Shown piece after piece: positions 1 to 64,000 of a stretch of 64,000 bases of DNA. The stretch comes from Desulfotomaculum nigrificans DSM 574 (GTDB lineage Bacteria; Bacillota; Desulfotomaculia; Desulfotomaculales; Desulfotomaculaceae), in the NCBI RefSeq assembly GCF_000189755.2, contig NZ_KI912183.1:2842255-2906254 (forward strand). The letters are read 5' to 3'. Below the pieces are notes generated by a model, which saw only the letters and a program-made list of their open reading frames with translations, searched no databases and had not been told where the DNA came from. The position numbers and the translations under genes are program-made. The first letter of the stretch is position 1; each line of letters opens with the position of its first letter.

Positions 1-1
1 C

Positions 2-1265
<1,264 letters not shown>

Positions 1266-1317
1266 GGATTTAATGTTTTAAAATACATTTTTATGCATTT
1301 AACTTTTACCAAACTGA

Positions 1318-1347
1318 TAAGCCGCTCATTATTGAGCGGCTTATTTT
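1318..1347 (+). terminator. Rho-independent terminator after amt-glnK
   Basis: Perfect 11-base-pair hairpin (1318-1328 with 1333-1343, loop TTAT) followed by TTTTAA. It lies between the convergent ends of glnK and hydF and could stop both transcripts, although the T-tract is only good on the plus strand. Confidence 0.8.
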
Positions 1348-1367
1348 AAGGCCCTTTTTAGTTCCTT

Positions 1368-2588
1368 TTAATCCAGCATTGCTGCCAAATGCGGGAAGGG
1401 TGACAGGGCGCGGCGCAAGATGCCGTGGAGGTGGGCGATGGCCACCCCGTAGTTTACTATCGGTACACCGGCCTGGCGCACCTGCATGATGCGGGCAAGC
1501 ATCTCCCGCCGGTTAATCATGCATCCCCCGCAGTGTACCACCAGCTTATATTCTGCCAGGTTATGGGGAAACTTGGTGCCGCTTACCCAGTCAAACTGCA
1601 GTTCCCCGCCCACAAACTGGCGCATCCAGCGGGGAATTTTAACTGTTCCAATATCATCCTCCACTCTATGGTGGGTGCAGGCCTCGGCAATTAATACTTT
1701 ATCCCCCGGCTTTAAACTTTCAATGGCCTTAGCTCCGTCCACCAGGGTTTCCAAATCTCCTTTATACCTGGCAAAGAGAATAGAGAAAGAAGTTAATAAT
1801 ACGTCCGGCGGAGTATCTGCATCTGCTTTCAGAAATGCCTGGGAGTCGGTAACCACCATTTTAGGCTTACAGACCAGATTATCGATGGTTTGTTTAAGTT
1901 CTCTTTCCTTGGCCACCACTGCTATGGCATCGTGATCCAAAATATCTCGGATTGTTTGTACTTGGGGCAGAATCAGCCTGCCCTTGGGGGCGGCCAGGTC
2001 AATAGGTACCACTAATACCACTGTATCACCGGGCTGTAGAAGATCCCCGATAATAGTCTGGTCATCCCAGCTCTTGGGTGCGTTTTGGATAATGCTTATT
2101 TTTAAATCCGCAACCCCTTGTCCGGTAAGGGCGCTGACAGCCACCACAGGTGTGCCGAGTGTATTTTTGTAATCTGCCAGGTCATTATCTGTCACGCTGT
2201 TTTGATCAATTTTGTTAATAACGGTCACTACCGGCAGATCCCGCTGCTGGCATTCTTTTATTAAATCCTGCTCATAAATGGTTATTCCTTCGGCAGCATC
2301 TATCACCAGCAGCACCAGGTCAGCTTTTTTCAGTACTTCTTTGGATTTTTCTACCCGGAGTTCACCCAGTAAACCAACATCGTCTATCCCGGCCGTATCA
2401 ATGATTACCACCGGTCCGATGGGCAGTATCTCCATGGACTTGTACACCGGGTCAGTGGTGGTACCGGCAATGTTTGACACCACTGCTATATCCTGATTTG
2501 TTAACGAGTTGATCAAACTGGATTTGCCTGCATTTCTCCGCCCGAAAATGGCTATGTGTAGCCGGTTTCCCCTGGGAGTGTTATGCAT
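1368..2588 (-). CDS. hydF: [FeFe]-hydrogenase maturation GTPase HydF
   Basis: A 406-residue HydF, the scaffold that assembles the diiron precursor of the H-cluster and passes it to apo-hydrogenase. The N-terminal GTPase domain shows G1 GRRNAGKSS, G3 DTAG and G4 NKID. The C-terminal cluster domain has the family pattern CTHH followed about 50 residues later by HCGGCM, the [4Fe-4S] ligands. The start is taken as ATG 2588, because homologues begin M-NTPRGNRLHI; a GTG at 2597 is in frame but sits inside the AAGGTG ribosome site. The gene begins within a few bases of the aspA stop and is surely cotranscribed with it. HydE, HydG and the hydrogenase itself are not in the window. Confidence 0.95.
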   Translation of the reverse strand: MHNTPRGNRLHIAIFGRRNAGKSSLINSLTNQDIAVVSNIAGTTTDPVYKSMEILPIGPVVIIDTAGIDDVGLLGELRVEKSKEVLKKADLVLLVIDAAEGITIYEQDLIKECQQRDLPVVTVINKIDQNSVTDNDLADYKNTLGTPVVAVSALTGQGVADLKISIIQNAPKSWDDQTIIGDLLQPGDTVVLVVPIDLAAPKGRLILPQVQTIRDILDHDAIAVVAKERELKQTIDNLVCKPKMVVTDSQAFLKADADTPPDVLLTSFSILFARYKGDLETLVDGAKAIESLKPGDKVLIAEACTHHRVEDDIGTVKIPRWMRQFVGGELQFDWVSGTKFPHNLAEYKLVVHCGGCMINRREMLARIMQVRQAGVPIVNYGVAIAHLHGILRRALSPFPHLAAMLD

Positions 2589-2593
2589 CTTTA

Positions 2594-3988
2594 TCACCTT
2601 CCTAATACTCCGGCTTTGACTGCTGTTTCAGGTTTTAAAACAGCATCCAGGTCTTCTGCCGTCATAATTCCTTTTTCTAATATAACCTGTCTTACACCGG
2701 TATTCCTTTGTAGGGCCTCTTTGGCAATTTTGGCTGCTTCATCGTAACCGATATGTGGAACAAGGGTGGTAACTATACTAATGCTATTGTGAAGCAGCTC
2801 CCGGCAGCGCTCTTTGTCAGCGCTGATGCCTAAAATACAGCGGTCGGCAAACAAGCGCATAGCCTGGCTAAGTATTTCCATGGCTGGCAGGAGGTTGGCG
2901 GCAATTAAAGGTAAAAATGCATTTAACTCTAACTGCCCTGCCTGTACAGCCAGGGTTATGGCCATATCATGGGCTATCACCTGATATGCTACCTGGGTTA
3001 TCATCTCAGGCATCACCGGGTTTACCTTACCTGGCATGATAGACGAACCGGCCTGCAAATCGGGTAGCTTTATCTCCGCCAACCCTGCCCGGGGGCCGGA
3101 AGATAGCAATCTTAAATCCGATGCAATCTTGGCCAGGGTTGTGGCATTGGCCTTAATCAAACCCGAAACTTCCACAAAAACATCGGCATTTTGGGTGACA
3201 TCAATCATATTTTCTGCTCTGGATAAGCCGAGACCCGTCAGACCACGTAAACGCTCCACCACGGTATAGATGTAACGCCGCTGGGCATTTAAGCCAGTTC
3301 CCACGGCAGTCCCACCCAGGTTGATTTGCCGCAGCCTTTCTTCAACCTTATATAGACGCCAGCGGTCCCTTGATATTGCTTCGGCATAGGCGCTGAATTC
3401 CTGCCCCAGGGTGATAGGAACGGCATCCTGCATTTCGGTGCGGCCTACTTTCAGTACCCCGGCAAATTCAGCCTCTTTCTTTTGTAACGCACCTTGCAGT
3501 ACAGCACAGCTCTCACTTAGCGGCTGCAGCATGCGCATGGCTGCGATGCGTAAAGCTGTTGGGTACACATCGTTGGTTGATTGCGACATGTTAACGTGGT
3601 TTATAGGGTGTACCAAGGAATAGTCTCCTTTTTCCCCACCCAGCAACTCGATGGCCCGGTTGGCCACCACCTCGTTCATGTTCATGTTCGTTGAGGTGCC
3701 GGCACCGCCTTGCAGAGCATCCACAATAAACTGGTCTAAATATTTACCCTCTGCTATTTCGCCTGCCGCCTGGTAGATGGCGTCGCCAATCTTTCGGTCC
3801 AATAAACCTACAGTCATATTGGCATCGGCGGCGGCTTGCTTCACCACAGCCAGGGCTTTTATTAACTCAGGATGCACCCGATTATTGGAAACCTTAAAGT
3901 TTTCTGCTGCCCGGGCAGTGTGTATGCCGTAATAAGCATCTTTGGGAATTTTTACTTCACCAATCAAGTCTTGTTCAATCCTGAACAT
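2594..3988 (-). CDS. aspA: Aspartate ammonia-lyase
   Basis: A 464-residue member of the fumarase/aspartase superfamily; aspartase reversibly converts L-aspartate to fumarate and ammonia in the cytoplasm. The superfamily signature loop GSSIMPGKVNP is intact, and the TSTNMNMNEV and SQSTNDVYPT substrate-loop motifs are present. Aspartase is preferred to fumarase from the start MFRIEQDLIGE and overall resemblance, but the two families are close. The stop lies against the start of hydF, suggesting translational coupling. That pairing implies a link between ammonia or fumarate release and H-cluster maturation (inference). The ATG start has AGAGGATG upstream. Confidence 0.9.
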   Translation of the reverse strand: MFRIEQDLIGEVKIPKDAYYGIHTARAAENFKVSNNRVHPELIKALAVVKQAAADANMTVGLLDRKIGDAIYQAAGEIAEGKYLDQFIVDALQGGAGTSTNMNMNEVVANRAIELLGGEKGDYSLVHPINHVNMSQSTNDVYPTALRIAAMRMLQPLSESCAVLQGALQKKEAEFAGVLKVGRTEMQDAVPITLGQEFSAYAEAISRDRWRLYKVEERLRQINLGGTAVGTGLNAQRRYIYTVVERLRGLTGLGLSRAENMIDVTQNADVFVEVSGLIKANATTLAKIASDLRLLSSGPRAGLAEIKLPDLQAGSSIMPGKVNPVMPEMITQVAYQVIAHDMAITLAVQAGQLELNAFLPLIAANLLPAMEILSQAMRLFADRCILGISADKERCRELLHNSISIVTTLVPHIGYDEAAKIAKEALQRNTGVRQVILEKGIMTAEDLDAVLKPETAVKAGVLGR

Positions 3989-4071
3989 CTTTCATCCTCT
4001 ACCTATTGTTAGTTTAAATCCATTATATCTCAGTAATGATTAAATTACCAAAGAATACTTCTTAAATTATC

Positions 4072-4127
4072 TTTAACTAAGCATAAAAATACCATATAAT
4101 TAATTACAGTAATGTACAAAGTTGTAC
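4072..4127 (+). promoter_or_regulatory. Promoter and inverted-repeat operator candidate for nadE
   Basis: TTTAAC (4072-4077), 17 bases, TATAAT (4095-4100) forms a sigma-A type promoter. An inverted repeat GTACAA-AG-TTGTAC at 4114-4127 sits just after the predicted transcription start, a usual place for a repressor site. The regulator is unknown; an NAD-responsive repressor would make sense but this is inference. Confidence 0.45.
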
Positions 4128-4149
4128 TAAGAAGTTGGGCCAAGGATGT

Positions 4150-4183
4150 CCCGGTACCGGTGAGAGTACCTGGGGCTTTTTTT
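4150..4183 (+). terminator. Hairpin with T-tract in the nadE leader (possible attenuator)
   Basis: CCCGGTAC (4150-4157) pairs with GTACC-T-GGG (4166-4174, one bulged T) and is followed by seven T residues (4177-4183). It lies between the candidate promoter and the nadE start, so it could attenuate nadE transcription. Confidence 0.5.
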
Positions 4184-4234
4184 ATTTATACTATTCATTA
4201 AAAGTAAAGAACCTGGTGAAAGGGGTTAATACTG

Positions 4235-6145
4235 TTGAATATAAAAATAGCAATGTGTCAAATGGAGGTTATACCAGGAAGACCGGATATAAACACCGAA
4301 ACAATGCTAGCCATGATTGAAGAAGCTCGCATGAAAAATGCGGAAATTATTGTTTTCCCGGAGATGTGTATTCCAGGATATTTATTGGGAGATACATGGG
4401 AACAAACATCTTTTTTAAAGGATTGTGAAAGCTACGGAGAACAAATCATAGCAAAATCTAATGATCTGATTATTATCTTTGGCAATGTGGCTGTAGACTG
4501 GGATAAGATTGGTGACGACGGAAGGGTACGTAAATATAATGCCTGTTTTATTGCTCATGATCAAAAGCTTTTAGGTGGTGACAACTTCCCCTATCCTTTT
4601 AGGATTAAGACTTTGTTGCCTAACTACCGCGAATTTGAGGAGGAACGTCACTTTTACAGCCTGCGTAAATTGGCTGAGGAATTAAACCAAAAGCTGGATG
4701 AACTGATGCAACCGGTTTACTTATCTTATAAAGGTGAGCGATTGGGCCTTGGTTGCATCCTGTGTGAAGATAGTTGGTATGAAAACTACTTTACCAAGCC
4801 AATTGAACTTATTAATAACAAAGGGGGTGTTCATCTTTTTATTAACATATCTTCTTCACCTTTTACGCTAGGTAAAAACAATAAACGAAACCGATTATTC
4901 TCCAGGCAAGCACGCGAAACGGGTGTACCGCTGGTTTATATAAATAATGTAGGCATACAAAACAACGGTAAAACCATTTATACATTTGATGGTTCAAGTA
5001 CTATCTACAACTGCCGGGGAAATATAATTTATCACTGCCACCAACCTTTTAAACAAAGTCTTGATATCGTAGATTTGAATTTATCCAACGGAGGTACAAA
5101 CAAAAATATAATTAATTCGGTACCGGACCAGGACATTAGCTGTATTTACCGGTCGCTTGATTATGCTGTCAAAAAATTTACTAAATCCATTGGCATTAAT
5201 AAAGTAGTGATAGGTGTGTCCGGTGGTATTGATTCTGCTGTATCTGCAGCTTTATATACTAAAGCACTGGGACCGGAAAATGTTATGTTAGTGAATATGC
5301 CCAGCAAATATAATTCCAACACAACTAAAGATCTGGCCAAAATCCTGGCCAATAATTTGGGCTGTTTTTATGATGTTTTACCAATTCAAGAGGTTGTTGA
5401 CCACACAATAAAGCAAATTGAAAATAACCCTGCCGTAAGATTAGCCGACAATAAGAAGATTAACTTAAAAATCAGCCCTTTTATAGCGGAAAATATCCAA
5501 GCCAGGGACCGTTCCGCCAGGCTGCTTGCTGCAGTAGCCGCCGCCTTTGGCGGGGTATTTACTTGTAATGCCAATAAATCAGAAATGACAGTGGGATATT
5601 CCACTCTGTACGGTGACCAGGCAGGGTTTTTAGCAGCTTTAGCTGACCTGTGGAAGCATCAAGTTTATGAACTTGCCCACTATCTAAATCAGTATGTTTA
5701 CGGGCATGAAGTTATTCCACAGGGTATTATTAATTTGGTTCCCAGTGCTGAGCTAAGTTTTGAACAGTCTGTTGATAAAGGTATGGGTGACCCCATTATT
5801 TATCCCTATCATGATTATTTGTTCCGTTCCTTTATTGAACCGTGGGAAAGAGTTACGCCGGAGGATATTTTAAAATGGTATAGTGATGGGGTCCTGGAAG
5901 AAAATATAGGCTGTGAACCCGGGCTGGTAAATAAAATATTTGCCGGTCCCGCAGAGTTTATAAAAGATTTAGAGCGATGGTGGAGCTTATTTAACGGTAT
6001 GGGGTTAGCCAAAAGGATTCAGGCACCGCCAGTAGTTGCCGTTAGTCGAAGGGCTTATGGTTTTGACTACAGGGAGTCCCAAAACGGCATTTATTTTACC
6101 CGGCAATATTATCGTTTGAAAGAACAAATACTTCGTTCCTGTTAA
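4235..6145 (+). CDS. nadE: Glutamine-dependent NAD+ synthetase
   Basis: A 636-residue two-domain enzyme that makes NAD+ from nicotinic acid adenine dinucleotide, ATP and glutamine. The N-terminal nitrilase-type glutaminase domain (about 1-270) carries the Glu of FPEMCIPGYLLGD, a Lys in RIKTLLPNY and the nucleophile Cys in GCILCEDSW. The C-terminal synthetase domain has the PP-loop SGGIDSAV near residue 330. Length fits the long, glutamine-using type. The start is TTG 4235 with GAAAGGGG about 10 bases upstream; the first residues NIKIAMCQ are where the nitrilase fold begins. It is a single-gene unit with its own promoter. Confidence 0.95.
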   Translation: MNIKIAMCQMEVIPGRPDINTETMLAMIEEARMKNAEIIVFPEMCIPGYLLGDTWEQTSFLKDCESYGEQIIAKSNDLIIIFGNVAVDWDKIGDDGRVRKYNACFIAHDQKLLGGDNFPYPFRIKTLLPNYREFEEERHFYSLRKLAEELNQKLDELMQPVYLSYKGERLGLGCILCEDSWYENYFTKPIELINNKGGVHLFINISSSPFTLGKNNKRNRLFSRQARETGVPLVYINNVGIQNNGKTIYTFDGSSTIYNCRGNIIYHCHQPFKQSLDIVDLNLSNGGTNKNIINSVPDQDISCIYRSLDYAVKKFTKSIGINKVVIGVSGGIDSAVSAALYTKALGPENVMLVNMPSKYNSNTTKDLAKILANNLGCFYDVLPIQEVVDHTIKQIENNPAVRLADNKKINLKISPFIAENIQARDRSARLLAAVAAAFGGVFTCNANKSEMTVGYSTLYGDQAGFLAALADLWKHQVYELAHYLNQYVYGHEVIPQGIINLVPSAELSFEQSVDKGMGDPIIYPYHDYLFRSFIEPWERVTPEDILKWYSDGVLEENIGCEPGLVNKIFAGPAEFIKDLERWWSLFNGMGLAKRIQAPPVVAVSRRAYGFDYRESQNGIYFTRQYYRLKEQILRSC

Positions 6146-6183
6146 GCCCTCGCCGGGTAGAAAAATTCTTTCTAAAAACTAAG

Positions 6184-6258
6184 CCTGGGACATGACTAAA
6201 ACAGCCCCGAGGAGCTATTTATTAGCTACCCTAGGGGCTGTTTTAGTCATGTCCCAGG
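6184..6258. repeat. Perfect 25-bp inverted repeat with 25-base loop
   Basis: The arms 6184-6208 and 6234-6258 are exact reverse complements and begin with CCTGGGACATG. The structure lies between the convergent nadE and the small DUF2508-like gene, and its right arm forms the last codons of that small gene. It can act as a terminator for both, though neither side has a strong T-tract. Confidence 0.9.
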
Positions 6259-6430
6259 CGGTATAACCATGTTCTCTTGCCGCTTGTAACAGGGCCATAT
6301 AGCGCTTTTCACAGGCAGTGGCGTATAAAATGGCCGACTCCAGCCTATCCTTGTCAGCCCATTTCATTTGTTCCAGGGCAATTAACCAGCACTGTTTGGC
6401 TTCTTCGATCATTTGTTTATCAATTTTCAT
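6215..6430 (-). CDS. Small DUF2508/YaaL-like protein
   Basis: A 71-residue mostly helical, charged protein. The central part (ESAILYATACEKRYMALLQAAREHG) has the A-x-Y-x-x-x-A-x-E-K-R-Y-M-x-L-L pattern I associate with the DUF2508 family (B. subtilis YaaL), whose function is unknown. The ATG start at 6430 has a good AAGGAGGG site. The last 12 or so codons are formed by the arm of a perfect inverted repeat, so the C-terminus may have been altered when that repeat formed. YaaL is normally next to recR, which is not so here. Confidence 0.6.
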   Translation of the reverse strand: MKIDKQMIEEAKQCWLIALEQMKWADKDRLESAILYATACEKRYMALLQAAREHGYTAWDMTKTAPRVANK

Positions 6431-6733
6431 ATAATTCCCTCCTTGTCCTCATATTTAATGTGTATTTGCAAAGAACAAGGAGTATTACTGGATAACATAC
6501 TGAATTAACTGATTTATTTTACAATTAAAACTAATAATGGCATGTATTGCCAATAGACTTTGGGATAGTTATAATTTTCTCAAGATAAAGCAATTTAGTG
6601 AAAAGCTAAAAATCTTAAAATACAATAAAATGAATTATTCTACAATTAAGATAAAAGCCAAAAACCTTGTGTTTATTGATTAACATTGTTACTGTTTTCT
6701 CAAAATTAATAATATAAACTGGAGGTGTTGTAT
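6431..6733. other. AT-rich intergenic region
   Basis: About 300 bases of very AT-rich sequence between divergent small genes. It must hold the promoters of both, but I could not pick out a convincing -35/-10 pair or any structured RNA. Confidence 0.5.
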
Positions 6734-6868
6734 ATGTCAAAACTCATCGGTAAAATTAAAATTGTTAATGGTAAGGTTCAGTTGATGCGTACGGAAGAAG
6801 GAAAGAAGATTAAAACAGGTGCTGCATACAAGATGTATGCTGCTTTACGCAAGGTAAGAGGAGCATAA
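6734..6868 (+). CDS. Unrecognised 44-residue basic protein
   Basis: A short reading frame encoding 44 residues (starts MSKLIGKIKIVNGK, ends ALRKVRGA) with many Lys and Arg and a predicted pI well above 9. It has an excellent GGAGGTG site (6721-6727) 7 bases before ATG 6734 and a terminator directly after the stop, so it is very likely a real single-gene unit. No family is recognised. The alternating pattern KIKIVNGKVQLMRTEEGKKI suggests a small beta structure followed by a helix. Confidence 0.65.
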   Translation: MSKLIGKIKIVNGKVQLMRTEEGKKIKTGAAYKMYAALRKVRGA

Positions 6869-6874
6869 TCAAGA

Positions 6875-6904
6875 GGCTGGGGTAATTTTCCCGGTCTTTT
6901 TTTT
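6875..6904 (+). terminator. Rho-independent terminator after the 44-residue gene
   Basis: Seven-base-pair stem (6875-6881 with 6890-6896, two G-T pairs) followed by eight T residues. Confidence 0.7.
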
Positions 6905-7235
6905 ACCTGGTGATAAATTCCTGAAACCGGCTAAAAAGGGCAGAATACCATTTATGCTGCTTATGATGCTGCTTAACCAACGGGCCAGAATTTGCTGTGG
7001 TGCTGGCTGAAGGGGTAACAATGGACCAGGGGTTGGTTTCTGCTTCTGGGTTTGGTGTATTATAAACGGGAAGATAGGTGGTCTTGACCAGTACCGGGCG
7101 AAGTCTACCATTTTCACCGCGGATAAACTTACCCTTAATTCGCACACTGCCGCTCAGAGGTTGAGCCAGGCAGTTAGCGGCGTGTTCACCGGTAAGTTCA
7201 AATATTTCTTCAATGACATCCCACCGCTTGTCCAT
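6903..7235 (-). CDS. Hypothetical protein, 110 residues
   Basis: No family recognised. The N-terminal half is compact with an acidic helix (WDVIEEIFELTGEHAANCL) and a beta-rich stretch (GSVRIKGKFIRGENGRLRPVLVKTTYLPVY); the middle is Pro/Ser/Thr-rich and probably disordered; the end is basic and aromatic (HHKQHKWYSALFSRF). ATG 7235 is chosen because the AGGAGGTG site lies just upstream and overlaps an in-frame GTG at 7244. No signal peptide or membrane segment. The convergent terminator at 6875-6904 overlaps its stop region. Confidence 0.6.
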   Translation of the reverse strand: MDKRWDVIEEIFELTGEHAANCLAQPLSGSVRIKGKFIRGENGRLRPVLVKTTYLPVYNTPNPEAETNPWSIVTPSASTTANSGPLVKQHHKQHKWYSALFSRFQEFITR

Positions 7236-7453
7236 TAATAACACCTCCTGACCATTATTATAAAATGCTGTCTGATACTGTGGAAGAGGTGTAAAATGTC
7301 TACCTGACTGTTATAATGGCAAATGATGACAGTGTATCATAATTCATCTTTCATTACATTATCCAAACCAGGAGTAGCAGGTGAGTTTTTGCCCGCATAG
7401 CATATCGTAACCTTTTAGTTAACTGCGATCCCGCTGATAATGGGGGAAAAGCT

Positions 7454-7948
7454 ATGGGTGGAATCATGTATCCAAAGATAATTGGCGCACTGGCTGATAC
7501 CAGTTTTCTGGTGGTGCCGGCGCTTAAAAACGATCTAACCGGATATATGGAGCGCTTAGACACGGGAGAAACTGTTAACTATAAAATTGATTGGAACCTG
7601 GTGATCATGAAATCTCAGCAACAATGCTTAGTAACCCTGGATATCTTCTGGGATGACGACAATATTACCAGCATCGGGTTTAGTAATAAAATGTGGGAAC
7701 AATTGGGCCAAATAGCTTTGTATCCAAACCTGTTGTTACTGCCGGAGCGGGAATTAATAGAGGATACTTTAATTAACCCGATGGGGGTGACCGGTTTTTT
7801 AATTAAAGGAGTAGATGAAGGGTTAATGCACCTGGCTGTTAAGGCCGCCAATATATCTCCCGATCTAAATGTTTCAGAGCCGATGCAATACCTCTGTGAT
7901 ATCTTAAACACCACCAGAAAAATAGGTAGCATGGGCTTGTTAAGTTGA
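7454..7948 (+). CDS. Hypothetical protein, 164 residues
   Basis: No family recognised. A soluble protein with a mix of hydrophobic strands (QQQCLVTLDIFWDDD, GVTGFLIKGVDEG) and an acidic composition. ATG 7454 has a GGGGGA site; ATG 7466 (MYPKIIG) is an alternative. It ends 9 bases before the endonuclease/phosphatase-like gene, so the two are probably cotranscribed. Confidence 0.6.
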   Translation: MGGIMYPKIIGALADTSFLVVPALKNDLTGYMERLDTGETVNYKIDWNLVIMKSQQQCLVTLDIFWDDDNITSIGFSNKMWEQLGQIALYPNLLLLPERELIEDTLINPMGVTGFLIKGVDEGLMHLAVKAANISPDLNVSEPMQYLCDILNTTRKIGSMGLLS

Positions 7949-7957
7949 CCGGGGGTG

Positions 7958-8653
7958 ATGAAATTGCAAACCATTAAGGTTGTCAGTTACAATATTCGTT
8001 ATGCCCGGGGCATGGACGATCAAGTCAACCTGAACCGGGTGGCAGCAGTCCTGGCTTGGTCCGGAGCCCAGTTAATGGGTCTGCAGGAAGTTGATAAGCA
8101 CCTACCCCGAAGCGGTTTTCGCCATCAGGCTAAGCACTTAGGCTGGTTACTTCACAGACATTGGGTTTTTGCTCCAAATGTTAAGTGGGGACCCTGGGCC
8201 CAATACGGTAATGCTGTGCTGAGTTATTGGCCAATAATTGAACATAAGCACTACCCTTTACCCAGTAAAGGAGAACCAAGGGGCTTGCTGGAGGTTGAGG
8301 TTAACATTAACAACAGGGCGGTGGCTTTTTTTTGTACCCATCTGGGTTTAAGCCGCGAGGAACGGCTGGAGCAGGTGGAGATCATCCTAAAGGTTATGAC
8401 CGCGGCTAATAAACCATCCATCCTGGTGGGTGATTTTAACGATGATCGCGATTCTCAGGAGTTTAATTTAATCAGCCGCCTTTTACAAGATGCCACGGCC
8501 ATAACGGGAGGTTTTGAAACTTTTCCGGCTGACAACGAGCAATTGGATTTTGTGTTTGTATCCCACCACTGGCAGGTACTGGCAGCCCGGCCCATTATAT
8601 CCCGGGCTTCTGACCATTTACCGGTGCTGGTTGAACTTAGCCTGAACAACTAA
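7958..8653 (+). CDS. Endonuclease/exonuclease/phosphatase family protein
   Basis: A 231-residue member of the EEP fold (DNase I-like, exonuclease III-like phosphoesterases). The fold's metal and catalytic motifs are visible in order: SYNIR near residue 10, LQEVD near 45, THLG near 127, GDFND near 156 and the final SDHLPV. Without a signal peptide it should be cytoplasmic. Substrate cannot be told from sequence: the family includes nucleases, inositol phosphatases and sphingomyelinases. GTG 7955 and ATG 7958 are adjacent possible starts; ATG is given. Confidence 0.85.
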   Translation: MKLQTIKVVSYNIRYARGMDDQVNLNRVAAVLAWSGAQLMGLQEVDKHLPRSGFRHQAKHLGWLLHRHWVFAPNVKWGPWAQYGNAVLSYWPIIEHKHYPLPSKGEPRGLLEVEVNINNRAVAFFCTHLGLSREERLEQVEIILKVMTAANKPSILVGDFNDDRDSQEFNLISRLLQDATAITGGFETFPADNEQLDFVFVSHHWQVLAARPIISRASDHLPVLVELSLNN

Positions 8654-8682
8654 ACACCGGGGTATATAAAACCCGGTGTTTA
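8651..8682. terminator. Bidirectional hairpin between convergent genes
   Basis: Perfect 11-base-pair stem (8651-8661 with 8672-8682), overlapping the stop of the upstream gene. T-tracts are weak on both sides. Confidence 0.6.
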
Positions 8683-8693
8683 TCATTAATTAA

Positions 8694-9536
8694 CTAAATT
8701 GCTTTAGCGTAGATCATTTTACCGTATCTGGCTGACACCGGCAGGGAATGCAGGAAAGAACTTTTTGCCGAAGTGTCAAAGAAATAAAGGGCTCCATTGG
8801 TGGGATCAGCTCCATACAATGCTTCCCTGGCCGCTTCCACAGCCTGGGCAGTGGCAGGACGATTAATCCACCCGTTGCTTACCGGCGTAAATTGGTTAGG
8901 GGCATAAATTACTTCACGAATGCTGTTGGGGAATAAACTGCTCTTCACCCGGTTAACCACCACCGCGGCAACCCCTACCTGGGCAGCTTTAGGTTCACCG
9001 CCTGCTTCGGCAGTAACCAAACGGGCTAATAAATCCAAATCTGCGTCGCTGAAGGGTATCTCCGGACGCCTGGCGCTACGGCTGACCTCTGTCACCGGGG
9101 CAACCGGGCGATAAGCCGCAACAGGCACGTTCAATTGTTGTCCCGGGACAATCAAGCTGCTCTGCAAGTTGTTGACGGCCATTAAAGCCTCAACAGTAGT
9201 ATTGTACTTTTGAGCAATCAGGTAAAGGCTATCACCGGGCTTGACCACATAAAAGGAGCTGTTTTGGTGTGTTTGAGCATTCACCGGTACTGCCGGGCTG
9301 GAAGTGGCTTTGCCGTCCGGGATATTTAGAACCTGGCCGGGATAGATCAGGTCACCTTTAACACCGTTGGCAGACCGGATGTCGTTGACAGTAACGTGAA
9401 ATTTCTGGCTGATAGAATAGAGAGAGTCACCTGGAACTACCGTGTAACCGGACGCGTAGGCAATGGCACCGGGCAGCAAGTTTCCTAAAAGGCACAGTGA
9501 TGCCAAGGTCCGTTTAAAACGGACAGAAAGATTCAT
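8694..9536 (-). CDS. LysM-repeat cell-wall hydrolase (SleB/CwlJ type)
   Basis: A 280-residue exported enzyme. Residues 1-28 form a signal peptide ending about AYASG. Two LysM peptidoglycan-binding repeats follow (YTVVPGDSLYSISQKF about 31-73 and YVVKPGDSLYLIAQKY about 95-138). The C-terminal hydrolase_2 domain (about 160-280) begins DLDLLARLVTAEAGGEP with the catalytic Glu and includes GALYFFDTS. Family members cut cortex or vegetative peptidoglycan, often in spore germination. A c-di-AMP riboswitch lies in the 5' UTR, tying expression to the nucleotide that governs wall and osmotic homeostasis. AGGAGGG precedes the ATG. Confidence 0.9.
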   Translation of the reverse strand: MNLSVRFKRTLASLCLLGNLLPGAIAYASGYTVVPGDSLYSISQKFHVTVNDIRSANGVKGDLIYPGQVLNIPDGKATSSPAVPVNAQTHQNSSFYVVKPGDSLYLIAQKYNTTVEALMAVNNLQSSLIVPGQQLNVPVAAYRPVAPVTEVSRSARRPEIPFSDADLDLLARLVTAEAGGEPKAAQVGVAAVVVNRVKSSLFPNSIREVIYAPNQFTPVSNGWINRPATAQAVEAAREALYGADPTNGALYFFDTSAKSSFLHSLPVSARYGKMIYAKAI

Positions 9537-9556
9537 AATTACTATACCCTCCTTCT

Positions 9557-9694
9557 GGCCTTCGAGGTTAGTTGTCGGGTTCGGGTTGGAAGGTTACCCT
9601 ACCGCACCTGTTTTAAACACCTCCAAAACAAGGTTTGCGGATTCACCCCAGAAAAATTAGTCCCCCGTACTCCGGTTGACGGAGATTCGGCCTA
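9557..9694 (-). ncRNA. c-di-AMP riboswitch (ydaO-yuaA leader)
   Basis: Read on the minus strand, the leader contains the conserved ydaO blocks in order: GGCCGAATC, GGGGTGAATCCGC, GGTAGGGT with ACCTTCC, ACCCGAACCCGACA and CTAACCTCG, closed by a GGCC/GGCC pairing. These match the class that binds cyclic di-AMP and usually turns genes off. It ends about 20 bases before the start of the LysM-SleB gene. Confidence 0.9.
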
Positions 9695-9830
9695 TTTAAT
9701 AGTAATTTAGGAATAATTGTACAGGCTTTTCATAATTCCGTCCAGCCACAATTTATGGAAATTGGCAGACATAGTATATGTTGCTTGGGATATACTAAAG
9801 TTTGTAAATGGTACAAAGGGGGATTTCAGG

Positions 9831-10778
9831 GTGGTTGAGAAGAAAAAAGGGGTAAAAATAGCCATTGTGGGGGTAGGTCTAGTAGGTGCATCGGCGGCCT
9901 TTGCCATTATGATCAGTGGTATGGCCAGCCAACTGGTGTTGGTTGACGTAAATAAGGACAAGGCTGAAGGAGAGGCTATGGACCTGGGGGATGCGGCCGC
10001 GTTCATCAAGCCCATTAATGTGATGTACGGCACCTATGCAGATTGTCAGGGAGCTGATATAGTTGTATTTACAGCCGGAGCCAACCAGAAACCAGGGGAA
10101 ACCAGATTGGACCTGGTGCAAAAAAATATTGCCATTTTGAAGGAAAGCCTGCCCCAACTATTAAAATATTGTTCCGAATCAATTATTCTGATGGTATCTA
10201 ACCCGGTGGATGTACTGACCTATGCAGCTTTAAAAATTTCCGGTTTACCGGCCAGCCAGGTTTTTGGGTCAGGTACAGTTTTAGATACTTCCAGGTTTAA
10301 AGCGGAGTTAGCCGAATATTGCCAGGTTGATCCCCGCAACGTGCATGCCTACATTGTTGGTGAACATGGGGATTCAGAGGTGGCACTATGGAGTACCGCC
10401 ACTGTGGCCGGTATTGATATAGAACAGTATTGCCAGCAGCGAGGGCTGGCCCCTATTGACAGGCAACTCGTTGCTGAGCGGGTGCGGACTGCCGCCTATG
10501 AGATAATCAAACGAAAAGGGGCCACTTATTATGCTGTAGCCCTATCTATTAAGCGTATCTGTGAAGCCATTTTAAGAAATGAAAACTCGATTTTAACCGT
10601 ATCTGGACTGGTCAATAATCTATACGGAATTGAGCATTGCTGTTTAAGCCTGCCTACCATTGTCAACGGCACAGGTCGCAGTAAAGTGATTGCCCTGCCC
10701 ATGACAGTGCGGGAGGAAGAGGCCCTGCGCAATTCGGCCCAGGTATTAAAGAAAATCATTAAGCAAGTGGGATTTTAA
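9831..10778 (+). CDS. ldh: L-lactate dehydrogenase
   Basis: A 315-residue NAD-dependent dehydrogenase that interconverts pyruvate and L-lactate. The Rossmann motif [11 protein letters not shown] is near residue 13-23, the catalytic His in GEHGDSE is near 180, and the substrate loop reads [11 protein letters not shown] with Gln where malate dehydrogenases have Arg, supporting lactate specificity. GTG 9831 is chosen: it has AGGGGGA 7 bases upstream and begins [15 protein letters not shown] like homologues; the longer upstream frame is not conserved in style. The 3' end carries a 17-base tandem duplication that includes the stop codon. A 7-bp inverted repeat (9772-9778/9790-9796) lies in the promoter region. 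Confidence 0.93.
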
Positions 10779-10794
10779 AGCAAGTGGGATTTTA
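10761..10794 (+). repeat. 17-bp tandem duplication across the ldh stop
   Basis: Two exact copies of AAGCAAGTGGGATTTTA (10761-10777, 10778-10794). The first forms the last codons of ldh, the second lies outside. Confidence 0.9.
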
Positions 10795-10865
10795 ATATTT
10801 CCTGGCTAAATTTCCAGAAGAAATCTATTGCTTTAACCGGCCGCCAATGTTAACATAACGTAGTC

Positions 10866-10904
10866 GGGTAAACCTTTTGATGTTTACCCCTTGCATTTTT
10901 TTTT
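10866..10904 (+). terminator. Terminator between ldh and tRNA-Arg
   Basis: GGGTAAAC (10866-10873) pairs with GTTTACCC (10882-10889), followed shortly by a long T-run (10897-10904). The T-run also forms the spacer of the tRNA promoter. Confidence 0.7.
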
Positions 10905-10918
10905 ATTATTGCTATAAT
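10891..10918 (+). promoter_or_regulatory. Promoter of tRNA-Arg
   Basis: TTGCAT (10891-10896), 16 bases, TATAAT (10913-10918), placed 17 bases before the tRNA 5' end. Confidence 0.7.
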
Positions 10919-10934
10919 GTATACCGTGAGTTAT

Positions 10935-11009
<75 letters not shown>

Positions 11010-11030
11010 AATATGACACATAGAGAAACT

Positions 11031-11068
11031 CGCAAATCCTTAAACTACAAGGACTTGCGGGTTTTTTA
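11031..11068 (+). terminator. Terminator after tRNA-Arg
   Basis: CGCAAATCCTT (11031-11041) pairs with AAGGACTTGCG (11049-11059), one mismatch, followed by a T-run. Confidence 0.85.
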
Positions 11069-11104
11069 TTTGTTTAGGAATTACGCTTTTCTAAAACTGT
11101 GGAT

Positions 11105-11300
11105 AAATGTAGAATAGGTAACCCGTGCAGAGATGCACGGCTGAACCGGCAGGAGTCAGTAGAGGCCATAGTATCTGCCAGGAGACGTCCAAGTAGGGAA
11201 GGTCCGAACATGATTGTCTGTTTCACCACATAATTTGTAGGTAGACGAAGAAATATGTAGAAATATACATCTAATCCATATTTCTAATATTCACCTCAGG
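11105..11300 (+). mobile_element. Degenerate mobile-element leader (group II intron-like)
   Basis: This stretch holds a hairpin CCGTGC-AGAGAT-GCACGG followed by AGGAGTCAGTAGAGGCCAT and GGAAGGTCCGAAC. That wording resembles the leader region before the reverse-transcriptase frame of bacterial group II introns, judged from memory. No reverse transcriptase follows; a transposase fragment does. It is best read as a scar downstream of the tRNA gene, a common insertion neighbourhood. Confidence 0.35.
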
Positions 11301-11308
11301 GGTGCAAC

Positions 11309-11527
11309 ATGAAAAAGATAAAAACCAAGAAAACAAAAAATGCAGATGATGATAAACTAACAATCTTTGAAATTGAACAAGGTGACAAAGATTTAACCAC
11401 TCATTCAGGCTTAGCTCTTATCGGAGCCTTACTAGCTAATACCAAGATAAAGACCAGACTGAACAAAACAGTGGCTAGGGGGCTAAATAGAAACAAGCCA
11501 AAGACAACCGAGGTCGCCGGGCAGTAG
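11309..11527 (+). pseudogene. Transposase N-terminal fragment (IS1380-like)
   Basis: A 72-residue frame whose middle (DLTTHSGLALIGALLANTKIKTRLN) resembles the N-terminus of IS1380-type transposases, which normally run to more than 400 residues. It stops early and no DDE domain follows in any frame before the next gene, so it is a dead remnant. The N-terminus is very Lys-rich. An alternative is another DDE family with the same N-terminal helix pattern. Confidence 0.5.
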
Positions 11528-11646
11528 GTCGCGCCCTGAATCAAGTGAAGATATAGCCGCTCGTAATAAAATACGGGTGGCTTTTCCATTTTACAGCAAC
11601 CAGGCGGGACAGCATATGCCGATAACCGACGGCCCCATGGTTAGAT

Positions 11647-11697
11647 ATTAAGGAAATATTAAGGGGTAATTAAGGTTTCTCTCAGGAAGCATTCAGG
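11647..11697 (+). promoter_or_regulatory. Five heptads phased at 11 bp (OmpR/PhoB-type operator array)
   Basis: ATTAAGG at 11647, 11658 and 11669, then TCTCAGG at 11680 and ATTCAGG at 11691, all exactly 11 bases apart. Direct repeats phased to one helical turn are the hallmark of OmpR/PhoB-family response-regulator sites. The array ends where a -35 box would be for GATAAT at 11721-11726, which lacks its own good -35, as in activator-dependent promoters. Confidence 0.65.
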
Positions 11698-11770
11698 GTA
11701 TTTTCATCTTTTTAACCTAAGATAATTACAGAGGTTTAATTTACCAAAAAAATATTGAGGGGTGTTTAGA

Positions 11771-12334
11771 ATGTTAAAACTAGGGAAAAAAATTGCTGGT
11801 CTTGCCGTTGGTGGAATGCTCTTAGCCGGATCTATAGCCGGGGTTGCGTTGGCAGACTCAAACACAGAAAGTACACCGGATCAGTCCAAAGATCAATTTT
11901 ACCAGGAATTTATCAGTGACTTTGCTGCAAACTTAGGTGTGAGTGCGGATCAAGTAACAGCAGCCCTTGAAGCCACTAAAAAACAAATGGTTCAAGAAGC
12001 TGTTCAGCAAGGCAAGATTACGCAAACCCAGGCAGATGAGATTCTCGCTCAGAAAGGATTTGGTTTTGGGTTTGGTATGGGCGACCACCGTCAGAACAGA
12101 GGCGACATTACACAAAATGCAGGTTTCCTTAACGACGCTGCCGGTGTCCTTGGCATCAGCGCTGACGAACTGAAGTCAGAATTACAATCGGGCAAAAAAT
12201 TGGATCAGATAATAACCGACCACGGGATGACGATGGACCAATTTCGCCAAAAGATGCCTAAACCCCAACGTCCCCTGATGAATGATAAAGGGGTTAACAA
12301 TACGGACGCAAGCGCCGGTACTACTTCGAATTAA
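11771..12334 (+). CDS. Secreted DUF2680-like protein
   Basis: A 187-residue exported protein. Residues 1-30 are a signal peptide ending ALAD. Residues about 40-95 form a helical segment (FAANLGVSADQVTAALEATKKQ, KITQTQADEIL) that resembles DUF2680-type repeats. After a Gly/Phe-rich linker, residues about 118-160 repeat the theme (DAAGVLGISADELKSELQSG) and are shared almost unchanged with the next gene. ATG 11771 is chosen with GAGGGG 6 bases upstream. The operator array before it suggests control by a two-component system, but no intact regulator is nearby. Function unknown. Confidence 0.7.
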   Translation: MLKLGKKIAGLAVGGMLLAGSIAGVALADSNTESTPDQSKDQFYQEFISDFAANLGVSADQVTAALEATKKQMVQEAVQQGKITQTQADEILAQKGFGFGFGMGDHRQNRGDITQNAGFLNDAAGVLGISADELKSELQSGKKLDQIITDHGMTMDQFRQKMPKPQRPLMNDKGVNNTDASAGTTSN

Positions 12335-12369
12335 TGCTTAAACCTCTGTCAAGAAAGATAATTTAGTTT

Positions 12370-12407
12370 GGCAAGCAAGAGTACCCCGGCGGTACTCTTG
12401 CTTTGCC
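12370..12407 (+). other. Long hairpin between the two secreted-protein genes
   Basis: An 11-base-pair perfect inner stem (12375-12385 with 12391-12401) extended by GGCAA/TTGCC with a bulge. No T-tract follows, so it may shape mRNA stability rather than end transcription. Confidence 0.55.
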
Positions 12408-12424
12408 AAAGAGAACATTTACAA

Positions 12425-12451
12425 ATATTAACAATATTAACCATATTAACC
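12425..12451 (+). repeat. Three tandem 9-bp repeats ATATTAACM
   Basis: ATATTAACA, ATATTAACC, ATATTAACC in direct succession upstream of the lipoprotein gene. This may be slippage or a regulatory site; the 9-base period does not fit helical phasing. Confidence 0.7.
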
Positions 12452-12487
12452 ATTTAGTAGAGGCTAGGGGACTAAGGAGTTGTATAT

Positions 12488-12991
12488 ATGAAAAATATTG
12501 TTAAGAAATTTTTTTTACTAATAGGTACCACGGTTATTATTGCATCTCTGGTTACCGGTTGCGGTAGTACAAACTCTCAGAGTAATATTTCCAGCGATCA
12601 AAAACAAGAACAAAAGACCATTGACACCAGTAGTACTCAGAGTGACCAAAAACAAAATGCCGGCGACACCGGCAGTAATCAGAGCGGTCAAGACCAGAAC
12701 CAAAAGACCGGTAATATAAACAAACCAAGTGGTCCACCTAAGGGTGGTCCAGACCGTGACCCCACACAAGACACTGCTTTCCTGCAGGACGCTGCCAGTG
12801 TCCTTGGGATTACTGTTGACAAACTTAAGTCAGAGTTACAATCGGGTAAAAAATTGGATCAGATTGTAACCGAAAAAGGAATGACTATGGAGCAGTTCCA
12901 TCAAAAAATGCCTAAACCTCAGCAGCCTCCTGTCAAGGATAATGCGGTGGCCAAGAAGGGTGCAACTGCCGGTAATACTACTGCAAATTAG
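12488..12991 (+). CDS. Lipoprotein sharing the C-terminal domain of the upstream gene
   Basis: A 167-residue lipoprotein: signal peptide with lipobox LVTGC (Cys about residue 25), a long Gln/Asp/Asn/Ser-rich linker (about 28-85), then a helical domain (DAASVLGITVDKLKSELQSG, about 98-140) that matches the end of the preceding protein at most positions, including the closing MPKPQ. The pair looks like one domain displayed twice, once secreted and once membrane-anchored. ATG 12488 has TAAGGAG upstream. Function unknown. Confidence 0.75.
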   Translation: MKNIVKKFFLLIGTTVIIASLVTGCGSTNSQSNISSDQKQEQKTIDTSSTQSDQKQNAGDTGSNQSGQDQNQKTGNINKPSGPPKGGPDRDPTQDTAFLQDAASVLGITVDKLKSELQSGKKLDQIVTEKGMTMEQFHQKMPKPQQPPVKDNAVAKKGATAGNTTAN

Positions 12992-13007
12992 TATAGTATA
13001 GTTCAAT

Positions 13008-13046
13008 TTCGGAGCAAGAGAACCGATATTTGTTTCTTGCTCCGAA
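13008..13046 (+). other. Hairpin after the lipoprotein gene
   Basis: TTCGGAGCAAGAG (13008-13020) pairs with the complementary 13034-13046 with one bulge. No T-tract, but it is the likely 3' boundary of the transcript. Confidence 0.5.
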
Positions 13047-13068
13047 TGAATTTCTGAGGTATAGGCAG

Positions 13069-13392
13069 ATGTCAATATTCAAGGACCGTAAGCTTAACAC
13101 AGGGTTGTTTCTGATACTGTACACCGCAGTTTTACTAAGCTTTTACTCCTTATGAAATTATCACAGTGGTTCCGCAACTATGCCCAGTAGTATACCGCCG
13201 CAGGATTTTCGGGCAGGAAGACACTTTTTCCCTGACAGCACAAAGCAAGCACCCGAGAGGGATTTTACCTCTCTCGATTCGTAAATATGCAACGCTCCTC
13301 TCCCTATACGGGCGTTTTGTTTTTTGGCCTTTTTGCTGCCGCCTACTTCCTGGCAGTTTCCAAAAAATAAAAATCCGGACCGGTAGTGAAAA
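13069..13392 (+). pseudogene. Decayed coding remnants (membrane protein fragments)
   Basis: A frame from ATG 13069 reads MSIFKDRKLNTGLFLILY and reaches a stop after 28 residues; it looks like the N-terminal membrane segment of a sensor kinase or similar protein. The same frame continues after the stop for about 40 plausible residues, and a second frame holds a short membrane helix (GVLFFGLFAAAYFLAVSKK) ending near 13368. None is a whole gene. Given the response-regulator-type operators upstream, loss of a two-component system here is possible (inference). Confidence 0.4.
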
Positions 13393-13830
13393 ATGCTGTT
13401 ACGTACCTTATTGGTCCTGGGACTTCTCTTGAGGATCGCAGCCGCTCCATGGATAAAAGGACATCCATTTGACGTCAGCCTTTTCAAAAACTGGGCAATT
13501 TCCGCCGCCGGAGACCTTACCGGATTTTATGTCAACGGTTCCGGCGACTATCCCCCTTTCTATATCTATATTTTGTTTATAGCAGGAAAAGTTGCTTCTA
13601 TCCCTGCCTTGAGCCAATATTTTACTCTGCTGATAAAACTGCCGTCCATATTGGCGGATGTTACAACCGCATACCTGCTTTACAAGCTGGCCATTAAGTA
13701 TCTCTCTTTGGAAACCGGCCTTTTGGTATCGGCATTTTACGCCTTTAACCCGGCTGTTTTTATTAATTCTACCTTCTGGGGGCAAGTGGATTCGTTTTTT
13801 ACATCATCGCCTGAAACAAGTCTATTGTAA
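13393..13830 (+). pseudogene. Truncated membrane glycosyltransferase
   Basis: A 145-residue frame with several hydrophobic segments and motifs DYPPFYIYI and NPAVFINSTFWGQVDSFF, which are typical of the first third of dolichol-phosphate-mannose-type or DUF2029-like glycosyltransferases (normally several hundred residues). The frame ends abruptly after QVDSFFT, and the following bases carry a short unrelated tail in another frame. It is therefore a 5' fragment left by a deletion. It precedes an intact glycosyltransferase of a different family. Confidence 0.6.
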
Positions 13831-13901
13831 AAACAACAGGCCTGGATATTGTGGGAACTGTTCATAGCGACAAAAAACATAAATGAAAGGGGTACCTAAC
13901 C

Positions 13902-15989
13902 ATGGGATCAAAACAAGGTCAACGTTTTGACATAATCCTGATATGCATTGCCCTGCTAGCCGCGTTCTTAAATATTTTCAACATTTGGAAGAATCAGTAC
14001 GCCAACGCCTATTACACTTCAGCCGTCACCAGTATGCTGCAGAACTGGCACAATTTTTTCTACGCTTCTTTTGATCCGGCCGGATACGTTACGGTGGATA
14101 AACCACCGGTGGCGTTTTGGGTCCAGACGATATTCGCCAAGATCTTCGGGGTTCACGGCTGGAGCGTAATCCTCCCGCAGGCTTTGGCCGGCGTCGGTTC
14201 CGTTTTGCTGATGTATGTTCTGGTCAAGCCAACCTTCGGGAAAACGGCGGCCCGACTCGCGAGCCTGATTATGGCCTGTACCCCCATTGCTGTTGCGGTA
14301 AGCCGAACCAATAATATTGACAGCCTATTGGTATTTACGCTTCTACTGGCCACCTGGATGTTGTTCCGGGGGACTCGCAATCAGAAGCTGTCCTGGATTC
14401 TTGGAGCCTTTGCCATGATCGGTGTCGGCTTTAATATGAAGATGCTGCAGGCTTACATGGTTGTACCGGCTTTTTACTTGTTCTACCTGCTTGCTTTTAA
14501 GGGCCGGTGGAAAAGGAAACTGGCTGTTCTTGGGGTGTCTGCGGTTATCCTGGTCGGTGTATCCCTATCCTGGGCGGTGGTTGTCGATTCCATCCCGAAG
14601 GAAAACCGGCCATATATTGGAAGCAGTCAAACAAACTCTGTATTGGAGCTTGCCCTGGGCTATAACGGGATATCCCGCCTTACGGGAATGAACAGGGGGG
14701 GGCCCGGCGGACCGCCGAACCAACGACAAATGGACCAGGACGGTAACAACATGCCCAGCCCGCAGCAAATGCAGCAGGACGGTAACAACATGCGGGAGGG
14801 CTTCGGCCCGGACGGTAATGGAAGAAAAGGGCCAATGCCCGGCGGGGGCGGACCTCCGGGACGAGGGGGCGGCGGTATGTTTGGTACGGGTCAGGCAGGT
14901 CCGCTGCGTCTGTTTCAAACCGAACTTTCCGGGCAAGCCAGCTGGTTGCTGCCCTTTGTAGCCTTCGCCTGCGTCGGCTTGCTGGCAGGGATACGCCGCA
15001 AGAATCAGCTCACGGACAAAGAAAATGAGACCTTGTTTTGGCTGGCCTGGTTGCTCCCGGCAATGGCATTTTTCAGCGTAGCAGGCTTTTTCCATCACTA
15101 TTATCTGATCATGCTCGCCCCACCCATTGCAGCGCTGGCAGGAGCCGGCTGGGTGGAGCTTTGGAACCAATACCGTAACCAAGAGGACTGGCAAATGTGG
15201 CTGCTGCCATCGGGCCTTTTGGCTACAACTGCTTTTGAACTGTATGTGCTGCAGCCCTTCCAAAAGCAAATCGGTATGGGATGGTCCATCGGCATCGGAA
15301 CGGCAGGCATCGGGTTATCACTTGTATTGTTCCTTGCCGCCAAGAAACAGAAGCTGTTTTCGACGGCTGCCATGGCCGGTATGCTGGTTTTGCTGGTAGC
15401 ACCATTGTACTGGGCGGCTACTCCGCTGCTGTATGGCGACAACAGCATGCTGCCGCAGGCTGGACCGAGTCAGCCAGGCGGACCGGGACAACCGGGTGGG
15501 CCAAATCAACAATATCAACAAGATAGACCGAATCAACCAGACGTTTCAAATCAACAAGGTTTCGGCCAAAGACAGGATATGGGACGCGGGCCGGATTCCG
15601 GTATCAATGCAAAATTGCTTGCCTATGTAACCAAAAACAATACCGGGGAAACTTACCTTTTTGCCACTACCGATTCCCACGGGGCTGCGCCTTATATCAT
15701 TGAAACCGGTAAGGCCGTAATGGCTATGGGCGGGTTTTCTGGTTCCGACCCCATTCTCACGGTGGAAAAAATAAAAAAGTTGGTGGCTAACAAAGAAGTA
15801 AAATATTTCTTAATTCCTTCGTCAGGTTCCGGCAGAGGCGGCGGCAGCAACAGCGCCGTGCTGGAGTGGATCCGTGCCAACAGCACCGAGGTCCCCAAAG
15901 AAGAGTGGCAAGGGAACACTACTCAAGGTGGTCCGATGGGAATGAGGAACGATGAGACATTATACAAAATCAACGATATAACAAAATAA
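13902..15989 (+). CDS. ArnT/PMT-like membrane glycosyltransferase
   Basis: A 695-residue polytopic protein of the ArnT/PMT (GT39/GT83-like) class, similar in plan to B. subtilis YkcB/YycA. The first extracytoplasmic loop reads SFDPAGYVTVDKPPVAFW, with the Asp and the DKPP motif of the family, and the signature NNIDSLLVF follows. About 11-12 membrane segments span 1-510. Two low-complexity Gly/Pro/Gln/Asn-rich loops (about 265-330 and 515-570) interrupt the fold, and a soluble C-terminal domain (570-695) follows. Such enzymes transfer a sugar from a polyprenyl carrier at the outer face. The start is ATG 13902 with AAAGGGG upstream. Remnants of glycosyltransferase genes lie on both sides. Confidence 0.85.
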   Translation: MGSKQGQRFDIILICIALLAAFLNIFNIWKNQYANAYYTSAVTSMLQNWHNFFYASFDPAGYVTVDKPPVAFWVQTIFAKIFGVHGWSVILPQALAGVGSVLLMYVLVKPTFGKTAARLASLIMACTPIAVAVSRTNNIDSLLVFTLLLATWMLFRGTRNQKLSWILGAFAMIGVGFNMKMLQAYMVVPAFYLFYLLAFKGRWKRKLAVLGVSAVILVGVSLSWAVVVDSIPKENRPYIGSSQTNSVLELALGYNGISRLTGMNRGGPGGPPNQRQMDQDGNNMPSPQQMQQDGNNMREGFGPDGNGRKGPMPGGGGPPGRGGGGMFGTGQAGPLRLFQTELSGQASWLLPFVAFACVGLLAGIRRKNQLTDKENETLFWLAWLLPAMAFFSVAGFFHHYYLIMLAPPIAALAGAGWVELWNQYRNQEDWQMWLLPSGLLATTAFELYVLQPFQKQIGMGWSIGIGTAGIGLSLVLFLAAKKQKLFSTAAMAGMLVLLVAPLYWAATPLLYGDNSMLPQAGPSQPGGPGQPGGPNQQYQQDRPNQPDVSNQQGFGQRQDMGRGPDSGINAKLLAYVTKNNTGETYLFATTDSHGAAPYIIETGKAVMAMGGFSGSDPILTVEKIKKLVANKEVKYFLIPSSGSGRGGGSNSAVLEWIRANSTEVPKEEWQGNTTQGGPMGMRNDETLYKINDITK

Positions 15990-16021
15990 GCCTTATCTTT
16001 AAAGGTTAAGGGGTTGATTCT

Positions 16022-16168
16022 ATGAACTCTCAAGTGACCTACTCAATTGTTGTTCCGGTTTTTACTGTTACTTGCAAAACAATTGCCACGGTCATGTCCT
16101 TTGTGGTGAATTATATCGGCAGCAAGTTTTGGGTGTTTAGAGATGAAGAGTATTCTTATGCGAGGTGA
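16022..16168 (+). pseudogene. Internally deleted GT2-GtrA fusion remnant
   Basis: A 48-codon frame. It starts like a family-2 glycosyltransferase (MNSQVTYSIVVPVF) and, after about 5 codons, continues with the last membrane helix and end of a GtrA-type flippase (TIATVMSFVVNYIGSKFWVFRDE). The natural protein would be a DPM-synthase-like domain fused to GtrA, about 350 residues, so about 300 codons were removed in frame. It sits between the ArnT-like gene and galU. It may still be translated but cannot be a working enzyme. Confidence 0.6.
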
Positions 16169-16173
16169 TACCG

Positions 16174-17121
16174 ATGAAAATTCGCAAAGCAGTTATTCCG
16201 GCAGCAGGCCTTGGTACCCGGTTTCTGCCTGCAACAAAGGCCCAACCCAAGGAGATGCTTCCCATTGTTGATAAACCCTCCATTCAGTTTATTGTTGAAG
16301 AAGCCATTGCCTCGGGCATCGAAAATATCCTGATCGTTACGGGCCGAAACAAGCGTGCCATCGAAGATCATTTTGACAAATCCTTTGAGCTGGAAGCAAT
16401 TCTTGCAGAGACAGGCAAGACTGAAATGTTGCAAACAGTGAGACAAATCTCCAATATGGCAGAGATCCAATATATCAGGCAAAAGGAACTCCTGGGGCTT
16501 GGTCATGCGGTGTTATGCGCCAGAAAATTCGTAGGGGATGAGCCCTTCGCAGTCCTGCTGGGGGATGATGTAATTCAATCAGACCCCCCGGGCTTGCTTC
16601 AAATGATCAAAGCCTATAATCAGTTCCAAACTTCCATTGTTGGGGTGCAAGAAGTTCCCTGGGAAGATGTCAGTAAATACGGAATTATTTCCCCGGCCTC
16701 CGGTAACCGTGCATTGTCATACTCTAAAGGGATAAAGGCTGTTTCAGACCTCATTGAGAAGCCCAAAATAGATCAGGCCCCCTCTAACCTTGCGGTGATC
16801 GGCAGGTATATCCTGGAGCCGGAAATTTTCTCAATCCTGGAGGCTGTTTCACCGGGTAAAGGAAATGAGATTCAACTGACCGATGCGTTAAGAATCTTGA
16901 ACAAACAGAAACAAATCATCTCCTGTACAATACAGGGCAATCGGTATGATATCGGCGACAAATTTGGTTACATCCAGGCTACCATTGAGTTTGCGCTACA
17001 AAGAGAAGATCTTCACCAGGATGTAAAAAAATATCTGACTTCATTAGTAAATAGTTGGGTTCAGGAAAGCAGTCTATGTACGTTTGTAAACAAGAGAAAA
17101 GTGTTGGCCAGAGGTAATTAA
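16174..17121 (+). CDS. galU: UTP-glucose-1-phosphate uridylyltransferase
   Basis: A 315-residue nucleotidyltransferase that makes UDP-glucose from UTP and glucose 1-phosphate. The N-terminal signature AAGLGTRFLPATKAQPKEM is intact (about residues 10-28), and LLGDDV, VPWEDVSKYGII and FGYIQATIEFAL follow as in GalU. ATG 16174 is used with GCGAGGTG upstream; an in-frame GTG at 16165 is part of that site. The C-terminal 25 residues are longer than usual. Together with the ArnT-like gene it points to sugar donors for surface glycosylation. Confidence 0.92.
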   Translation: MKIRKAVIPAAGLGTRFLPATKAQPKEMLPIVDKPSIQFIVEEAIASGIENILIVTGRNKRAIEDHFDKSFELEAILAETGKTEMLQTVRQISNMAEIQYIRQKELLGLGHAVLCARKFVGDEPFAVLLGDDVIQSDPPGLLQMIKAYNQFQTSIVGVQEVPWEDVSKYGIISPASGNRALSYSKGIKAVSDLIEKPKIDQAPSNLAVIGRYILEPEIFSILEAVSPGKGNEIQLTDALRILNKQKQIISCTIQGNRYDIGDKFGYIQATIEFALQREDLHQDVKKYLTSLVNSWVQESSLCTFVNKRKVLARGN

Positions 17122-17210
17122 TCGTTTTATTTAGGATTAAAAGGAGGGAGTCCCTTATTAGTAAAGTAGGTATCAGTAATCCTTCATCAATCTAGAGGTA
17201 CATTTGATTT

Positions 17211-17600
17211 ATGAATAAAAGTGTTGAATCTTCACTTAGTAAAAGCCGCCAGGACAGTTTAACCAAATTAATAATTAATTTATACACCGTTAGTTTTTAC
17301 CTTTTAGGCTCCAAGGAGTTAGCGGAAGATTTGACGGACAGGACTGTGAAGCTATGCCCAAAGATCAATTCATCTATGGACCACTTAACCGAGTGGAAAA
17401 CTTTAAGTTCTCTTTTCCTACGTGAAACATTTACAAAGGGATCGTATTGGAGCAGTAACCAGTTGCCGGGTAATTGCCTATCCCTCCAGGTACGATTTTT
17501 TGGTGTCTGCGTTTTGTACAATATAAAACCAATAAAATGTATACAATATTCTTTAAAAAAATATTTTAGTATAGCAGGAAAAATTATAATCATGGTGTAA
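17211..17600 (+). CDS. Doubtful 129-residue frame, sigma-region-2-like start
   Basis: The first 75 residues (LTKLIINLYTVSFYLLGSKE, AEDLTDRTVKL) follow the pattern of ECF sigma region 2 or a related small family. The rest (from about residue 78) is Cys/aromatic-rich and unlike a normal protein, suggesting a frameshift or a chance extension. There is no clear ribosome site immediately before ATG 17211. It could be a decayed gene; no function is proposed. Confidence 0.3.
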   Translation: MNKSVESSLSKSRQDSLTKLIINLYTVSFYLLGSKELAEDLTDRTVKLCPKINSSMDHLTEWKTLSSLFLRETFTKGSYWSSNQLPGNCLSLQVRFFGVCVLYNIKPIKCIQYSLKKYFSIAGKIIIMV

Positions 17601-17666
17601 TTATTTTGAAAATATCATAATTATTTATATTGACATAATTCAAAGAGAGCTAGCGGGAGGAATAAA

Positions 17667-18209
17667 TTGGAAGAGATTTGCGAAAAAATTCGGAGTTTAA
17701 GGAACCAGCAAAACTTAACGCTCAAGGAGTTAAGTGAAAAGACAGGATTATCGGTTAGCTTTCTGTCCCAGGTGGAACGGGGAACCTCATCCCTGGCCAT
17801 TACATCTTTAAAGAAAATTGCCGATGCCTTAAATGTTCCCATCACCAGTTTTTTTACCAGTTACCAAAACCAAAATTTTCTGGTTAAGAAAGAGGAACAA
17901 AAAGCTTTTCGTATTGAGGGTTCAACAGCGGAATATATCAGGTTAGGTGGGGAGTTTTCGGGAAAGGTCTTGGAACCGTTACTGGTGACCCTTGATCCCG
18001 GTCAGACCAGGGATAATGTGTTTAGCCACCCTGGCGAGGAATTCTATTATGTTTTAGAAGGAGCTGTCATTTTCAATGTCGATGGCAAAGAGTACCTGGT
18101 GAAAAAAGGGGACTCAATCCACTACCCATCGGGGCTGCCGCACTTTTGGCTGAACCCTCTGGAACAAAAGGCTAAAATTTTGTGTGTATTGACACCGGTT
18201 ATTTTTTAA
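17667..18209 (+). CDS. XRE-family regulator with C-terminal cupin
   Basis: A 180-residue regulator. Residues 5-62 form the helix-turn-helix (LTLKELSEKTGLSVSFLSQVERG), and residues about 100-178 form a cupin with PGEEFYYVLEG and a second strand GDSIHYPSGLPHFWLN. This HTH-cupin design senses small metabolites and often governs amine, puu- or hydantoin-type catabolism. TTG 17667 has GGGAGG 7 bases upstream. It lies 43 bases before hyuA in the same direction, so it is the probable regulator of that operon. Confidence 0.88.
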   Translation: MEEICEKIRSLRNQQNLTLKELSEKTGLSVSFLSQVERGTSSLAITSLKKIADALNVPITSFFTSYQNQNFLVKKEEQKAFRIEGSTAEYIRLGGEFSGKVLEPLLVTLDPGQTRDNVFSHPGEEFYYVLEGAVIFNVDGKEYLVKKGDSIHYPSGLPHFWLNPLEQKAKILCVLTPVIF

Positions 18210-18252
18210 AGCAGTCGGCAGCGATAAATTTATCAAAGGAAAGGTGGTACAT

Positions 18253-20295
18253 ATGCGGGTAGCAACTGACATCGGGGGGACATTTACGGACCTGGTTTCC
18301 GTTGATGAACAAGGAAGAATTAGCATTGCGAAAAGTCACACTACTCCCCCCAATTTTGAACAAGGGGTTATTGATGTCATTCAAAAAAGCGGGATTGATC
18401 CCAGAGAAATTGAAGCTTTTATCCACGGCACAACGGTGATCATTAATGCTTTGACAGAGCGCAAAGGGGCTAAAACAGGTCTCATCACAACCAAAGGATT
18501 TCGTGATGTGTTGGAGATCGGACGGGGCAACCGGCCCGACCTGTATAACGTTCGCTACCAAAAACCCACTCCCTTCGTTCCTCGCTATCTACGGAAGGAA
18601 GTAGAAGAGCGGCTTAACTACAAGGGGGAAGTCCTTACTCCCTTAAATAAAGAACAGGTTAAGGCGGTAGTGGAGTATTTCAAAAAAGAAAAAGTTGAAG
18701 CCATTGCCGTAACCTATCTTCATGCCTATGCCAATCCCATTCATGAACAGCAAACCGTAGAGATCATTAAGGAACTCTGGCCGGAAGTGGCTGTTACTGC
18801 ATCATACGAGGTAACCAAGGAATGGCGTGAGTATGAACGTACCAGCACCTGTGTTTTGAACTCTTATGTTAAACCTACTGCAGCCCTATACGTGGATCGG
18901 TTAGAATCAAAACTCAGCGACATTGGCGTAGAAGGCAAAAAATATATCATGCAGTCCAACGGTGGTACCACCACGTTTGCTCAATCCAAGGTCACACCCA
19001 TCAATATGGTGGAATCGGGGCCGGTGGCCGGTGTTTTTGGTGCTGCGGTTTTGGGACAGATGCTGGGAGAAAAAAATATTATTGCCTTTGATATCGGCGG
19101 AACTACCGCAAAGTGTTCGTTAATTGATCGCGGTGAGGTGAAGGTCACCACGGAATATAAGATTGAAAAAACCGATCGTACCGCCGGTTATCCCATTAAG
19201 GTACCCGTGGTGGATATTGTGGAAATCGGTAACGGCGGCGGGTCCATCGCCTGGATTGACGACGCCGGCTCCCTTAAAGTGGGGCCCCAATCCGCCGGTG
19301 CCCTGCCGGGACCCGTTGCTTACGGCCGGGGAGGTACGGAGCCTACTACCACCGACGCCAGCTTAATTACCGGCCGTCTGTCAGCGAAAAACTTTGATAA
19401 TGAAGTGGACTTGGTGGAAGTAAGCAGGGCCATCCACGAGAAGGTTGCCAAGCATTTTAATTTATCCGTTGAGGAGGCAGCTTTGGGCATAATCCGCATT
19501 GCCAACTCCAATATGTTAAATGCCCTGAAATTAATTTCAGTTCGTAAGGGATATGATCCCCGTGAATTTACCATGGTTGCCTTTGGAGGCGGTGGTCCCA
19601 TGCACGCAGCGGCTCTGGCAAGGGAGTTGGGTGTTAAGAAGGTTATTGTTCCGGTGGCGGCTTCGGTATTCTCTGCCTGGGGCATGCTAATGACTGACCT
19701 GCGTCACGACTATATTCAAACCTATATTCGCAGGGTCAATGACGTTGATCTTAACGAAATAAATCAAGAATGGCAAAAGATGGAAGAGCAGGCCCTGGCC
19801 CAATACCAAACCGAAGACATTGCTCCTGATAAGGTTGTTTTCTCACGTTTTGTGGATATGCGTTACCTGGGTCAGGAACATACCGTTAAAGTTCCGGTTC
19901 CCAACATGGTATGGGATCAAGCGGCAGTGCAAGAAGTCATCCGCCGGTTCCATGAGGTACACGAACACTATTACACCTTTAAGCTGGAAGGTGCTCCCAC
20001 AGAAATTGTTAACCTGCATCTGGTGGCCTTTGGTACGGTTAAGAAACCGGAAATGTATAAGATGGAAAATATAGGTGGTTCTGCCGAAGAAGCCCTGCTG
20101 GAAACCAGGCCGGTACTTTATGAAGGTGAAGGCTGGATCGATACCAAGGTCTACGCCCGTGAGAAGCTGGCTGCTGAAGTAACCATTGAAGGACCGGCGA
20201 TTGTAGAGGAACCCTCTGCATCCACCGTCATTTACCCGGGACAATCTGTAACCGTTGATATCTATGGTAACTTGATTATTAGGACGGGGGTGTAA
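18253..20295 (+). CDS. hyuA: Hydantoinase/oxoprolinase subunit A
   Basis: A 680-residue ATP-grasping ASKHA-type subunit. N-terminal DIGGTFTDLV (residues 6-15), HGTTVIINAL, and a second DIGGTTAKCSL near 285 form the phosphate-binding sites; GNGGGSIAWID and the closing GPAIVEEPSAST are family hallmarks. With HyuB it forms an ATP-dependent hydrolase of cyclic amides: N-methylhydantoinase, 5-oxoprolinase or, in some branches, a carboxylase. Substrate cannot be fixed from sequence. ATG 18253 is used with AAGGAAAGG upstream; the GTG at 18244 is inside the site. hyuB begins 3 bases after the stop. Confidence 0.9.
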   Translation: MRVATDIGGTFTDLVSVDEQGRISIAKSHTTPPNFEQGVIDVIQKSGIDPREIEAFIHGTTVIINALTERKGAKTGLITTKGFRDVLEIGRGNRPDLYNVRYQKPTPFVPRYLRKEVEERLNYKGEVLTPLNKEQVKAVVEYFKKEKVEAIAVTYLHAYANPIHEQQTVEIIKELWPEVAVTASYEVTKEWREYERTSTCVLNSYVKPTAALYVDRLESKLSDIGVEGKKYIMQSNGGTTTFAQSKVTPINMVESGPVAGVFGAAVLGQMLGEKNIIAFDIGGTTAKCSLIDRGEVKVTTEYKIEKTDRTAGYPIKVPVVDIVEIGNGGGSIAWIDDAGSLKVGPQSAGALPGPVAYGRGGTEPTTTDASLITGRLSAKNFDNEVDLVEVSRAIHEKVAKHFNLSVEEAALGIIRIANSNMLNALKLISVRKGYDPREFTMVAFGGGGPMHAAALARELGVKKVIVPVAASVFSAWGMLMTDLRHDYIQTYIRRVNDVDLNEINQEWQKMEEQALAQYQTEDIAPDKVVFSRFVDMRYLGQEHTVKVPVPNMVWDQAAVQEVIRRFHEVHEHYYTFKLEGAPTEIVNLHLVAFGTVKKPEMYKMENIGGSAEEALLETRPVLYEGEGWIDTKVYAREKLAAEVTIEGPAIVEEPSASTVIYPGQSVTVDIYGNLIIRTGV

Positions 20296-20298
20296 TCC

Positions 20299-22050
20299 AT
20301 GAGTCAATCAATAAACCAACCAATTGATGCCTTTACCCTTGATATTGTCAAGGATTCGCTTATTGCCATCGGTGAAGAGATGTTCTACGCCCTGGCTCGT
20401 ACCTCTATGAGTCCGATTATTTATGAGGTATTGGACTATGCCAGCGGATTGACCGATGTGAATGGGCAACTTCTGACTCAAGGGAACGGGGCCACCGGTT
20501 TTATCGGTCTCTTAACCTTTATGGTCAAAGAGACAATTAATAAGTATGGTAAAGACGGCCTTAAACCCGGAGATATTATCATCATCAATGACCCTTACGT
20601 GGGTGGGGGTTCACACCTATCCGACGTAGGTCTAGTGTTACCCATTTTCTACAATGGAGAACTGGTGGCTTTTTCAGCCAACAAGGCTCACTGGACAGAA
20701 GTTGGCGGTAAGGACCCCGGTTCCTGGACTACCGATTCCACAGAAATCTTCCAGGAAGGCCTGCAATTCCCTTGTATCAAGATTTTCGAAGAAGGTAAAT
20801 TGAACCAGGCCCTGGTGGATCTTATAGCGGCCAACGTTCGCTTCCCGGATCTTTCCCTGGGTGATATGTGGGCCCAGATTGCTGCTCTGCGTACCGGAGA
20901 AAAACGGTTTATCGAACTATGCGATAAGTATGGTAAGGATGTGGTTATGGCTTCCATTGACCGCTTGCTGGAGCACGGGGAACAAATGACCCGTAAACAA
21001 TTGGCCCAGCTGCCCAAGGGTACCTTTGAAGCCGTTGATTACATTGACGATGACGGTGTGGGCAACGGTCCCCTGAAGGTACAAGTGAAGGTTACCATTA
21101 CTGATGAAAAATTTATTTGTGATTTCCGCGGCAGCCATCCTCAAGTACTGGGTCCGGTAAACTGCTCCTACGCAGCACTGGTTTCCGCCGTTCGTATTAT
21201 TTTTATGGCCATTACCAACCCGTCGCAGGATGTGAATGACGGTATCTTCCGCCCCCTCGAGGTGATCGCTGACAGAGGTTCCATTTTTGCCTGTGAGCGG
21301 CCGGCCGCAGTTTCTACCTATTGGGAAACCATGATATACGGTGCCGACCTGATTTGGAAGGCCCTGGCCCCTGTGCTGCCCCACCGTCTCACAGCAGGCC
21401 ACCTGTTGTCGGTGTGTGCAGTCATTGTTTCCGGTATGCATCCGGATACTAATGAGCCATTCCTGATTGTTGAACCATCAGTAGGCGGTTGGGGTGCCGG
21501 TCAAGGCAAGGATGGTGAACCCGGACAGTTCTGTATTGGTGACGGTGAAACCTTTAACGTACCTGTTGAGGTTGCGGAAACCCGCTACGGCATAATGGTG
21601 GATGAATACAGTTTCCGGGCCGACGGCGCCGGCGCCGGCGAATTCCGGGGCGGCTCCGGTTGTATCCGTACTTACCGTGCCTTAACTGACAACCAGTTTG
21701 TCACCGCCACCTTTGGCCGTCATAAGTACTTGCCCTGGGGATTTAACGGTGGTAAAGACGGTTCCGAAAACTCCTTCAGCATTATCAAGGCTAACGGAGA
21801 GATTGACGGTCCCTTTGGTAAATATGCCCGTTATCCTCTGAATAAGAACGATGTTGTTCGTCTGGTGACTGCCACCGGTGGCGGCTATGGCGATCCTTTT
21901 AAACGCCCGGCCGAAAAAGTAGTAATGGATGTGAAAAATGAATTTATCACCCTGGAGCAGGCCAGAAATGACTACGGGGTCATCATCAATCCTGAAACCC
22001 TGGCGGTGGAAGGGTTTACCGAAGAACGGCTGCAAAAGGAGAGAAACTAA
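20299..22050 (+). CDS. hyuB: Hydantoinase/oxoprolinase subunit B
   Basis: A 583-residue HyuB partner subunit. It shows the family start DIVKDSLIAIGEEMFYALARTSMSP, GDIIIINDPYVGGGSHLSD (metal ligands), and the closing GGGYGDPFKRP. The family usually is 520-590 residues, so it is complete. It is tightly coupled to hyuA and to the cupin gene that starts right after its stop. The identity of the substrate is open; the neighbouring NCS1 permease and M24 enzyme suggest a ring or N-methyl compound brought in from outside. Confidence 0.9.
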   Translation: MSQSINQPIDAFTLDIVKDSLIAIGEEMFYALARTSMSPIIYEVLDYASGLTDVNGQLLTQGNGATGFIGLLTFMVKETINKYGKDGLKPGDIIIINDPYVGGGSHLSDVGLVLPIFYNGELVAFSANKAHWTEVGGKDPGSWTTDSTEIFQEGLQFPCIKIFEEGKLNQALVDLIAANVRFPDLSLGDMWAQIAALRTGEKRFIELCDKYGKDVVMASIDRLLEHGEQMTRKQLAQLPKGTFEAVDYIDDDGVGNGPLKVQVKVTITDEKFICDFRGSHPQVLGPVNCSYAALVSAVRIIFMAITNPSQDVNDGIFRPLEVIADRGSIFACERPAAVSTYWETMIYGADLIWKALAPVLPHRLTAGHLLSVCAVIVSGMHPDTNEPFLIVEPSVGGWGAGQGKDGEPGQFCIGDGETFNVPVEVAETRYGIMVDEYSFRADGAGAGEFRGGSGCIRTYRALTDNQFVTATFGRHKYLPWGFNGGKDGSENSFSIIKANGEIDGPFGKYARYPLNKNDVVRLVTATGGGYGDPFKRPAEKVVMDVKNEFITLEQARNDYGVIINPETLAVEGFTEERLQKERN

Positions 22051-22051
22051 G

Positions 22052-22387
22052 TTGGAGATTGTAACCATTAAGGACGTGGAAGCTGATAAAAGCTCCGGCG
22101 TTATCATGAAAACCCTGTTTGATGAAAATATAATTAAGGATGGCCGTACAAAATTTGGCACTGTCGTAATACCTCCGGGAGTCAGGGTTCCCCAGGAGGG
22201 AGCGGGTTCCCACGGGGCCGATGAATACTCAATCGTACTCAAAGGGTCTATTGTCACCATGAGCGGTGGCAAAGAATACAGGGTAACCGGCGGTCAAGCA
22301 ACCTTTATCCCAGCCGGTGAAGCCCACTGGTGCTTAAATGACGGCAAAGAAGATTGCGAAATCGTATGGGTGCTGGTTAACCGTTAG
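22052..22387 (+). CDS. Cupin-domain protein
   Basis: A 111-residue single cupin: VVIPPGVRVPQEGAGSHGADEYSIVLKG holds the first metal motif (G-x5-H-x-x-x-E), and FIPAGEAHWCLND the second. Such small cupins act as isomerases, ureidoglycolate-type lyases or binding proteins. TTG 22052 starts 2 bases after the hyuB stop and has AAGGAGAG upstream, so it belongs to the operon. Role is likely in the same pathway (inference). Confidence 0.85.
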   Translation: MEIVTIKDVEADKSSGVIMKTLFDENIIKDGRTKFGTVVIPPGVRVPQEGAGSHGADEYSIVLKGSIVTMSGGKEYRVTGGQATFIPAGEAHWCLNDGKEDCEIVWVLVNR

Positions 22388-22395
22388 ATTTAAAA

Positions 22396-22425
22396 GGAGC
22401 CTTGCTTTTATTTTGGCAAGGCTCC
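22396..22425 (+). other. Intra-operon hairpin
   Basis: Perfect 10-base-pair stem GGAGCCTTGC/GCAAGGCTCC with a 10-base loop, between the cupin and peptidase genes. No T-tract follows, so it may adjust relative expression or mRNA processing. Confidence 0.6.
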
Positions 22426-22456
22426 ACCCGATAAAAACGTGAAGGAAGGTAGCGGT

Positions 22457-23563
22457 TTGAAGGTTCAAGAACAAAGATTTATGAAGGCACAAGGACTGCT
22501 AGCAGCCCGCCAACTTGATGCGGTGGTGGTAACATCCCCCCCAAACTTTTTCTACTTTAGCGGAATCTGGTTGGATTCCAACGAAAGGCTGCAGGCCATT
22601 GTTATTCCCAAAACAGGCACACCGAAGATAATTGTTCATGAAATGTTTAGGGAAGAAGTTAGCGGGGTAAAAGAGTTTGAACAATTGTTTTGGTCAGATG
22701 GGATTCCTCCCATTGAACTACTGGCAAAGGTTCTACCGGCAGCAGGAACCGTCTCCGTTGATAATCAATGGCCCAGTGGAAATCTGATCAGTCTCATGGA
22801 GGTAAATAAACAGCTTTCCTACGTTCACAGCACTCCTATTCTTGGGGCTCTCAGATTAATCAAGGATGACGCAGAAATTAAATTGTTGGAAGAGTCCGCA
22901 AATTATGCTGACCAAATTATGGACAGAGTGATTGAATTTGTAAAACCAGGAGTAACTGAACTGGAAGTGGCGGAAGAAATAAAAAAATTATTCAGGAAGG
23001 AGGGGATCAACCAGTTGTCCTTTGAGCCCATTGTAGCGACCGGCAGCAATGCAGCCATGCCGCATCACGTACCCGATGACACCGTTCTCCGGGAAGGGGA
23101 TACCGTAGTAATCGATATGGGTGGGATAAAAGATTACTATTGCTCGGATATAACCCGCACCATCGTTCTCGGAGAGGCAACCCCGGAAATAGAAAAGGTA
23201 TATCAGGTAGTACAAAGGGCCCAGGAAGCAGCCGTCAAGGCCATCAAGCCAGGTCTGGCCATGCAGGACATTGATCAAGTGGCCAGAGGAATTATTACCG
23301 AAGCGGGGTACGGAGAGTATTTTACTCACCGAACCGGGCACGGCCTGGGTATTGAAGTCCACGAAGAGCCCTACCTGTCACCAGGTAACCGGCAAATCTT
23401 AAAAGAAGGTATGGTAGTCAGCGTGGAGCCTGGAATTTACCTGCCCGGCAAATTCGGTGTCAGGATCGAAGATATCGTGGTAGTGACTGCTGATGGTGCT
23501 GAAAGGATGAACCATTATCCACGACATTTAATTTGTAAAGAAACAACAGATGCAAGGAAATAA
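22457..23563 (+). CDS. M24-family peptidase (Xaa-Pro dipeptidase/creatinase-like)
   Basis: A 368-residue pita-bread enzyme. The N-terminal creatinase-type domain spans 1-130; the catalytic domain carries the metal ligands in order: VIDMGGIKDYYCSDITRT (two Asp), HRTGHGLGIEVHEEP (His), SVEPGIYL (Glu) and RIEDIVVV (Glu). The fold covers aminopeptidase P, prolidase and creatinase. Given the hydantoinase neighbours, a creatinase-like or N-acyl amino acid cleavage is possible, but all five metal ligands are kept, which favours a metallopeptidase. TTG 22457 has GAAGGAAGG 7 bases upstream. Confidence 0.88.
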   Translation: MKVQEQRFMKAQGLLAARQLDAVVVTSPPNFFYFSGIWLDSNERLQAIVIPKTGTPKIIVHEMFREEVSGVKEFEQLFWSDGIPPIELLAKVLPAAGTVSVDNQWPSGNLISLMEVNKQLSYVHSTPILGALRLIKDDAEIKLLEESANYADQIMDRVIEFVKPGVTELEVAEEIKKLFRKEGINQLSFEPIVATGSNAAMPHHVPDDTVLREGDTVVIDMGGIKDYYCSDITRTIVLGEATPEIEKVYQVVQRAQEAAVKAIKPGLAMQDIDQVARGIITEAGYGEYFTHRTGHGLGIEVHEEPYLSPGNRQILKEGMVVSVEPGIYLPGKFGVRIEDIVVVTADGAERMNHYPRHLICKETTDARK

Positions 23564-23582
23564 CGGGATAAGGAGGGTTTAA

Positions 23583-24932
23583 GTGGAAGAGAATGTATTA
23601 AACAAATCGATAGAGAAGGACGAAGCGTTATCAGCCATACCGTTGTCCGAAAGACAACACTGGTTGACTCCGGCCATGATTTTCGGAGGTCTGGAATTTA
23701 CCATTCCGGTACTGATGGTGGGTGCTATGTTAACCGCCAGCTTCGGGTTAACATCAATTTTCTGGATTTTGGCTATCGCGTTATTTGTCTTTCAATGGGT
23801 TGGTAATGCCATTTGTGGGTATATTGGCGCCAAAACAGGTTTGTCCTCCTCGGTTATCGCCCGCACCGGTTTTGGCTCCACCCAGGCCAAAGTAATTGTA
23901 GCCTTAACCATCTTCGTTGTATCTACCTGTTGGTGGGCGCTGCAGACCGCGGTTGCCAGTAATGCCATTTCAGCTATGGTGGGTATCGATTATAAAACCC
24001 AATGGTTTACCTGGGCAATCGTTACAGTGGTAATTGGCCTGATATTTGCTTTACCTTCTATCATCGGTTACTCATCTATGAAGTGGACCGATTATTTGGC
24101 AGTACCATCGGGATTATTACTTATTGTAGCAGGCATTTATCTGTCGTTAAAAAATACCGGATGGGAAACCATCGTATCCTGGTCTCCCAAGCCTACCATG
24201 ACCTTTTTAGCGGCTGTTAGTTTAATTATTGGGGTGAATGTTTCTCAATGGGTGATTTCAGCGGACTATACCCGTTACGCTAAACCCAATGTAAAAGATA
24301 ACATCTTAATCCCCCTTGGTATTATTGGTGTCGGTTTTCCCTTGTTTTATGTAGGGGCCATCATGTCTGTAGGTGTTGGAAGTGCCGATATTGTTCAGGT
24401 CATGGTGAAACTTGGTTTTCCTTTCTGGGGTTTTTTAATCCTGTGGTTAGCTACCTGGACCAGCCAGTTAGTTAATAACTATAGTATGGGTTTAGCTCTA
24501 GCTAATTTGCTAAATGTAAACTCCGGCAAGGGGCGGGCCTTATTAACCTTCCTTGGGACACTGTTGGCTATTGGAATTGCTCTGGCTGGCATTCTGGACT
24601 ACTTTATGGATTTTCTCTATATGACAGCTTTGATCTACCCGGCCATTGCGGGAGTTATATTTGTGGATTTCTTTTTCTTACGAAACCAACAATGGGTGGA
24701 TAACCCGGGCTGGAACTGGATGGCTACCATTGCCTTAGTTGTAGGAACACTCTTCGGCTACTATACACAATACGTAAATCCATTTGGTCTGCCGGCTGTA
24801 CAGTCACTGATTGTTACGGGTGTTACCTATTACGTATGTATGAGAATGAAAGCCAGGATTGTACCGGATCGTTTTACACCAGATCAGTGGAAGGAATCCG
24901 GATACTCAGCAGGGTCTTCGGAAAGCGTATAG
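23583..24932 (+). CDS. NCS1-family permease (cytosine/hydantoin type)
   Basis: A 449-residue, 12-helix transporter of the nucleobase-cation-symport-1 family. It resembles CodB-type proteins: MIFGGLEFTIPVLMVGAML at helix 1, VGNAICGYIGAKTGLSSSVIARTGFG, and SADYTRYAK in the middle loop. Substrates in the family are cytosine, allantoin, hydantoins and related rings. GTG 23583 has AAGGAGGG upstream. It closes the hyu operon and presumably imports its substrate. Confidence 0.9.
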   Translation: MEENVLNKSIEKDEALSAIPLSERQHWLTPAMIFGGLEFTIPVLMVGAMLTASFGLTSIFWILAIALFVFQWVGNAICGYIGAKTGLSSSVIARTGFGSTQAKVIVALTIFVVSTCWWALQTAVASNAISAMVGIDYKTQWFTWAIVTVVIGLIFALPSIIGYSSMKWTDYLAVPSGLLLIVAGIYLSLKNTGWETIVSWSPKPTMTFLAAVSLIIGVNVSQWVISADYTRYAKPNVKDNILIPLGIIGVGFPLFYVGAIMSVGVGSADIVQVMVKLGFPFWGFLILWLATWTSQLVNNYSMGLALANLLNVNSGKGRALLTFLGTLLAIGIALAGILDYFMDFLYMTALIYPAIAGVIFVDFFFLRNQQWVDNPGWNWMATIALVVGTLFGYYTQYVNPFGLPAVQSLIVTGVTYYVCMRMKARIVPDRFTPDQWKESGYSAGSSESV

Positions 24933-24965
24933 GTCAATTAAAGGCACACCTCTTAATAGGATAGG

Positions 24966-25003
24966 CCCCCAAAGTCTTGATTGACAGACTTTGGGGGCTT
25001 TAG
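24966..25003 (+). terminator. Terminator of the hyu operon
   Basis: Twelve-base-pair perfect stem (24966-24977 with 24986-24997), followed by CTTTAGTTT. Confidence 0.8.
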
Positions 25004-25080
25004 TTTGGTTTAAGTCTAGCTTCCTTGCCCAAATAAGATTAAAATAAACAGAGGGTAAATAAATACGGCAGGGGGAGAAT

Positions 25081-25710
25081 ATGAAGAAACTATCCATTTA
25101 CTTTGTCAAAGGATTACTGGTTCTGTTGCCACTGCTGGGTACCTTCTATATTCTGGCTTTTATATATTCAAAGATTGCCGGCATAGGTAACGCCATTTTG
25201 TTTCCCTTAGTGGGAAGGGAATTACCAGGTATCGATTTTGTATTTGTTGTTGCTGCTGTTTGTTTAGTCGGTTTAATTGCTAACTGGTGGATATCCAAAA
25301 AAATATTAGCCCTCATCGAAGATTTTATTTACAAGATGCCAGGGGTTAAAAATATTTACACCACCATTAAAGATGCGTTAAAGTCGCTGGTCGGGGATAA
25401 GAAGAAGTTTGACACGGTTGTTTTAGTCAGCCTTAATGATAGGGCTTACCGCTTGGGGTTTCTGACGGTTAAGGAAGCTCTCTTTAAGGATGAGAGTGGC
25501 AGAGAACTGGTGGGAGTTTATTTTCCTCAAACCTTACAAGTGGCCGGTGACTTGTACTGGGTACCTAAGGAATCGGTGACAGTTGTTGATATGCCGGTGG
25601 ATCAAGCTCTGAAATTGATTATTTCCGGCGGGGCTTCCGGCACAGAGGTAAAGGACAGGCAGTCCCAGTGGCAAGTTGTTAAGAAAAAAGGCAAAAAATT
25701 AGCTTTATAA
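25081..25710 (+). CDS. DUF502 membrane protein
   Basis: A 209-residue protein with two N-terminal membrane helices (about 6-30 and 55-78) and a soluble C-terminal domain. The motif MPGVKNIYTTIKD is characteristic of the DUF502 family, whose function is unknown. ATG 25081 has AGGGGGA upstream. It is a single-gene unit with its own terminator. Confidence 0.85.
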   Translation: MKKLSIYFVKGLLVLLPLLGTFYILAFIYSKIAGIGNAILFPLVGRELPGIDFVFVVAAVCLVGLIANWWISKKILALIEDFIYKMPGVKNIYTTIKDALKSLVGDKKKFDTVVLVSLNDRAYRLGFLTVKEALFKDESGRELVGVYFPQTLQVAGDLYWVPKESVTVVDMPVDQALKLIISGGASGTEVKDRQSQWQVVKKKGKKLAL

Positions 25711-25714
25711 AAAT

Positions 25715-25756
25715 AACCCGTCAGCCCTGGATTTCAGGGTCTGCCGGGTTTAGATT
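25715..25756. terminator. Terminator between convergent genes
   Basis: AACCCG (25715-25720) pairs with CGGGTT (25745-25750), with an inner CCCTG/CAGGG stem; a T-rich tail follows. Confidence 0.7.
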
Positions 25757-25764
25757 TTAGTTAC

Positions 25765-26256
25765 CTAGAGTAACTTGCTCAGGGCCCAAAAGATGTCAAC
25801 AGTTCTAATTAAACCTACCGGGAGTTTTTTTTCCAAAACGGCAATTAGGTTTTCCTCCTGAGCCAGCATCTTTTTAATGGCCACTTGCACCGGTTGATCG
25901 GAGTTTACGGTAACAAGAAAAATCGGGCGCATAAACTCCTTAACCTTAATTCCCTCAACTTCCCGGACCCGGTTGATAAAGTACCAACTCCAGGATGCAG
26001 CTTTAATCCACGGGTCATTAAAATGCTCATTTAGCTCAACAGCTTTAAGTAAATCCAGCAGCGTGATAATGCCTGAGATGTTACCCGTATTGTCCAGCAC
26101 CAATAGTGCCCGGTGACCGTGAAAGGCACCGGAACGGTCTCTTTGAAATGATGTGCGCAATGTGTAAATGGCCTGGCGCAGGGAATCGTCTTCATGAACG
26201 GTGGAGTAATCGGCAATGGGAACCATAATATCCCGGGCCAGCAAATCTTTGGGCAT
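25765..26256 (-). CDS. Two-CBS-domain protein
   Basis: A 163-residue protein made of two CBS domains (about 8-75 and 105-163), which usually bind adenosine nucleotides. Motifs DIMVPIADYSTVHEDDSLRQAI and GHRALLVLDNTGNISGIITL are closely matched by another CBS protein at 31210, making the two paralogues. ATG 26256 is chosen, with AAGGGGTG directly upstream; the GTG at 26265 is part of that site. It follows the NtrC-type regulator in the same direction by about 20 bases, so it is in its operon. Confidence 0.85.
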   Translation of the reverse strand: MPKDLLARDIMVPIADYSTVHEDDSLRQAIYTLRTSFQRDRSGAFHGHRALLVLDNTGNISGIITLLDLLKAVELNEHFNDPWIKAASWSWYFINRVREVEGIKVKEFMRPIFLVTVNSDQPVQVAIKKMLAQEENLIAVLEKKLPVGLIRTVDIFWALSKLL

Positions 26257-26277
26257 AGGAATCACCCCTTAATAAAT

Positions 26278-27627
26278 CTAAGATTTTATACCATACTTTT
26301 GCATTCTGTACAGTAATGTAGCCCGGGAGATACCCAAAAACTGGGCCGCTCTGGTTTGATTAAAGTTATGCTTTTCCAGGGCCTTAATAATAAGCTGCTT
26401 TTCCAATTCCTCCAGTGAGAACCCGTTTTCCGGCAGATTTAAAACGGGCAGCTGATTTTCCTCCACGCTGTCTAACAGTTCCCGGGGTAAGTGAACCGGT
26501 TGGATTTCGGTACCCTGACAAACAATCAGGGCCCTTTCGATGACATTTTGTAGCTCCCTGATATTCCCTGGCCAGTTATAACGCGAAAGAATTTTCATGG
26601 CGTCCGATGAGATTTTTTTACTGTGAGAAGGGTCAAACTTACTCAAAAAATGATTTACCAGTAAAGGAATGTCTTCTTTACGCTCCCGCAGGGGGGGTAA
26701 ATTGATCCGCATTACATTTAGTCGGTAGTACAAATCTTCCCGAAAGGTTCCTTTGGCAATGGCGGCAGCCAGATCGGAATTGGTGGCGGCGATAATCCTA
26801 ACATCCACTGTTATGGTTTCGGTGCCGCCCAGTCTTTCAAAGGAGCGCTCCTGTAAAACCCGCAGCAATTTAACTTGCATGCTGATGGGCATCTCACCAA
26901 TTTCATCTAAAAAAATGGTGCCCTTATCAGCAATTTCAAAGCGCCCCTTCTTTTTGTGCAAGGCACCTGTGAAGGCTCCTTTTTCATGGCCAAACAATTC
27001 GCTTTCCAGTAACTGCTCCGGTAGGGCAGCGCAGTTTACCGCTACAAAAGGTTTATCCGCCCTGTTGCTGTTTTGATGTATTTCCACAGCGGCCACCTCT
27101 TTCCCGGTGCCGCTCTCGCCGGTAATCAGTACGGTGGCGTTAGTCTTGGCCACCTGCCGGATAAGTAAAGAAACCTCTTTCATGCAGTCGCTTTGGCCAA
27201 TCATTTTACCATACTTTTTACTCAGTTCCTTACGATAAAATTCCACCTGGTTTTCCAGTTGGTTTACGTGAAGAGCCTGCTTGATAACAACCTTTAACTC
27301 TTCCAGTTTAAAGGGCTTGGTAATGTAGTCGGTGGCGCCGATTTTCATTGCTTCGATGGCAGTTTCAATGGTACCGTGGGCGGTAATCATAATCACGGGG
27401 ATGTTAGGGTTAAAATCTTTAATTTTGCGTAGCACCTCGATACCGTCCAGGTCGGGCATTTTTAAGTCCAACACCACGATGGATGGATCCATTTCCTGGG
27501 CCAGACTGACACCCTGTACCCCCCTGGTGGTGGTGATCACCTGATAGCCTTCATGACTTAAAGCCCGCTCCAGGGCCCAACACATTCTTTCTTCATCATC
27601 AATCACTAATACGCGCGGTATCAACAA
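26278..27627 (-). CDS. NtrC-family sigma-54-dependent response regulator
   Basis: A 449-residue regulator with three domains. The receiver (1-120) has phospho-acceptor Asp54 in VVLDLKMPDLDG. The AAA+ domain (about 145-385) has Walker A GESGTGKE, the sigma-54 contact loop GAFTGA and Walker B LDEIGEMP. The Fis-type HTH is at the end (NQTRAAQFLGISRATLLYRM). It activates sigma-54 RNA polymerase on phosphorylation. The TTG start at 27627 overlaps the 3' end of the kinase gene by 29 bases and has AGGGGGCGAAG before it. A sigma-54 promoter lies beyond the kinase gene, the likely target. Confidence 0.93.
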   Translation of the reverse strand: MLIPRVLVIDDEERMCWALERALSHEGYQVITTTRGVQGVSLAQEMDPSIVVLDLKMPDLDGIEVLRKIKDFNPNIPVIMITAHGTIETAIEAMKIGATDYITKPFKLEELKVVIKQALHVNQLENQVEFYRKELSKKYGKMIGQSDCMKEVSLLIRQVAKTNATVLITGESGTGKEVAAVEIHQNSNRADKPFVAVNCAALPEQLLESELFGHEKGAFTGALHKKKGRFEIADKGTIFLDEIGEMPISMQVKLLRVLQERSFERLGGTETITVDVRIIAATNSDLAAAIAKGTFREDLYYRLNVMRINLPPLRERKEDIPLLVNHFLSKFDPSHSKKISSDAMKILSRYNWPGNIRELQNVIERALIVCQGTEIQPVHLPRELLDSVEENQLPVLNLPENGFSLEELEKQLIIKALEKHNFNQTRAAQFLGISRATLLYRMQKYGIKS

Positions 27628-29167
27628 CTTCGCCCCCTTTGGGAGTGTTTTGCTCGATGGGTAGCTTAATGGTAAAGGTAGTACCCTGACCGGGAGAACT
27701 ATCTACCTCTATAGTACCGTTATGCAGTTTTATATTTTGATAAGAGATGGACAGGCCCAGGCCGGTACCGGTGGGTTTGGTTGTGTAGAAAGGATCAAAA
27801 ATACGGGACTGTTCCTCCGGAGGGATGCCTTCACCGGTATCAACGAACTGAACAACCAGCTGGTTATCTACATTATAACTTTTAATTTCTAATATCCCCC
27901 CGTTGGGCATGGCCTCTGAGGCGTTAATAATCAGATTAACAAAAACCTGTTTGAGCTTATCGACATCCGCAAAGATAGAAGGCAGATCCGGTTGTAAATT
28001 CAGCCGGACTTTAATTTTTTGTTTCCTTAATACAGCGGCAGAGAAGGATAATACGCCATTTAGCAGATCATTGACGGAACATTCTTTGCTGGCTACTTTG
28101 GTGGGTCGGCCAAAATCCAGCAGCTCTTGAATAACCATATTTTGCCGGTCTACCTGTTCCTCCACAGCCCTGGTAAATTCATCTATTCCGCTTAATTGGG
28201 AGTATTCCTCTTTCATTATTTCTACCAGGGTTTTAATGATACCGATGGGGTTTCTTAATTCATGGGCCACGCCGGTAGCCAGGCGACCCAGGGCAATTAA
28301 ATGTTCAGAACGCCTTAATTGGTCCTCCAGTTTTTCCTTTTCGGCCAGGCTCAGGGCCATTTTATTGACGGCAATGGCCACCTGGCCCAATTCTCCCGGC
28401 ATTTCCGGCAGCAGTTGGCCAATGTCTTTTTCCATTTTTTCCAGGCCCAATTTTAACCGTTCCACACCATTTATCAGGTTACGCACTGTCAGCAGGGTGC
28501 CAATGATGGCTACGCCCAGAATGGCCAATATAAAATAACGAAGTGCCTTGCGGAAGTAACTGCTTTGGGTAAAGAAGGGGTTTAGTCTTTCACCGGCCCA
28601 CATGACAGCAACCACCTTGCCTTGGTAAATGACCGGTAAAATATACTCCACCACCTGATCATCCGAGGTGCCGGCTATGCTAAAAAGGGGCTCTTTACTC
28701 ATCTCAGTGGCCACCAGGCCGGTTTTAGTCTTTTCAAAAATATCTCGCTCCCGTTCTGCTTCTTCGGTGGGAGAAAGGTTACGATAGTTGTGGAGGAAGC
28801 CCAATACAGTGATTTTATCCGACTTGGGTACGTAGAGACCAAACCGAATACCGGAGTTGGCCGGCACATGAGGGGCCACCACTTGGGAAAAGGTGCTATG
28901 TAGCACTGTTGGAGTGATTGGCATTTGACCCTTATCCAGGTCGGTGAGTTTCTTGATAAACTCATCGTTAGTGCTCTTCACTAAAGACTCCAGCCTTTGT
29001 TCCTTATCTAAGAATATGACCTGATCAGTTTTAGAGGCAAAGAAAATGTCATAAACTAATGCGACAAGTGGAACAAGCATAATGGCGGCAATGATTATCA
29101 CAATCTGGTTTGTTAAACTTTTCCCTTTAAAAAACTGGATTATTTTTCCGCTTTTCAGACTAATCAT
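27599..29167 (-). CDS. Membrane sensor histidine kinase
   Basis: A 522-residue kinase. One membrane helix near 20-45, an extracytoplasmic sensing domain (about 46-205), a second helix (about 208-230), HAMP-like segment, then the H-box VAHELRNPIGIIKTL (His about 302), N-box NLIINASEAMPNGG, G1 DTGEGIPPEE, F-box FDPFYTTK and G2 GTGLGLS. This is the NtrB-like design. The stop overlaps the regulator start. ATG 29167 has AGAAGGGG upstream. The ligand is unknown; the divergent TauE/SafE gene hints at a sulfur-oxoanion or sulfonate signal (inference). Confidence 0.92.
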   Translation of the reverse strand: MISLKSGKIIQFFKGKSLTNQIVIIIAAIMLVPLVALVYDIFFASKTDQVIFLDKEQRLESLVKSTNDEFIKKLTDLDKGQMPITPTVLHSTFSQVVAPHVPANSGIRFGLYVPKSDKITVLGFLHNYRNLSPTEEAERERDIFEKTKTGLVATEMSKEPLFSIAGTSDDQVVEYILPVIYQGKVVAVMWAGERLNPFFTQSSYFRKALRYFILAILGVAIIGTLLTVRNLINGVERLKLGLEKMEKDIGQLLPEMPGELGQVAIAVNKMALSLAEKEKLEDQLRRSEHLIALGRLATGVAHELRNPIGIIKTLVEIMKEEYSQLSGIDEFTRAVEEQVDRQNMVIQELLDFGRPTKVASKECSVNDLLNGVLSFSAAVLRKQKIKVRLNLQPDLPSIFADVDKLKQVFVNLIINASEAMPNGGILEIKSYNVDNQLVVQFVDTGEGIPPEEQSRIFDPFYTTKPTGTGLGLSISYQNIKLHNGTIEVDSSPGQGTTFTIKLPIEQNTPKGGEVVDTARISD

Positions 29168-29387
29168 CCCCTTCTACCGGGATTTATTCTTTGCTTTGTA
29201 TTATATAAGACATTTACATGTATGAAAAGATACAAGATACAAAAGAAATTTAAAACATAGTAATACAGAGATAATTTTAAAAAATAAGCCTAAATCAGAT
29301 ATATATATTTATTTTGATACTGCTTAAAATGCTGCATTATTTTTGTGATAAAGTAACAAACTCTTTAAAATACTGGAATAAAAATAT
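29168..29387. other. AT-rich regulatory region between kinase and TauE units
   Basis: Highly AT-rich sequence with an inverted repeat TTTGT-N9-ACAAA (29342-29360) about 30 bases upstream of the sigma-54 promoter. Activator sites for the NtrC-type regulator should lie here, but none is clear enough to call. Confidence 0.4.
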
Positions 29388-29403
29388 TGGCACAGAAATT
29401 GCT
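29388..29403 (+). promoter_or_regulatory. Sigma-54 (-24/-12) promoter
   Basis: TGGCAC-AGAAA-TTGCT matches the sigma-54 consensus TGGCAC-N5-TTGCW at every fixed position. It reads toward the small membrane protein and TauE/SafE gene, leaving a leader of about 95 bases. Confidence 0.85.
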
Positions 29404-29508
29404 ATAGTTAGGGAATATAATCACAAATAAAAGGAGGGTAGTATTTTTTCTTTTAGGTTTTTTAGTTGACGAAGCACCTTTACTTATCCCAGGAAGGAGA
29501 GAGAATTT

Positions 29509-29739
29509 ATGAGCGAGAAAACCAAGTCCGGTGTGCTCAAAACTTTGTTGTTGCTGGCTCTGGCCGCAGTTGCGTACATTTTAATTTTTACGAACATTGA
29601 TATGCTAAACAAATTCTACTTGAGTAAGGGCATTATTCCGGCTATTGCACTGTTAGCAACTATTATTGGTATGGCTGCCCTTTATGGTTCAGCAGCTGCC
29701 AGTTTGCTTGGTTTGCTGGGCCTGGAAAGTAAACATTAG
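29509..29739 (+). CDS. Small two-helix membrane protein
   Basis: A 76-residue protein with two hydrophobic helices (about 10-30 and 40-70) joined by a short loop NIDMLNKFYLSKG. No family recognised. AGGAAGGAGAG precedes ATG 29509. It ends 16 bases before the TauE/SafE gene and shares its sigma-54 promoter, so it is probably an accessory subunit of the exporter (inference). Confidence 0.75.
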   Translation: MSEKTKSGVLKTLLLLALAAVAYILIFTNIDMLNKFYLSKGIIPAIALLATIIGMAALYGSAAASLLGLLGLESKH

Positions 29740-29755
29740 AAAGGGGGAACAGTAA

Positions 29756-30844
29756 ATGGCCGGTGAAGCAGTTAATTTAGCAGGACAGGTAATGACTTTT
29801 ATCAACCTTGACCCCAAAACCGCACTTTGTGTGGCAGGCCTTGGTTTTATGGGTGGAGTATTAAGTGGATTTTTGGGCAGCGGGGGAGCCTTCGTCATGA
29901 CCCCCGGTATGATGGCCCTGGGAGTTCCGGGGATTGCTGCCGTTAGTACCAACTTGGCGCACAAATTTGGTAAAGCCATAGTAGGGGCCAGAAAGCATGC
30001 CAAGATGGGTAATGTTGATGCTAAACTGGGTATCTTTATGGTTATCTTCCTCTTACTAGGGGTAAATATGGCTGTTTACTTGCAAAAGGCCATCTTTGAC
30101 AGTATGGGTAAGGCAGGGTCAAACCTTTATATAAGCATAGTATTTGTGGTTCTGCTGTCGGGGTTATCGGCATTTATCTTAAGGGATATCTTCAGAAATA
30201 AATCAGGACAATCGGCAAAAGTGTCTGGCGGTACTGTCCTGGCGGATAAAATTGCCAAGATAAATCTTCCTCCGATGATTTATTTCAAGGTAGCTAATCG
30301 TCGTGTTTCTCTGTGGTTCGTGGCCCTGGTTGCTATGGCCACCGGTTGGTTAGCCGGCACAGTAGGGGTAGGCGGTTTTATAGGTGTGCCGGCCATGATT
30401 TACTTACTGGGTATTCCCACTATGGTAGCTGCCGGTACCGAGTTATTCTTAGCCATATTTTCCGGGGCTTCCGGTGCTTTTCAATATGCACTCAATGGTT
30501 TTGTAGATATTCGTCTGGTGCTTTTACTTTATCTTGGTTCCCTGCTTGGTTTGCATTTGGGGGCCAATGCTACTAAAATGGTTAGCGAGATGCAAGTAAA
30601 GTTTGTTATGGCCATTGTAATTGGTCTTTCCGCTGTCAGTCGGGCTTTTGCTATTCCTAAATATATGGTAGACTTAAAGATGCTAAATCTTTCCGACGGG
30701 TTAGCCGGGGTCTTAGATTTACTGGCCACCGTTACCCTCTATGGTGGGGCTATGCTTGGGGTAGTACTGATCATTAATTATATTATGAGATATGTGCGAG
30801 AGCGTAAGCAGTCCGCAAGCTATGCCCAAAGTTCCGGTCAGTAA
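29756..30844 (+). CDS. TauE/SafE-family anion transporter
   Basis: A 362-residue protein with 8-9 membrane helices and the twin family motif: GFMGGVLSGFLGSGGAFVMTP near the N-terminus and GWLAGTVGVGGFIGVPAMI in the second half. Family members move sulfite, sulfoacetate or other sulfur oxoanions, as well as some organic anions. The protein is longer than the usual 250-300, with a cytoplasmic loop near 135-165. Under sigma-54 control with the preceding small membrane protein. In a sulfate reducer, sulfite or sulfonate handling is plausible. Confidence 0.87.
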   Translation: MAGEAVNLAGQVMTFINLDPKTALCVAGLGFMGGVLSGFLGSGGAFVMTPGMMALGVPGIAAVSTNLAHKFGKAIVGARKHAKMGNVDAKLGIFMVIFLLLGVNMAVYLQKAIFDSMGKAGSNLYISIVFVVLLSGLSAFILRDIFRNKSGQSAKVSGGTVLADKIAKINLPPMIYFKVANRRVSLWFVALVAMATGWLAGTVGVGGFIGVPAMIYLLGIPTMVAAGTELFLAIFSGASGAFQYALNGFVDIRLVLLLYLGSLLGLHLGANATKMVSEMQVKFVMAIVIGLSAVSRAFAIPKYMVDLKMLNLSDGLAGVLDLLATVTLYGGAMLGVVLIINYIMRYVRERKQSASYAQSSGQ

Positions 30845-30858
30845 GATTAAATAATCCG

Positions 30859-30890
30859 ATCCGGTGCCGGTTTTGTCCGGCACCGGATTT
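30859..30890 (+). terminator. Terminator after the TauE/SafE gene
   Basis: Perfect 12-base-pair stem (30859-30870 with 30877-30888) with a T-rich loop; short T-tract. Confidence 0.75.
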
Positions 30891-30913
30891 AGCGGGTTGT
30901 TGGGGGGAATAAA

Positions 30914-31186
30914 ATGAATTTAACCACTAAGTGCCGAGATTGTCAGTATTGCGCAAATTGTGATATGAAAAAATCACTTAATGAAGTTGCGCAAAAAGTT
31001 ATCAAACGGACTGAACAGGCCATACGGAAGGAAGCAGCGGTGGAGATGGAATATATGATTGTCACTGATGTTATGATCATACCAACCAACTGCCAGAGAT
31101 TTTCACCCAAAGAGAGTACGACCCCAAGCCTTTCTAAAAAAGTGGCCAATGCTTTTGCCATTAAGAATTCCCTGGCTACTACCTAG
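30914..31186 (+). CDS. Small Cys-cluster protein, 90 residues
   Basis: No family recognised. The N-terminus carries four cysteines spaced C-x2-C-x2-C-x2-C (residues 8, 11, 14, 17: CRDCQYCANC), a pattern able to hold zinc or an iron-sulfur cluster, and another Cys near 60. The middle is helical and charged. ATG 30914 has TGGGGGGAA upstream. It lies just before the CBS gene (24 bases), so the two are probably cotranscribed. Confidence 0.65.
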   Translation: MNLTTKCRDCQYCANCDMKKSLNEVAQKVIKRTEQAIRKEAAVEMEYMIVTDVMIIPTNCQRFSPKESTTPSLSKKVANAFAIKNSLATT

Positions 31187-31209
31187 TGACTGGGTAAAAA
31201 GGATGGACA

Positions 31210-31674
31210 ATGATGGTTACATTAAGAGACATAATGGTACCTGTTGAGGAATATTCTGTCGTCCAGGAAGATGCCTTGGTAAAACATGCCATTGAGGTAT
31301 TAAAGAAGTCATTTTATAAGGATGAACACGGGGGAATTGTCGGCCACCGGTCTGTTTTAGTAATTAATAAAAAAGGTGAATTAGTGGGAATTGTGACCCT
31401 CCGAAATATATTAAAAGCTGTTTTAACCAAGTTTGACCTCCCGGATAATTACCTCTGGATTTATTCGGTAAATGCCTCGGGAGGCAACATGCCTGTGAAA
31501 AGTATTATGCGGTCCACCAGGATTGCTTTTGTTGATGTGGATGACTCTATTTATAAGGCCATTGATTTGTTGTTAACCAAAAAGGTAAACTCTCTGCCGG
31601 TCATTGAGAAGGGAAAACTGGTGGGGATAGTTCGCACTATTGATATTTTTGGTATTATCGGTATGCTTTTGTAA
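31210..31674 (+). CDS. Two-CBS-domain protein (paralogue of the one at 25.8 kb)
   Basis: A 154-residue protein with two CBS domains (about 6-75 and 95-154). Its opening DIMVPVEEYSVVQEDALVKHAI and GHRSVLVINKKGELVGIVTL parallel the minus-strand CBS protein. Tandem CBS pairs bind AMP, ATP or SAM and act as energy sensors, alone or with partner proteins. Start ATG 31210 or 31213 are adjacent. The two paralogues bracket the two-component/TauE region. Confidence 0.85.
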   Translation: MMVTLRDIMVPVEEYSVVQEDALVKHAIEVLKKSFYKDEHGGIVGHRSVLVINKKGELVGIVTLRNILKAVLTKFDLPDNYLWIYSVNASGGNMPVKSIMRSTRIAFVDVDDSIYKAIDLLLTKKVNSLPVIEKGKLVGIVRTIDIFGIIGMLL

Positions 31675-31710
31675 TGACAGATAATTATAATTTATACTAC
31701 GGGAATATTC

Positions 31711-31752
31711 AGCCAGGACCTTAGTTGGGCAGGTCTTGGCTTTATTATTTTT
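31711..31752 (+). terminator. Terminator after the CBS gene
   Basis: AGCCAGGACC (31711-31720) pairs with GGTCTTGGCT (31732-31741), followed by TTATTATTTTT. Confidence 0.8.
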
Positions 31753-31759
31753 AACTAGT

Positions 31760-31788
31760 TTGACACTTTTTAGCTAATCAATTACAAT
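31760..31788 (+). promoter_or_regulatory. Sigma-A promoter of the Na/Pi cotransporter gene
   Basis: TTGACA (31760-31765), 17-base spacer, TACAAT (31783-31788), about 90 bases upstream of the start codon. Confidence 0.7.
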
Positions 31789-31881
31789 TAGATTATTAAT
31801 TTTATGTTAAGATATTTTACTTTTTAAGCCATAGCCTTGTGAAAAAAAGTCCATAGGTAGTCCCGGGAAGGAGTGATCATT

Positions 31882-33561
31882 ATGGTATGGGAGTCTGCAG
31901 TTTTAAGTATGATTGGCGGCATGGGACTGCTGTTATATGGCATGAGTTTACTCAGTGACGGTTTGCAAAAGATTGCCGGTAAGAGACTCCGGGAAGCATT
32001 AACCTCATTAACAAAAAAACGGTTAGTGGCTTTAGGACTGGGTACCTTGATAACTGTTTTATTTCAAAGCAGTACGGCCACCACGGTTATTTTGGTAAGC
32101 TTAACCAGTGCTCAGATAATTACCTTGCGACAAACTTTAGCGGTGATTTTGGGGGCTGATATTGGCACCACCATTACCGCCCAACTTATTGCGCTTAAAG
32201 TCACGGAAATCTCACTGCCGGTGGTAGGCCTGGGAGCCGTGATTACTTTTTATGCCAAAACACATCGGTATAAACGTATTGGTCAAGTATTGATTGGTTT
32301 TGGACTGCTGTTTCTGGGTCTTAAAATTATGGCAGATACCATGTACCCGTTAAAAAATGACCCCATGTTTGCCAAAATTTTATTACACCTAAGTGGAAGT
32401 CCCGTGTTAGCCCTGGGCGTTGCAGCCATTTTTACCTTCCTGGTGGCCAGCAGCGCAGCCACCATCGGTATTATTATGCTCTTGGCCATGCAACATTTAA
32501 TTACCCTAGAACCGGCCATTTACATGCTTTTCGGAGCCAACATAGGTACTGCTTTTACCGCGGTTTTATCCAGCCTTGGTTCTTCCCGGGAATCCCAAAG
32601 GGTAGCCACTGCTCACCTGCTGTTTAAGGTAGCCGGGGTATTGTTGTTTATCCCCTTTGTCAGCCCCCTGGCGAAAATAATATCTTCACTGATACCTTCG
32701 CCGGGTTTCCGGGTGGCCAATATGCATACCTTTTTCAATGTTGCCATTGCTACATTGTTTTTGCCTTTTATTAACCAATTTGCCCGTTTACTGGAATTAA
32801 TCGTGCCGGAGAAAAAGGACATCAATGGAGAGATTCGTCCCAAGTATTTGGATGAAACCTTGTTCTCCACTCCGGAGCTGGCCATTGGCATGGCCGCCAA
32901 AGAGATTATGCATGTTTCCGACCATGTAATGGATATGGCTAAACCAATTTACAGCCTGTTAAAAACCTACGATCCCGATTTAGCCGAAAACGTAAAGAAG
33001 AAGGAAAATGATATTGATATACTGGTTAATGCCACCAACAAATATTTAACCCGGCTGTTAAGGCAACAGCTTACCAGGGATGAATTTAATAAAGCTATGG
33101 GACTGATTCATATCATTCGAGATTACGAATACATTGGCGATGTCATTGAAAAAAATATCTTGTATAAAGCCGAAGGCAAATATGCCAATAACGTTGATTT
33201 TTCCGCCGAAGGTCATAAAGATATCATTACCATGCATAACAAAGTCATTGAGTTACTGCATGTAGTTAACACAGCCTTTGCCACCAACAGTTGTATGCTG
33301 GCAGAAAAAGCCAAATCCTTGCAGGAGGATATTGTTGATCTGGAGTTTCGCTTGAGAATGAGCCACATTGCCAGGTTGCAGAAAGGGGCTAAGGAAACTG
33401 AAAACACTACATTTATTCATATGGATGTAATTAACGCCTATTTACGCATTAGTGAACACTTAAGGAATATTGCTATGGCTCTAACAGATGAGGTTTCCTG
33501 TACATGGCATGATGAAGCCTTAATTTTAACCCCGCCCTCCGAAGTAAGGCAACAGGAATAA
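31882..33561 (+). CDS. Na/phosphate cotransporter family protein with PhoU-like domain
   Basis: A 559-residue protein. The N-terminal membrane part (1-310) has the duplicated NptA/PNaS motifs QSSTATTVILVSL and GADIGTTITAQL, repeated later as SSAATIGIIML and GANIGTAFTAVL. The C-terminal part (about 340-550) is an all-helical PhoU-like domain. Such proteins import phosphate with sodium. GGGAAGGAG lies 8 bases before ATG 31882; the in-frame GTG 31873 is within that site. Confidence 0.9.
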   Translation: MVWESAVLSMIGGMGLLLYGMSLLSDGLQKIAGKRLREALTSLTKKRLVALGLGTLITVLFQSSTATTVILVSLTSAQIITLRQTLAVILGADIGTTITAQLIALKVTEISLPVVGLGAVITFYAKTHRYKRIGQVLIGFGLLFLGLKIMADTMYPLKNDPMFAKILLHLSGSPVLALGVAAIFTFLVASSAATIGIIMLLAMQHLITLEPAIYMLFGANIGTAFTAVLSSLGSSRESQRVATAHLLFKVAGVLLFIPFVSPLAKIISSLIPSPGFRVANMHTFFNVAIATLFLPFINQFARLLELIVPEKKDINGEIRPKYLDETLFSTPELAIGMAAKEIMHVSDHVMDMAKPIYSLLKTYDPDLAENVKKKENDIDILVNATNKYLTRLLRQQLTRDEFNKAMGLIHIIRDYEYIGDVIEKNILYKAEGKYANNVDFSAEGHKDIITMHNKVIELLHVVNTAFATNSCMLAEKAKSLQEDIVDLEFRLRMSHIARLQKGAKETENTTFIHMDVINAYLRISEHLRNIAMALTDEVSCTWHDEALILTPPSEVRQQE

Positions 33562-33589
33562 CCAGCACCATACAGGTTTCTAATTAATA

Positions 33590-33614
33590 AAGCCTCTCAT
33601 AGGGAGGCTTTTCT
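33590..33614 (+). terminator. Terminator after the Na/Pi cotransporter
   Basis: AAGCCTC (33590-33596) pairs with GAGGCTT (33604-33610), then TTTC. Confidence 0.75.
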
Positions 33615-33764
33615 ATATTAAAAAGGCCTAATCAGGATCTTCCTAATTTTATGGTAAAAGTTTTTTTTTCTTAAAGGGTAAATAATTATGATATAGAATA
33701 TCTTAGCTAAATGACATATTATGGAAGGGTTAAATATTGGAGTTCCCGAAGGCAGGTGGGAGGA

Positions 33765-34472
33765 ATGAATAAGTGGGGTTCCATTACACTGGGCGGGCAA
33801 GTTATTTCGTATTTAATTAAAGAAAGTAAAAGAGCTAAAAACCTGAACATAAAAGTTAACGCAGTAAATGGTTTAGAAGTAGTGGTTCCCTGTGATTACC
33901 CCTTAAATAAAGTGGAACCGTTACTTAAGACAAAGGAAAAATGGATTCTGGAGAAAATGGCGGTCATGTCCGCCAGGGGTAGATTAAAACCCCTTTTCTC
34001 GGAACCTACGGTGCTTTTTTTGGGTAAGCCGTACCGGCTGGTGACCGTATTTCAACAAGGACAACCTTCACTGGAACTTCTGGGGGACAAAATCATTGTG
34101 ATATTGCCCCAAACCAGGGAGTCAGAGGTCAAAAAAGTGCTGGAACAGTGGTTAAGGTACCAGGCCAGATGTATTATTACCCAACGGTTGGATTTGATCA
34201 AGAAAAAACTAAACCTGGAGTACAATAAGGTTTTTATTAAAGATCAAAAAACACGATGGGGCAGTTGCTCCAGTCAGGGTAACCTGAATTTCAACTATCG
34301 TCTGGTGATGGCACCGCTGCCGGTAATAGATTACTTGGTGACCCACGAACTGGCCCACCTGGCGGAGATGAATCATTCCAAGCGATTCTGGTCCCTGGTG
34401 GAAAGGGTTTGCCCGGAATATAAGAAGCACCGGCAATGGCTTAAGGAGCACGGGTCGGAACTTACATTATAA
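33765..34472 (+). CDS. YgjP/DUF45-type metallopeptidase
   Basis: A 235-residue zinc-peptidase-like protein of the YgjP (M48-related, DUF45) family. The zinc motif HELAH (HExxH) near residue 200 is followed by NHSKRFW, and KTRWGSCSSQGNLNFNYRL is the family signature before it. No membrane segment or signal peptide. These proteins are often encoded near restriction or repair genes but their substrates are unknown. ATG 33765 is chosen because of the AGGTGGGAGGA stretch upstream; the longer frame from 33711 is not family-like. Confidence 0.87.
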   Translation: MNKWGSITLGGQVISYLIKESKRAKNLNIKVNAVNGLEVVVPCDYPLNKVEPLLKTKEKWILEKMAVMSARGRLKPLFSEPTVLFLGKPYRLVTVFQQGQPSLELLGDKIIVILPQTRESEVKKVLEQWLRYQARCIITQRLDLIKKKLNLEYNKVFIKDQKTRWGSCSSQGNLNFNYRLVMAPLPVIDYLVTHELAHLAEMNHSKRFWSLVERVCPEYKKHRQWLKEHGSELTL

Positions 34473-34515
34473 AAGGCATCACCGGGGATTTCCCAGTGGT
34501 GCCTTTGTATTTTGC
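34473..34515. terminator. Terminator between convergent genes
   Basis: AAAGGCATCAC pairs with GTGGTGCCTTT around the loop at 34485-34495, followed by GTATTTT. Confidence 0.7.
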
Positions 34516-34520
34516 TTCGT

Positions 34521-35369
34521 TTATAACCGCACCTCTTGCAAAGGTTTATCCTTTTCATCGGTCAAGGTCAAGGTTATGGCTTTATATTTACCGTCCTGCA
34601 ATTTATATGTGGTTTTCAGCAAGGCCAGGGTATCGGCATGGGCTACTCCGATAACCCGTTGGATAGTTATAATGTCTTTAATCCCATCTCCGTCCGGATC
34701 AACGATAATGTAATCCACCACCGGGTCAACCCAGGTAGAGATGTTCTTAAGCATATCTTCCATTCCTTTATACTTTGCCTTATCCAGAGTAATGGTGGAT
34801 TTTAATCCCGTTTTTTTATCCTCAAAGCTGGCGTAGTAGTTACCAAGATATTTGACTTCATACCTCTGGCTGTTGCTGTTATCCGATTGGCTGCTTAAAC
34901 CAAAGGGATTTTCAATGGCAAAAAGTAACTGCCAATCTTTAGCTGTAGGTTTGTAAATATTTAACCCCAGAGCACCGGCGCTACCGCTGGATTGACGGTA
35001 TAGCAGTACTTCGTCATCATGGTCACCGTCAACATCAACAAACTTAACCTGGGCAAAGGAGTAAAGACCTCCTTCTACCGGTGTTAGTTTAACCTTTTCG
35101 ATACCGTTTACCACCAGGGACCAGGACACGGGCATGCCGCTCTTATTTTGCTCGGCATAAAGAATAATCTTTTCTTTGTTGTTGTCACCGTATACATCAT
35201 GTTCCATTGATTGCAGCATATGGGTGTTGGGAGTTTCTTGAAATTTTTTTTCTTCCTGTTGAACCGGTGGTTTTAACGATTGCTGAAAAGCCTTATTTGG
35301 AGTAGCGCATCCGGTGACCAGTGGGAATGACATTGCTATAGCCAGACCATAAATTGTAAATTTTTTCAT
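34521..35369 (-). CDS. Hypothetical lipoprotein with Asp-rich calcium-like loops
   Basis: A 282-residue lipoprotein: signal peptide and lipobox LVTGC (Cys near residue 21). Two segments resemble FG-GAP/VCBS-type loops, VDVDGDHDDEVLLY near 112-125 and VDPDGDGIKDIITI near 224-237, which bind calcium in other proteins. The rest is beta-rich. Family not recognised. ATG 35369 has AAGGAG upstream. Single-gene unit, divergent from the NSS transporter. Confidence 0.75.
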   Translation of the reverse strand: MKKFTIYGLAIAMSFPLVTGCATPNKAFQQSLKPPVQQEEKKFQETPNTHMLQSMEHDVYGDNNKEKIILYAEQNKSGMPVSWSLVVNGIEKVKLTPVEGGLYSFAQVKFVDVDGDHDDEVLLYRQSSGSAGALGLNIYKPTAKDWQLLFAIENPFGLSSQSDNSNSQRYEVKYLGNYYASFEDKKTGLKSTITLDKAKYKGMEDMLKNISTWVDPVVDYIIVDPDGDGIKDIITIQRVIGVAHADTLALLKTTYKLQDGKYKAITLTLTDEKDKPLQEVRL

Positions 35370-35639
35370 GAACTTTTTTCTCCTTGATCCTTAATCCTCT
35401 TAATATTCTCATTAACTAAGACGACTTTCAGCCCAAAGTGTTGCACCTAAAATATATAAAAATCCCCGACATATATTTCCAGCGTCAAAAAAATACTAGT
35501 AGCCAAAGGTAATTTGTATTAAAATATTAAGGCTAGTATTCTGCTACGAATGATTTGCCCGTGAAGGAGGGATTTGTTTAACTAACTGGAAATTTATCTT
35601 TAGTGTTCGAAACATTTTTAATTTAGAAGGTGACAGAAA

Positions 35640-37031
35640 ATGAGACAAACCAACTTAGTCCGTACACAAGTAGCTACTAGGGAAGGATTTAGCAGCACCC
35701 TGGGGGTCATCGCTGCTACCCTGGGTTCGGCTGTTGGACTGGGTAACATTTGGAAGTTCCCCTATGTAACAGGGGAAAATGGCGGCGCCGCATTTATTTT
35801 AATTTATCTTTTTTGCATTGCTTTAATTGGTTTGCCGGTTATGATTTCGGAGTTTGTCATTGGCCGCCGTTCCAACTCCGCTGCTGTTGGCTCTTTAAAG
35901 AAACTGGCCCCCGGCACACCATGGTTTTTAACCGGTGTATCCGGCACCTTGGTGGCGTTTTTAATCATGTGTTATTATACCTCCGTAGCCGGCTGGGTCT
36001 ATGCTTATATCTTCAAGGCCCTTAGCGGCAGCTTAGGCACCACTGATCCCAAGGTGTCCGGCGAAGCCTTCGCCAGTTTCATCAGCGGCACCTGGTCACC
36101 CCTAATTTGGCAGTGGATTGTTTTGATAGTAACCGGCGCAGTCATTCTGGCCGGGGTCAAGAACGGTATTGAGCGGATGACTAAAACCCTTTTACCTATT
36201 CTGTTTGTTTTATTGTTAATCTGTGATATCAGGGCGTTAACCCTGCCCGGTGCCAGCAAAGGAGTAGCTTTCTTATTTAGTCCTGATTTTTCTAAAATCA
36301 CCGGCGCAGCTATTTTGACTGCTTTAGGTCTGGCTTTCTTTAAATTATCTGTAGGGATGGGGGTTATGACCACCTATGGTAGCTATATAGGTAAAAACGA
36401 AAGCTTGATTGGTACCGGTGTTAAGGTAGCTTTAATGGATATCCTGGTTTCCATGATGGCAGGTATGGCTATTTTCCCGGCGGTGTTTGCCTTTGGCTCC
36501 AATCCGGCGCAGGGGCCTTCTCTGTTATTTATCACCATTCCGATGGTATTTAACTCCATGCCCTTTGGACAAGCGCTATTAGCCATCTTCTTTGTTCTTG
36601 CTTCCATTGCTGCCACCGGGGCCATGATTTCCCTCTTTGAAGTACCAGTAGCTTATCTCACGGAAGAAAGACATTGGTCCAGAAAGACCGCCACGGTGGT
36701 TACCGCCCTGGCCATCGCCCTGTTAGGCAGTACAGCCACCTTGTCTGCCTCGGAAGCCAGCCTGTTGGCTAACTTTAAAATATTTGGCAAAGGGATGTTT
36801 GATCTCTTAGGTTTCCTTACGGATAATATCGGACTACCCCTTACCGGTTTAGCTCTGGCCCTTTTTGCTGGTTGGAAACTAACCTCATCTGATGTCTATG
36901 ATGAAATATCCAATGGCGGCAGCCTAAACAATAGAGGATTAATCAGGTACTATTTATTTGCGACCCGTCTGGTGGCACCCATTGGTATTGTCATTATTCT
37001 GTTAAGCGGCCTTGGCTTTATCAAATTGTAA
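35640..37031 (+). CDS. Neurotransmitter:sodium symporter (NSS) family transporter
   Basis: A 463-residue, about 11-helix transporter of the LeuT fold. The sodium-site motif of helix 1 reads TLGSAVGLGNIWKFPYVTGENGGAAF, as in LeuT/MhsT. Substrates in bacteria are usually amino acids such as tryptophan, leucine or tyrosine; which one cannot be told. ATG 35640 has AGAAGGTGA upstream. Single-gene unit. Confidence 0.9.
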   Translation: MRQTNLVRTQVATREGFSSTLGVIAATLGSAVGLGNIWKFPYVTGENGGAAFILIYLFCIALIGLPVMISEFVIGRRSNSAAVGSLKKLAPGTPWFLTGVSGTLVAFLIMCYYTSVAGWVYAYIFKALSGSLGTTDPKVSGEAFASFISGTWSPLIWQWIVLIVTGAVILAGVKNGIERMTKTLLPILFVLLLICDIRALTLPGASKGVAFLFSPDFSKITGAAILTALGLAFFKLSVGMGVMTTYGSYIGKNESLIGTGVKVALMDILVSMMAGMAIFPAVFAFGSNPAQGPSLLFITIPMVFNSMPFGQALLAIFFVLASIAATGAMISLFEVPVAYLTEERHWSRKTATVVTALAIALLGSTATLSASEASLLANFKIFGKGMFDLLGFLTDNIGLPLTGLALALFAGWKLTSSDVYDEISNGGSLNNRGLIRYYLFATRLVAPIGIVIILLSGLGFIKL

Positions 37032-37042
37032 TAAAAGTACTG

Positions 37043-37082
37043 CCCCCGGCAGAGGTTAACTCCGCCGGGGTTAGTTTTTTAA
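37043..37082 (+). terminator. Terminator after the NSS transporter
   Basis: CCCCGGC...GCCGGGG stem with inner GAG/CTC pairing, followed by TTAGTTTTTT. Confidence 0.85.
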
Positions 37083-37101
37083 TAAACGGGCTGTCGGAAA
37101 A

Positions 37102-37797
37102 CTACTTTTTAAACTGAGTCAGCCGGTGGAAATAAAGGAGAAAACCGGCTGTTGTTTTTTGGGCTCTTTGCAGTAATATTTCCACCACACCGGCGATGGC
37201 CGTGGAGTTGTTTCCGTTTATTACTTGTGGTAAATAAGTAGCAGACACCGCAGCATTCTCTATAACCCAGTCGGCGCCACTGTCAGCCAGATCATAAATA
37301 CCCCCGTGGTTAACGGTAAAATCCTCATAGTGTTCCCTGGCCCAATCCTCAAAAAATTTGTGCCCGCCAAAAACCAAACCACTGGCATGGTGCGGTACAC
37401 ACAGGTCCTGGATGATATGAACGGCGGCCCCCAGGTAAAACATAGCTTCCGATAAACGACCCTGCCGCCACTTTTTAACGGCCCGGTTGACATAGAATTG
37501 ACATTCAGTGGGGGCATCAGGACCGTGCCATAGTCCGCTGTTGGCCTGGTGATTGTAGTAATGACTAATATTTTTAAAACCCTTGTCGCACCAGACGGCC
37601 CCGCGATTTAGAGCGTCCCGAAAGGTGTGATAAAGTAACGCTTCTTGGCGAAAACCATCTCTTTTGAGTATATTAATAGCCTGTAGATTGCAAAAACGGT
37701 GGGTATTTCTAGGACGGCTTGATTTTATGGCCTGAAAAGGTATTGTTAATGTGAGCATAGCCTTGGCGCAGTGCCAGGTAGTTTGTGTCAAACTCAT
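37102..37797 (-). CDS. Zinc-dependent phospholipase C-like protein
   Basis: A 231-residue protein of the zinc-dependent PLC/S1-P1 nuclease fold. It keeps the zinc-ligand motifs: THRFCNLQAINIL near 32-44, HYYNHQ near 80, LGAAVHIIQDLCVPHHASG near 118-136 and an E-x-W-A segment after it. It lacks a cleavable signal peptide and the Trp at position 1 of secreted PLCs, so it may stay inside the cell. Such genes are common in Desulfotomaculum-like genomes. ATG 37797 has AAGGAGATG upstream. Confidence 0.8.
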   Translation of the reverse strand: MSLTQTTWHCAKAMLTLTIPFQAIKSSRPRNTHRFCNLQAINILKRDGFRQEALLYHTFRDALNRGAVWCDKGFKNISHYYNHQANSGLWHGPDAPTECQFYVNRAVKKWRQGRLSEAMFYLGAAVHIIQDLCVPHHASGLVFGGHKFFEDWAREHYEDFTVNHGGIYDLADSGADWVIENAAVSATYLPQVINGNNSTAIAGVVEILLQRAQKTTAGFLLYFHRLTQFKK

Positions 37798-37980
37798 AAT
37801 ACATCTCCTTGCGTTAAAAGGACCGAAGAAAGTATAGGAAAATATTTTAATTGTCTCCAGAAGAAGGTCAAATTATAACTGGGACTATGTTCCTATTTAA
37901 CCTTAAAATCGAAAAAAGTTGCCTCTTTTGGCAGGAAAATGCAGAACTATAGCGAATTCAGTAATAGACTAAAATAAAAA

Positions 37981-38091
37981 ACGCCTAATTTTCCCAATGG
38001 GGGGAAGCGGGGGAACCATGTTATTGGGGTGAACTACCTGTGGTAGCGGGCTAACTTTCAGTCCGAACCCGTCAGCTAACTCCGCAGGCGT
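37981..38091 (+). ncRNA. c-di-AMP riboswitch (ydaO-yuaA leader)
   Basis: Closed by ACGCCT (37981-37986) with AGGCGT (38086-38091). Conserved blocks in order: GGGGGAACCA, TTGGGGTGAAC, GGTAGCGGGCTAAC, CAGTCCGAACCCGTCAGCTAACTC is represented at 38060-38083. It precedes the LysM-NlpC/P60 gene by 18 bases, so the aptamer and ribosome site are very close. Confidence 0.92.
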
Positions 38092-38109
38092 AGAAAGTGG
38101 GGAAATGCT

Positions 38110-38757
38110 TTGCATTTTTTAAAACGTGCGGGTGTAGTGGCTGCATCTTTTTGTCTGGCCACACTGTTATGGAATGGTTCTGCCTTTGCGGCGGAGGTGA
38201 CTGTAAAGCCCGGTGATTCCCTGTGGGCCATCGCCAACCGAACCGGCACTACCGTAGAAGCTATTAAAAAACTAAATAACTTGAGTTCTGATTTAATCCA
38301 TCCGGGAAATGTCCTTAAAGTACCTGATAAGATTGGCAACAAGTCCTGGCGACCGGCTAATGCAGTACAGCGGGTATCCCGGGGTGAAGTAGACAGAGGC
38401 GAGGCGGTAGTGGATTATGCCAAACAGTTTATCGGTGTTCCCTACCGGTCCGGTGGTACCACTCCCGCTGGCTTTGACTGCTCTGGCTACGTATCTTATG
38501 TTTTTAAGCATTTCGGGATTGATCTAGTGCATACAGCCGCGGGTCAATATAATGCCGGTCCGGCCGTCAATAAGGCCAACCTGCAACCCGGTGATCTGGT
38601 GTTCTTTAACACCGGTGGTGGTATTAGCCACTCTGGTATTTATGTTGGGAACAACCAGTTTATCCACGCTTCCACCTCCCAGGGTGTAATCATCAGTTCC
38701 CTCGAAGACAGTTACTGGGCCCCTAAATACAGAGGAGCCAACAGAATAATTCGTTAG
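38110..38757 (+). CDS. LysM-NlpC/P60 cell-wall endopeptidase
   Basis: A 215-residue exported enzyme. Signal peptide 1-28 (ends AFAAE). One LysM repeat (TVKPGDSLWAIANRTGTT, about 30-72). NlpC/P60 domain (about 98-215) with catalytic Cys in GFDCSGYVSYVF, His in ISHSGIYVG and a third polar residue in FIHAST. These cut the D-gamma-Glu-diaminopimelate link in stem peptides. TTG 38110 has GTGGGGA about 9 bases upstream. The c-di-AMP riboswitch in its leader mirrors that of the SleB-type gene. Confidence 0.9.
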   Translation: MHFLKRAGVVAASFCLATLLWNGSAFAAEVTVKPGDSLWAIANRTGTTVEAIKKLNNLSSDLIHPGNVLKVPDKIGNKSWRPANAVQRVSRGEVDRGEAVVDYAKQFIGVPYRSGGTTPAGFDCSGYVSYVFKHFGIDLVHTAAGQYNAGPAVNKANLQPGDLVFFNTGGGISHSGIYVGNNQFIHASTSQGVIISSLEDSYWAPKYRGANRIIR

Positions 38758-38764
38758 TAAAACA

Positions 38765-38792
38765 AGCCCTGGTCATGCGCACCAGGGCTTTA
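38765..38792 (+). terminator. Terminator after the NlpC/P60 gene
   Basis: AGCCCTGGT (38765-38773) with ACCAGGGCT (38781-38789), short T-tract. Confidence 0.75.
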
Positions 38793-38811
38793 GGCTCTTC
38801 AATAAATTAAA

Positions 38812-38837
38812 AACGGCACCCCGAGCAGGGTGCCATT
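38812..38837 (-). terminator. Terminator of the SLH-protein gene
   Basis: GGCACCC stem with GGGTGCC (38815-38834), flanked by A- and T-runs so that it works best for the minus-strand transcript. It lies beyond the second stop codon of the SLH frame. Confidence 0.7.
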
Positions 38838-38868
38838 TTACTAATCCTCATACTTAAATGTTACCGCA

Positions 38869-38991
38869 TCATCTTAATATATGAACCCCGGTACCGTTGG
38901 CATTAAAGTCATTGCCCTTTTGAATGTCCCGGTTAAACTCCCGCACTACGGTAGTATTGTCAGTGGCACTTACTTCGTCCAGGCCGGTAGC
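38869..38991 (-). pseudogene. Coding-like extension beyond the UGA of the SLH gene
   Basis: Forty in-frame codons after the UGA complete an Ig-like strand pattern (TTVVREFNRDIQKGNDF) and end at a stop just before the terminator. The extension ends close to the terminator hairpin, as a true 3' end would. It implies a recent nonsense change or readthrough. Confidence 0.55.
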
Positions 38992-40083
38992 TCACTCAGC
39001 AGTAAAGGACCACTGGCCTTTGGCGATGCCGTCAAAGGGTTCTTCTTTAGAAGTATCGGCCACTAAAATACCATCATCAACGGTGATGCAGTATTTAGTG
39101 TCAGCAGCCAGATTCTCATTATTGTCTAGTTTAACAACTAACTGGTCATTATTTTCATTAAAGACCAGGGCAAATTCCAGGCCGGCATCTACCCAGCGGC
39201 CATCCTGATACTTCAAGATTTTCACTGCCTCAGCCAGATCCCCCATATCTTTGCCATCAGCTAAAACCATATCTGCCGAAAAGTTAATTTTAAACTCCTT
39301 GGTATCAGTGGCTACTTTGGCTCCGTTAGCAGGGGTTAATTGTTCAACTAAATCCGGGGACTCTTGGCCATTTTCATCATGATAGTTGCCGGTTTCCGAA
39401 TCCATAAAGCGGCAAATCATCACTGCAAACTCACCCCGGGAAATGGGCTTAAAGGGATTCAAATAACCGTCCGGAGTACCCCTCATAATGCCCCGGTTGT
39501 ACATAATAGCGGCATAAACCAATTCATCCTTGGATAATTGTTTGATGTCCTTGAAGGACAGTAATTCCTTCACCGATACCTCTTTATCACCGGCGGCCCG
39601 GCTTAGCCACATGGCCACTTCAATCCGGGTGGCGGGCTGATTGCCGTTCCAGTTAATTAATTCCCAGTCGGCCAGAATACCGGAGTCATAAGCTTGTATT
39701 GGGGCGAGGCCCATCCAAGCCGGGAAAATTCTTTGCAAAAGTTTTTTCTTATCGCTATTGATATTCACCTGCTGGTGATCCACTATCCGCATGATGGTGG
39801 CCAGAGCCTCGTTTTTGCTAACAGAACTGTTGGGCTTGAACAACTGCTGCTCATAACCCTTCATCACACCTTTGGCATAAAGATTTTGAATTTCATTCCT
39901 GGCCCAGTGGTTTTGAATGTCCTTAAAGTGATAAGTTACGGTCAGCTGATTTTGGTGTTTTTGCCAGCCCTTCGTTTGAACCTGGGTTTTCTTCCAGGGA
40001 TCAGCCCAGGCTGAACTGACCAGTAAGGTGGTCAGCATGATTACGGAAAATAACATAATGAAAAGTTTACCGGCTTTCCTCAT
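38992..40083 (-). CDS. S-layer-homology (SLH) domain protein with in-frame UGA near its end
   Basis: A 363-residue exported protein. Signal peptide 1-28 (ends SSAWA). Three SLH-type repeats: FKDIQNHWARNEIQNL at about 50, a weaker middle one, and FKDIKQLSKDELVYAAIMYNRGIMRG with DGYLNPFKPISRGEFAVMI near 195-225. An Ig-like (Big_5-type) domain follows from about 250 (LTPANGAKVATDTKEFKINF). The frame stops at UGA (38992-38994) but reads on in frame for 40 further sensible codons (ATGLDEVSATDNTTVVREFN...) to a second stop at 38869-38871. ATG 40083 has AAGGAG upstream. SLH domains anchor proteins to the cell wall. Confidence 0.85.
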   Translation of the reverse strand: MRKAGKLFIMLFSVIMLTTLLVSSAWADPWKKTQVQTKGWQKHQNQLTVTYHFKDIQNHWARNEIQNLYAKGVMKGYEQQLFKPNSSVSKNEALATIMRIVDHQQVNINSDKKKLLQRIFPAWMGLAPIQAYDSGILADWELINWNGNQPATRIEVAMWLSRAAGDKEVSVKELLSFKDIKQLSKDELVYAAIMYNRGIMRGTPDGYLNPFKPISRGEFAVMICRFMDSETGNYHDENGQESPDLVEQLTPANGAKVATDTKEFKINFSADMVLADGKDMGDLAEAVKILKYQDGRWVDAGLEFALVFNENNDQLVVKLDNNENLAADTKYCITVDDGILVADTSKEEPFDGIAKGQWSFTAE

Positions 40084-40106
40084 CTTTATTCTCCTTTCAA
40101 AGAACA

Positions 40107-40149
40107 ATGGGACTCAGGACAGCCCCATAACCTTGGCGCCTTCCGGTTA
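40107..40149 (-). other. Two consecutive leader hairpins of the SLH gene
   Basis: On the minus strand TAACC...GGTTA (40128-40149) and ATGGG...CCCAT (40107-40128) form adjacent 5-base-pair stems, each with a 12-base loop, just before the ribosome site. They match no riboswitch class that I can name. Confidence 0.4.
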
Positions 40150-40306
40150 GGGTTGTTTACCTTTTGTATTAAATACGAGGGTCCGGAAAAAAATGGAGGG
40201 GTAATGGAAAGTAATTTTTTAGTATGGCTAAAAATATAGTAACTAGTAAAGCTGGAAAGCATATGGTAAAATCGATTTGCTGAAAGTTACGTTGGGAGGG
40301 TGAATA

Positions 40307-40849
40307 ATGAGAAAAATTACCGTATCAAGGATAGTTCTGGTGTTTGTTTTAATCTTGTCTTTGCTTTTAACCGGTTGTGCAGCCGGGGATAAGGGCAACA
40401 AGGCCCAGGATACCCCAAAACCACAGGCGCAAACGGAAGTACAGACTCCGGCCAAGGAAAAGGTTAAAGTTACTCTGTACTTTGCCAATAAGGAAGCAGA
40501 TGCGTTGGTACCGGTACAGAGGGAGATTGACAAACCTAAAGATATGGTGATGGCTTTAATTAATGAATTAAACAACCCCGGGGATTATGCACCGGTATTA
40601 CCCAAGGGCACTAAACTGCTTTACTACGAAAAGAGCGGCGACACCATTACCTTAAACTTTAACCAGGCCTTTGCCAACCTGCAGGGTACCACCGGTGAAC
40701 TCATAGCCATTAATTCCGTGGTTGATACCATCACTGAGCTGCCCGAATTTAAAAAGGTAAAGATTTTGGTTGAAGGTAAGACTCTCACTACCGGCCATGC
40801 CGTTTACGACCAACCATTGACCAGGGATGAAAGTATGATTAAGAAATAA
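40307..40849 (+). CDS. GerM-domain lipoprotein
   Basis: A 180-residue lipoprotein: signal peptide with lipobox LLTGC (Cys near 24), a short Pro/Gln linker, and a GerMN domain (about 48-170) beginning KVTLYFANKEADALVPVQREI and including ITLNFNQAFANLQG. GerM domains occur in sporulation and germination proteins and in secreted lipoproteins such as LpqB. ATG 40307 has TGGGAGGG upstream. It stands alone between the divergent SLH gene and the convergent cbiL. Confidence 0.87.
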   Translation: MRKITVSRIVLVFVLILSLLLTGCAAGDKGNKAQDTPKPQAQTEVQTPAKEKVKVTLYFANKEADALVPVQREIDKPKDMVMALINELNNPGDYAPVLPKGTKLLYYEKSGDTITLNFNQAFANLQGTTGELIAINSVVDTITELPEFKKVKILVEGKTLTTGHAVYDQPLTRDESMIKK

Positions 40850-40891
40850 GGGGAGATAGCTTCTATCCATTATGCAGGGGAATTTTAATGT

Positions 40892-40981
40892 AAAAAACAG
40901 CAAACCCGTACCACTTTTTATGGTGATACGGGTTTCTTTTTAGGATTTGATTAACTGTGGCTACCATTTTGGGTCAGCCTC
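40892..40981. repeat. Truncated copy of a MITE-like intergenic repeat
   Basis: About 90 bases matching 48718-48805: hairpin AACCCGTACCAC...TGGTGATACGGGTT with T-tracts on both sides, then ACTGTGGCTACC and the end TTTTGGGTCAGCCT. The right end abuts the stop codon of cbiL. Only the right-hand inverted repeat is present. The hairpin should serve as terminator for both GerM and cbiL transcripts. Confidence 0.8.
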
Positions 40982-41700
40982 TATTCCACTTGCTTACTTA
41001 AACTTTTCTTCGCCAGGATGGTAGACAGGTAAACCGGTTTCAGATCGGCTGACCTATCAATTTGATAGTGGATGGTCTCATCCGGGTGGCCGCATTTGCT
41101 GATCATTACTGCTTGCTCTGACAGGTGGTGGGACTTAAGCTGATCCACAACCTCATTGATATTCCGGTAAACCTTCATCAACACTACGCTGTCGGAATAA
41201 TCCAGGGCCCGGGCCAGTTTATCCTGGCCGCAGGTGGCGGGGATGATGGAAACAATGTCGTTGCCCTCGGCCAGGGGATAGCCCAACCTGCTGCCGGCAG
41301 CGCAAAAGGAGGTAATCCCCGGTATGGTTTGGATATCTACCCGGTGTGGGGCCAGCAAGCGGAAAATATAGATATATGTGCTGTAGAGCATGGGGTCGCC
41401 CAGGGTTAAGAAGGCCACCTGCTTGCCCTGTTCCAGCAGGTTAAGGATGGTGTTTTTGCCATCTAACCAGGCTTCATTTAACTGGTTTTCATCATAAACC
41501 ATGGGAAAAACCAGCTCCAGAATTTCCGTGTTTTGTCGTAGGTGGGGCATGGCAATATTTAAAGCCGTGCTCTTTTCATTTTTCTGGGTGCGGGGAGCAA
41601 TGACCACATCTATCTTTTTTAAGATATTAACGGCCTTTAAAGTGATCAGTTCCGGATCACCGGGGCCAACCCCGATACCATATAATGTACCTTTCATCAT
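40981..41700 (-). CDS. cbiL: Cobalt-precorrin-2 C20-methyltransferase
   Basis: A 239-residue SAM-dependent tetrapyrrole methylase. It shows the family start GTLYGIGVGPGDPELITLKAV (residues 4-24), TLGDPMLYSTY near 98-108 and IPGITSFCAAGSRLGYPL near 126-143, which is CbiL/CobI-like. It methylates cobalt-precorrin-2 at C20. It is the only early methylase missing from the main cbi operon, so it serves that pathway from here. ATG 41700 has GGGAGG upstream. It lies downstream of cbiK, 64 bases apart, and is probably cotranscribed with it. Confidence 0.92.
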   Translation of the reverse strand: MMKGTLYGIGVGPGDPELITLKAVNILKKIDVVIAPRTQKNEKSTALNIAMPHLRQNTEILELVFPMVYDENQLNEAWLDGKNTILNLLEQGKQVAFLTLGDPMLYSTYIYIFRLLAPHRVDIQTIPGITSFCAAGSRLGYPLAEGNDIVSIIPATCGQDKLARALDYSDSVVLMKVYRNINEVVDQLKSHHLSEQAVMISKCGHPDETIHYQIDRSADLKPVYLSTILAKKSLSKQVE

Positions 41701-41764
41701 GTGCCTCCCGTATTAATTTTTCACCGTTTACCCGGCACGCTTCAAGGGTATCACCTTATTAATT

Positions 41765-42604
41765 TTACTCCTCGTCCAGCTTGTTATAGGCTTTCTGCAG
41801 GTGTTTGATATATATGTCCACAATGGCTTCTATATCCAATAAGCCGGTCAAATTAGCTGCCACCGTATAAGCCCGGGCCAACTGGCTTCGCCAGGAATCC
41901 GGCTGGTCACCGGCCAGGTCGTTAATGGCATGGTCCCCGGCAATGTTCATAAAGGGCATAATGGTCACCCGGCTAACCCCCGCCCGGGCCAGGTCCCTCT
42001 GTACTTCCCGCAGGGAGGGGTATCCCTCCACCGTACCCAGAAAAACGTTTTGATAGGTTTGACGCAGCAGGTCGTTTAGACAGCCATAGGCGCTAAAGGA
42101 GTGGTGCCCGCTGCCGTGACCAACCAAAACCAGGGCGTGGTGGTTGTCGGTGGGAACGTGGGGGCGCAGGGCCTGGGCTACGGCCATAAAATCATCCAGC
42201 TGATAAAGCAGGGGGGTACCCAGGGTTAATTTATGGAAACCAAATTTACCGATCTTAGACTGGAAATGGGTACCCGATGAACCGTGAAAATGGGACATGT
42301 TGTCAACTATGTGTACCAAATCGTAATATTCCTGGCCCGGGATGATATGCACCGACTGTACCGCCACCCTGGTGTAGCCCGTATCCTGCAGTTTGGCCAG
42401 GGCAGTGATGGGGCTGTCAAAGAATTGGCCCTGCTCGGCTAATTTTTGGCGAATGGTTTTAGCGGTATAAGCCCAGACCAGCTTTACCCCCGGAAAAGCC
42501 TGCCGTATCTTATTCTCCAAGAGCTTAAAGGATGCTGCAGCTTGACTGACATTGGTGCCAAAGGTAACCAGCAAGATTGCTTTTTCTTCATTATATATTG
42601 GCAA
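41765..42604 (-). CDS. cbiK: Sirohydrochlorin cobaltochelatase CbiK
   Basis: A 279-residue cobaltochelatase (usual length about 260-300) that inserts Co2+ into sirohydrochlorin. The start reads AILLVTFGTNVSQA, and the metal-site histidines are in QSVHIIPGQEY, LVGHGSGHHSFSAY and FMNIAGDHAINDL. No signal peptide, so it is the cytoplasmic type. TTG 42604 has AGGTAGGGA upstream. A small CbiX-type cobaltochelatase is also encoded in the main operon. The leader holds a B12-box-like hairpin. Confidence 0.92.
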   Translation of the reverse strand: MPIYNEEKAILLVTFGTNVSQAAASFKLLENKIRQAFPGVKLVWAYTAKTIRQKLAEQGQFFDSPITALAKLQDTGYTRVAVQSVHIIPGQEYYDLVHIVDNMSHFHGSSGTHFQSKIGKFGFHKLTLGTPLLYQLDDFMAVAQALRPHVPTDNHHALVLVGHGSGHHSFSAYGCLNDLLRQTYQNVFLGTVEGYPSLREVQRDLARAGVSRVTIMPFMNIAGDHAINDLAGDQPDSWRSQLARAYTVAANLTGLLDIEAIVDIYIKHLQKAYNKLDEE

Positions 42605-42634
42605 ATTTCGTCCCTACCTTTTAAACAGATTCAT

Positions 42635-42662
42635 GTTAGTCAGGTCTCCCGACTTGGCTAAC
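42635..42662 (-). ncRNA. B12-box-like hairpin in the cbiK leader (degenerate riboswitch?)
   Basis: Read on the minus strand: GTTAGCCAAGTC-GGGAGACCT-GACTAAC, a stem with loop GGGAGACCT. It resembles the B12 box (GCC-x-GGAGACCTG) at the 3' end of cobalamin riboswitches, and GGTGC lies about 35 bases upstream. The large conserved core of the aptamer is not visible, so this is either a reduced form or a remnant. Confidence 0.4.
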
Positions 42663-42823
42663 TAACTAGCCAACTACACTGCACCTAACACTAAATCATA
42701 TTAGAATACATCAAAAATAATATCATTATTATGGTAATGTGTCCATAAAAACCCAAATGGTGTAAGTGGTTGCCAAGCCATTAAAATTCCTTTATATTAA
42801 GGGGGATAAAGAAGTAGAAAGAA

Positions 42824-43444
42824 GTGTGGCAGTTGTTAAGTTATCGTACCGTAGATAGGGCAGCGGTTACAGAAATTAGCATTAAGAAATCAAGATTTAT
42901 TGCGAACGTCAAACCTGTACCGGATGAGGCAGCCGCCAATGAATTCATCCGCGAAATCAGTAAAATGCACCGGGATGCCACCCATAATGTCTATGCTTAC
43001 CGCATTGGTGAAAATCAGGAGAAATGCAGCGATGACGGCGAACCCAGCGGCACCGCCGGGCGACCGGTGTTGAATGTGATTAAGGGGGAAAACCTCTACC
43101 AGGTGGCGGTGGTGGTGACCCGTTACTACGGCGGCATTTTGCTGGGGGCCGGGGGATTGGTGCGGGCCTATTCCCAGGCTGCGGCCCAGGGTGTCAGTGC
43201 AGCAGGTATCGTTACCCGGTCTTTGCACCAGCAGCTGCAGGTGAAGTTTACTATGCCTTTGTTTGGGTTGATTAAAAGGGTCATCGAGCAGTCCGGAGCT
43301 AAAATATTAGACGTGTCCGTCACCGATAAAGCCACCATCACTTGCCGCTTACCGGTGGCGGAAGCGGATAGGTTAATGGCGGAAATCACAGAAGTATCAG
43401 CCGGTCAGGCAATGGTGAAGAAATTAGAGCGGGAATATGTGTAA
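42824..43444 (+). CDS. YigZ/IMPACT-family protein
   Basis: A 206-residue protein. The N-terminal UPF0029 (Impact) domain carries KKSRFIANVKPV, DATHNVYAYR, CSDDGEPSGTAGRPVLNVI and VVVTRYYGGILLGAGGLVRAY, all strong family marks; the C-terminal ferredoxin-like domain covers about 138-206. Function in bacteria is poorly known; eukaryotic IMPACT binds GCN1, and YigZ has been linked to peptide handling. GTG 42824 lacks a strong ribosome site. Confidence 0.9.
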   Translation: MWQLLSYRTVDRAAVTEISIKKSRFIANVKPVPDEAAANEFIREISKMHRDATHNVYAYRIGENQEKCSDDGEPSGTAGRPVLNVIKGENLYQVAVVVTRYYGGILLGAGGLVRAYSQAAAQGVSAAGIVTRSLHQQLQVKFTMPLFGLIKRVIEQSGAKILDVSVTDKATITCRLPVAEADRLMAEITEVSAGQAMVKKLEREYV

Positions 43445-43616
43445 AACCAATTGTTAACCCATATCCAATGCAACACAGGTTAATGTTAAAAAAGCAGAAA
43501 TATAGTAAAGCAAATTTAGAACTTCTGGACAGAGACGGATCAAAGCTTGGTTTTACCTCGATCTGGCCTGATATTCGGCAATCCGAGCCTCCCATTCTTT
43601 TTGCCATTTATGATAA

Positions 43617-44111
43617 TTATTTAATTAATGCTGTTTTATGTTCCCCGCTAGTTTCTTCCCATTCAATAGTTACCTCGGTGTTGTTAAGGATTTCCCATGC
43701 CTCATTAACTGTCATTAATTTAGGGGAACTTATTGTTTTGCTAGAGGTTCTTGTTGAGACATCTGAACTCTCCGGAATTGCTCCGGATTTAGTATCGGAG
43801 TTCCATGTATATTTCCCCAGAGTAAGTGGTATATACCCTATTGGCCATTTAGCTTTTGTAAAATTGGGTTTTACAGTAACAGTTTTTAAGTTCTTGGTAC
43901 CCTTGTAATCTGCCTGTGTTATTCCAACTACTTCATTTTTATCCCAATATAATAATAACTTTACATTCCAGGTATCATCATGAATTGTGCGAGATACCTT
44001 TTTTTTATTTTCCATGGAATATGCTGATTCTTTATCGCCTTTAATTGAACATCCTATAATAATATTAGATAAACAGAACAGTATAATAATAGTAATAAAT
44101 AATTTTCTCAT
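43617..44111 (-). CDS. Hypothetical lipoprotein divergent from the ECF sigma gene
   Basis: A 164-residue lipoprotein: signal peptide with lipobox NIIIGC (Cys near 20), then a beta-rich domain with NVKLLLYWDKNEVVGITQADYKG and KLMTVNEAWEILNN. No family recognised. ATG 44111 is used with AGGGGG upstream, dropping the 9-residue upstream extension. It is divergent from an ECF sigma gene; the same divergent arrangement recurs twice in decayed form, which makes it a likely part of that regulon (inference). AT-rich compared with the flanking cbi genes, suggesting acquisition. Confidence 0.75.
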   Translation of the reverse strand: MRKLFITIIILFCLSNIIIGCSIKGDKESAYSMENKKKVSRTIHDDTWNVKLLLYWDKNEVVGITQADYKGTKNLKTVTVKPNFTKAKWPIGYIPLTLGKYTWNSDTKSGAIPESSDVSTRTSSKTISSPKLMTVNEAWEILNNTEVTIEWEETSGEHKTALIK

Positions 44112-44188
44112 TGAACCCCCTTGAAAATACCTCCTCATATTTAACAGTAAATTATTTAACTATGCAACTACTTAATCCATTTTTAACC

Positions 44189-44230
44189 ACCCCCTTTTCT
44201 AAAAGATAATTTAAGGGGGTTTTTGGTTTT
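44189..44230 (+). terminator. Hairpin with T-tract in the ECF sigma leader
   Basis: CCCCCTT pairs with AAGGGGG around an AT-rich loop, followed by TTTTTGG. It lies in the divergent intergenic region that is conserved at 50.3 kb, so it may be an attenuator of the sigma gene. Confidence 0.6.
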
Positions 44231-44340
44231 AAATAATTATATCTTTATTACGACATTATTTGCACTTTATTAATAAAAGGAATCTAGGCATAATGTAAAG
44301 AATTTTTTATATAAAACTATGAATTTCACGGGAGGCTGCT

Positions 44341-44907
44341 ATGTCAACTTTCAAAAATCTGTTTACTAGCAAAAAGAAGGATTTAAGTAAACTTATTTTT
44401 GAACTGTATTACAAGTCAGCCTTCCAATGTGCCTATCATTATTGTGGTGACCCTATCATATCTGAAGAAGCAGCGCAGGAAGCAATATTTAAGGCTATTC
44501 AGAATTTAGATCAATTAAAAGATGCCAATAAAATTGAACCATGGATTAAGAGAATAGCTATTAATAATGTCAATGCCATAATAAATAAAAGGAAAAATAT
44601 TGTAAGCTTAGAGTCGGTGGGACCTATTCTAGATTCCTTGGAGAATTGCCCCGAATACGTTGTGCAAAACGCTGCCACTTCGGAAGCGGTCAATGAAGCG
44701 GTAAATTCCCTTGATCCTTTAATGAGGCAAACTATCTACCTTTACTATTATAGGGAAATGAGAGTGAAGGATATTTCAATCTTTCTTGATAAGCCGGAAG
44801 GAACTGTAAAGACAATTCTACATAGGGGTAGAATGGCTATAAGGAATAGGCTAGTAATGAAAGGTTATATAATCAAGGGGTCGGAAGGTGGGCTGAAGGT
44901 TGAGTGA
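44341..44907 (+). CDS. ECF-type RNA polymerase sigma factor
   Basis: A 188-residue sigma-70-family protein of the extracytoplasmic-function group. Region 2 (about 16-85) reads LIFELYYKSAFQCAYHYCGD and EEAAQEAIFKAIQNLDQL, with WIKRIAINNVNAII; region 4 (about 115-175) reads LDPLMRQTIYLYYYREMRVKDISIFLDKPEGTVKTILHRGR. ATG 44341 has GGGAGG upstream. The next gene, a DUF4367 membrane protein, overlaps it by 8 bases and is presumably its anti-sigma. Two remnants of the same module lie downstream. Confidence 0.92.
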   Translation: MSTFKNLFTSKKKDLSKLIFELYYKSAFQCAYHYCGDPIISEEAAQEAIFKAIQNLDQLKDANKIEPWIKRIAINNVNAIINKRKNIVSLESVGPILDSLENCPEYVVQNAATSEAVNEAVNSLDPLMRQTIYLYYYREMRVKDISIFLDKPEGTVKTILHRGRMAIRNRLVMKGYIIKGSEGGLKVE

Positions 44908-45634
44908 CAATAATAAATATACCTTAGTTGATGAACTTATCAAAGAAACCCTACGGGAAAAGACTCAAAAAGAAACAAATATTGATATAGAAGCTGCCTG
45001 GGAGAGGTTTAATAAGAGGTACAACATAAAGCACCAAAAATCCCCTAGAACAATTGCTATTGCTTCTTCCATTATTTTGGTACTAATAAGTGCCATCGTT
45101 TTTCTGCCCAATGAAGGAAGTGCCTTGAACTTAAAGATATTGGAGAATATTAAGTCCTTCATTTCAGGAAAGGTACAGGTAGCACATACCTCTTTTGGCC
45201 CTAATAATAAAAAGAAAGACACTGTAACTAAGCTTCAACCTGAAGTTGCCAGTGTCTTGAAAAATGTGCCTTTTGAAATTTTGATTCCAATGGATATGAT
45301 GGATAGCTATTCAATTCAAAAAGCCAGAGTTAATAAGGTTGGAGATTCAACCCAAATAACTTTGTTTATTAAGAATCAAACCACAGATAAAATCCGTATT
45401 ACCGAGGTTAATGTTATAGGTGGTTTTGACCAGGGTAATTCTTATGATACTGAAGATGCAACTATGAAAAGGGCAAACATTAGGGGCCAGGAAGCTACTT
45501 TGTTTTCTTATAAAAACGGCATCAATAGATTAAGTTGGGTGGACAGGGATATATTTATAACCATATCCGGTCCGGTAAATGAAGATGAATTAATGTCATT
45601 AGCCAACACTTTAAGGAGAGCTAATTTAAAGTAA
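44900..45634 (+). CDS. Probable anti-sigma factor with DUF4367 domain
   Basis: A 244-residue single-pass membrane protein. The cytoplasmic N-terminus (1-50) is charged, a membrane helix covers about 54-72 (TIAIASSIILVLISAIVF), and the outer part (about 110-244) is a DUF4367-type domain with VPFEILIPMDMM and EATLFSYKNGINRLSWVDRDIFITISG. This arrangement, and the 8-base overlap with the ECF sigma gene, mark it as the cognate anti-sigma. TTG 44900 is used. No zinc-binding HxxxCxxC motif is seen, so it is not of the ZAS type. Confidence 0.82.
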   Translation: MSDNNKYTLVDELIKETLREKTQKETNIDIEAAWERFNKRYNIKHQKSPRTIAIASSIILVLISAIVFLPNEGSALNLKILENIKSFISGKVQVAHTSFGPNNKKKDTVTKLQPEVASVLKNVPFEILIPMDMMDSYSIQKARVNKVGDSTQITLFIKNQTTDKIRITEVNVIGGFDQGNSYDTEDATMKRANIRGQEATLFSYKNGINRLSWVDRDIFITISGPVNEDELMSLANTLRRANLK

Positions 45635-45722
45635 AGGATGTTTTGTCTGGGTTACACAAGAATCTATACACTTTCGGTGGCTACATTAAGTATGGTTTAG
45701 TAAAGTTACAATTTCTTGATGA

Positions 45723-46023
45723 TTATTTTTTTAATGCATATTCTAATGCAGTTAAACCTTCCTTACTAATTATAGATTTATCGGCTTCATAATTCAGTAG
45801 CATTTCCACTATTTTTGAATGACCATTAGCAGAAGCATAAATTAGTGCCGTTTTATTATTATTATCTTTTGCATTAGGGTTGCTTCCTTTATTTAACAAA
45901 GTTTTAACTACCTCTATGGCCATTTTTTGAAGCATAGATGAGTGCAGTTCTTTTGTTGTTATCCTGTTCATCTATTTGAGCGCCTCTTTTTAATAATTCT
46001 ATTACGATATCATTATGGCCCAT
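45723..46023 (-). pseudogene. Ankyrin-repeat protein remnant with frameshift
   Basis: Two frames each hold ankyrin repeats. From 46023 the first reads MGHNDIVIELLKRGAQIDEQDNN and RTALIYASKNGH; then a frameshift near 45925-45930 moves to a second frame with IEVVKTLLNKGSNPNAKDNNNKTALIYASANGHSKIVEMLLNYEAD to the stop at 45723. Together they form about three repeats of the same protein. No ribosome site or signal peptide precedes the fragment, so the 5' end is also lost. Confidence 0.7.
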
Positions 46024-46049
46024 AAAATACTACAGGGGATAATAAAAAG

Positions 46050-46448
46050 TTATACATCGAAATTTGAATACCAGGAAGTGTCTTCTACAAATAATGTTAG
46101 TATAGCTCTTCCTGAAACTACCCCTGGGATGACGTAATCAAAGCTCATTTTTGCTGTTGCAGGGTAACTTCCCGACTGTACCTTCCTAGTGATTCCTAAA
46201 CTCAGATTTGAATAAGTTCCTCCAATAACTGTTGGATGTGGATCATAGACAGAAGTAATAGAGGAGTTTGGATAATCTGGGTTCAAAAGCAAGTCGGCAT
46301 AGAAGTAAGCACCTACTAGGACGGCTGCCTCCTCTATTTTAACTCTTGTTTTTACTATGGGGGTGGACATGATTCCAGCACCATCCACCAATTGGGTTTC
46401 AACAACTGTCATTTTTGTTCTAAATTTTAGAACCATCTTCGAAAACAT
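46050..46448 (-). pseudogene. N-terminally broken secreted-protein fragment
   Basis: A 132-residue frame of beta-rich, exported-type composition (MTVVETQLVDGAGIM, ITRKVQSGSYPATAKMSFDYVIPG) without a signal peptide. About 70 bases further upstream another frame reads KVSKENPISEYVFEDGSK and would join it with a single-base shift, so the 5' part is frameshifted and probably missing its signal peptide. It stands in the same divergent position relative to a sigma/anti-sigma remnant as the lipoprotein at 43.6 kb. Family not recognised. Confidence 0.55.
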
Positions 46449-46554
46449 ATTCCGATATAGGATTCTCTTTAGATACCTTTAATTTCTCTATTTACCTTAT
46501 TTACCTTCTCTGGACTTTCACAATCTAATTGTTCACCCTTTTGTAATTTTTCGA

Positions 46555-46690
46555 TATTACATTACGACATTATTTGCACTGGTTTAATAAAAGAAATCTA
46601 GGGAGAAAAGAACACTTCAGCCCCGCCCAAGCCCGAAGCCATCAGTGTCTTAAAAGATATACCCTATGAAGTATTATTTATTTTCTTATA
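46555..46690 (+). pseudogene. Decayed ECF sigma/anti-sigma module (copy 2)
   Basis: 46561-46607 repeats the intergenic block before the intact sigma gene (ACGACATTATTTGCACT and AATCTAGG, cf. 44251-44296). It then passes directly to a fragment (46632-46679) reading PEAISVLKDIPYEVLF, which corresponds to PEVASVLKNVPFEILI of the intact anti-sigma. The whole sigma gene and the first third of the anti-sigma gene are missing. Confidence 0.7.
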
Positions 46691-46695
46691 AAACG

Positions 46696-47133
46696 CTAAT
46701 TTACAGTAAAAGATCCGGTGTAAGAAGTATTTGTTTCAATTAAATTGCCCATATCCACACGGTGGAAGCAGCGTACCCTATATGTAGTACCCCTGATTCC
46801 GGTATAACTCCCAGTTACATTACAGTAATCATTATTATATTCGGTGCCAGTCCAGCTTTTTACCACTGACCATCCAGCTGAAGTCCATTTTTCTAAGTAG
46901 ACGGTTGTAGTGATTTTGCTAACAGTATAGTAGGTTGCGGTGGTTCCTGATACACCAATACTTGTTCCATTTAGCGTATAATAGCAAGAAGCATCATAAA
47001 GGTGCTGGTAGGATTGGGGTGTAATAACGCCAACATTTTTTGGTCCATCCTGTTCCGCGAATACAGGTTGTCCAACAGCGAAGAACATAAACCCTACCAA
47101 AAGAATTGCCAGACATTTAAACTTTTTGATCAT
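46696..47133 (-). CDS. Small secreted beta-sandwich-like protein
   Basis: A 145-residue exported protein: signal peptide 1-26 (ends QPVFAE), then a Tyr/Thr/Ser-rich mature part (SIGVSGTTATYYTVSKITTT, VYLEKWTSAGWSVVKSWTG, GTTYRVRCFHRV) in the style of small Firmicute secreted beta-sandwich proteins (DUF6147-like, judged by eye). ATG 47133 is used with AGGGAGG upstream; the longer frame has no signal-like start. Two Cys in the mature part could form a disulfide. Function unknown. Confidence 0.7.
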   Translation of the reverse strand: MIKKFKCLAILLVGFMFFAVGQPVFAEQDGPKNVGVITPQSYQHLYDASCYYTLNGTSIGVSGTTATYYTVSKITTTVYLEKWTSAGWSVVKSWTGTEYNNDYCNVTGSYTGIRGTTYRVRCFHRVDMGNLIETNTSYTGSFTVN

Positions 47134-47282
47134 AAAGAAAACCTCCCTAAATATATTTTCATTAATTAGATAAGTTACCACCCAAAATGGTTTCAACAAA
47201 TTTTAAATACTAAATATTTTTTAGACTCAGTTGAAAAAGCCACCCAGTAATTGGTAAAATATTGCTATAAACTATACATTTA

Positions 47283-47448
47283 ATCCGGTAGGTGCCCCGT
47301 GGGGAGAATAGGGAATCAGGTGCAAATCCTGAGCGGACCCGCCACTGTAAGCGGTTAGTCTAACACCATATTTATGCCACTGACCGTCACGGTTGGGAAG
47401 GCCGGTGTTGGGCCATGACCCGTGAGCCAGGAGACCTGCCTGCCGGAT
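47283..47448 (+). ncRNA. Cobalamin riboswitch
   Basis: All classical elements are present in order: GGTGCCCC, GGGAATCAGGTGCAAATCC, TGAGCGGACCCGCCACTGTAA, and the B12 box GAGCCAGGAGACCTGCC, closed by ATCCGG/CCGGAT. It controls the cobT-cbi operon in response to adenosylcobalamin. Confidence 0.97.
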
Positions 47449-47474
47449 CATAGAACTGAGGATGATGGAAAAAT

Positions 47475-47506
47475 TCTCAGCCTTTTTAAGGCTGGGATTT
47501 TTTATT
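47475..47506 (+). terminator. Riboswitch expression-platform terminator
   Basis: TCTCAGCC (47475-47482) with GGCTGGGA (47490-47497), followed by a TTTTTTATT run. It lies between aptamer and cobT, so control is by premature termination. Confidence 0.88.
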
Positions 47507-47534
47507 ATTAAGCAATTTGAAGGAGGAATTAATA

Positions 47535-48590
47535 ATGGAATTATTAAAACAAACCATAGCCCAAATTGACCCGCCAGACCAACAAGCCATTAAGTCAGCC
47601 CGGGAGAGATTGGACAGTTTAACCAAACCGCCCGGCAGCCTGGGGCGGTTGGAGGAAATAGCTTACCGACTGGCCGGCATTCAGGGCCAGGCTATACCGG
47701 AGTTACCCCGGGAAAAGGTGATGATGGTGCTGGCCGGCGACCACGGGGTGGTGGCAGAGGGAGTCAGTGCCTTTCCCCAGGAGGTAACCCCGCAAATGGT
47801 GGCTAATTTTTTGCGCGGCGGGGCGGCTATTAATGTATTGTCCCGGCAGGCCGGGGCCAGGGTGGTGGTGGCTGACATCGGAATTGCCGGACCACCTTTG
47901 CCGTGGCCGGGACTAATTGACTGCCGGGTTAAACCAGGTACTGATAATTTTGTGCTGGGCCCCGCCATGAGCCGCACTGAGGCAGTGCAAGCCATTGAGG
48001 CTGGCATCAAATTAGTTTACCAGCAGGTGCAGGGACAACCGGCCCTGGTGGGTACCGGGGAGATGGGTATTGGCAACACCACACCCAGCAGTGCCATCTT
48101 AGCAGTATTTGGCGGTCTGTCGCCCCGGGAAGTCACCGGCCGGGGGACCGGTATTGATGACGCCAGGTTGGTCCACAAGGCCGCAGTTATTGCCCGGGCC
48201 ATAGAGGTGAACCGGCCCGATCCCAACGATGGGTTAGATGTGCTGGCCAAGGTAGGGGGCCTGGAAATTGCCGGGCTGGCCGGGGTAATACTGGGTTGTG
48301 CGGCCCGTCGCCTGCCGGTGGTGATTGACGGCTTTATTTCCGGGGCGGCGGCCCTGGTGGCCCGCTCCCTGGCCCCTTTAAGCCGGGAGTACATGTTTGC
48401 CTCGCACCTTTCCAATGAACCGGGTCACCGCCTAATGTTGGAAATGCTGGACTTAAAGCCTATGCTGCAGCTGGATATGAGGCTGGGCGAAGGAACCGGC
48501 GCCGCCTTGGCCTTCCCCCTACTGGAAGCGGCTATTCGGGTGATCAACGAGATGGCCACCTTTGCTGAGGCAGGGGTCAGTGAAGCATAG
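47535..48590 (+). CDS. cobT: Nicotinate-nucleotide-dimethylbenzimidazole phosphoribosyltransferase
   Basis: A 351-residue CobT (usual length 345-360) that makes alpha-ribazole phosphate, the lower-ligand precursor of cobalamin. Motifs: LTKPPGSLGRLEEIAYRL near the start, VVLAGDHGVVAEGVSAFPQEVT, GEMGIGNTTPSSAI, and the catalytic Glu in RLGEGTGAALAFPLL near 317. ATG 47535 has AGGAGGAAT upstream. It is the first gene behind the cobalamin riboswitch; the rest of the operon resumes at 50.7 kb after an accessory insertion. Confidence 0.95.
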   Translation: MELLKQTIAQIDPPDQQAIKSARERLDSLTKPPGSLGRLEEIAYRLAGIQGQAIPELPREKVMMVLAGDHGVVAEGVSAFPQEVTPQMVANFLRGGAAINVLSRQAGARVVVADIGIAGPPLPWPGLIDCRVKPGTDNFVLGPAMSRTEAVQAIEAGIKLVYQQVQGQPALVGTGEMGIGNTTPSSAILAVFGGLSPREVTGRGTGIDDARLVHKAAVIARAIEVNRPDPNDGLDVLAKVGGLEIAGLAGVILGCAARRLPVVIDGFISGAAALVARSLAPLSREYMFASHLSNEPGHRLMLEMLDLKPMLQLDMRLGEGTGAALAFPLLEAAIRVINEMATFAEAGVSEA

Positions 48591-48598
48591 AACTTACC

Positions 48599-48627
48599 TT
48601 ATATTTCCGGCGGCCATACTGTATAAT
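48599..48627 (+). promoter_or_regulatory. Promoter-like block, duplicate of the cbiA promoter region
   Basis: TTATAT-17-TATAAT, followed by CCCTTCTGCTAAGGGCAAG. The block 48598-48655 matches 50549-50606 closely. It lies directly after cobT. Confidence 0.6.
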
Positions 48628-48654
48628 TTTCTTATACCCTTCTGCTAAGGGCAA

Positions 48655-48805
48655 GGGGCTGACTCAAAAATCATTTTCCAAAAAACAAGTCCCCACTTTT
48701 AGTGTTAAAACCCCAATAAATACAGCAAACCCGTACCACTTTTATGGTGATACGGGTTACTTTTTGGGATTTGGTTCACTGTGGCTACCCTTTTGAGTCA
48801 GCCTC
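48655..48805. mobile_element. MITE-like element (151 bp)
   Basis: Terminal inverted repeats GGCTGACTCAAAA (48657-48669) and TTTTGAGTCAGCC (48791-48803) are exact; the interior has no gene and holds the AACCCGTACCAC hairpin. A truncated second copy is at 40892-40981. The ends resemble those of IS1182- or ISL3-type elements, so it is a non-autonomous derivative. It splits the decayed duplicate of the cbiA leader. Confidence 0.75.
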
Positions 48806-48827
48806 TTTATGAACGACTTAATACCTT

Positions 48828-48901
48828 GGTGGATCTATGCATATACAAGACTGGTTTTAGTCGGCACCAACAGTTGTGTGGGTAAAACACTTTTGCTTTA
48901 A
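48828..48901 (+). pseudogene. Decayed 5' fragment of cbiA
   Basis: TGGTGGATCTATGCATATAC aligns with the ribosome site and start of the intact cbiA at 50.67 kb. The following bases, with one frameshift, read RLVLVGTNSCVGKTLLL, matching RLVLAGTHSGVGKTTVTL. It reaches a stop after about 20 codons. With 48598-48655 it forms a duplicate of the cbiA promoter plus 5' end, interrupted by the MITE. Confidence 0.7.
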
Positions 48902-48980
48902 AATTGCTTTTTTTCAGCCGGAAAAGTTTCCTTAATAAAATGTTTTCAATATTACGTCTGATCCGCTTTTAAAATAACGA

Positions 48981-49391
48981 CTAATTACTTTTGTTAAAGC
49001 ATGTAACAAGGGTGTGCCCTAATATAATCGGTGGAAGTAGTTCAATAGTAGGATTTATTACACTTAAGTCTATCAAATTTATTCTTATCCCTAAGAAAGG
49101 CAGCTCACTAAGTAAAATAAATATAAAAGAAGGAACCGCAAGAAAAATAAATTTTGGCCGATTTAAACTCCATTTGCCATTTCTTTTTCTATTTTCCATT
49201 AAATAATCAAAACCTAATAAGATGCCAAATAAAAAAAGTAGAAACAATTTAATAAAATAGCTTATTGGTATATAATTGAATGTAGTAACAATTTGAACTT
49301 TTAAATAACCTAATACATAGTGTGTAACCAGAAAAAGTAAAAAGATGGATGAACTTATAAGAAAATACTTTTTTATATTATTTGTTATCAG
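48981..49391 (-). CDS. Small membrane protein with probable CTG start
   Basis: A 136-residue protein with four hydrophobic segments (about 9-28, 44-63, 80-95, 105-128). The frame is continuous from CTG 49391, which lies 7 bases after AAGGAGGGG; no ATG, GTG or TTG fits that ribosome site. A shorter version from TTG 49247 (88 residues) would lose the first helices. No family recognised. The AT-rich composition sets it apart from the cbi genes around it. Confidence 0.55.
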   Translation of the reverse strand: MITNNIKKYFLISSSIFLLFLVTHYVLGYLKVQIVTTFNYIPISYFIKLFLLFLFGILLGFDYLMENRKRNGKWSLNRPKFIFLAVPSFIFILLSELPFLGIRINLIDLSVINPTIELLPPIILGHTLVTCFNKSN

Positions 49392-49421
49392 AAATACCCC
49401 TCCTTATATAATATTAAAAAT

Positions 49422-49462
49422 AATCACAAATACATTTTATGTAAAGATGTATCTGTGATTTT
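49422..49462 (-). terminator. Terminator of the secreted-protein gene at 49.5-50.2 kb
   Basis: AATCACAAATACAT pairs with ATGTATCTGTGATT (49422-49435, 49447-49460); on the minus strand it is followed by ATTTTTAAT. Confidence 0.75.
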
Positions 49463-49464
49463 AA

Positions 49465-50229
49465 TTATGATGCAGACATTACGTTTTCCATTTTTAATAC
49501 CCAGGATGAGCCATTCCCGGTATGGGTAATTTTACAAGAGGAATTTAAACCTATCGAATACTTTGTGGTTAAGCTGATTGGAGCCCAAGAGGAATCAACT
49601 GTTCTAGCAAATGTAAAAGAACTAGTAGTATATGTTGGAGAAGTATTCTGAACGAAGAAACGGTCTAAGTTAAATCCACTTTGCCCATACCAATACTTGC
49701 GATCAGAAACCGTTAACCTACTATCACCAACAGTCCATCCACCATCTACATATACCATGTCAACATATTCGATTCCATTAATATAGTTGGTTAGCCAATA
49801 AAAAGTACCATAAGCTTTAACTCCTCCAGAACCATCCGAGACCGATTTGTATTTGGAATCATCATAGTATGGTACAGCCATAATAGTAGTTGCATAATAA
49901 GAGGTTATGGAACCGTCTTCGCCTTCAGTTTGCTTATATAATTGGGTGGTTTCATAAACATCAACATCTTTTTTATTTCCGTTTTTTTCATCAATCATCG
50001 CTGCCTTATATTTAAAAAGCTTATCTTTGTGTTTAGAATCCAGATCAGTAATTCCTTTTTGGGCCCGGTCATATAAAGTGTCTACATCCTTAATGATTTG
50101 CTTCTCAAATCTAACCTTTTCGGTCATTTTAGCTTCCGCCAAATTTAAATTAGTAATGGGGCTTACAAATAAACAAAACACTGTAAAAACTAACAACAAA
50201 CGACTTAAAATATTCTTAAACTTTTTCAT
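49465..50229 (-). CDS. Secreted protein of unknown function
   Basis: A 254-residue exported protein: signal peptide 1-33 (ends LNLAEA), a charged helical segment (about 35-85), and a Tyr-rich beta domain with IMAVPYYDDSKYKSVSDGSGG, YGTFYWLTNYINGIEYVDMVYVDGG and SSWVLKMENVMS. The style recalls surface-stress or bacteriocin-like secreted proteins. No family recognised. ATG 50229 has GGGAGG upstream. It is divergent from the sigma remnant at 50427, in the same layout as 43617/44341. Confidence 0.7.
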   Translation of the reverse strand: MKKFKNILSRLLLVFTVFCLFVSPITNLNLAEAKMTEKVRFEKQIIKDVDTLYDRAQKGITDLDSKHKDKLFKYKAAMIDEKNGNKKDVDVYETTQLYKQTEGEDGSITSYYATTIMAVPYYDDSKYKSVSDGSGGVKAYGTFYWLTNYINGIEYVDMVYVDGGWTVGDSRLTVSDRKYWYGQSGFNLDRFFVQNTSPTYTTSSFTFARTVDSSWAPISLTTKYSIGLNSSCKITHTGNGSSWVLKMENVMSAS

Positions 50230-50279
50230 AATATCCTCCCTTATTAGTATTATTTTTTATTTAAGTTCATTTCATTAAA

Positions 50280-50505
50280 ATAATTAATCCATATTTAATC
50301 ACCCCCCTTTTCTAGAAGATAATTAAAGATGGTCTTTGGTTTTAAAAAAATATCTTTTTATTTCGACATTATTTTGCAGTTTTAATATTAAGGAAGGCAG
50401 ATAAAACATGAGCCCGAAGGACAGCTATGTCTATATTCAAAGATTTGTTTACAAATAAAAAGAAAGTTAATAAGGACTTAAGCAAACTTATTTTTAAACT
50501 ATGCT
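50280..50505 (+). pseudogene. Decayed ECF sigma module (copy 3)
   Basis: 50280-50399 repeats the intergenic block 44171-44296 (TAATTAATCCAT, CACCCCCCTTTTCTA, CGACATTATTT). From ATG 50427 a frame reads MSIFKDLFTNKKK and DLSKLIFKLCY, matching MSTFKNLFTSKKKDLSKLIFELYY of the intact sigma factor. It is cut after about 27 codons, where sequence of the cbiA leader begins. Confidence 0.8.
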
Positions 50506-50547
50506 ATGTGTTGCCCAGGCGGGCGTTAGTCAGGCCTAGATATTCCC

Positions 50548-50632
50548 TTGTATTTCCAGCACCCATACAGTATAATTTCTTTAGACCCTTCTGCTAAGGG
50601 CAAGCCCTAACCCGGTTAACAGGGGTTAGGGC
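50548..50632 (+). promoter_or_regulatory. Promoter and leader hairpin of the cbiA operon
   Basis: TTGTAT-17-TATAAT (50548-50576) gives an internal promoter. It is followed by CCCTTCTGCTAAGGG and by an 11-base-pair hairpin AGCCCTAACCC/GGGTTAGGGCT (about 50604-50632). No B12 box is present, so this start appears independent of the riboswitch upstream of cobT. Confidence 0.6.
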
Positions 50633-50669
50633 TTATTGTATGATAAATAAGTAACTTTTTGGAGGTTTT

Positions 50670-52064
50670 ATGCATATTCCCAGACTGGTGTTAGCCGGGA
50701 CCCACAGCGGGGTGGGCAAAACCACAGTTACGTTAGGGTTGCTGGCTGCCCTGAACCGCCGGGGACTGAGGGTGCAGCCTTTTAAAGTGGGTCCCGATTA
50801 TATCGACCCCGGCCTGCACCGGGCGGCGGCGCACTGTGTCTCCCATAATTTAGATAGTTGGATGGGTTCCCCGGCCCAGGTACGGCAGCTTTTTATCCGC
50901 CGGGCAGCGGGCTCTGACCTGGCCGTGGTGGAAGGCGTCATGGGGCTTTATGACGGGGTCAGGGGCCGGGGAGAGGCTGGCAGTACCGCGCAGGTGGCTA
51001 AAATTATTCAAGCGCCGGTGGTGCTGATCTTTCCGGCCAAAGGTCTGGCCCGCAGCGCTATAGCCTTAATCAGCGGCTACCGCAGTTTTGACCCCCGGGT
51101 GCAGATTGGCGGCGTCATTGCCAACGGGGTAGGCAGTGACCGGCACCGGGAATTTCTCCGGGAAGTGGTGGAAGGCGAACTGAGCCTGCCCCTGCTGGGC
51201 GCCTTGAGTCACCGCCAGGAAATTGTCATGCCCCAGCGTCACCTGGGCTTATTGCCGGCGGTGGAAAATAAAGAGTTAAACCGTACATTGGAGCAACTGG
51301 CCAGGGTGGCTGAGGAGCAATTGGATATTGATAAGATAATAGATCTGGCCCAAAAGGCACCTTTGTTCGAGGATGGCCCCGGGTTACCTTGTACCCGCCC
51401 GGTCCCCCGGGTACGGCTGGCGGTGGCCAGGGATGAGGCCTTTAATTTTTATTATGATGACAGTTTAGATTATCTAACTGAATCAGGGGCGGCAATTGTG
51501 CCCTTCAGTCCCCTGCGGGATGCCCAGTTACCACCGGATATTGACGGCATCTATATTGGCGGCGGCTTTCCGGAGCAATTTCTGCCGGAGCTGGCGGCTA
51601 ACCAATTGATTAAGCAGCAAATTATTGCCGCCCACCAGAGCGGCATGCCCATTTACGCTGAGTGTGGTGGCTTGATGTACCTGTGCCAGGGCATTTGTTC
51701 CTTATCCGGCGAGGAATTTCCCGGTGTGGGTCTGGTGCCGGCCAGGGTGAAAATGGAGCGGAAATTAGCCGCCCTGGGGTATGTGCGGGCCCGGTTGGTT
51801 AAACCTACCCTGTTAGGGGAACCGGGCCTGGAACTGCGGGGCCATGAATTTCACTGGTCCACCATCAGTGCCCTGTCCCCGGCAGATGCGGCCTATCAAC
51901 TCAGCGGTGGCCGGGGGACGGAGGAACGGCCCGAGGGATATGCTAAGGCCAACCTGCTGGCTTCCTATGTCCACCTGCACTTTCGTTATAACCCAACAGC
52001 TGCTGGCAATTTCTTAGCTCAATGTACCCGTTATGGTCAGGTCAGGAGAACTAAACATGGATAA
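50670..52064 (+). CDS. cbiA: Cobyrinic acid a,c-diamide synthase
   Basis: A 464-residue glutamine amidotransferase that amidates the a and c side chains. The ATP-binding domain begins AGTHSGVGKTTVTLGLL (residues 9-25) with KVGPDYIDPGLH; the C-terminal class-I glutaminase domain has YAECGGLMYL (catalytic Cys about 331) and GHEFHWS. ATG 50670 has TGGAGG upstream. First gene of the uninterrupted cbi block; cbiD overlaps it by 8 bases. A decayed duplicate of its 5' end lies 1.8 kb upstream. Confidence 0.95.
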   Translation: MHIPRLVLAGTHSGVGKTTVTLGLLAALNRRGLRVQPFKVGPDYIDPGLHRAAAHCVSHNLDSWMGSPAQVRQLFIRRAAGSDLAVVEGVMGLYDGVRGRGEAGSTAQVAKIIQAPVVLIFPAKGLARSAIALISGYRSFDPRVQIGGVIANGVGSDRHREFLREVVEGELSLPLLGALSHRQEIVMPQRHLGLLPAVENKELNRTLEQLARVAEEQLDIDKIIDLAQKAPLFEDGPGLPCTRPVPRVRLAVARDEAFNFYYDDSLDYLTESGAAIVPFSPLRDAQLPPDIDGIYIGGGFPEQFLPELAANQLIKQQIIAAHQSGMPIYAECGGLMYLCQGICSLSGEEFPGVGLVPARVKMERKLAALGYVRARLVKPTLLGEPGLELRGHEFHWSTISALSPADAAYQLSGGRGTEERPEGYAKANLLASYVHLHFRYNPTAAGNFLAQCTRYGQVRRTKHG

Positions 52065-53172
52065 AGTAAGGACAAAGGAATTGAGATCCGGCTACACTAC
52101 CGGTTCCTGCGCTGCGGCGGCGGCCAAGGCCGCTGCCCGGGCCCTGGTGGATGGCACCCTGCTAACGCAGGTAACCATTACCCTGCCCGCCGGGGGGCAG
52201 TTAACCCTGCCGGTGGCCCGGGTAGAGCCGGGGGACGGGTGGTGCCGGGCCCAGGTGATTAAGGATGCCGGGGACGACCCGGATGTCACCCACGGTTTAG
52301 CCATTGTGGCCGAGGTGCGACCGGCAGCAGGGGGCATATCTATATTGGGAGGACCGGGGGTGGGTACGGTGACCAAACCCGGTCTGGCGGTGCCGGTGGG
52401 CCAACCGGCCATTAACCCGGTGCCCCGGCAGATGATTGAGCGGGAGGTCAGAGAAGTGTTACCTCCGGGCCAGGGGGCTACAGTGATCATCAGTGCCCCG
52501 GGTGGGGAGAAACTGGCTCACCAAACCATGAACCCCCGATTAGGGATTGTAGGTGGTATCTCCATCCTGGGCACCGGCGGCATTGTGCGACCCATGTCCG
52601 AGGAGGCTTATCGCCAATCCCTGGTGCCCCAGGTGGACCAAGCCCTGGCCCTGGGTTACCGGCACCTGGTGTTAACTCCCGGGCGTCTGGGGGTAAACAA
52701 GGCCCGGGAGCTGGGGTTACCCCCGGACTGTATTGTGGAAACCAGCAACTTCATCGGCACTTTGTTAGAGGAGTGTGCCAAACGGCCGGTGGAGGCGGTG
52801 CTGTTGTTTGGCCACCTGGGTAAACTGGTCAAGGTGGCAGCAGGTATTTTCCACACCCTGGGTCGGCTGGCGGATGCCCGGCGGGAGACCCTGGCCGCCC
52901 ACGCGGCCCTGCAGGGGGCACCCAGGGAGGTAATTGTGCAGATTATGAACATGAATACCGCTGAAGAGGTGGTGGGGATATTACAACGATACGGTTTATC
53001 TAATGTATGGCATCAGGTGGCTGCCGCTGCCAGCCGGCGGGCGGCCCAATATGTGGGGGATAAATATCTGGTGGGTACCATGATGTACTCCTTAAGCGGT
53101 GAAATTGTGGGCTACGATGCAGGGGCCCGGCAAATCGGGGGTGAGCTGGGATGGCACATAGCATTACCGTAA
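52057..53172 (+). CDS. cbiD: Cobalt-precorrin-5B C1-methyltransferase
   Basis: A 371-residue CbiD (usual 360-390), the anaerobic-route enzyme that methylates C1 of cobalt-precorrin-5B. The start reads LRSGYTTGSCAAAAAKAA; GTVTKPGLAVPVGQPAINPVPRQMI and FGHLGKLVKVAAGIFHT are family marks. ATG 52057 has TCAGGAG upstream and lies within the cbiA 3' end. CbiD marks the oxygen-independent pathway. Confidence 0.95.
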   Translation: MDKVRTKELRSGYTTGSCAAAAAKAAARALVDGTLLTQVTITLPAGGQLTLPVARVEPGDGWCRAQVIKDAGDDPDVTHGLAIVAEVRPAAGGISILGGPGVGTVTKPGLAVPVGQPAINPVPRQMIEREVREVLPPGQGATVIISAPGGEKLAHQTMNPRLGIVGGISILGTGGIVRPMSEEAYRQSLVPQVDQALALGYRHLVLTPGRLGVNKARELGLPPDCIVETSNFIGTLLEECAKRPVEAVLLFGHLGKLVKVAAGIFHTLGRLADARRETLAAHAALQGAPREVIVQIMNMNTAEEVVGILQRYGLSNVWHQVAAAASRRAAQYVGDKYLVGTMMYSLSGEIVGYDAGARQIGGELGWHIALP

Positions 53173-53777
53173 TCGGCGTGGGACCGGGCAGCCCGGATTT
53201 TCTCACCCCCGCCGGGTCCAGGGCCCTGGCCCAGGCGGACCTGGTGGTAGGGGCCAAACGTTTACTGATTACCTTTGCCCAACCGCACCAGGAGGTATAC
53301 CCCCTGGGGGCTGACCTGGCCGAGGCGGCGGAGTTTATTAGGCGAAAATCCGAAGAAAAGCAGGTGGCGGTGCTGGTTTCCGGTGATACCGGACTTTACA
53401 GTTTTGCCGACTACCTGGCAGAGCGACTGCCGGCGGACCGTTTGACCCTTGTTCCCGGTATTAGCTCCGTGCAGCTGATGTTTGCCCGGCTTAAGCGCCC
53501 CTGGCAAGAGGCAGTGATTATCAGCCGTCACGGCCGACAAGACCGGCGCTTGATTCAGTTGGTGCAATCCGGCCTGGTGGTGGCAGTTTTAACCGACCGA
53601 TATAATACCCCCCAGTTGCTGGCGGCAGAGCTGTTGACAGCCGGTTGCCAGGATCTGCCGGTGGCTGTGGGATGTAATCTTTCCTATGATGATGAGACCA
53701 TTTACCGGGGTAAGTTAAGCAGCCTCAGGGAAAGTACCGAACAATTTGTCAACTGTGTGGTGGTGATTGGTGTCTAG
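53151..53777 (+). CDS. cbiE: Cobalt-precorrin-7 C5-methyltransferase
   Basis: A 208-residue tetrapyrrole methylase. ITVIGVGPGSPDFLTPAGSRAL forms the SAM-fold start, LVSGDTGLYSFADYLA and LVPGISSVQLMFARLKRPW follow as in CbiE. It acts with CbiT, encoded next, on C5 and C15; in many genomes the two are fused as CobL, here they are separate. It overlaps cbiD by 22 bases. Confidence 0.93.
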   Translation: MAHSITVIGVGPGSPDFLTPAGSRALAQADLVVGAKRLLITFAQPHQEVYPLGADLAEAAEFIRRKSEEKQVAVLVSGDTGLYSFADYLAERLPADRLTLVPGISSVQLMFARLKRPWQEAVIISRHGRQDRRLIQLVQSGLVVAVLTDRYNTPQLLAAELLTAGCQDLPVAVGCNLSYDDETIYRGKLSSLRESTEQFVNCVVVIGV

Positions 53778-54372
53778 AGCAGAATGGCCTTACGGCACAC
53801 CGGGTATACCGGATCATCTGTTTAAGCGGGTCAGTGGTATACCTATGACCAAACAAGAAATCCGGGCTATCGTCATCAGCAAGCTACGGTTGTTTCCCAC
53901 AGCGGTGGTTTATGATGTGGGGGCCGGCACCGGCAGTGTGACGGTGGAGTGTGCCCTGCAGGCCAGGGGGGGGACCGTGTACGCCCTGGAAAAGGACGGG
54001 CAGGCCGATGAACTGGTGGAGGCCAACGCCCGCCGGTTTGGCTTAACCAATGTAAAACTGGTACCTGGGGAGGCACCTGCCACGATGGAAAAACTTCCCC
54101 CGGCGGATCGCATTTTTATCGGGGGCAGTGCCGGGGCACTGGCCGAAATTTTACAAATGGCCCACCGTAAATTAAAGTCCGGCGGTTGGCTGGTGGCCAC
54201 CGCCGTTACCTTGGAGACAGGGCCGGCGGTACTGGATTTTCTAACCCGGCAAGGGTATGACCAGGTGGAAGCGGTGGCAGTTAATGTGGCTAAGATAAAA
54301 CAGGTGGGTTCAGCACACCTCTGGCAGGCGGAGAACCCGGTGCAAATAATTGCGGGTCAAAAGCCCCGATGA
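53770..54372 (+). CDS. cbiT: Cobalt-precorrin-6B C15-methyltransferase (decarboxylating)
   Basis: A 200-residue Rossmann-type methyltransferase. The opening EWPYGTPGIPDHLFKRVSGIPMTKQEIRA is characteristic of CbiT, the SAM motif is VVYDVGAGTGSVTVECAL, and IFIGGSAGALAEIL follows. It methylates C15 and removes the acetate carboxyl at C12. GTG 53770 is given; TTG 53767 is adjacent and possible. Either start overlaps the cbiE stop. Confidence 0.93.
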   Translation: MSRAEWPYGTPGIPDHLFKRVSGIPMTKQEIRAIVISKLRLFPTAVVYDVGAGTGSVTVECALQARGGTVYALEKDGQADELVEANARRFGLTNVKLVPGEAPATMEKLPPADRIFIGGSAGALAEILQMAHRKLKSGGWLVATAVTLETGPAVLDFLTRQGYDQVEAVAVNVAKIKQVGSAHLWQAENPVQIIAGQKPR

Positions 54373-54387
54373 TGTGAGAGGTTAGAG

Positions 54388-55149
54388 GTGAGATTTAATC
54401 CAATGATATATTTTGTGGGAGCAGGTCCCGGGGATCCGGAACTGTTAACAGTGAAGGGGCAGCGTTTGCTGCAACAGGCTGACCTGATTGTTTACACCGG
54501 TTCCCTGGTGCCGCTGCAGGTGATGGATTGTTGCCGGGCGGATGCGGTTAAAATCAACAGCGCCCCCCTGACCCTGCAGGAAATTATTGCCGTGATGGTG
54601 GAACACCACCACCAGGGCCGGTTGGTGGTGCGCTTACATACCGGGGACCCCAGTTTATACGGTGCCATTGGCGAGCAAATGAAAGAACTGGACCGGCTGG
54701 GAGTACCCTATGAAATTGTGCCCGGGGTTAGCTCCTTTTTAGCCGCCGCGGCGGCGGTGAAAAAGGAATATACCGTGCCGGGGGGTTCCCAAACAGTGAT
54801 CATTACCCGGTTGGCCGGACGCACCCCGGTGCCGCCGGAGCAATCCCTGGCCAGCCTGGCCAGGCACAAAGGTTCTATGGCCATCTTCTTATCTGTGGGT
54901 ATGGCCCGGCAGGTGCAGCAGGAGTTGTTGCAGGGCTACCCACCGGCCACTCCGGTGGCGGTGGTGGAGCGGGCCTCCCAACCAGGGGAAAGGGTGATCC
55001 AGGGACAACTAAGTGATCTGGCCCGGCTGGTCCAGGAGGCCGGCATCACCCGCACGGCGTTAATTCTGGTGGGTGATTTCCTGACCTGCCAGGGACAGTC
55101 CCAACTTTATAACGGGGAGTTTAAACATGGTTACCGCCCCGGCGAATAA
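54388..55149 (+). CDS. cbiF: Cobalt-precorrin-4 C11-methyltransferase
   Basis: A 253-residue tetrapyrrole methylase. IYFVGAGPGDPELLTVKGQRLL, VYTGSLVP, RLHTGDPSLYGAIGEQ and IVPGVSSFLAAAA are CbiF/CobM marks. It methylates C11. GTG 54388 is used; ATG 54403 is an alternative and fits the family start (MIYFVGAGPGDPE) better in length. It overlaps cbiG by 23 bases. Confidence 0.94.
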   Translation: MRFNPMIYFVGAGPGDPELLTVKGQRLLQQADLIVYTGSLVPLQVMDCCRADAVKINSAPLTLQEIIAVMVEHHHQGRLVVRLHTGDPSLYGAIGEQMKELDRLGVPYEIVPGVSSFLAAAAAVKKEYTVPGGSQTVIITRLAGRTPVPPEQSLASLARHKGSMAIFLSVGMARQVQQELLQGYPPATPVAVVERASQPGERVIQGQLSDLARLVQEAGITRTALILVGDFLTCQGQSQLYNGEFKHGYRPGE

Positions 55150-56185
55150 AGTGGCCGTGCTGGCCCTGACCAGGGGCGGGGCCCAATTGGCCGGAACCAT
55201 TTATAAACTTTTACCCGGGGTGCAGCTGGTGCTGCCCCAACGGCTGGCCATGGCCAGCCACCCGGCGGATACCCTTTATTTTGCTGATTGGCAGCAGGCC
55301 GCCGGGACCGCCTTTAGCCGGTACCGCCAGTTAATCTTCATTATGGCCACCGGCATTGTGGTGCGCACCCTGGCACCTATGTTGGGCTCAAAGAGAACCG
55401 ACCCGGCGGTGCTGGTTATTGATGAGCAGGGGCAGTTTGTCATCAGCCTGTTAGCCGGGCACCTGGGGGGAGCCAATGAACTGGCCCGGCGGGTGGCGGA
55501 ACTTTTGGGGGCCAGAGCGGTGATTACCACCGCCACGGATGTAAATGAAAAGGTGGCCGTGGACATCCTGGCCCGGCAGTTAAACTGCGACATTTACCCC
55601 TTGCACCGGGTGAAGTTATTTAACCGTTACCTGGCGGAAGGAGAACCGGTGGCCCTGTACTCTGAGTGGCAGCTGCCGCCGGGATTAACGGCAGGATTTG
55701 ACCTCATTAAAGACAGAACAGATGACCCCGGCACAAGTCCGGTGGTTTACATAACAAATAAATTACTGGGGCCAAGTCAGGGGGCGCGCTTAATCCTGCG
55801 TCCCCGTAACCTGGTGGCCGGTGTGGGTTGCCGCCGGGGGGTCGGCCCGGAGCAAATAATTAGGGCGGTGAAGACTGCCTTTAAACGGGGTGGTTTCAGC
55901 CTGCTATCCCTTAAAGCATTAGCCACGGTGGATATTAAAATGCAGGAACCGGGGCTACAGCAGGCGGCCGCCTACTTGCGAGTGCCTTTGCTGGAAGTAA
56001 CCAAAGAACAAATTGCAGCACTGGCGGGGCAGTATATCCAGTCAGATTTTGTCAGAGAGAGCATAGGAGTTGGTGGAGTATGCGAACCGGCGGCCATAAC
56101 AGCCAGTGGCCAGGGAACCATCAGGCTGGCCAAGCAGAAGCTGGGGGCAGTGACAGTGGCCATTGCCGAGGCCAAATTATGGTAG
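55127..56185 (+). CDS. cbiG: Cobalt-precorrin-5A hydrolase
   Basis: A 352-residue CbiG that opens the delta-lactone and releases acetaldehyde. The N-terminal domain has IFIMATGIVVRTLAPMLGSKRTDPAVLV and LLAGHLGGANELARRVAELLGA; the C-terminal domain (about 225-352) has AGVGCRRGVGPEQI and ESIGVGGVCEPAA. Standard two-domain length. It ends inside the start of cbiH (7-base overlap). Confidence 0.93.
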   Translation: MVTAPANKVAVLALTRGGAQLAGTIYKLLPGVQLVLPQRLAMASHPADTLYFADWQQAAGTAFSRYRQLIFIMATGIVVRTLAPMLGSKRTDPAVLVIDEQGQFVISLLAGHLGGANELARRVAELLGARAVITTATDVNEKVAVDILARQLNCDIYPLHRVKLFNRYLAEGEPVALYSEWQLPPGLTAGFDLIKDRTDDPGTSPVVYITNKLLGPSQGARLILRPRNLVAGVGCRRGVGPEQIIRAVKTAFKRGGFSLLSLKALATVDIKMQEPGLQQAAAYLRVPLLEVTKEQIAALAGQYIQSDFVRESIGVGGVCEPAAITASGQGTIRLAKQKLGAVTVAIAEAKLW

Positions 56186-56889
56186 TGGGGTTGGGCCCGG
56201 GGAACCGGGACAGTTTCACCGCGGAAGCCTTGACCGCCATCCGGGAGGCTCAGGTGGTGGTGGGGTATCATACCTATTTAAACCTGATCCCTGATTTAAT
56301 CGAAGGAAAGGAAATGGTGGCCACCCCCATGCGGGGGGAGGTGGAGCGGGCCAGGCAGGCCGTGGAACTGGCTGCTGCCGGCAAAACAGTGGCGGTGGTC
56401 AGCAGCGGCGACCCGGGCATCTACGGCATGGCCGGCATCATTATCGAGGTGGCCGGGGACAGAGTTCCGGTTAAGGTGATTCCCGGGGTAACCGCTGCTT
56501 CGGCGGCGGCGGCCAGTTTAGGGGCCCCTTTGATGCATGACTTTGCAGTGATCAGTCTGAGCGACCTGCTGACCCCCTGGGAAACCATTCTGAAACGGCT
56601 GGAGATGGCTGCCGCCGGGGATTTTGTCATTGTTTTGTATAACCCCCGCAGCCACGGTCGACCCAACCATATTAATACTGCCAGGGATATTATGCTGAAA
56701 TACAAAGCACCGGCTACCCCGGTTGGCATTGTGCGGCAGGCCCGGCGGGGTCAGGAAGAGAGGACCATCACTACCCTGGATCGGATGTTGGACGTGGAAA
56801 TTGATATGCTCACCACAGTGATCATTGGCAATAGCCAGACCCGGGTGGCCGGGAAATATATGTTAACCCCCCGGGGGTATCACCTGTGA
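56179..56889 (+). CDS. cbiH: Cobalt-precorrin-3 C17-methyltransferase
   Basis: A 236-residue tetrapyrrole methylase that methylates C17 and contracts the ring. VVGLGPGNRDSFTAEALTAI, VVSSGDPGIYGMAGI, IPGVTAASAAAASLGAPLMHDFAVISLSD and LYNPRS are the CbiH/CobJ marks. ATG 56179 is chosen; the in-frame extension upstream lies entirely inside cbiG and is not methylase-like. It overlaps cbiJ by 4 bases. Confidence 0.94.
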   Translation: MVVGLGPGNRDSFTAEALTAIREAQVVVGYHTYLNLIPDLIEGKEMVATPMRGEVERARQAVELAAAGKTVAVVSSGDPGIYGMAGIIIEVAGDRVPVKVIPGVTAASAAAASLGAPLMHDFAVISLSDLLTPWETILKRLEMAAAGDFVIVLYNPRSHGRPNHINTARDIMLKYKAPATPVGIVRQARRGQEERTITTLDRMLDVEIDMLTTVIIGNSQTRVAGKYMLTPRGYHL

Positions 56890-57647
56890 TTTTGGTGCTG
56901 GCCGGCACGGTGGAGGGACGGCAGACGGCGGCCCTGCTGCAGGAACATGGTTTCCGGGTGACTGCCTCGGTGGTAAGTCCCTACGGGGCGGAACTACTGA
57001 GCCGGCAGGGGGTATCCTGTGTCCGTACCGGACCGTTGGATGAACTTTCCTTACAGGCGCTGCTGCAGCAAGGGGTTTCTTTGCTGGTGGATGCCACCCA
57101 TCCCTTTGCCACCGCAATTTCCCAATTGGCCATGCAGGTGGCCCGCCGTCTCGGGGTTCCCTACCTGCGGTTGGAACGACCGGCTGCTGAATTGCCACCC
57201 CACCCGTTAGTCCACCCGGTGGAGAGCTTGCAGCAGGGGATTGACCGGTCCCTGGCCCTGGGCCGGGTCTGGTTTTCCACTCTGGGTAGCAAGCATTTAC
57301 CAACCCTGGTGGTAGCCGCCCGCCGGTCCGGGGTCAAATTGGTGGCCCGGGTGTTGCCGGATCTGAATGTAATCAAGGCTTGTCTGAATTTAGGTTTAAA
57401 TCCCGCTGATATAGTGGCCTTGCAGGGGCCCTGTAGTGAAGATTTAAACCTGGCCCTGTACCGGCAATACCGGGCTCAGGTGGTGTTGACCAAGGACAGC
57501 GGCGGCACTGGCGGTGTGCCGGAGAAGGTGGCGGCTGCCGTCAAAGCGGGTATACCTATTGTGGTGTGGCAGCGTCCCCGGCTATCTTATCCCTTGGTGC
57601 TTAATTCACCGGAGCAGGTGTTAGAATACTGTTTGTACAGACTCTGA
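56886..57647 (+). CDS. cbiJ: Cobalt-precorrin-6A reductase
   Basis: A 253-residue reductase of the CbiJ/CobK family. LVLAGTVEGRQTAALLQ, LVDATHPFATAISQLAM, YLRLERPA and the closing KDSGGTGGVPEKVAAA are typical. It reduces the macrocycle with a nicotinamide cofactor. GTG 56886 overlaps the cbiH stop by 4 bases. Confidence 0.92.
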   Translation: MILVLAGTVEGRQTAALLQEHGFRVTASVVSPYGAELLSRQGVSCVRTGPLDELSLQALLQQGVSLLVDATHPFATAISQLAMQVARRLGVPYLRLERPAAELPPHPLVHPVESLQQGIDRSLALGRVWFSTLGSKHLPTLVVAARRSGVKLVARVLPDLNVIKACLNLGLNPADIVALQGPCSEDLNLALYRQYRAQVVLTKDSGGTGGVPEKVAAAVKAGIPIVVWQRPRLSYPLVLNSPEQVLEYCLYRL

Positions 57648-57667
57648 ACAAGTAAGGGGGATCTGCC

Positions 57668-58045
57668 TTGTTAGAAGGAGTACTTTTGCTGGGGCATGGC
57701 AGCCGCCGGCCGGAAGCTAACCAGGAAATTTTACAGATTGCCGAGCTGGTGCAGGCCCGGGGCGGGGATGCGGTCTATCAAACCGGATTTTTGCAATTTG
57801 GCACACCTACGCTGTCCGGGGCCGTTGCCAAACTGGCCCGGGCAGGAGTACGCAAGATCACGGTGGTACCGCTTTTGTTGGTGGTTGGTACCCATATTCA
57901 GGACGATCTGCCGCGCCTGATACAGGAACAAAAAAGGCTTTACCCTGATATTACCTTTTTTTTGGCGCCCCACCTGGGGGCGGACCCACGGATTGCTGAA
58001 ATTGTACTTGAGCGAATGACACAAGGATGTGAAATAAAAATTTGA
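57668..58045 (+). CDS. cbiX: Sirohydrochlorin cobaltochelatase, small CbiX type
   Basis: A 125-residue CbiX-S, the length of the short archaeal-type chelatase that works as a homodimer. The start LLLGHGSRRPEANQEI carries the metal His, and VVPLLLVVGTHIQDDLPRLI the second. It duplicates the role of the CbiK encoded at 41.8 kb. TTG 57668 has TAAGGGGGA upstream; overlaps cbiC by 4 bases. An Fe or Ni chelatase role cannot be excluded. Confidence 0.9.
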   Translation: MLEGVLLLGHGSRRPEANQEILQIAELVQARGGDAVYQTGFLQFGTPTLSGAVAKLARAGVRKITVVPLLLVVGTHIQDDLPRLIQEQKRLYPDITFFLAPHLGADPRIAEIVLERMTQGCEIKI

Positions 58046-58668
58046 GCATATTTGATGAGATTATTTGGGACCCTAAGGCCATTGAGCAGGAAAGCCTGCG
58101 TCAGATTGCGGACTATGTGCGGGACCTGGACTTATCCCCGGGGGAAAAAGCAGTGGTTAGCCGCATCATCCATACCAGCGGTGATCCGGCCCTGGCCGCT
58201 CAGGTATGTTTCCACCCCCGGGCGGTGGCCGCCGGGGCAGCAGCCCTCAAAGCAGGAGTCCACATTTATACCGATGTAAGCATGCTGGAAGCGGGTATTA
58301 ACCGGCGGCGGTTGGCCCGGTACGGGGGGCAGGTACACTGCGCGGTGCACAGCCCGGATGTGGTGGCAGAGGCTAAGGCCAGGGGTATTACCCGCTCGGC
58401 AGTGGCCATAGAAAGGTTTGGCCGGCAATTGCAGGGACAGGTGGTGGCCATCGGCAACGCCCCCACTGCTTTGTTTACCCTATTGCGCATGATCCAGGAG
58501 GGATTGCGCCCGGCCCTGGTGGTGGGGATGCCGGTAGGCTTTGTGGGGGCGGCCCAGTCCAAGGACTTGCTGATGCAAACCGATGTACCCTACATCACCA
58601 TCCCCGGCACCCGTGGCGGCAGCCCCCTGGCGGCGGCTACTATTAATGCGTTACTTTATCTTGACTAG
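58042..58668 (+). CDS. cbiC: Cobalt-precorrin-8 methylmutase
   Basis: A 208-residue CbiC (usual about 210) that moves the C11 methyl to C12. Motifs: ISRIIHTSGDP-like VVSRIIHTSGDPALAAQVCF with catalytic His near 44, DVSMLEAGI, and GMPVGFVGAAQSKDLL. TTG 58042 gives a 4-base overlap with cbiX. It is the last step before cobyrinate. Confidence 0.94.
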   Translation: MSIFDEIIWDPKAIEQESLRQIADYVRDLDLSPGEKAVVSRIIHTSGDPALAAQVCFHPRAVAAGAAALKAGVHIYTDVSMLEAGINRRRLARYGGQVHCAVHSPDVVAEAKARGITRSAVAIERFGRQLQGQVVAIGNAPTALFTLLRMIQEGLRPALVVGMPVGFVGAAQSKDLLMQTDVPYITIPGTRGGSPLAAATINALLYLD

Positions 58669-58716
58669 ATAGTTGTATTTTATAAGTTCGAACCTCGAAA
58701 AGGAGGGTTATTCCCT

Positions 58717-60255
58717 TTGCCACTGGCCAAAACAATTATGCTGCAGGGCACTTCCTCCCATGTGGGAAAAAGTGTACTTTGTACCGCCCTGTGCCGCATT
58801 TTTAAACAGGATGGCTTCCGGGTGGCCCCCTTTAAAGCCCAAAATATGGCCCTTAACAGTTATGTAACTGCGGACGGGGGAGAAATTGGCCGGGCCCAGG
58901 GTGTCCAGGCGGAGGCGGCCGGGGTGATGGCCACGGTCGCCATGAACCCCGTTTTAATTAAACCCAAGCAGGATTTAAACGCCCAGGTGGTGGTAATGGG
59001 TAAACCCCTGGCAGATATGAGTGCCCGGGAGTACCGGGCCAACTTCTTGCCTCAGGCGGTGGAACTGGTGCGTGAGTGCCTGCGTCAATTAAGGCAGGAG
59101 TATGAAGTGGTGGTTTTGGAGGGGGCCGGCAGCCCTGCCGAAGTAAACCTTAAAGACCGGGATATTGTCAATATGCGGGCGGCCATGCTGGCCGAGGCAC
59201 CGGTTATTCTGGTGGCCGATATTGACCGGGGCGGCGTCTTTGCCTCCCTGGTGGGCACGCTGGAACTGCTGGAACCTGACGAACGGGACCGGGTGAAGGG
59301 GTTTATTATTAACAAATTTCGCGGTGACCTGGAACTGTTGCGACCGGGCCTGGAATTCTTAGAGCAGCGCACCGGTAAACCGGTGCTGGGTGTTATCCCT
59401 TACCTGCATGACCATGGCATTGAACAGGAGGATTCGGTTTGCCTGGGCGAGCCGCAGCCAACTGTCGGTACCGCTGAAATTGATATTGCGGTGATCAAGC
59501 TGCCCCGCATTTCTAATTTTACCGACTTTGACAACCTGCGGTTAGTGCCGGGGGCGGCAATACGCTTCGTGGGACCGGAAGATTCTCTGGGTCAGCCTGA
59601 CGCCATCATGCTGCCCGGCACCAAAAACACCATTCAAGATTTGCTTTGGCTGAAAGAAAGCGGTTTAGCCGGACAGATGCAGGCCTTGGCCCGCCAGGGG
59701 GTGCCGGTGGTGGGTATCTGCGGTGGCTACCAAATGCTGGGCACCATGCTGTACGACCCTCAGGGTACCGAGGCCGGAGTAGGGGATGTGACCGGATTAG
59801 GTCTTTTAGATATCGAAACCACCTTCCATCCAGTGAAACAAACCCACCAGTGCAGGGCTAAAATAACTTGCCCGACACTTCCCTGGTATGATATAACTAA
59901 CCAGGAAATAAAAGGTTACGAGATCCATACCGGTGAGGTAAAATTAGGTGCCGGAGTTAAGGCTCTGTTAGAAATTACCAGCCGTTCCGGCAGTCCGGTG
60001 GCGGTGATGGACGGAGCGGTGGATCATACCGGTCGTATCTTTGGCACCCACCTGCATGGCTTTTTTGACAACCCGCAGGTACTTCTGGGTTGGATTAATT
60101 TTTTGCGGCGGCGTAAGGGTTTAAGCCAACTGTCCATTGAGCAAATGCCGGTGATGCAGCGGGAGAAAAATTATGACCGGCTGGCGGAGGTTGTCCGCGG
60201 CTCCCTGGATATGCCTAAGCTGTACCACCTGATGGGTCTGGGTGTAAGGTCATGA
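58717..60255 (+). CDS. cbiP: Cobyric acid synthase
   Basis: A 512-residue glutamine amidotransferase (CbiP/CobQ) that amidates b, d, e and g side chains. LQGTSSHVGKSVLCTALCRI is the P-loop (about 9-28), and FKAQNMALNSYVT the family mark; the glutaminase domain has VVGICGGYQMLG (Cys about 334). TTG 58717 has AAAGGAGGG upstream. It overlaps cbiB by 4 bases. Confidence 0.95.
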   Translation: MPLAKTIMLQGTSSHVGKSVLCTALCRIFKQDGFRVAPFKAQNMALNSYVTADGGEIGRAQGVQAEAAGVMATVAMNPVLIKPKQDLNAQVVVMGKPLADMSAREYRANFLPQAVELVRECLRQLRQEYEVVVLEGAGSPAEVNLKDRDIVNMRAAMLAEAPVILVADIDRGGVFASLVGTLELLEPDERDRVKGFIINKFRGDLELLRPGLEFLEQRTGKPVLGVIPYLHDHGIEQEDSVCLGEPQPTVGTAEIDIAVIKLPRISNFTDFDNLRLVPGAAIRFVGPEDSLGQPDAIMLPGTKNTIQDLLWLKESGLAGQMQALARQGVPVVGICGGYQMLGTMLYDPQGTEAGVGDVTGLGLLDIETTFHPVKQTHQCRAKITCPTLPWYDITNQEIKGYEIHTGEVKLGAGVKALLEITSRSGSPVAVMDGAVDHTGRIFGTHLHGFFDNPQVLLGWINFLRRRKGLSQLSIEQMPVMQREKNYDRLAEVVRGSLDMPKLYHLMGLGVRS

Positions 60256-61199
60256 GTATACTCATTCTCGGTGCTGTGATCATTGACCTGGTGGTAGGAG
60301 ACCCCCGTAACATCCCGCATCCGGTAATATTAATAGGTAAGTTAATTAGTTGGTGTGAGACCGTGGTGCGTAAAATCACCGGTAAAGACCTGGGGTTAAG
60401 AATCCTGGGCCTGCTGCTGGTACTGGTGGTATGCGGCTGTACTTATTTAGCCACCTGGTGGCTCATTTGGCTGGCCGGCAGGGTGCATATTTATCTGGCG
60501 GTGGCGGTTCACCTGTGGTTACTTTCCACCACCCTGGCCCTGAAGGGTTTACGCCAGCACGCCCAGGCGGTGGCGGACCCGTTGGCCCGGGGTGATGTGA
60601 TTACCGCCCGGCAAAAGTTAGCCCTGATTGTGGGACGGGATACCCATCATTTAGACCAACGGGAGATCATCCGGGGGGCGGTGGAAACGGTGGCGGAGAA
60701 TACAGTGGATGGTATTATCTCGCCGCTTTTTTACGCTTTTCTGGGCGGGGCTCCCCTGGCCATGACTTATAAGGCCATTAATACTATGGACAGTATGATC
60801 GGGCATAAAGATGAGCGTTACCGGCACCTGGGCTGGGCCGCCGCCCGGCTGGATGACCTGGTCAACTATCTGCCTGCCAGGTTAACGGCTATTTTTTACC
60901 TGCTGCTGGCTGTTTTTACCACCGGAGGTTTAAAAAACGTGGCTCGCGCCATTTGGTATGATGCGCCCAAGCACCCCAGCCCCAACAGCGGCATCCCCGA
61001 AGCAGCGGTGGCCGGGGCTCTGGGGGTACAACTGGGCGGTGTCAACTACTACCGTGGTAAAATATCCCGGCGGGCCCTCATGGGAGAAGCTAAAAGGCCG
61101 CTCACCTATCACCATATTCAGCAGGCGTTGGATCTAACCTATGCCGTAACAGCCCTGGCAGCAGCCAGCGGTGTGTTAGTAACGTATCTAGTGAAATAG
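60252..61199 (+). CDS. cbiB: Adenosylcobinamide-phosphate synthase
   Basis: A 315-residue integral membrane protein (4-5 helices) that joins aminopropanol phosphate to adenosylcobyrate. DLVVGDPRNIPHPVILIGKLI at the start, GRDTHHLDQREIIRGAVETVAEN and KAINTMDSMIGHKDERY are the CbiB/CobD marks. ATG 60252 overlaps cbiP. It ends the first block; a 222-base gap with repeat-like sequence follows before cobS. Confidence 0.94.
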   Translation: MSILILGAVIIDLVVGDPRNIPHPVILIGKLISWCETVVRKITGKDLGLRILGLLLVLVVCGCTYLATWWLIWLAGRVHIYLAVAVHLWLLSTTLALKGLRQHAQAVADPLARGDVITARQKLALIVGRDTHHLDQREIIRGAVETVAENTVDGIISPLFYAFLGGAPLAMTYKAINTMDSMIGHKDERYRHLGWAAARLDDLVNYLPARLTAIFYLLLAVFTTGGLKNVARAIWYDAPKHPSPNSGIPEAAVAGALGVQLGGVNYYRGKISRRALMGEAKRPLTYHHIQQALDLTYAVTALAAASGVLVTYLVK

Positions 61200-61422
61200 T
61201 TATCAGTCACCGGCTGTCAGCTGTCAGCCTTAAGGGTCATCCTTAAAGGTCTTGTTGCTAGACTATAGGGTATTTCTAAAGGGTCCTGTTACTGGACCAT
61301 AAAGGAATACAGTATCAGTCCAACAACAGGATCAAAAAGAAATGCAAAATAAGTCTAATAGCGAACGGCGAAAAGCGAATAGCTGACCCCAACAGGAATA
61401 CCTAAAAGGAGGCCCCAAGAAA
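61200..61422. repeat. Intergenic region with short degenerate repeats
   Basis: The left part repeats CAGCTGTCAGC-like units, the middle has AAGGGTCATCCTTAAAGGTCTTGTTGC and AAGGGTCCTGTTACTGGACC, and the right part has AGCGAACGGCGAAAAGCGAA. No coding potential or clear riboswitch is seen. This looks like an accumulated intergenic repeat family. Confidence 0.5.
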
Positions 61423-62172
61423 ATGCTATCCCCCCTGCGCTTAGCCATCAGCTTTTTAACCATCATCCCCCTATATAACAAAAAAGCAGAAAACCAGGAA
61501 TTAACCCGATCAGTGTCGTATTATCCTGTGGTTGGCTTTCTGCTGGGGTCAATTGCTGCCGGGGTTTCTTACGGCCTGCGCACCCTGGGATTAACCCTGG
61601 CGGCGGATGTGCTGGCGGTGGTAACCATGATTATACTGACAGGTGGTTTACACCTGGATGGTTTGATGGATACCGCCGATGGCCTATTCAGTGGCCGCAG
61701 TGTGGAACGGAAACTGGAGATTATGAAAGACAGCCGGGTGGGGGCGATGGGGGTTATCGCCTTTATCACGGTGCTGTTGCTTAAAGTATCCTTTCTTTTT
61801 GAGTTAAGTCTGGCCCCTAAACTAACCGCTCTGATCCTGGCCCCCACCGCCGGTCGCTGGGCTATGGTCTATGCCATTACCCGCTATCCCTACGCCAGGC
61901 CCACCGGGGGGCTGGGAGCCTGTCTTAAGCAAGCCGGCAGGTGGCAGCTCGCCGCGGCCAGCATCTTTTTCCTGGCAGTCAGCCTGGCGCTAATGGGGCC
62001 CAGGGGGTTAGGCTTGGTTGGTCTGGCGGTGCTGGGAACAGTAGTTACTGCTTGGTATATTTCTAAATGTATTGGTGGCATGACCGGAGATACCTACGGA
62101 GCCACCGGGGAGTTGATTGAAACGTGGACGCTTTTGGCCATCCTTTTAGGCCAACAATTGGGAATAATCTAA
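61423..62172 (+). CDS. cobS: Adenosylcobinamide-GDP ribazoletransferase
   Basis: A 249-residue membrane protein (6-7 helices) that joins adenosylcobinamide-GDP and alpha-ribazole. The start reads LRLAISFLTIIPLY, and LHLDGLMDTADGLFSG with RLEIMKDSRVGAMG-like KLEIMKDSRVGAMGVIAF is the conserved active region. ATG 61423 has AAAGGAGG upstream. It overlaps nothing upstream but abuts the kinase gene. Confidence 0.94.
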   Translation: MLSPLRLAISFLTIIPLYNKKAENQELTRSVSYYPVVGFLLGSIAAGVSYGLRTLGLTLAADVLAVVTMIILTGGLHLDGLMDTADGLFSGRSVERKLEIMKDSRVGAMGVIAFITVLLLKVSFLFELSLAPKLTALILAPTAGRWAMVYAITRYPYARPTGGLGACLKQAGRWQLAAASIFFLAVSLALMGPRGLGLVGLAVLGTVVTAWYISKCIGGMTGDTYGATGELIETWTLLAILLGQQLGII

Positions 62173-62177
62173 AGCCA

Positions 62178-63035
62178 ATGTCCTCTGGCACAGCGGCTGC
62201 CCCGGGTACCTGTGGGGAACTGGTGCAGGGGACCATCAAAGGGGAGCCCTTTTTAGTCACCTGCCCGGTGGATTTGTGGAGTGAAGTAACGGTTGAGTTC
62301 AATCCGGGGAGTAAACCAGGAGCCAGCCTGGACAAATCCTGGCAGGCGTTAAAACTAACCATGAATTATTTGGGCCGGTCTGCTGAAGGAGTTGCTATCC
62401 GGCGCAAGAGCATTTTACCGGAAGGTAAAGGCATGGCCAGCAGCACCGCAGACATTGCCGCCACCTGTCTGGCCACTGCCCGGGCCTGCGGCCAGGAACT
62501 GCCGCCGGAAACCATCGCTAAAATAGCTGCCCAGGTGGAGCCCAGTGACGGTCAAATGTTTCCCGGCATCATGCTGTGTAATCACCTGACCGGAGAGCCC
62601 AAGAAATACCTGGGTCAGGCTCCTCCGCTGGATATTGTCATTGCTGATCCGGGCGGGTCGGTGGATACCGTCTTGTTTAACTGTCGGCAGGATCTGGCCA
62701 GTAAAAACTTCCAAAAGGAGCCGATGGTTAAGCAGGCTCTGGAGCTGGTTACCCGGGGCTTATTAACAGGGGATTGGGAAATGATGGGGCGTGGCGCCAC
62801 CATCAGCGCCCAGGCCAATCAACTAATGTTGCCCAAACCGTACTTAGCTCTGTGGCGGCAATGGGCCGCCGAGGTAGGGGCTTTAGGGGTGGTGGTGGCC
62901 CACAGCGGCACCATCATGGGTATGATTATGGATCCCGGGGGAGTGGACCCCCGGGAGGTGGCAGATTTTATTAAGCGCCGGAAACCGGAATGGATGGTCT
63001 GGTCTACCTCCATGATTAACGGCGGTCTTCGTTAG
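62178..63035 (+). CDS. pduX: PduX-type L-threonine kinase (GHMP family)
   Basis: A 285-residue GHMP kinase. APGTCGELVQGTIKGEPFLVTCPVD at the start and the ATP loop LPEGKGMASSTADIAATC (about 92-109) mark the PduX branch, which phosphorylates L-threonine for the CobD decarboxylase. ATG 62178 is used; there is a poor ribosome site, so translation is probably coupled to cobS (stop 6 bases upstream). Placement between cobS and cobD supports the role. Confidence 0.9.
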   Translation: MSSGTAAAPGTCGELVQGTIKGEPFLVTCPVDLWSEVTVEFNPGSKPGASLDKSWQALKLTMNYLGRSAEGVAIRRKSILPEGKGMASSTADIAATCLATARACGQELPPETIAKIAAQVEPSDGQMFPGIMLCNHLTGEPKKYLGQAPPLDIVIADPGGSVDTVLFNCRQDLASKNFQKEPMVKQALELVTRGLLTGDWEMMGRGATISAQANQLMLPKPYLALWRQWAAEVGALGVVVAHSGTIMGMIMDPGGVDPREVADFIKRRKPEWMVWSTSMINGGLR

Positions 63036-63047
63036 GAGGGGGAATAA

Positions 63048-64000
63048 TTGGAGCAACCAGGTCACGGCGGCAACGTTTGGCTGGCCGAGCAAATATACCG
63101 CATTAAAAAAGAACATATCATTGATTTTAGTGCCAACATTAACCCCCTGGGCCCGTCACCCAAGGCCCTGACGGCCATACAGCAGGCACTGCCCAGCATT
63201 AAACACTACCCGGACCCGGAGGCCGGCGGTCTGCGTGCAGCAATTAGCCATACCATTGGCCTACCGGAGGAACATTTAATTATGGGCAATGGAGCGGCGG
63301 AACTGATTTATGCCCTGGGGAGAGTGCTGCGGACCCGGCGGGTGTTATTACCGGTACCCACATTCAGCGAGTACGCCGGAGGATTGGCCGGGGTGGACCT
63401 GGTCCAGGTGCCGCTGGACAGAGAATGTGATTTTAATTTACAGGTGTCGAATATCGCCCGGCTGTTGCAGTCGGGTGATTTAGTCATTATTTGTAACCCC
63501 AACAACCCCACTGGCCAACTGGTGCCAGGGGATCAATTACGCTGGTTACTGCGCCGGGCCCGGGAACTGGGGGCCTGGTTGATGGTGGACGAGGCCTTCA
63601 TGGACTTTGTGCAGCCGGAGCAGTCATTGTTGCCTGATATTCCCCGACACAGCAACTTAATTATCGTTCGATCTTTAACTAAATTTTATGCCCTGCCCGG
63701 GTTGCGCCTGGGTTATTTAGCTGCTGCGCCGGACATGGTGCAAAGGCTGACTGATATCCTGCCGCCCTGGCGGGTCAACACCCTGGCCCAGGCGGCCGGA
63801 CTTGCTTCCCTGGCGGATCAAGCCTATCAAACCAGCACCCGGCAAATCATCACGGCTCAACGGGAATTTTTGACCAGGGGGTTAGCCCAAATACCAGGCC
63901 TCAGGCCCCTGCCCGCCGCGGCCAACTTTATTTTAGTGGACTGCCGGGACAGCGGTTACCAGGACAGACAAATTCAAAATTATCTTGGCCCCAGGGGTAT
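63048..64000 (+). CDS. cobD: L-threonine-O-3-phosphate decarboxylase (3' end outside window)
   Basis: At least 317 residues of a PLP enzyme of the aminotransferase class I/II fold (CobD/HisC-like). The start reads GHGGNVWLAEQIYRIKKEHIIDFSANINPLGPSP, then NPNNPTGQL, DEAFMDF and the PLP-lysine segment RSLTKFYALPGLRLGYL. This CobD branch yields (R)-1-aminopropan-2-ol phosphate for CbiB. TTG 63048 has GGAGGGGGAA upstream. The frame runs off the right edge of the window. Confidence 0.92.
   Translation, partial: MEQPGHGGNVWLAEQIYRIKKEHIIDFSANINPLGPSPKALTAIQQALPSIKHYPDPEAGGLRAAISHTIGLPEEHLIMGNGAAELIYALGRVLRTRRVLLPVPTFSEYAGGLAGVDLVQVPLDRECDFNLQVSNIARLLQSGDLVIICNPNNPTGQLVPGDQLRWLLRRARELGAWLMVDEAFMDFVQPEQSLLPDIPRHSNLIIVRSLTKFYALPGLRLGYLAAAPDMVQRLTDILPPWRVNTLAQAAGLASLADQAYQTSTRQIITAQREFLTRGLAQIPGLRPLPAAANFILVDCRDSGYQDRQIQNYLGPRG

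Follow-up and report, generated by a model that had tools for sequence, protein, structure and literature searches.

How did cobT, preceded by a cobalamin riboswitch, and the cbiA operon come to stand apart with two versions of the DNA that leads from one gene into the other? Bacterial gene order changes fast, and duplication followed by loss is a proposed route of such change, although the leftovers of both copies are rarely readable. They are readable in the stretch of the Desulfotomaculum nigrificans DSM 574 genome that we analysed (64,000 nucleotides, hereafter the window). The original prediction for this locus, made from the sequence alone, was that an insertion accompanied by a duplication broke the cobT-cbiA linkage and left an internal promoter outside the riboswitch.

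Duplication of the cobT end, promoter and cbiA start

The end of cobT and the promoter that follows it occur twice in the window (Table 1). Regions 48562-48655 and 50511-50604 align without gaps over 94 nt at 80% identity, and in a search of the whole genome (3.05 Mb) copy 1 was the sole other strong match to copy 2 (E 1.2e-17). The local alignment score of the pair is 93, compared with 30 at best for random stretches of the window. The predicted duplication of the promoter block is therefore borne out, whereas its start had been set too late, as the match begins inside cobT at 48562. Both copies include the coding end of cobT in a matching frame, reading ATFAEAGVSEA* in copy 1 and VAQAGVSQA* in copy 2; the cobT C-terminus in congeners is typically ...FAEAGVSQG. 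Copy 2 starts within cobT, as a truncated second cobT would, and its VAQAGVSQA* comes after a fragment of a sigma factor gene.

A second match covers the start of cbiA, where 48826-48908 aligns with 50659-50743 at a score of 56, against no more than 27 for about 1000 other stretches (E 1.2e-6 in a search of the window). One-base gaps in this alignment destroy the reading frame of copy 1, in agreement with the frameshifted cbiA start originally described. Across the three coding remnants of the locus, differences fall 12:5:24 at codon positions 1:2:3, and this slight shortage of second-position changes hints that both copies may have been coding for some time (41 differences, p 0.04 under the fairer null). 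A 29-nt match between 48902-48930 and 8544-8516 was taken as chance, its second site lying inside unrelated coding sequence.

Table 1 Features of the cobT-cbiA locus, with positions in the window
Feature	Position	Strand	Evidence
Copy A, sigma-module start (divergent intergenic region and first codons of intact sigma gene)	44166..44405	+	BLASTN
Intact ECF-type sigma gene, upstream of riboswitch and cobT	44341-44907	+	sigma-70 r2/r4 Pfam matches
DUF4367 protein, putative anti-sigma partner	44900..45634	+	Pfam DUF4367 5e-16
Copy B remnant (sigma-upstream fragment and DUF4367 fragment)	46561..46676	+	BLASTN, shuffles
Secreted protein gene convergent to sigma module, as in congeners	46696..47199	-	homology
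Cobalamin riboswitch ahead of cobT	47273..47457	+	Rfam RF00174, 132.8 bits
cobT, intact	47535..48590	+	TIGR03160 9e-142
Copy 1 of block (cobT tail and promoter)	48562..48655	+	alignment
Hairpin insert, 13-bp inverted ends; inner stem common to genus-wide terminator-like repeat	48657..48803	.	
Copy 1 of cbiA start, frameshifted (ribosome-binding site and ~25 codons)	48826..48908	+	alignment
Small membrane protein gene	48981..49391	-	no family match; marginal matches only in relatives
Secreted protein gene, divergent from sigma remnant	49465..50229	-	signal peptide by eye; homologues
Copy C (truncated sigma start: upstream region and ~27 codons)	50278..50505	+	BLASTN, tree
Sigma remnant, coding part	50427-~50505		
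Copy 2 of block (cobT tail remnant and working-type promoter)	50511..50604	+	alignment
12-bp leader hairpin of cbiA transcript	50602..50634	+	
cbiA, intact, first gene of cbiA-cbiD... operon	50670..52064	+	NF002204 1.5e-156

Repeated copies of the sigma module

The sigma fragment next to copy 2 is part of a second repeat. Region 50278-50500 matches 44166-44405, where the intact sigma gene that precedes cobT begins (BLASTN 70%, E 8e-24 genome-wide), and the two are direct and collinear, with no comparable match at other sites of the genome. Their identity (78.6% of 201 aligned sites) is near the 80% of the 94-nt block, and copy C abuts copy 2 of the block within ~6 nt. Two separate pairs, 44166-44405/50278-50500 and 48562-48908/50511-50743, thus match in the same direction and the same order, and the survivors differ by unit, with sigma and cobT intact on the left and cbiA intact on the right. 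Two independent events, one duplicating the sigma start and the other the cobT-cbiA block, would have had to place their products side by side by coincidence. Sigma starts are also broken or partly duplicated elsewhere (G003, G020), but given the shared order, direction and divergence and the abutting ends we regard such a coincidence as extremely improbable.

Copies A and C were sisters in a maximum-likelihood tree that also took in sigma starts from five other genomes, and a grouping of the left copy with its G003 orthologue was rejected (delta logL 16.4, AU p 0.006). The branch of the remnant is three times longer than that of the left copy (0.21 vs 0.07), as for a copy that may be decaying.

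A third piece, copy B, consists of 42 nt (46561-46602) at 90% to 44247-44288 (E 1e-9 genome-wide) and, starting 2 nt further on, a DUF4367 fragment (46605-46676) with a protein score of 61 (2000 shuffles reached 43 at most). It sits just before the convergent secreted protein gene at 46696..47199, the product of which is 58-66% identical to proteins encoded beside DUF4367 in G005, G006 and G007; a DUF4367 gene follows sigma in these three genomes and in G020. All three sigma-start pieces of the genome lie within 6.2 kb and in one direction. Because copy B lies between the other two sigma starts, duplication and deletion may have been repeated here. We see about an even chance that tandem duplication and deletion have recurred in this neighbourhood around the ECF sigma/DUF4367 module, leaving a readable small-scale fossil in which three sigma-start pieces (at 44.2, 46.6 and 50.3 kb), two tails of cobT and two heads of cbiA would record successive rounds.

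Elsewhere, broken or cut-off copies of the sigma gene were seen in G003 (L112 1340-1459), where the break adjoins an IS21-like transposase gene (named by eye), and in G020 (L113 2859-3008). The window also holds an ankyrin-repeat gene (45723-46011) with a partial tandem self-copy beside it.

Genes between the two blocks

The membrane gene, secreted gene and sigma remnant that had been described between the two blocks are all present. Homologues of the 254-aa secreted protein (49465-50229) were found in G004, as phrog_27470 and on small Bacillus and Clostridioides plasmids (26-30% identity). Neither the membrane gene nor the secreted gene (48981-50229) has a counterpart to the left of the intact sigma gene (score 60, shuffle maximum 66), the sequences left of the two sigma starts showed no similarity, and no remnant of the 254-aa secreted gene or of a lipoprotein gene rose above shuffles in the other unit. 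Tandem duplication therefore requires either one more loss on the left or one more gain on the right. In G004, genes of the secreted and lipoprotein families lie side by side on one strand, and the lipoprotein family also flanks the left sigma copy in the window; the G004 neighbourhood weakly suggests a loss of the membrane and secreted genes on the left, which would be plausible.

These genes also bear on the insertion with duplication that was originally proposed, in its explicit form a single crossover of a circle carrying the cobT tail, promoter and cbiA head together with the membrane, secreted and sigma pieces. Such an integration would likewise leave these direct repeats on both sides, and it could draw on the plasmid relatives of the secreted protein and on the missing left counterparts. 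However, an unrelated circle does not explain why the sigma end of its cargo is sister to, and collinear with, the local sigma gene, a further local copy of the sigma/DUF4367 module exists, and the 1.6 kb between the blocks showed no gene for integrase, replication or relaxase functions, so that we consider integration of a circle unlikely. Duplication does separate cobT from cbiA as predicted, but an insertion as the cause is not supported because the sigma remnant is a collinear copy of DNA upstream of cobT, which a tandem duplication followed by deletion would predict.

The cbiA promoter and riboswitch in the genus

In copy 2, the promoter consists of TTGTAT at 50548 (-35) and TATAAT at 50571 (-10) with a spacing of 17, and copy 1 has TTATAT at 48599 and TATAAT at 48622, so that the two -35 elements differ by one base. 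The promoter TTCCTTGTA(C)TT...TATAATTT directly precedes cbiA in all of the same-genus genomes (8/8), with sigma-70 type -35 and -10 elements conserved at the orthologous place in the congeners and copy 2 (TTGTNT, 17-18 nt, TATAAT). None of seven congeners examined has a cobalamin riboswitch upstream of cbiA; their cobalamin riboswitches precede cobT or lie divergently ahead of a cbiX-like neighbour.

Judged from these genomes, a cbiA operon that lacks a riboswitch is normal for the genus rather than a consequence of the rearrangement. The internal promoter outside the riboswitch thus exists as predicted but was not left by the event, which the promoter would predate since it is conserved in the relatives. 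This corrects the regulatory inference, as the cbiA operon would lie outside riboswitch control by default in the genus, and any B12 feedback on the corrin-ring pathway must therefore use other operons or another regulator. The promoter of copy 1 probably drives nothing, because it has lost a -35 base (TTATAT) and faces the hairpin insert and opposite-strand genes.

Gene order in the relatives further constrains the history of the locus. cobT is adjacent to cbiA in none of the eight congeners, and the two genes are ~2.8-21 kb apart in the seven that have both on one contig; in G008 cobT is on the strand opposite cbiA. An insertion that broke an ancestral cobT-cbiA operon of the genus is ruled out by this lack of adjacency, and it likewise means that relatives do not share the present arrangement without the duplicate; had they done so, it would have counted against the original prediction. 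Where read, a divergent lgt-like gene adjoins the cbiA promoter in congeners, and the window lacks the YibE/F-like gene and lgt found between cobT and cbiA in relatives (all named by eye).

In both copies here the cobT stop and the promoter are a few bases apart. This junction is older than the duplication, since both copies have it, and it is absent from all congeners examined, which have other DNA there. Its absence speaks against recombination with a diverged relative, in which a cobT tail-promoter-cbiA fragment would have entered through one-sided homology with the copies already ~20% apart on arrival. The richness in third positions of the differences in the cobT and cbiA pieces would suit such an origin, but the long branch in the sigma-start tree is confined to the sigma remnant, and we hold recombination of this kind to be quite unlikely.

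In G026, which belongs to another family, cbiA follows a leader that by eye resembles a riboswitch. Both cbiA and cobT of G007 (L079, L080) are split over frames with stops, reflecting either poor assembly (72% complete) or real decay. A second cbiA/cobB-like gene in the D. nigrificans genome, outside the window (G000:C1:2217656-2219059), has 43% identity and one in-frame TAA. The window also contains two c-di-AMP riboswitches (9542-9702 and 37972-38106) and a group II intron D1-D4 match (11119-11204).

Hairpin insert and leader hairpin

The promoter part of copy 1 is split from its cbiA head by a hairpin insert, which takes the place of the 12-bp hairpin in the intact leader. The insert has perfect 13-bp inverted ends (48657-48669 and 48791-48803) and folds into a single long hairpin. 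A 151-bp MITE had been predicted at this position; the insert is present there, whereas no target-site duplication was recognised (flanks GGGCAAG / TCTTTATG) and no second two-ended copy was present in the genome or in the congener copies inspected, where partial copies are one-sided or lack the ends. No parent transposon was found. Other copies in the genome and congeners have only 45-110 nt in common with the insert, centred on an inner stem that resembles a terminator (AACCCGTACCAC...GTGATACGGGTT). The shared part is a hairpin repeat of 50-90 nt, and several copies of this stem repeat stand directly after stop codons. The insert is thus a possible MITE, and the stem repeat could be an undescribed gene-end repeat. 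We counted ~25 matches to the stem repeat in six genomes, with loci at 48718-48806 and 40893-40982 of the window and in G003, G005, G006, G001 and G008 (L212-L220).

The 12-bp leader hairpin is strong, lies ~20 nt past the likely cbiA transcript start and is absent from the cbiA leaders of congeners. It is possibly an attenuator or mRNA stabiliser. Its derivation from a decayed copy of the insert was considered and dropped, the arms being too unlike.

Proposed tandem duplication and complementary gene loss

Based on these comparisons, we propose that the locus is probably the scar of an old serial head-to-tail duplication with complementary gene loss. In the genus state, cbiA would start its operon from its own sigma-70 promoter, with cobT nearby behind a cobalamin riboswitch, and in this lineage cobT would have become the immediate upstream neighbour of the cbiA promoter. 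A segment running from the sigma upstream region through the riboswitch, cobT and the promoter to at least the start of cbiA may then have been duplicated in tandem. The left unit would have kept sigma, the DUF4367 gene and cobT and lost cbiA except for its head, and the right unit would have kept the promoter and cbiA and lost ~4.1 kb, from about sigma codon 27 to the last nine cobT codons. A hairpin repeat would also have entered the left spacer.

We infer the 4.1-kb deletion, as the right unit lacks its middle and the genomes examined show no intermediate state of the rearrangement; a cobT scan of genome contigs returned no near relatives (best 61-62%), and so no closer intermediate. The outcome would be two separate transcription units, cobT with its riboswitch and the cbiA operon without one, set apart by genes on the opposite strand and a hairpin that resembles a terminator.

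Comparison with known systems

The hairpin insert resembles MITEs in being short and palindromic with terminal inverted repeats, and differs from them in its core, which matches the candidate gene-end hairpin repeat, and in the missing target duplication, parent transposon and second two-ended copy. The locus follows the known cobalamin riboswitch control of cob operons (RF00174) in having a riboswitch ahead of cobT, as in the congeners examined, but in the genus a separate promoter, with no riboswitch match, serves the cbiA operon.

If our reading is correct, the locus is a fossil of the duplication and reciprocal-loss route to new operon neighbourhoods, which left a riboswitch gene standing apart from a cob operon that lacks one. 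A published account that explains changes in operon surroundings through duplication and asymmetric loss is alike in mechanism, but concerns other genes and phyla and was inferred from gene order, whereas leftover sequence is the source here. Among published ideas, the SNAP model of bacterial gene-order change (Brandis and Hughes 2020, PMC7055797) comes closest; in it a duplication is stabilised by different gene losses in each copy and the new gene order can no longer collapse. As far as its sequence anatomy indicates, the locus fits the duplication and inactivation steps of SNAP on a small scale, with a segmental duplication followed by the loss of different genes from each copy. It differs from SNAP in that the unit spans ~5 kb, where the model deals with tens to hundreds of genes, and in that remnants of both copies are still readable.
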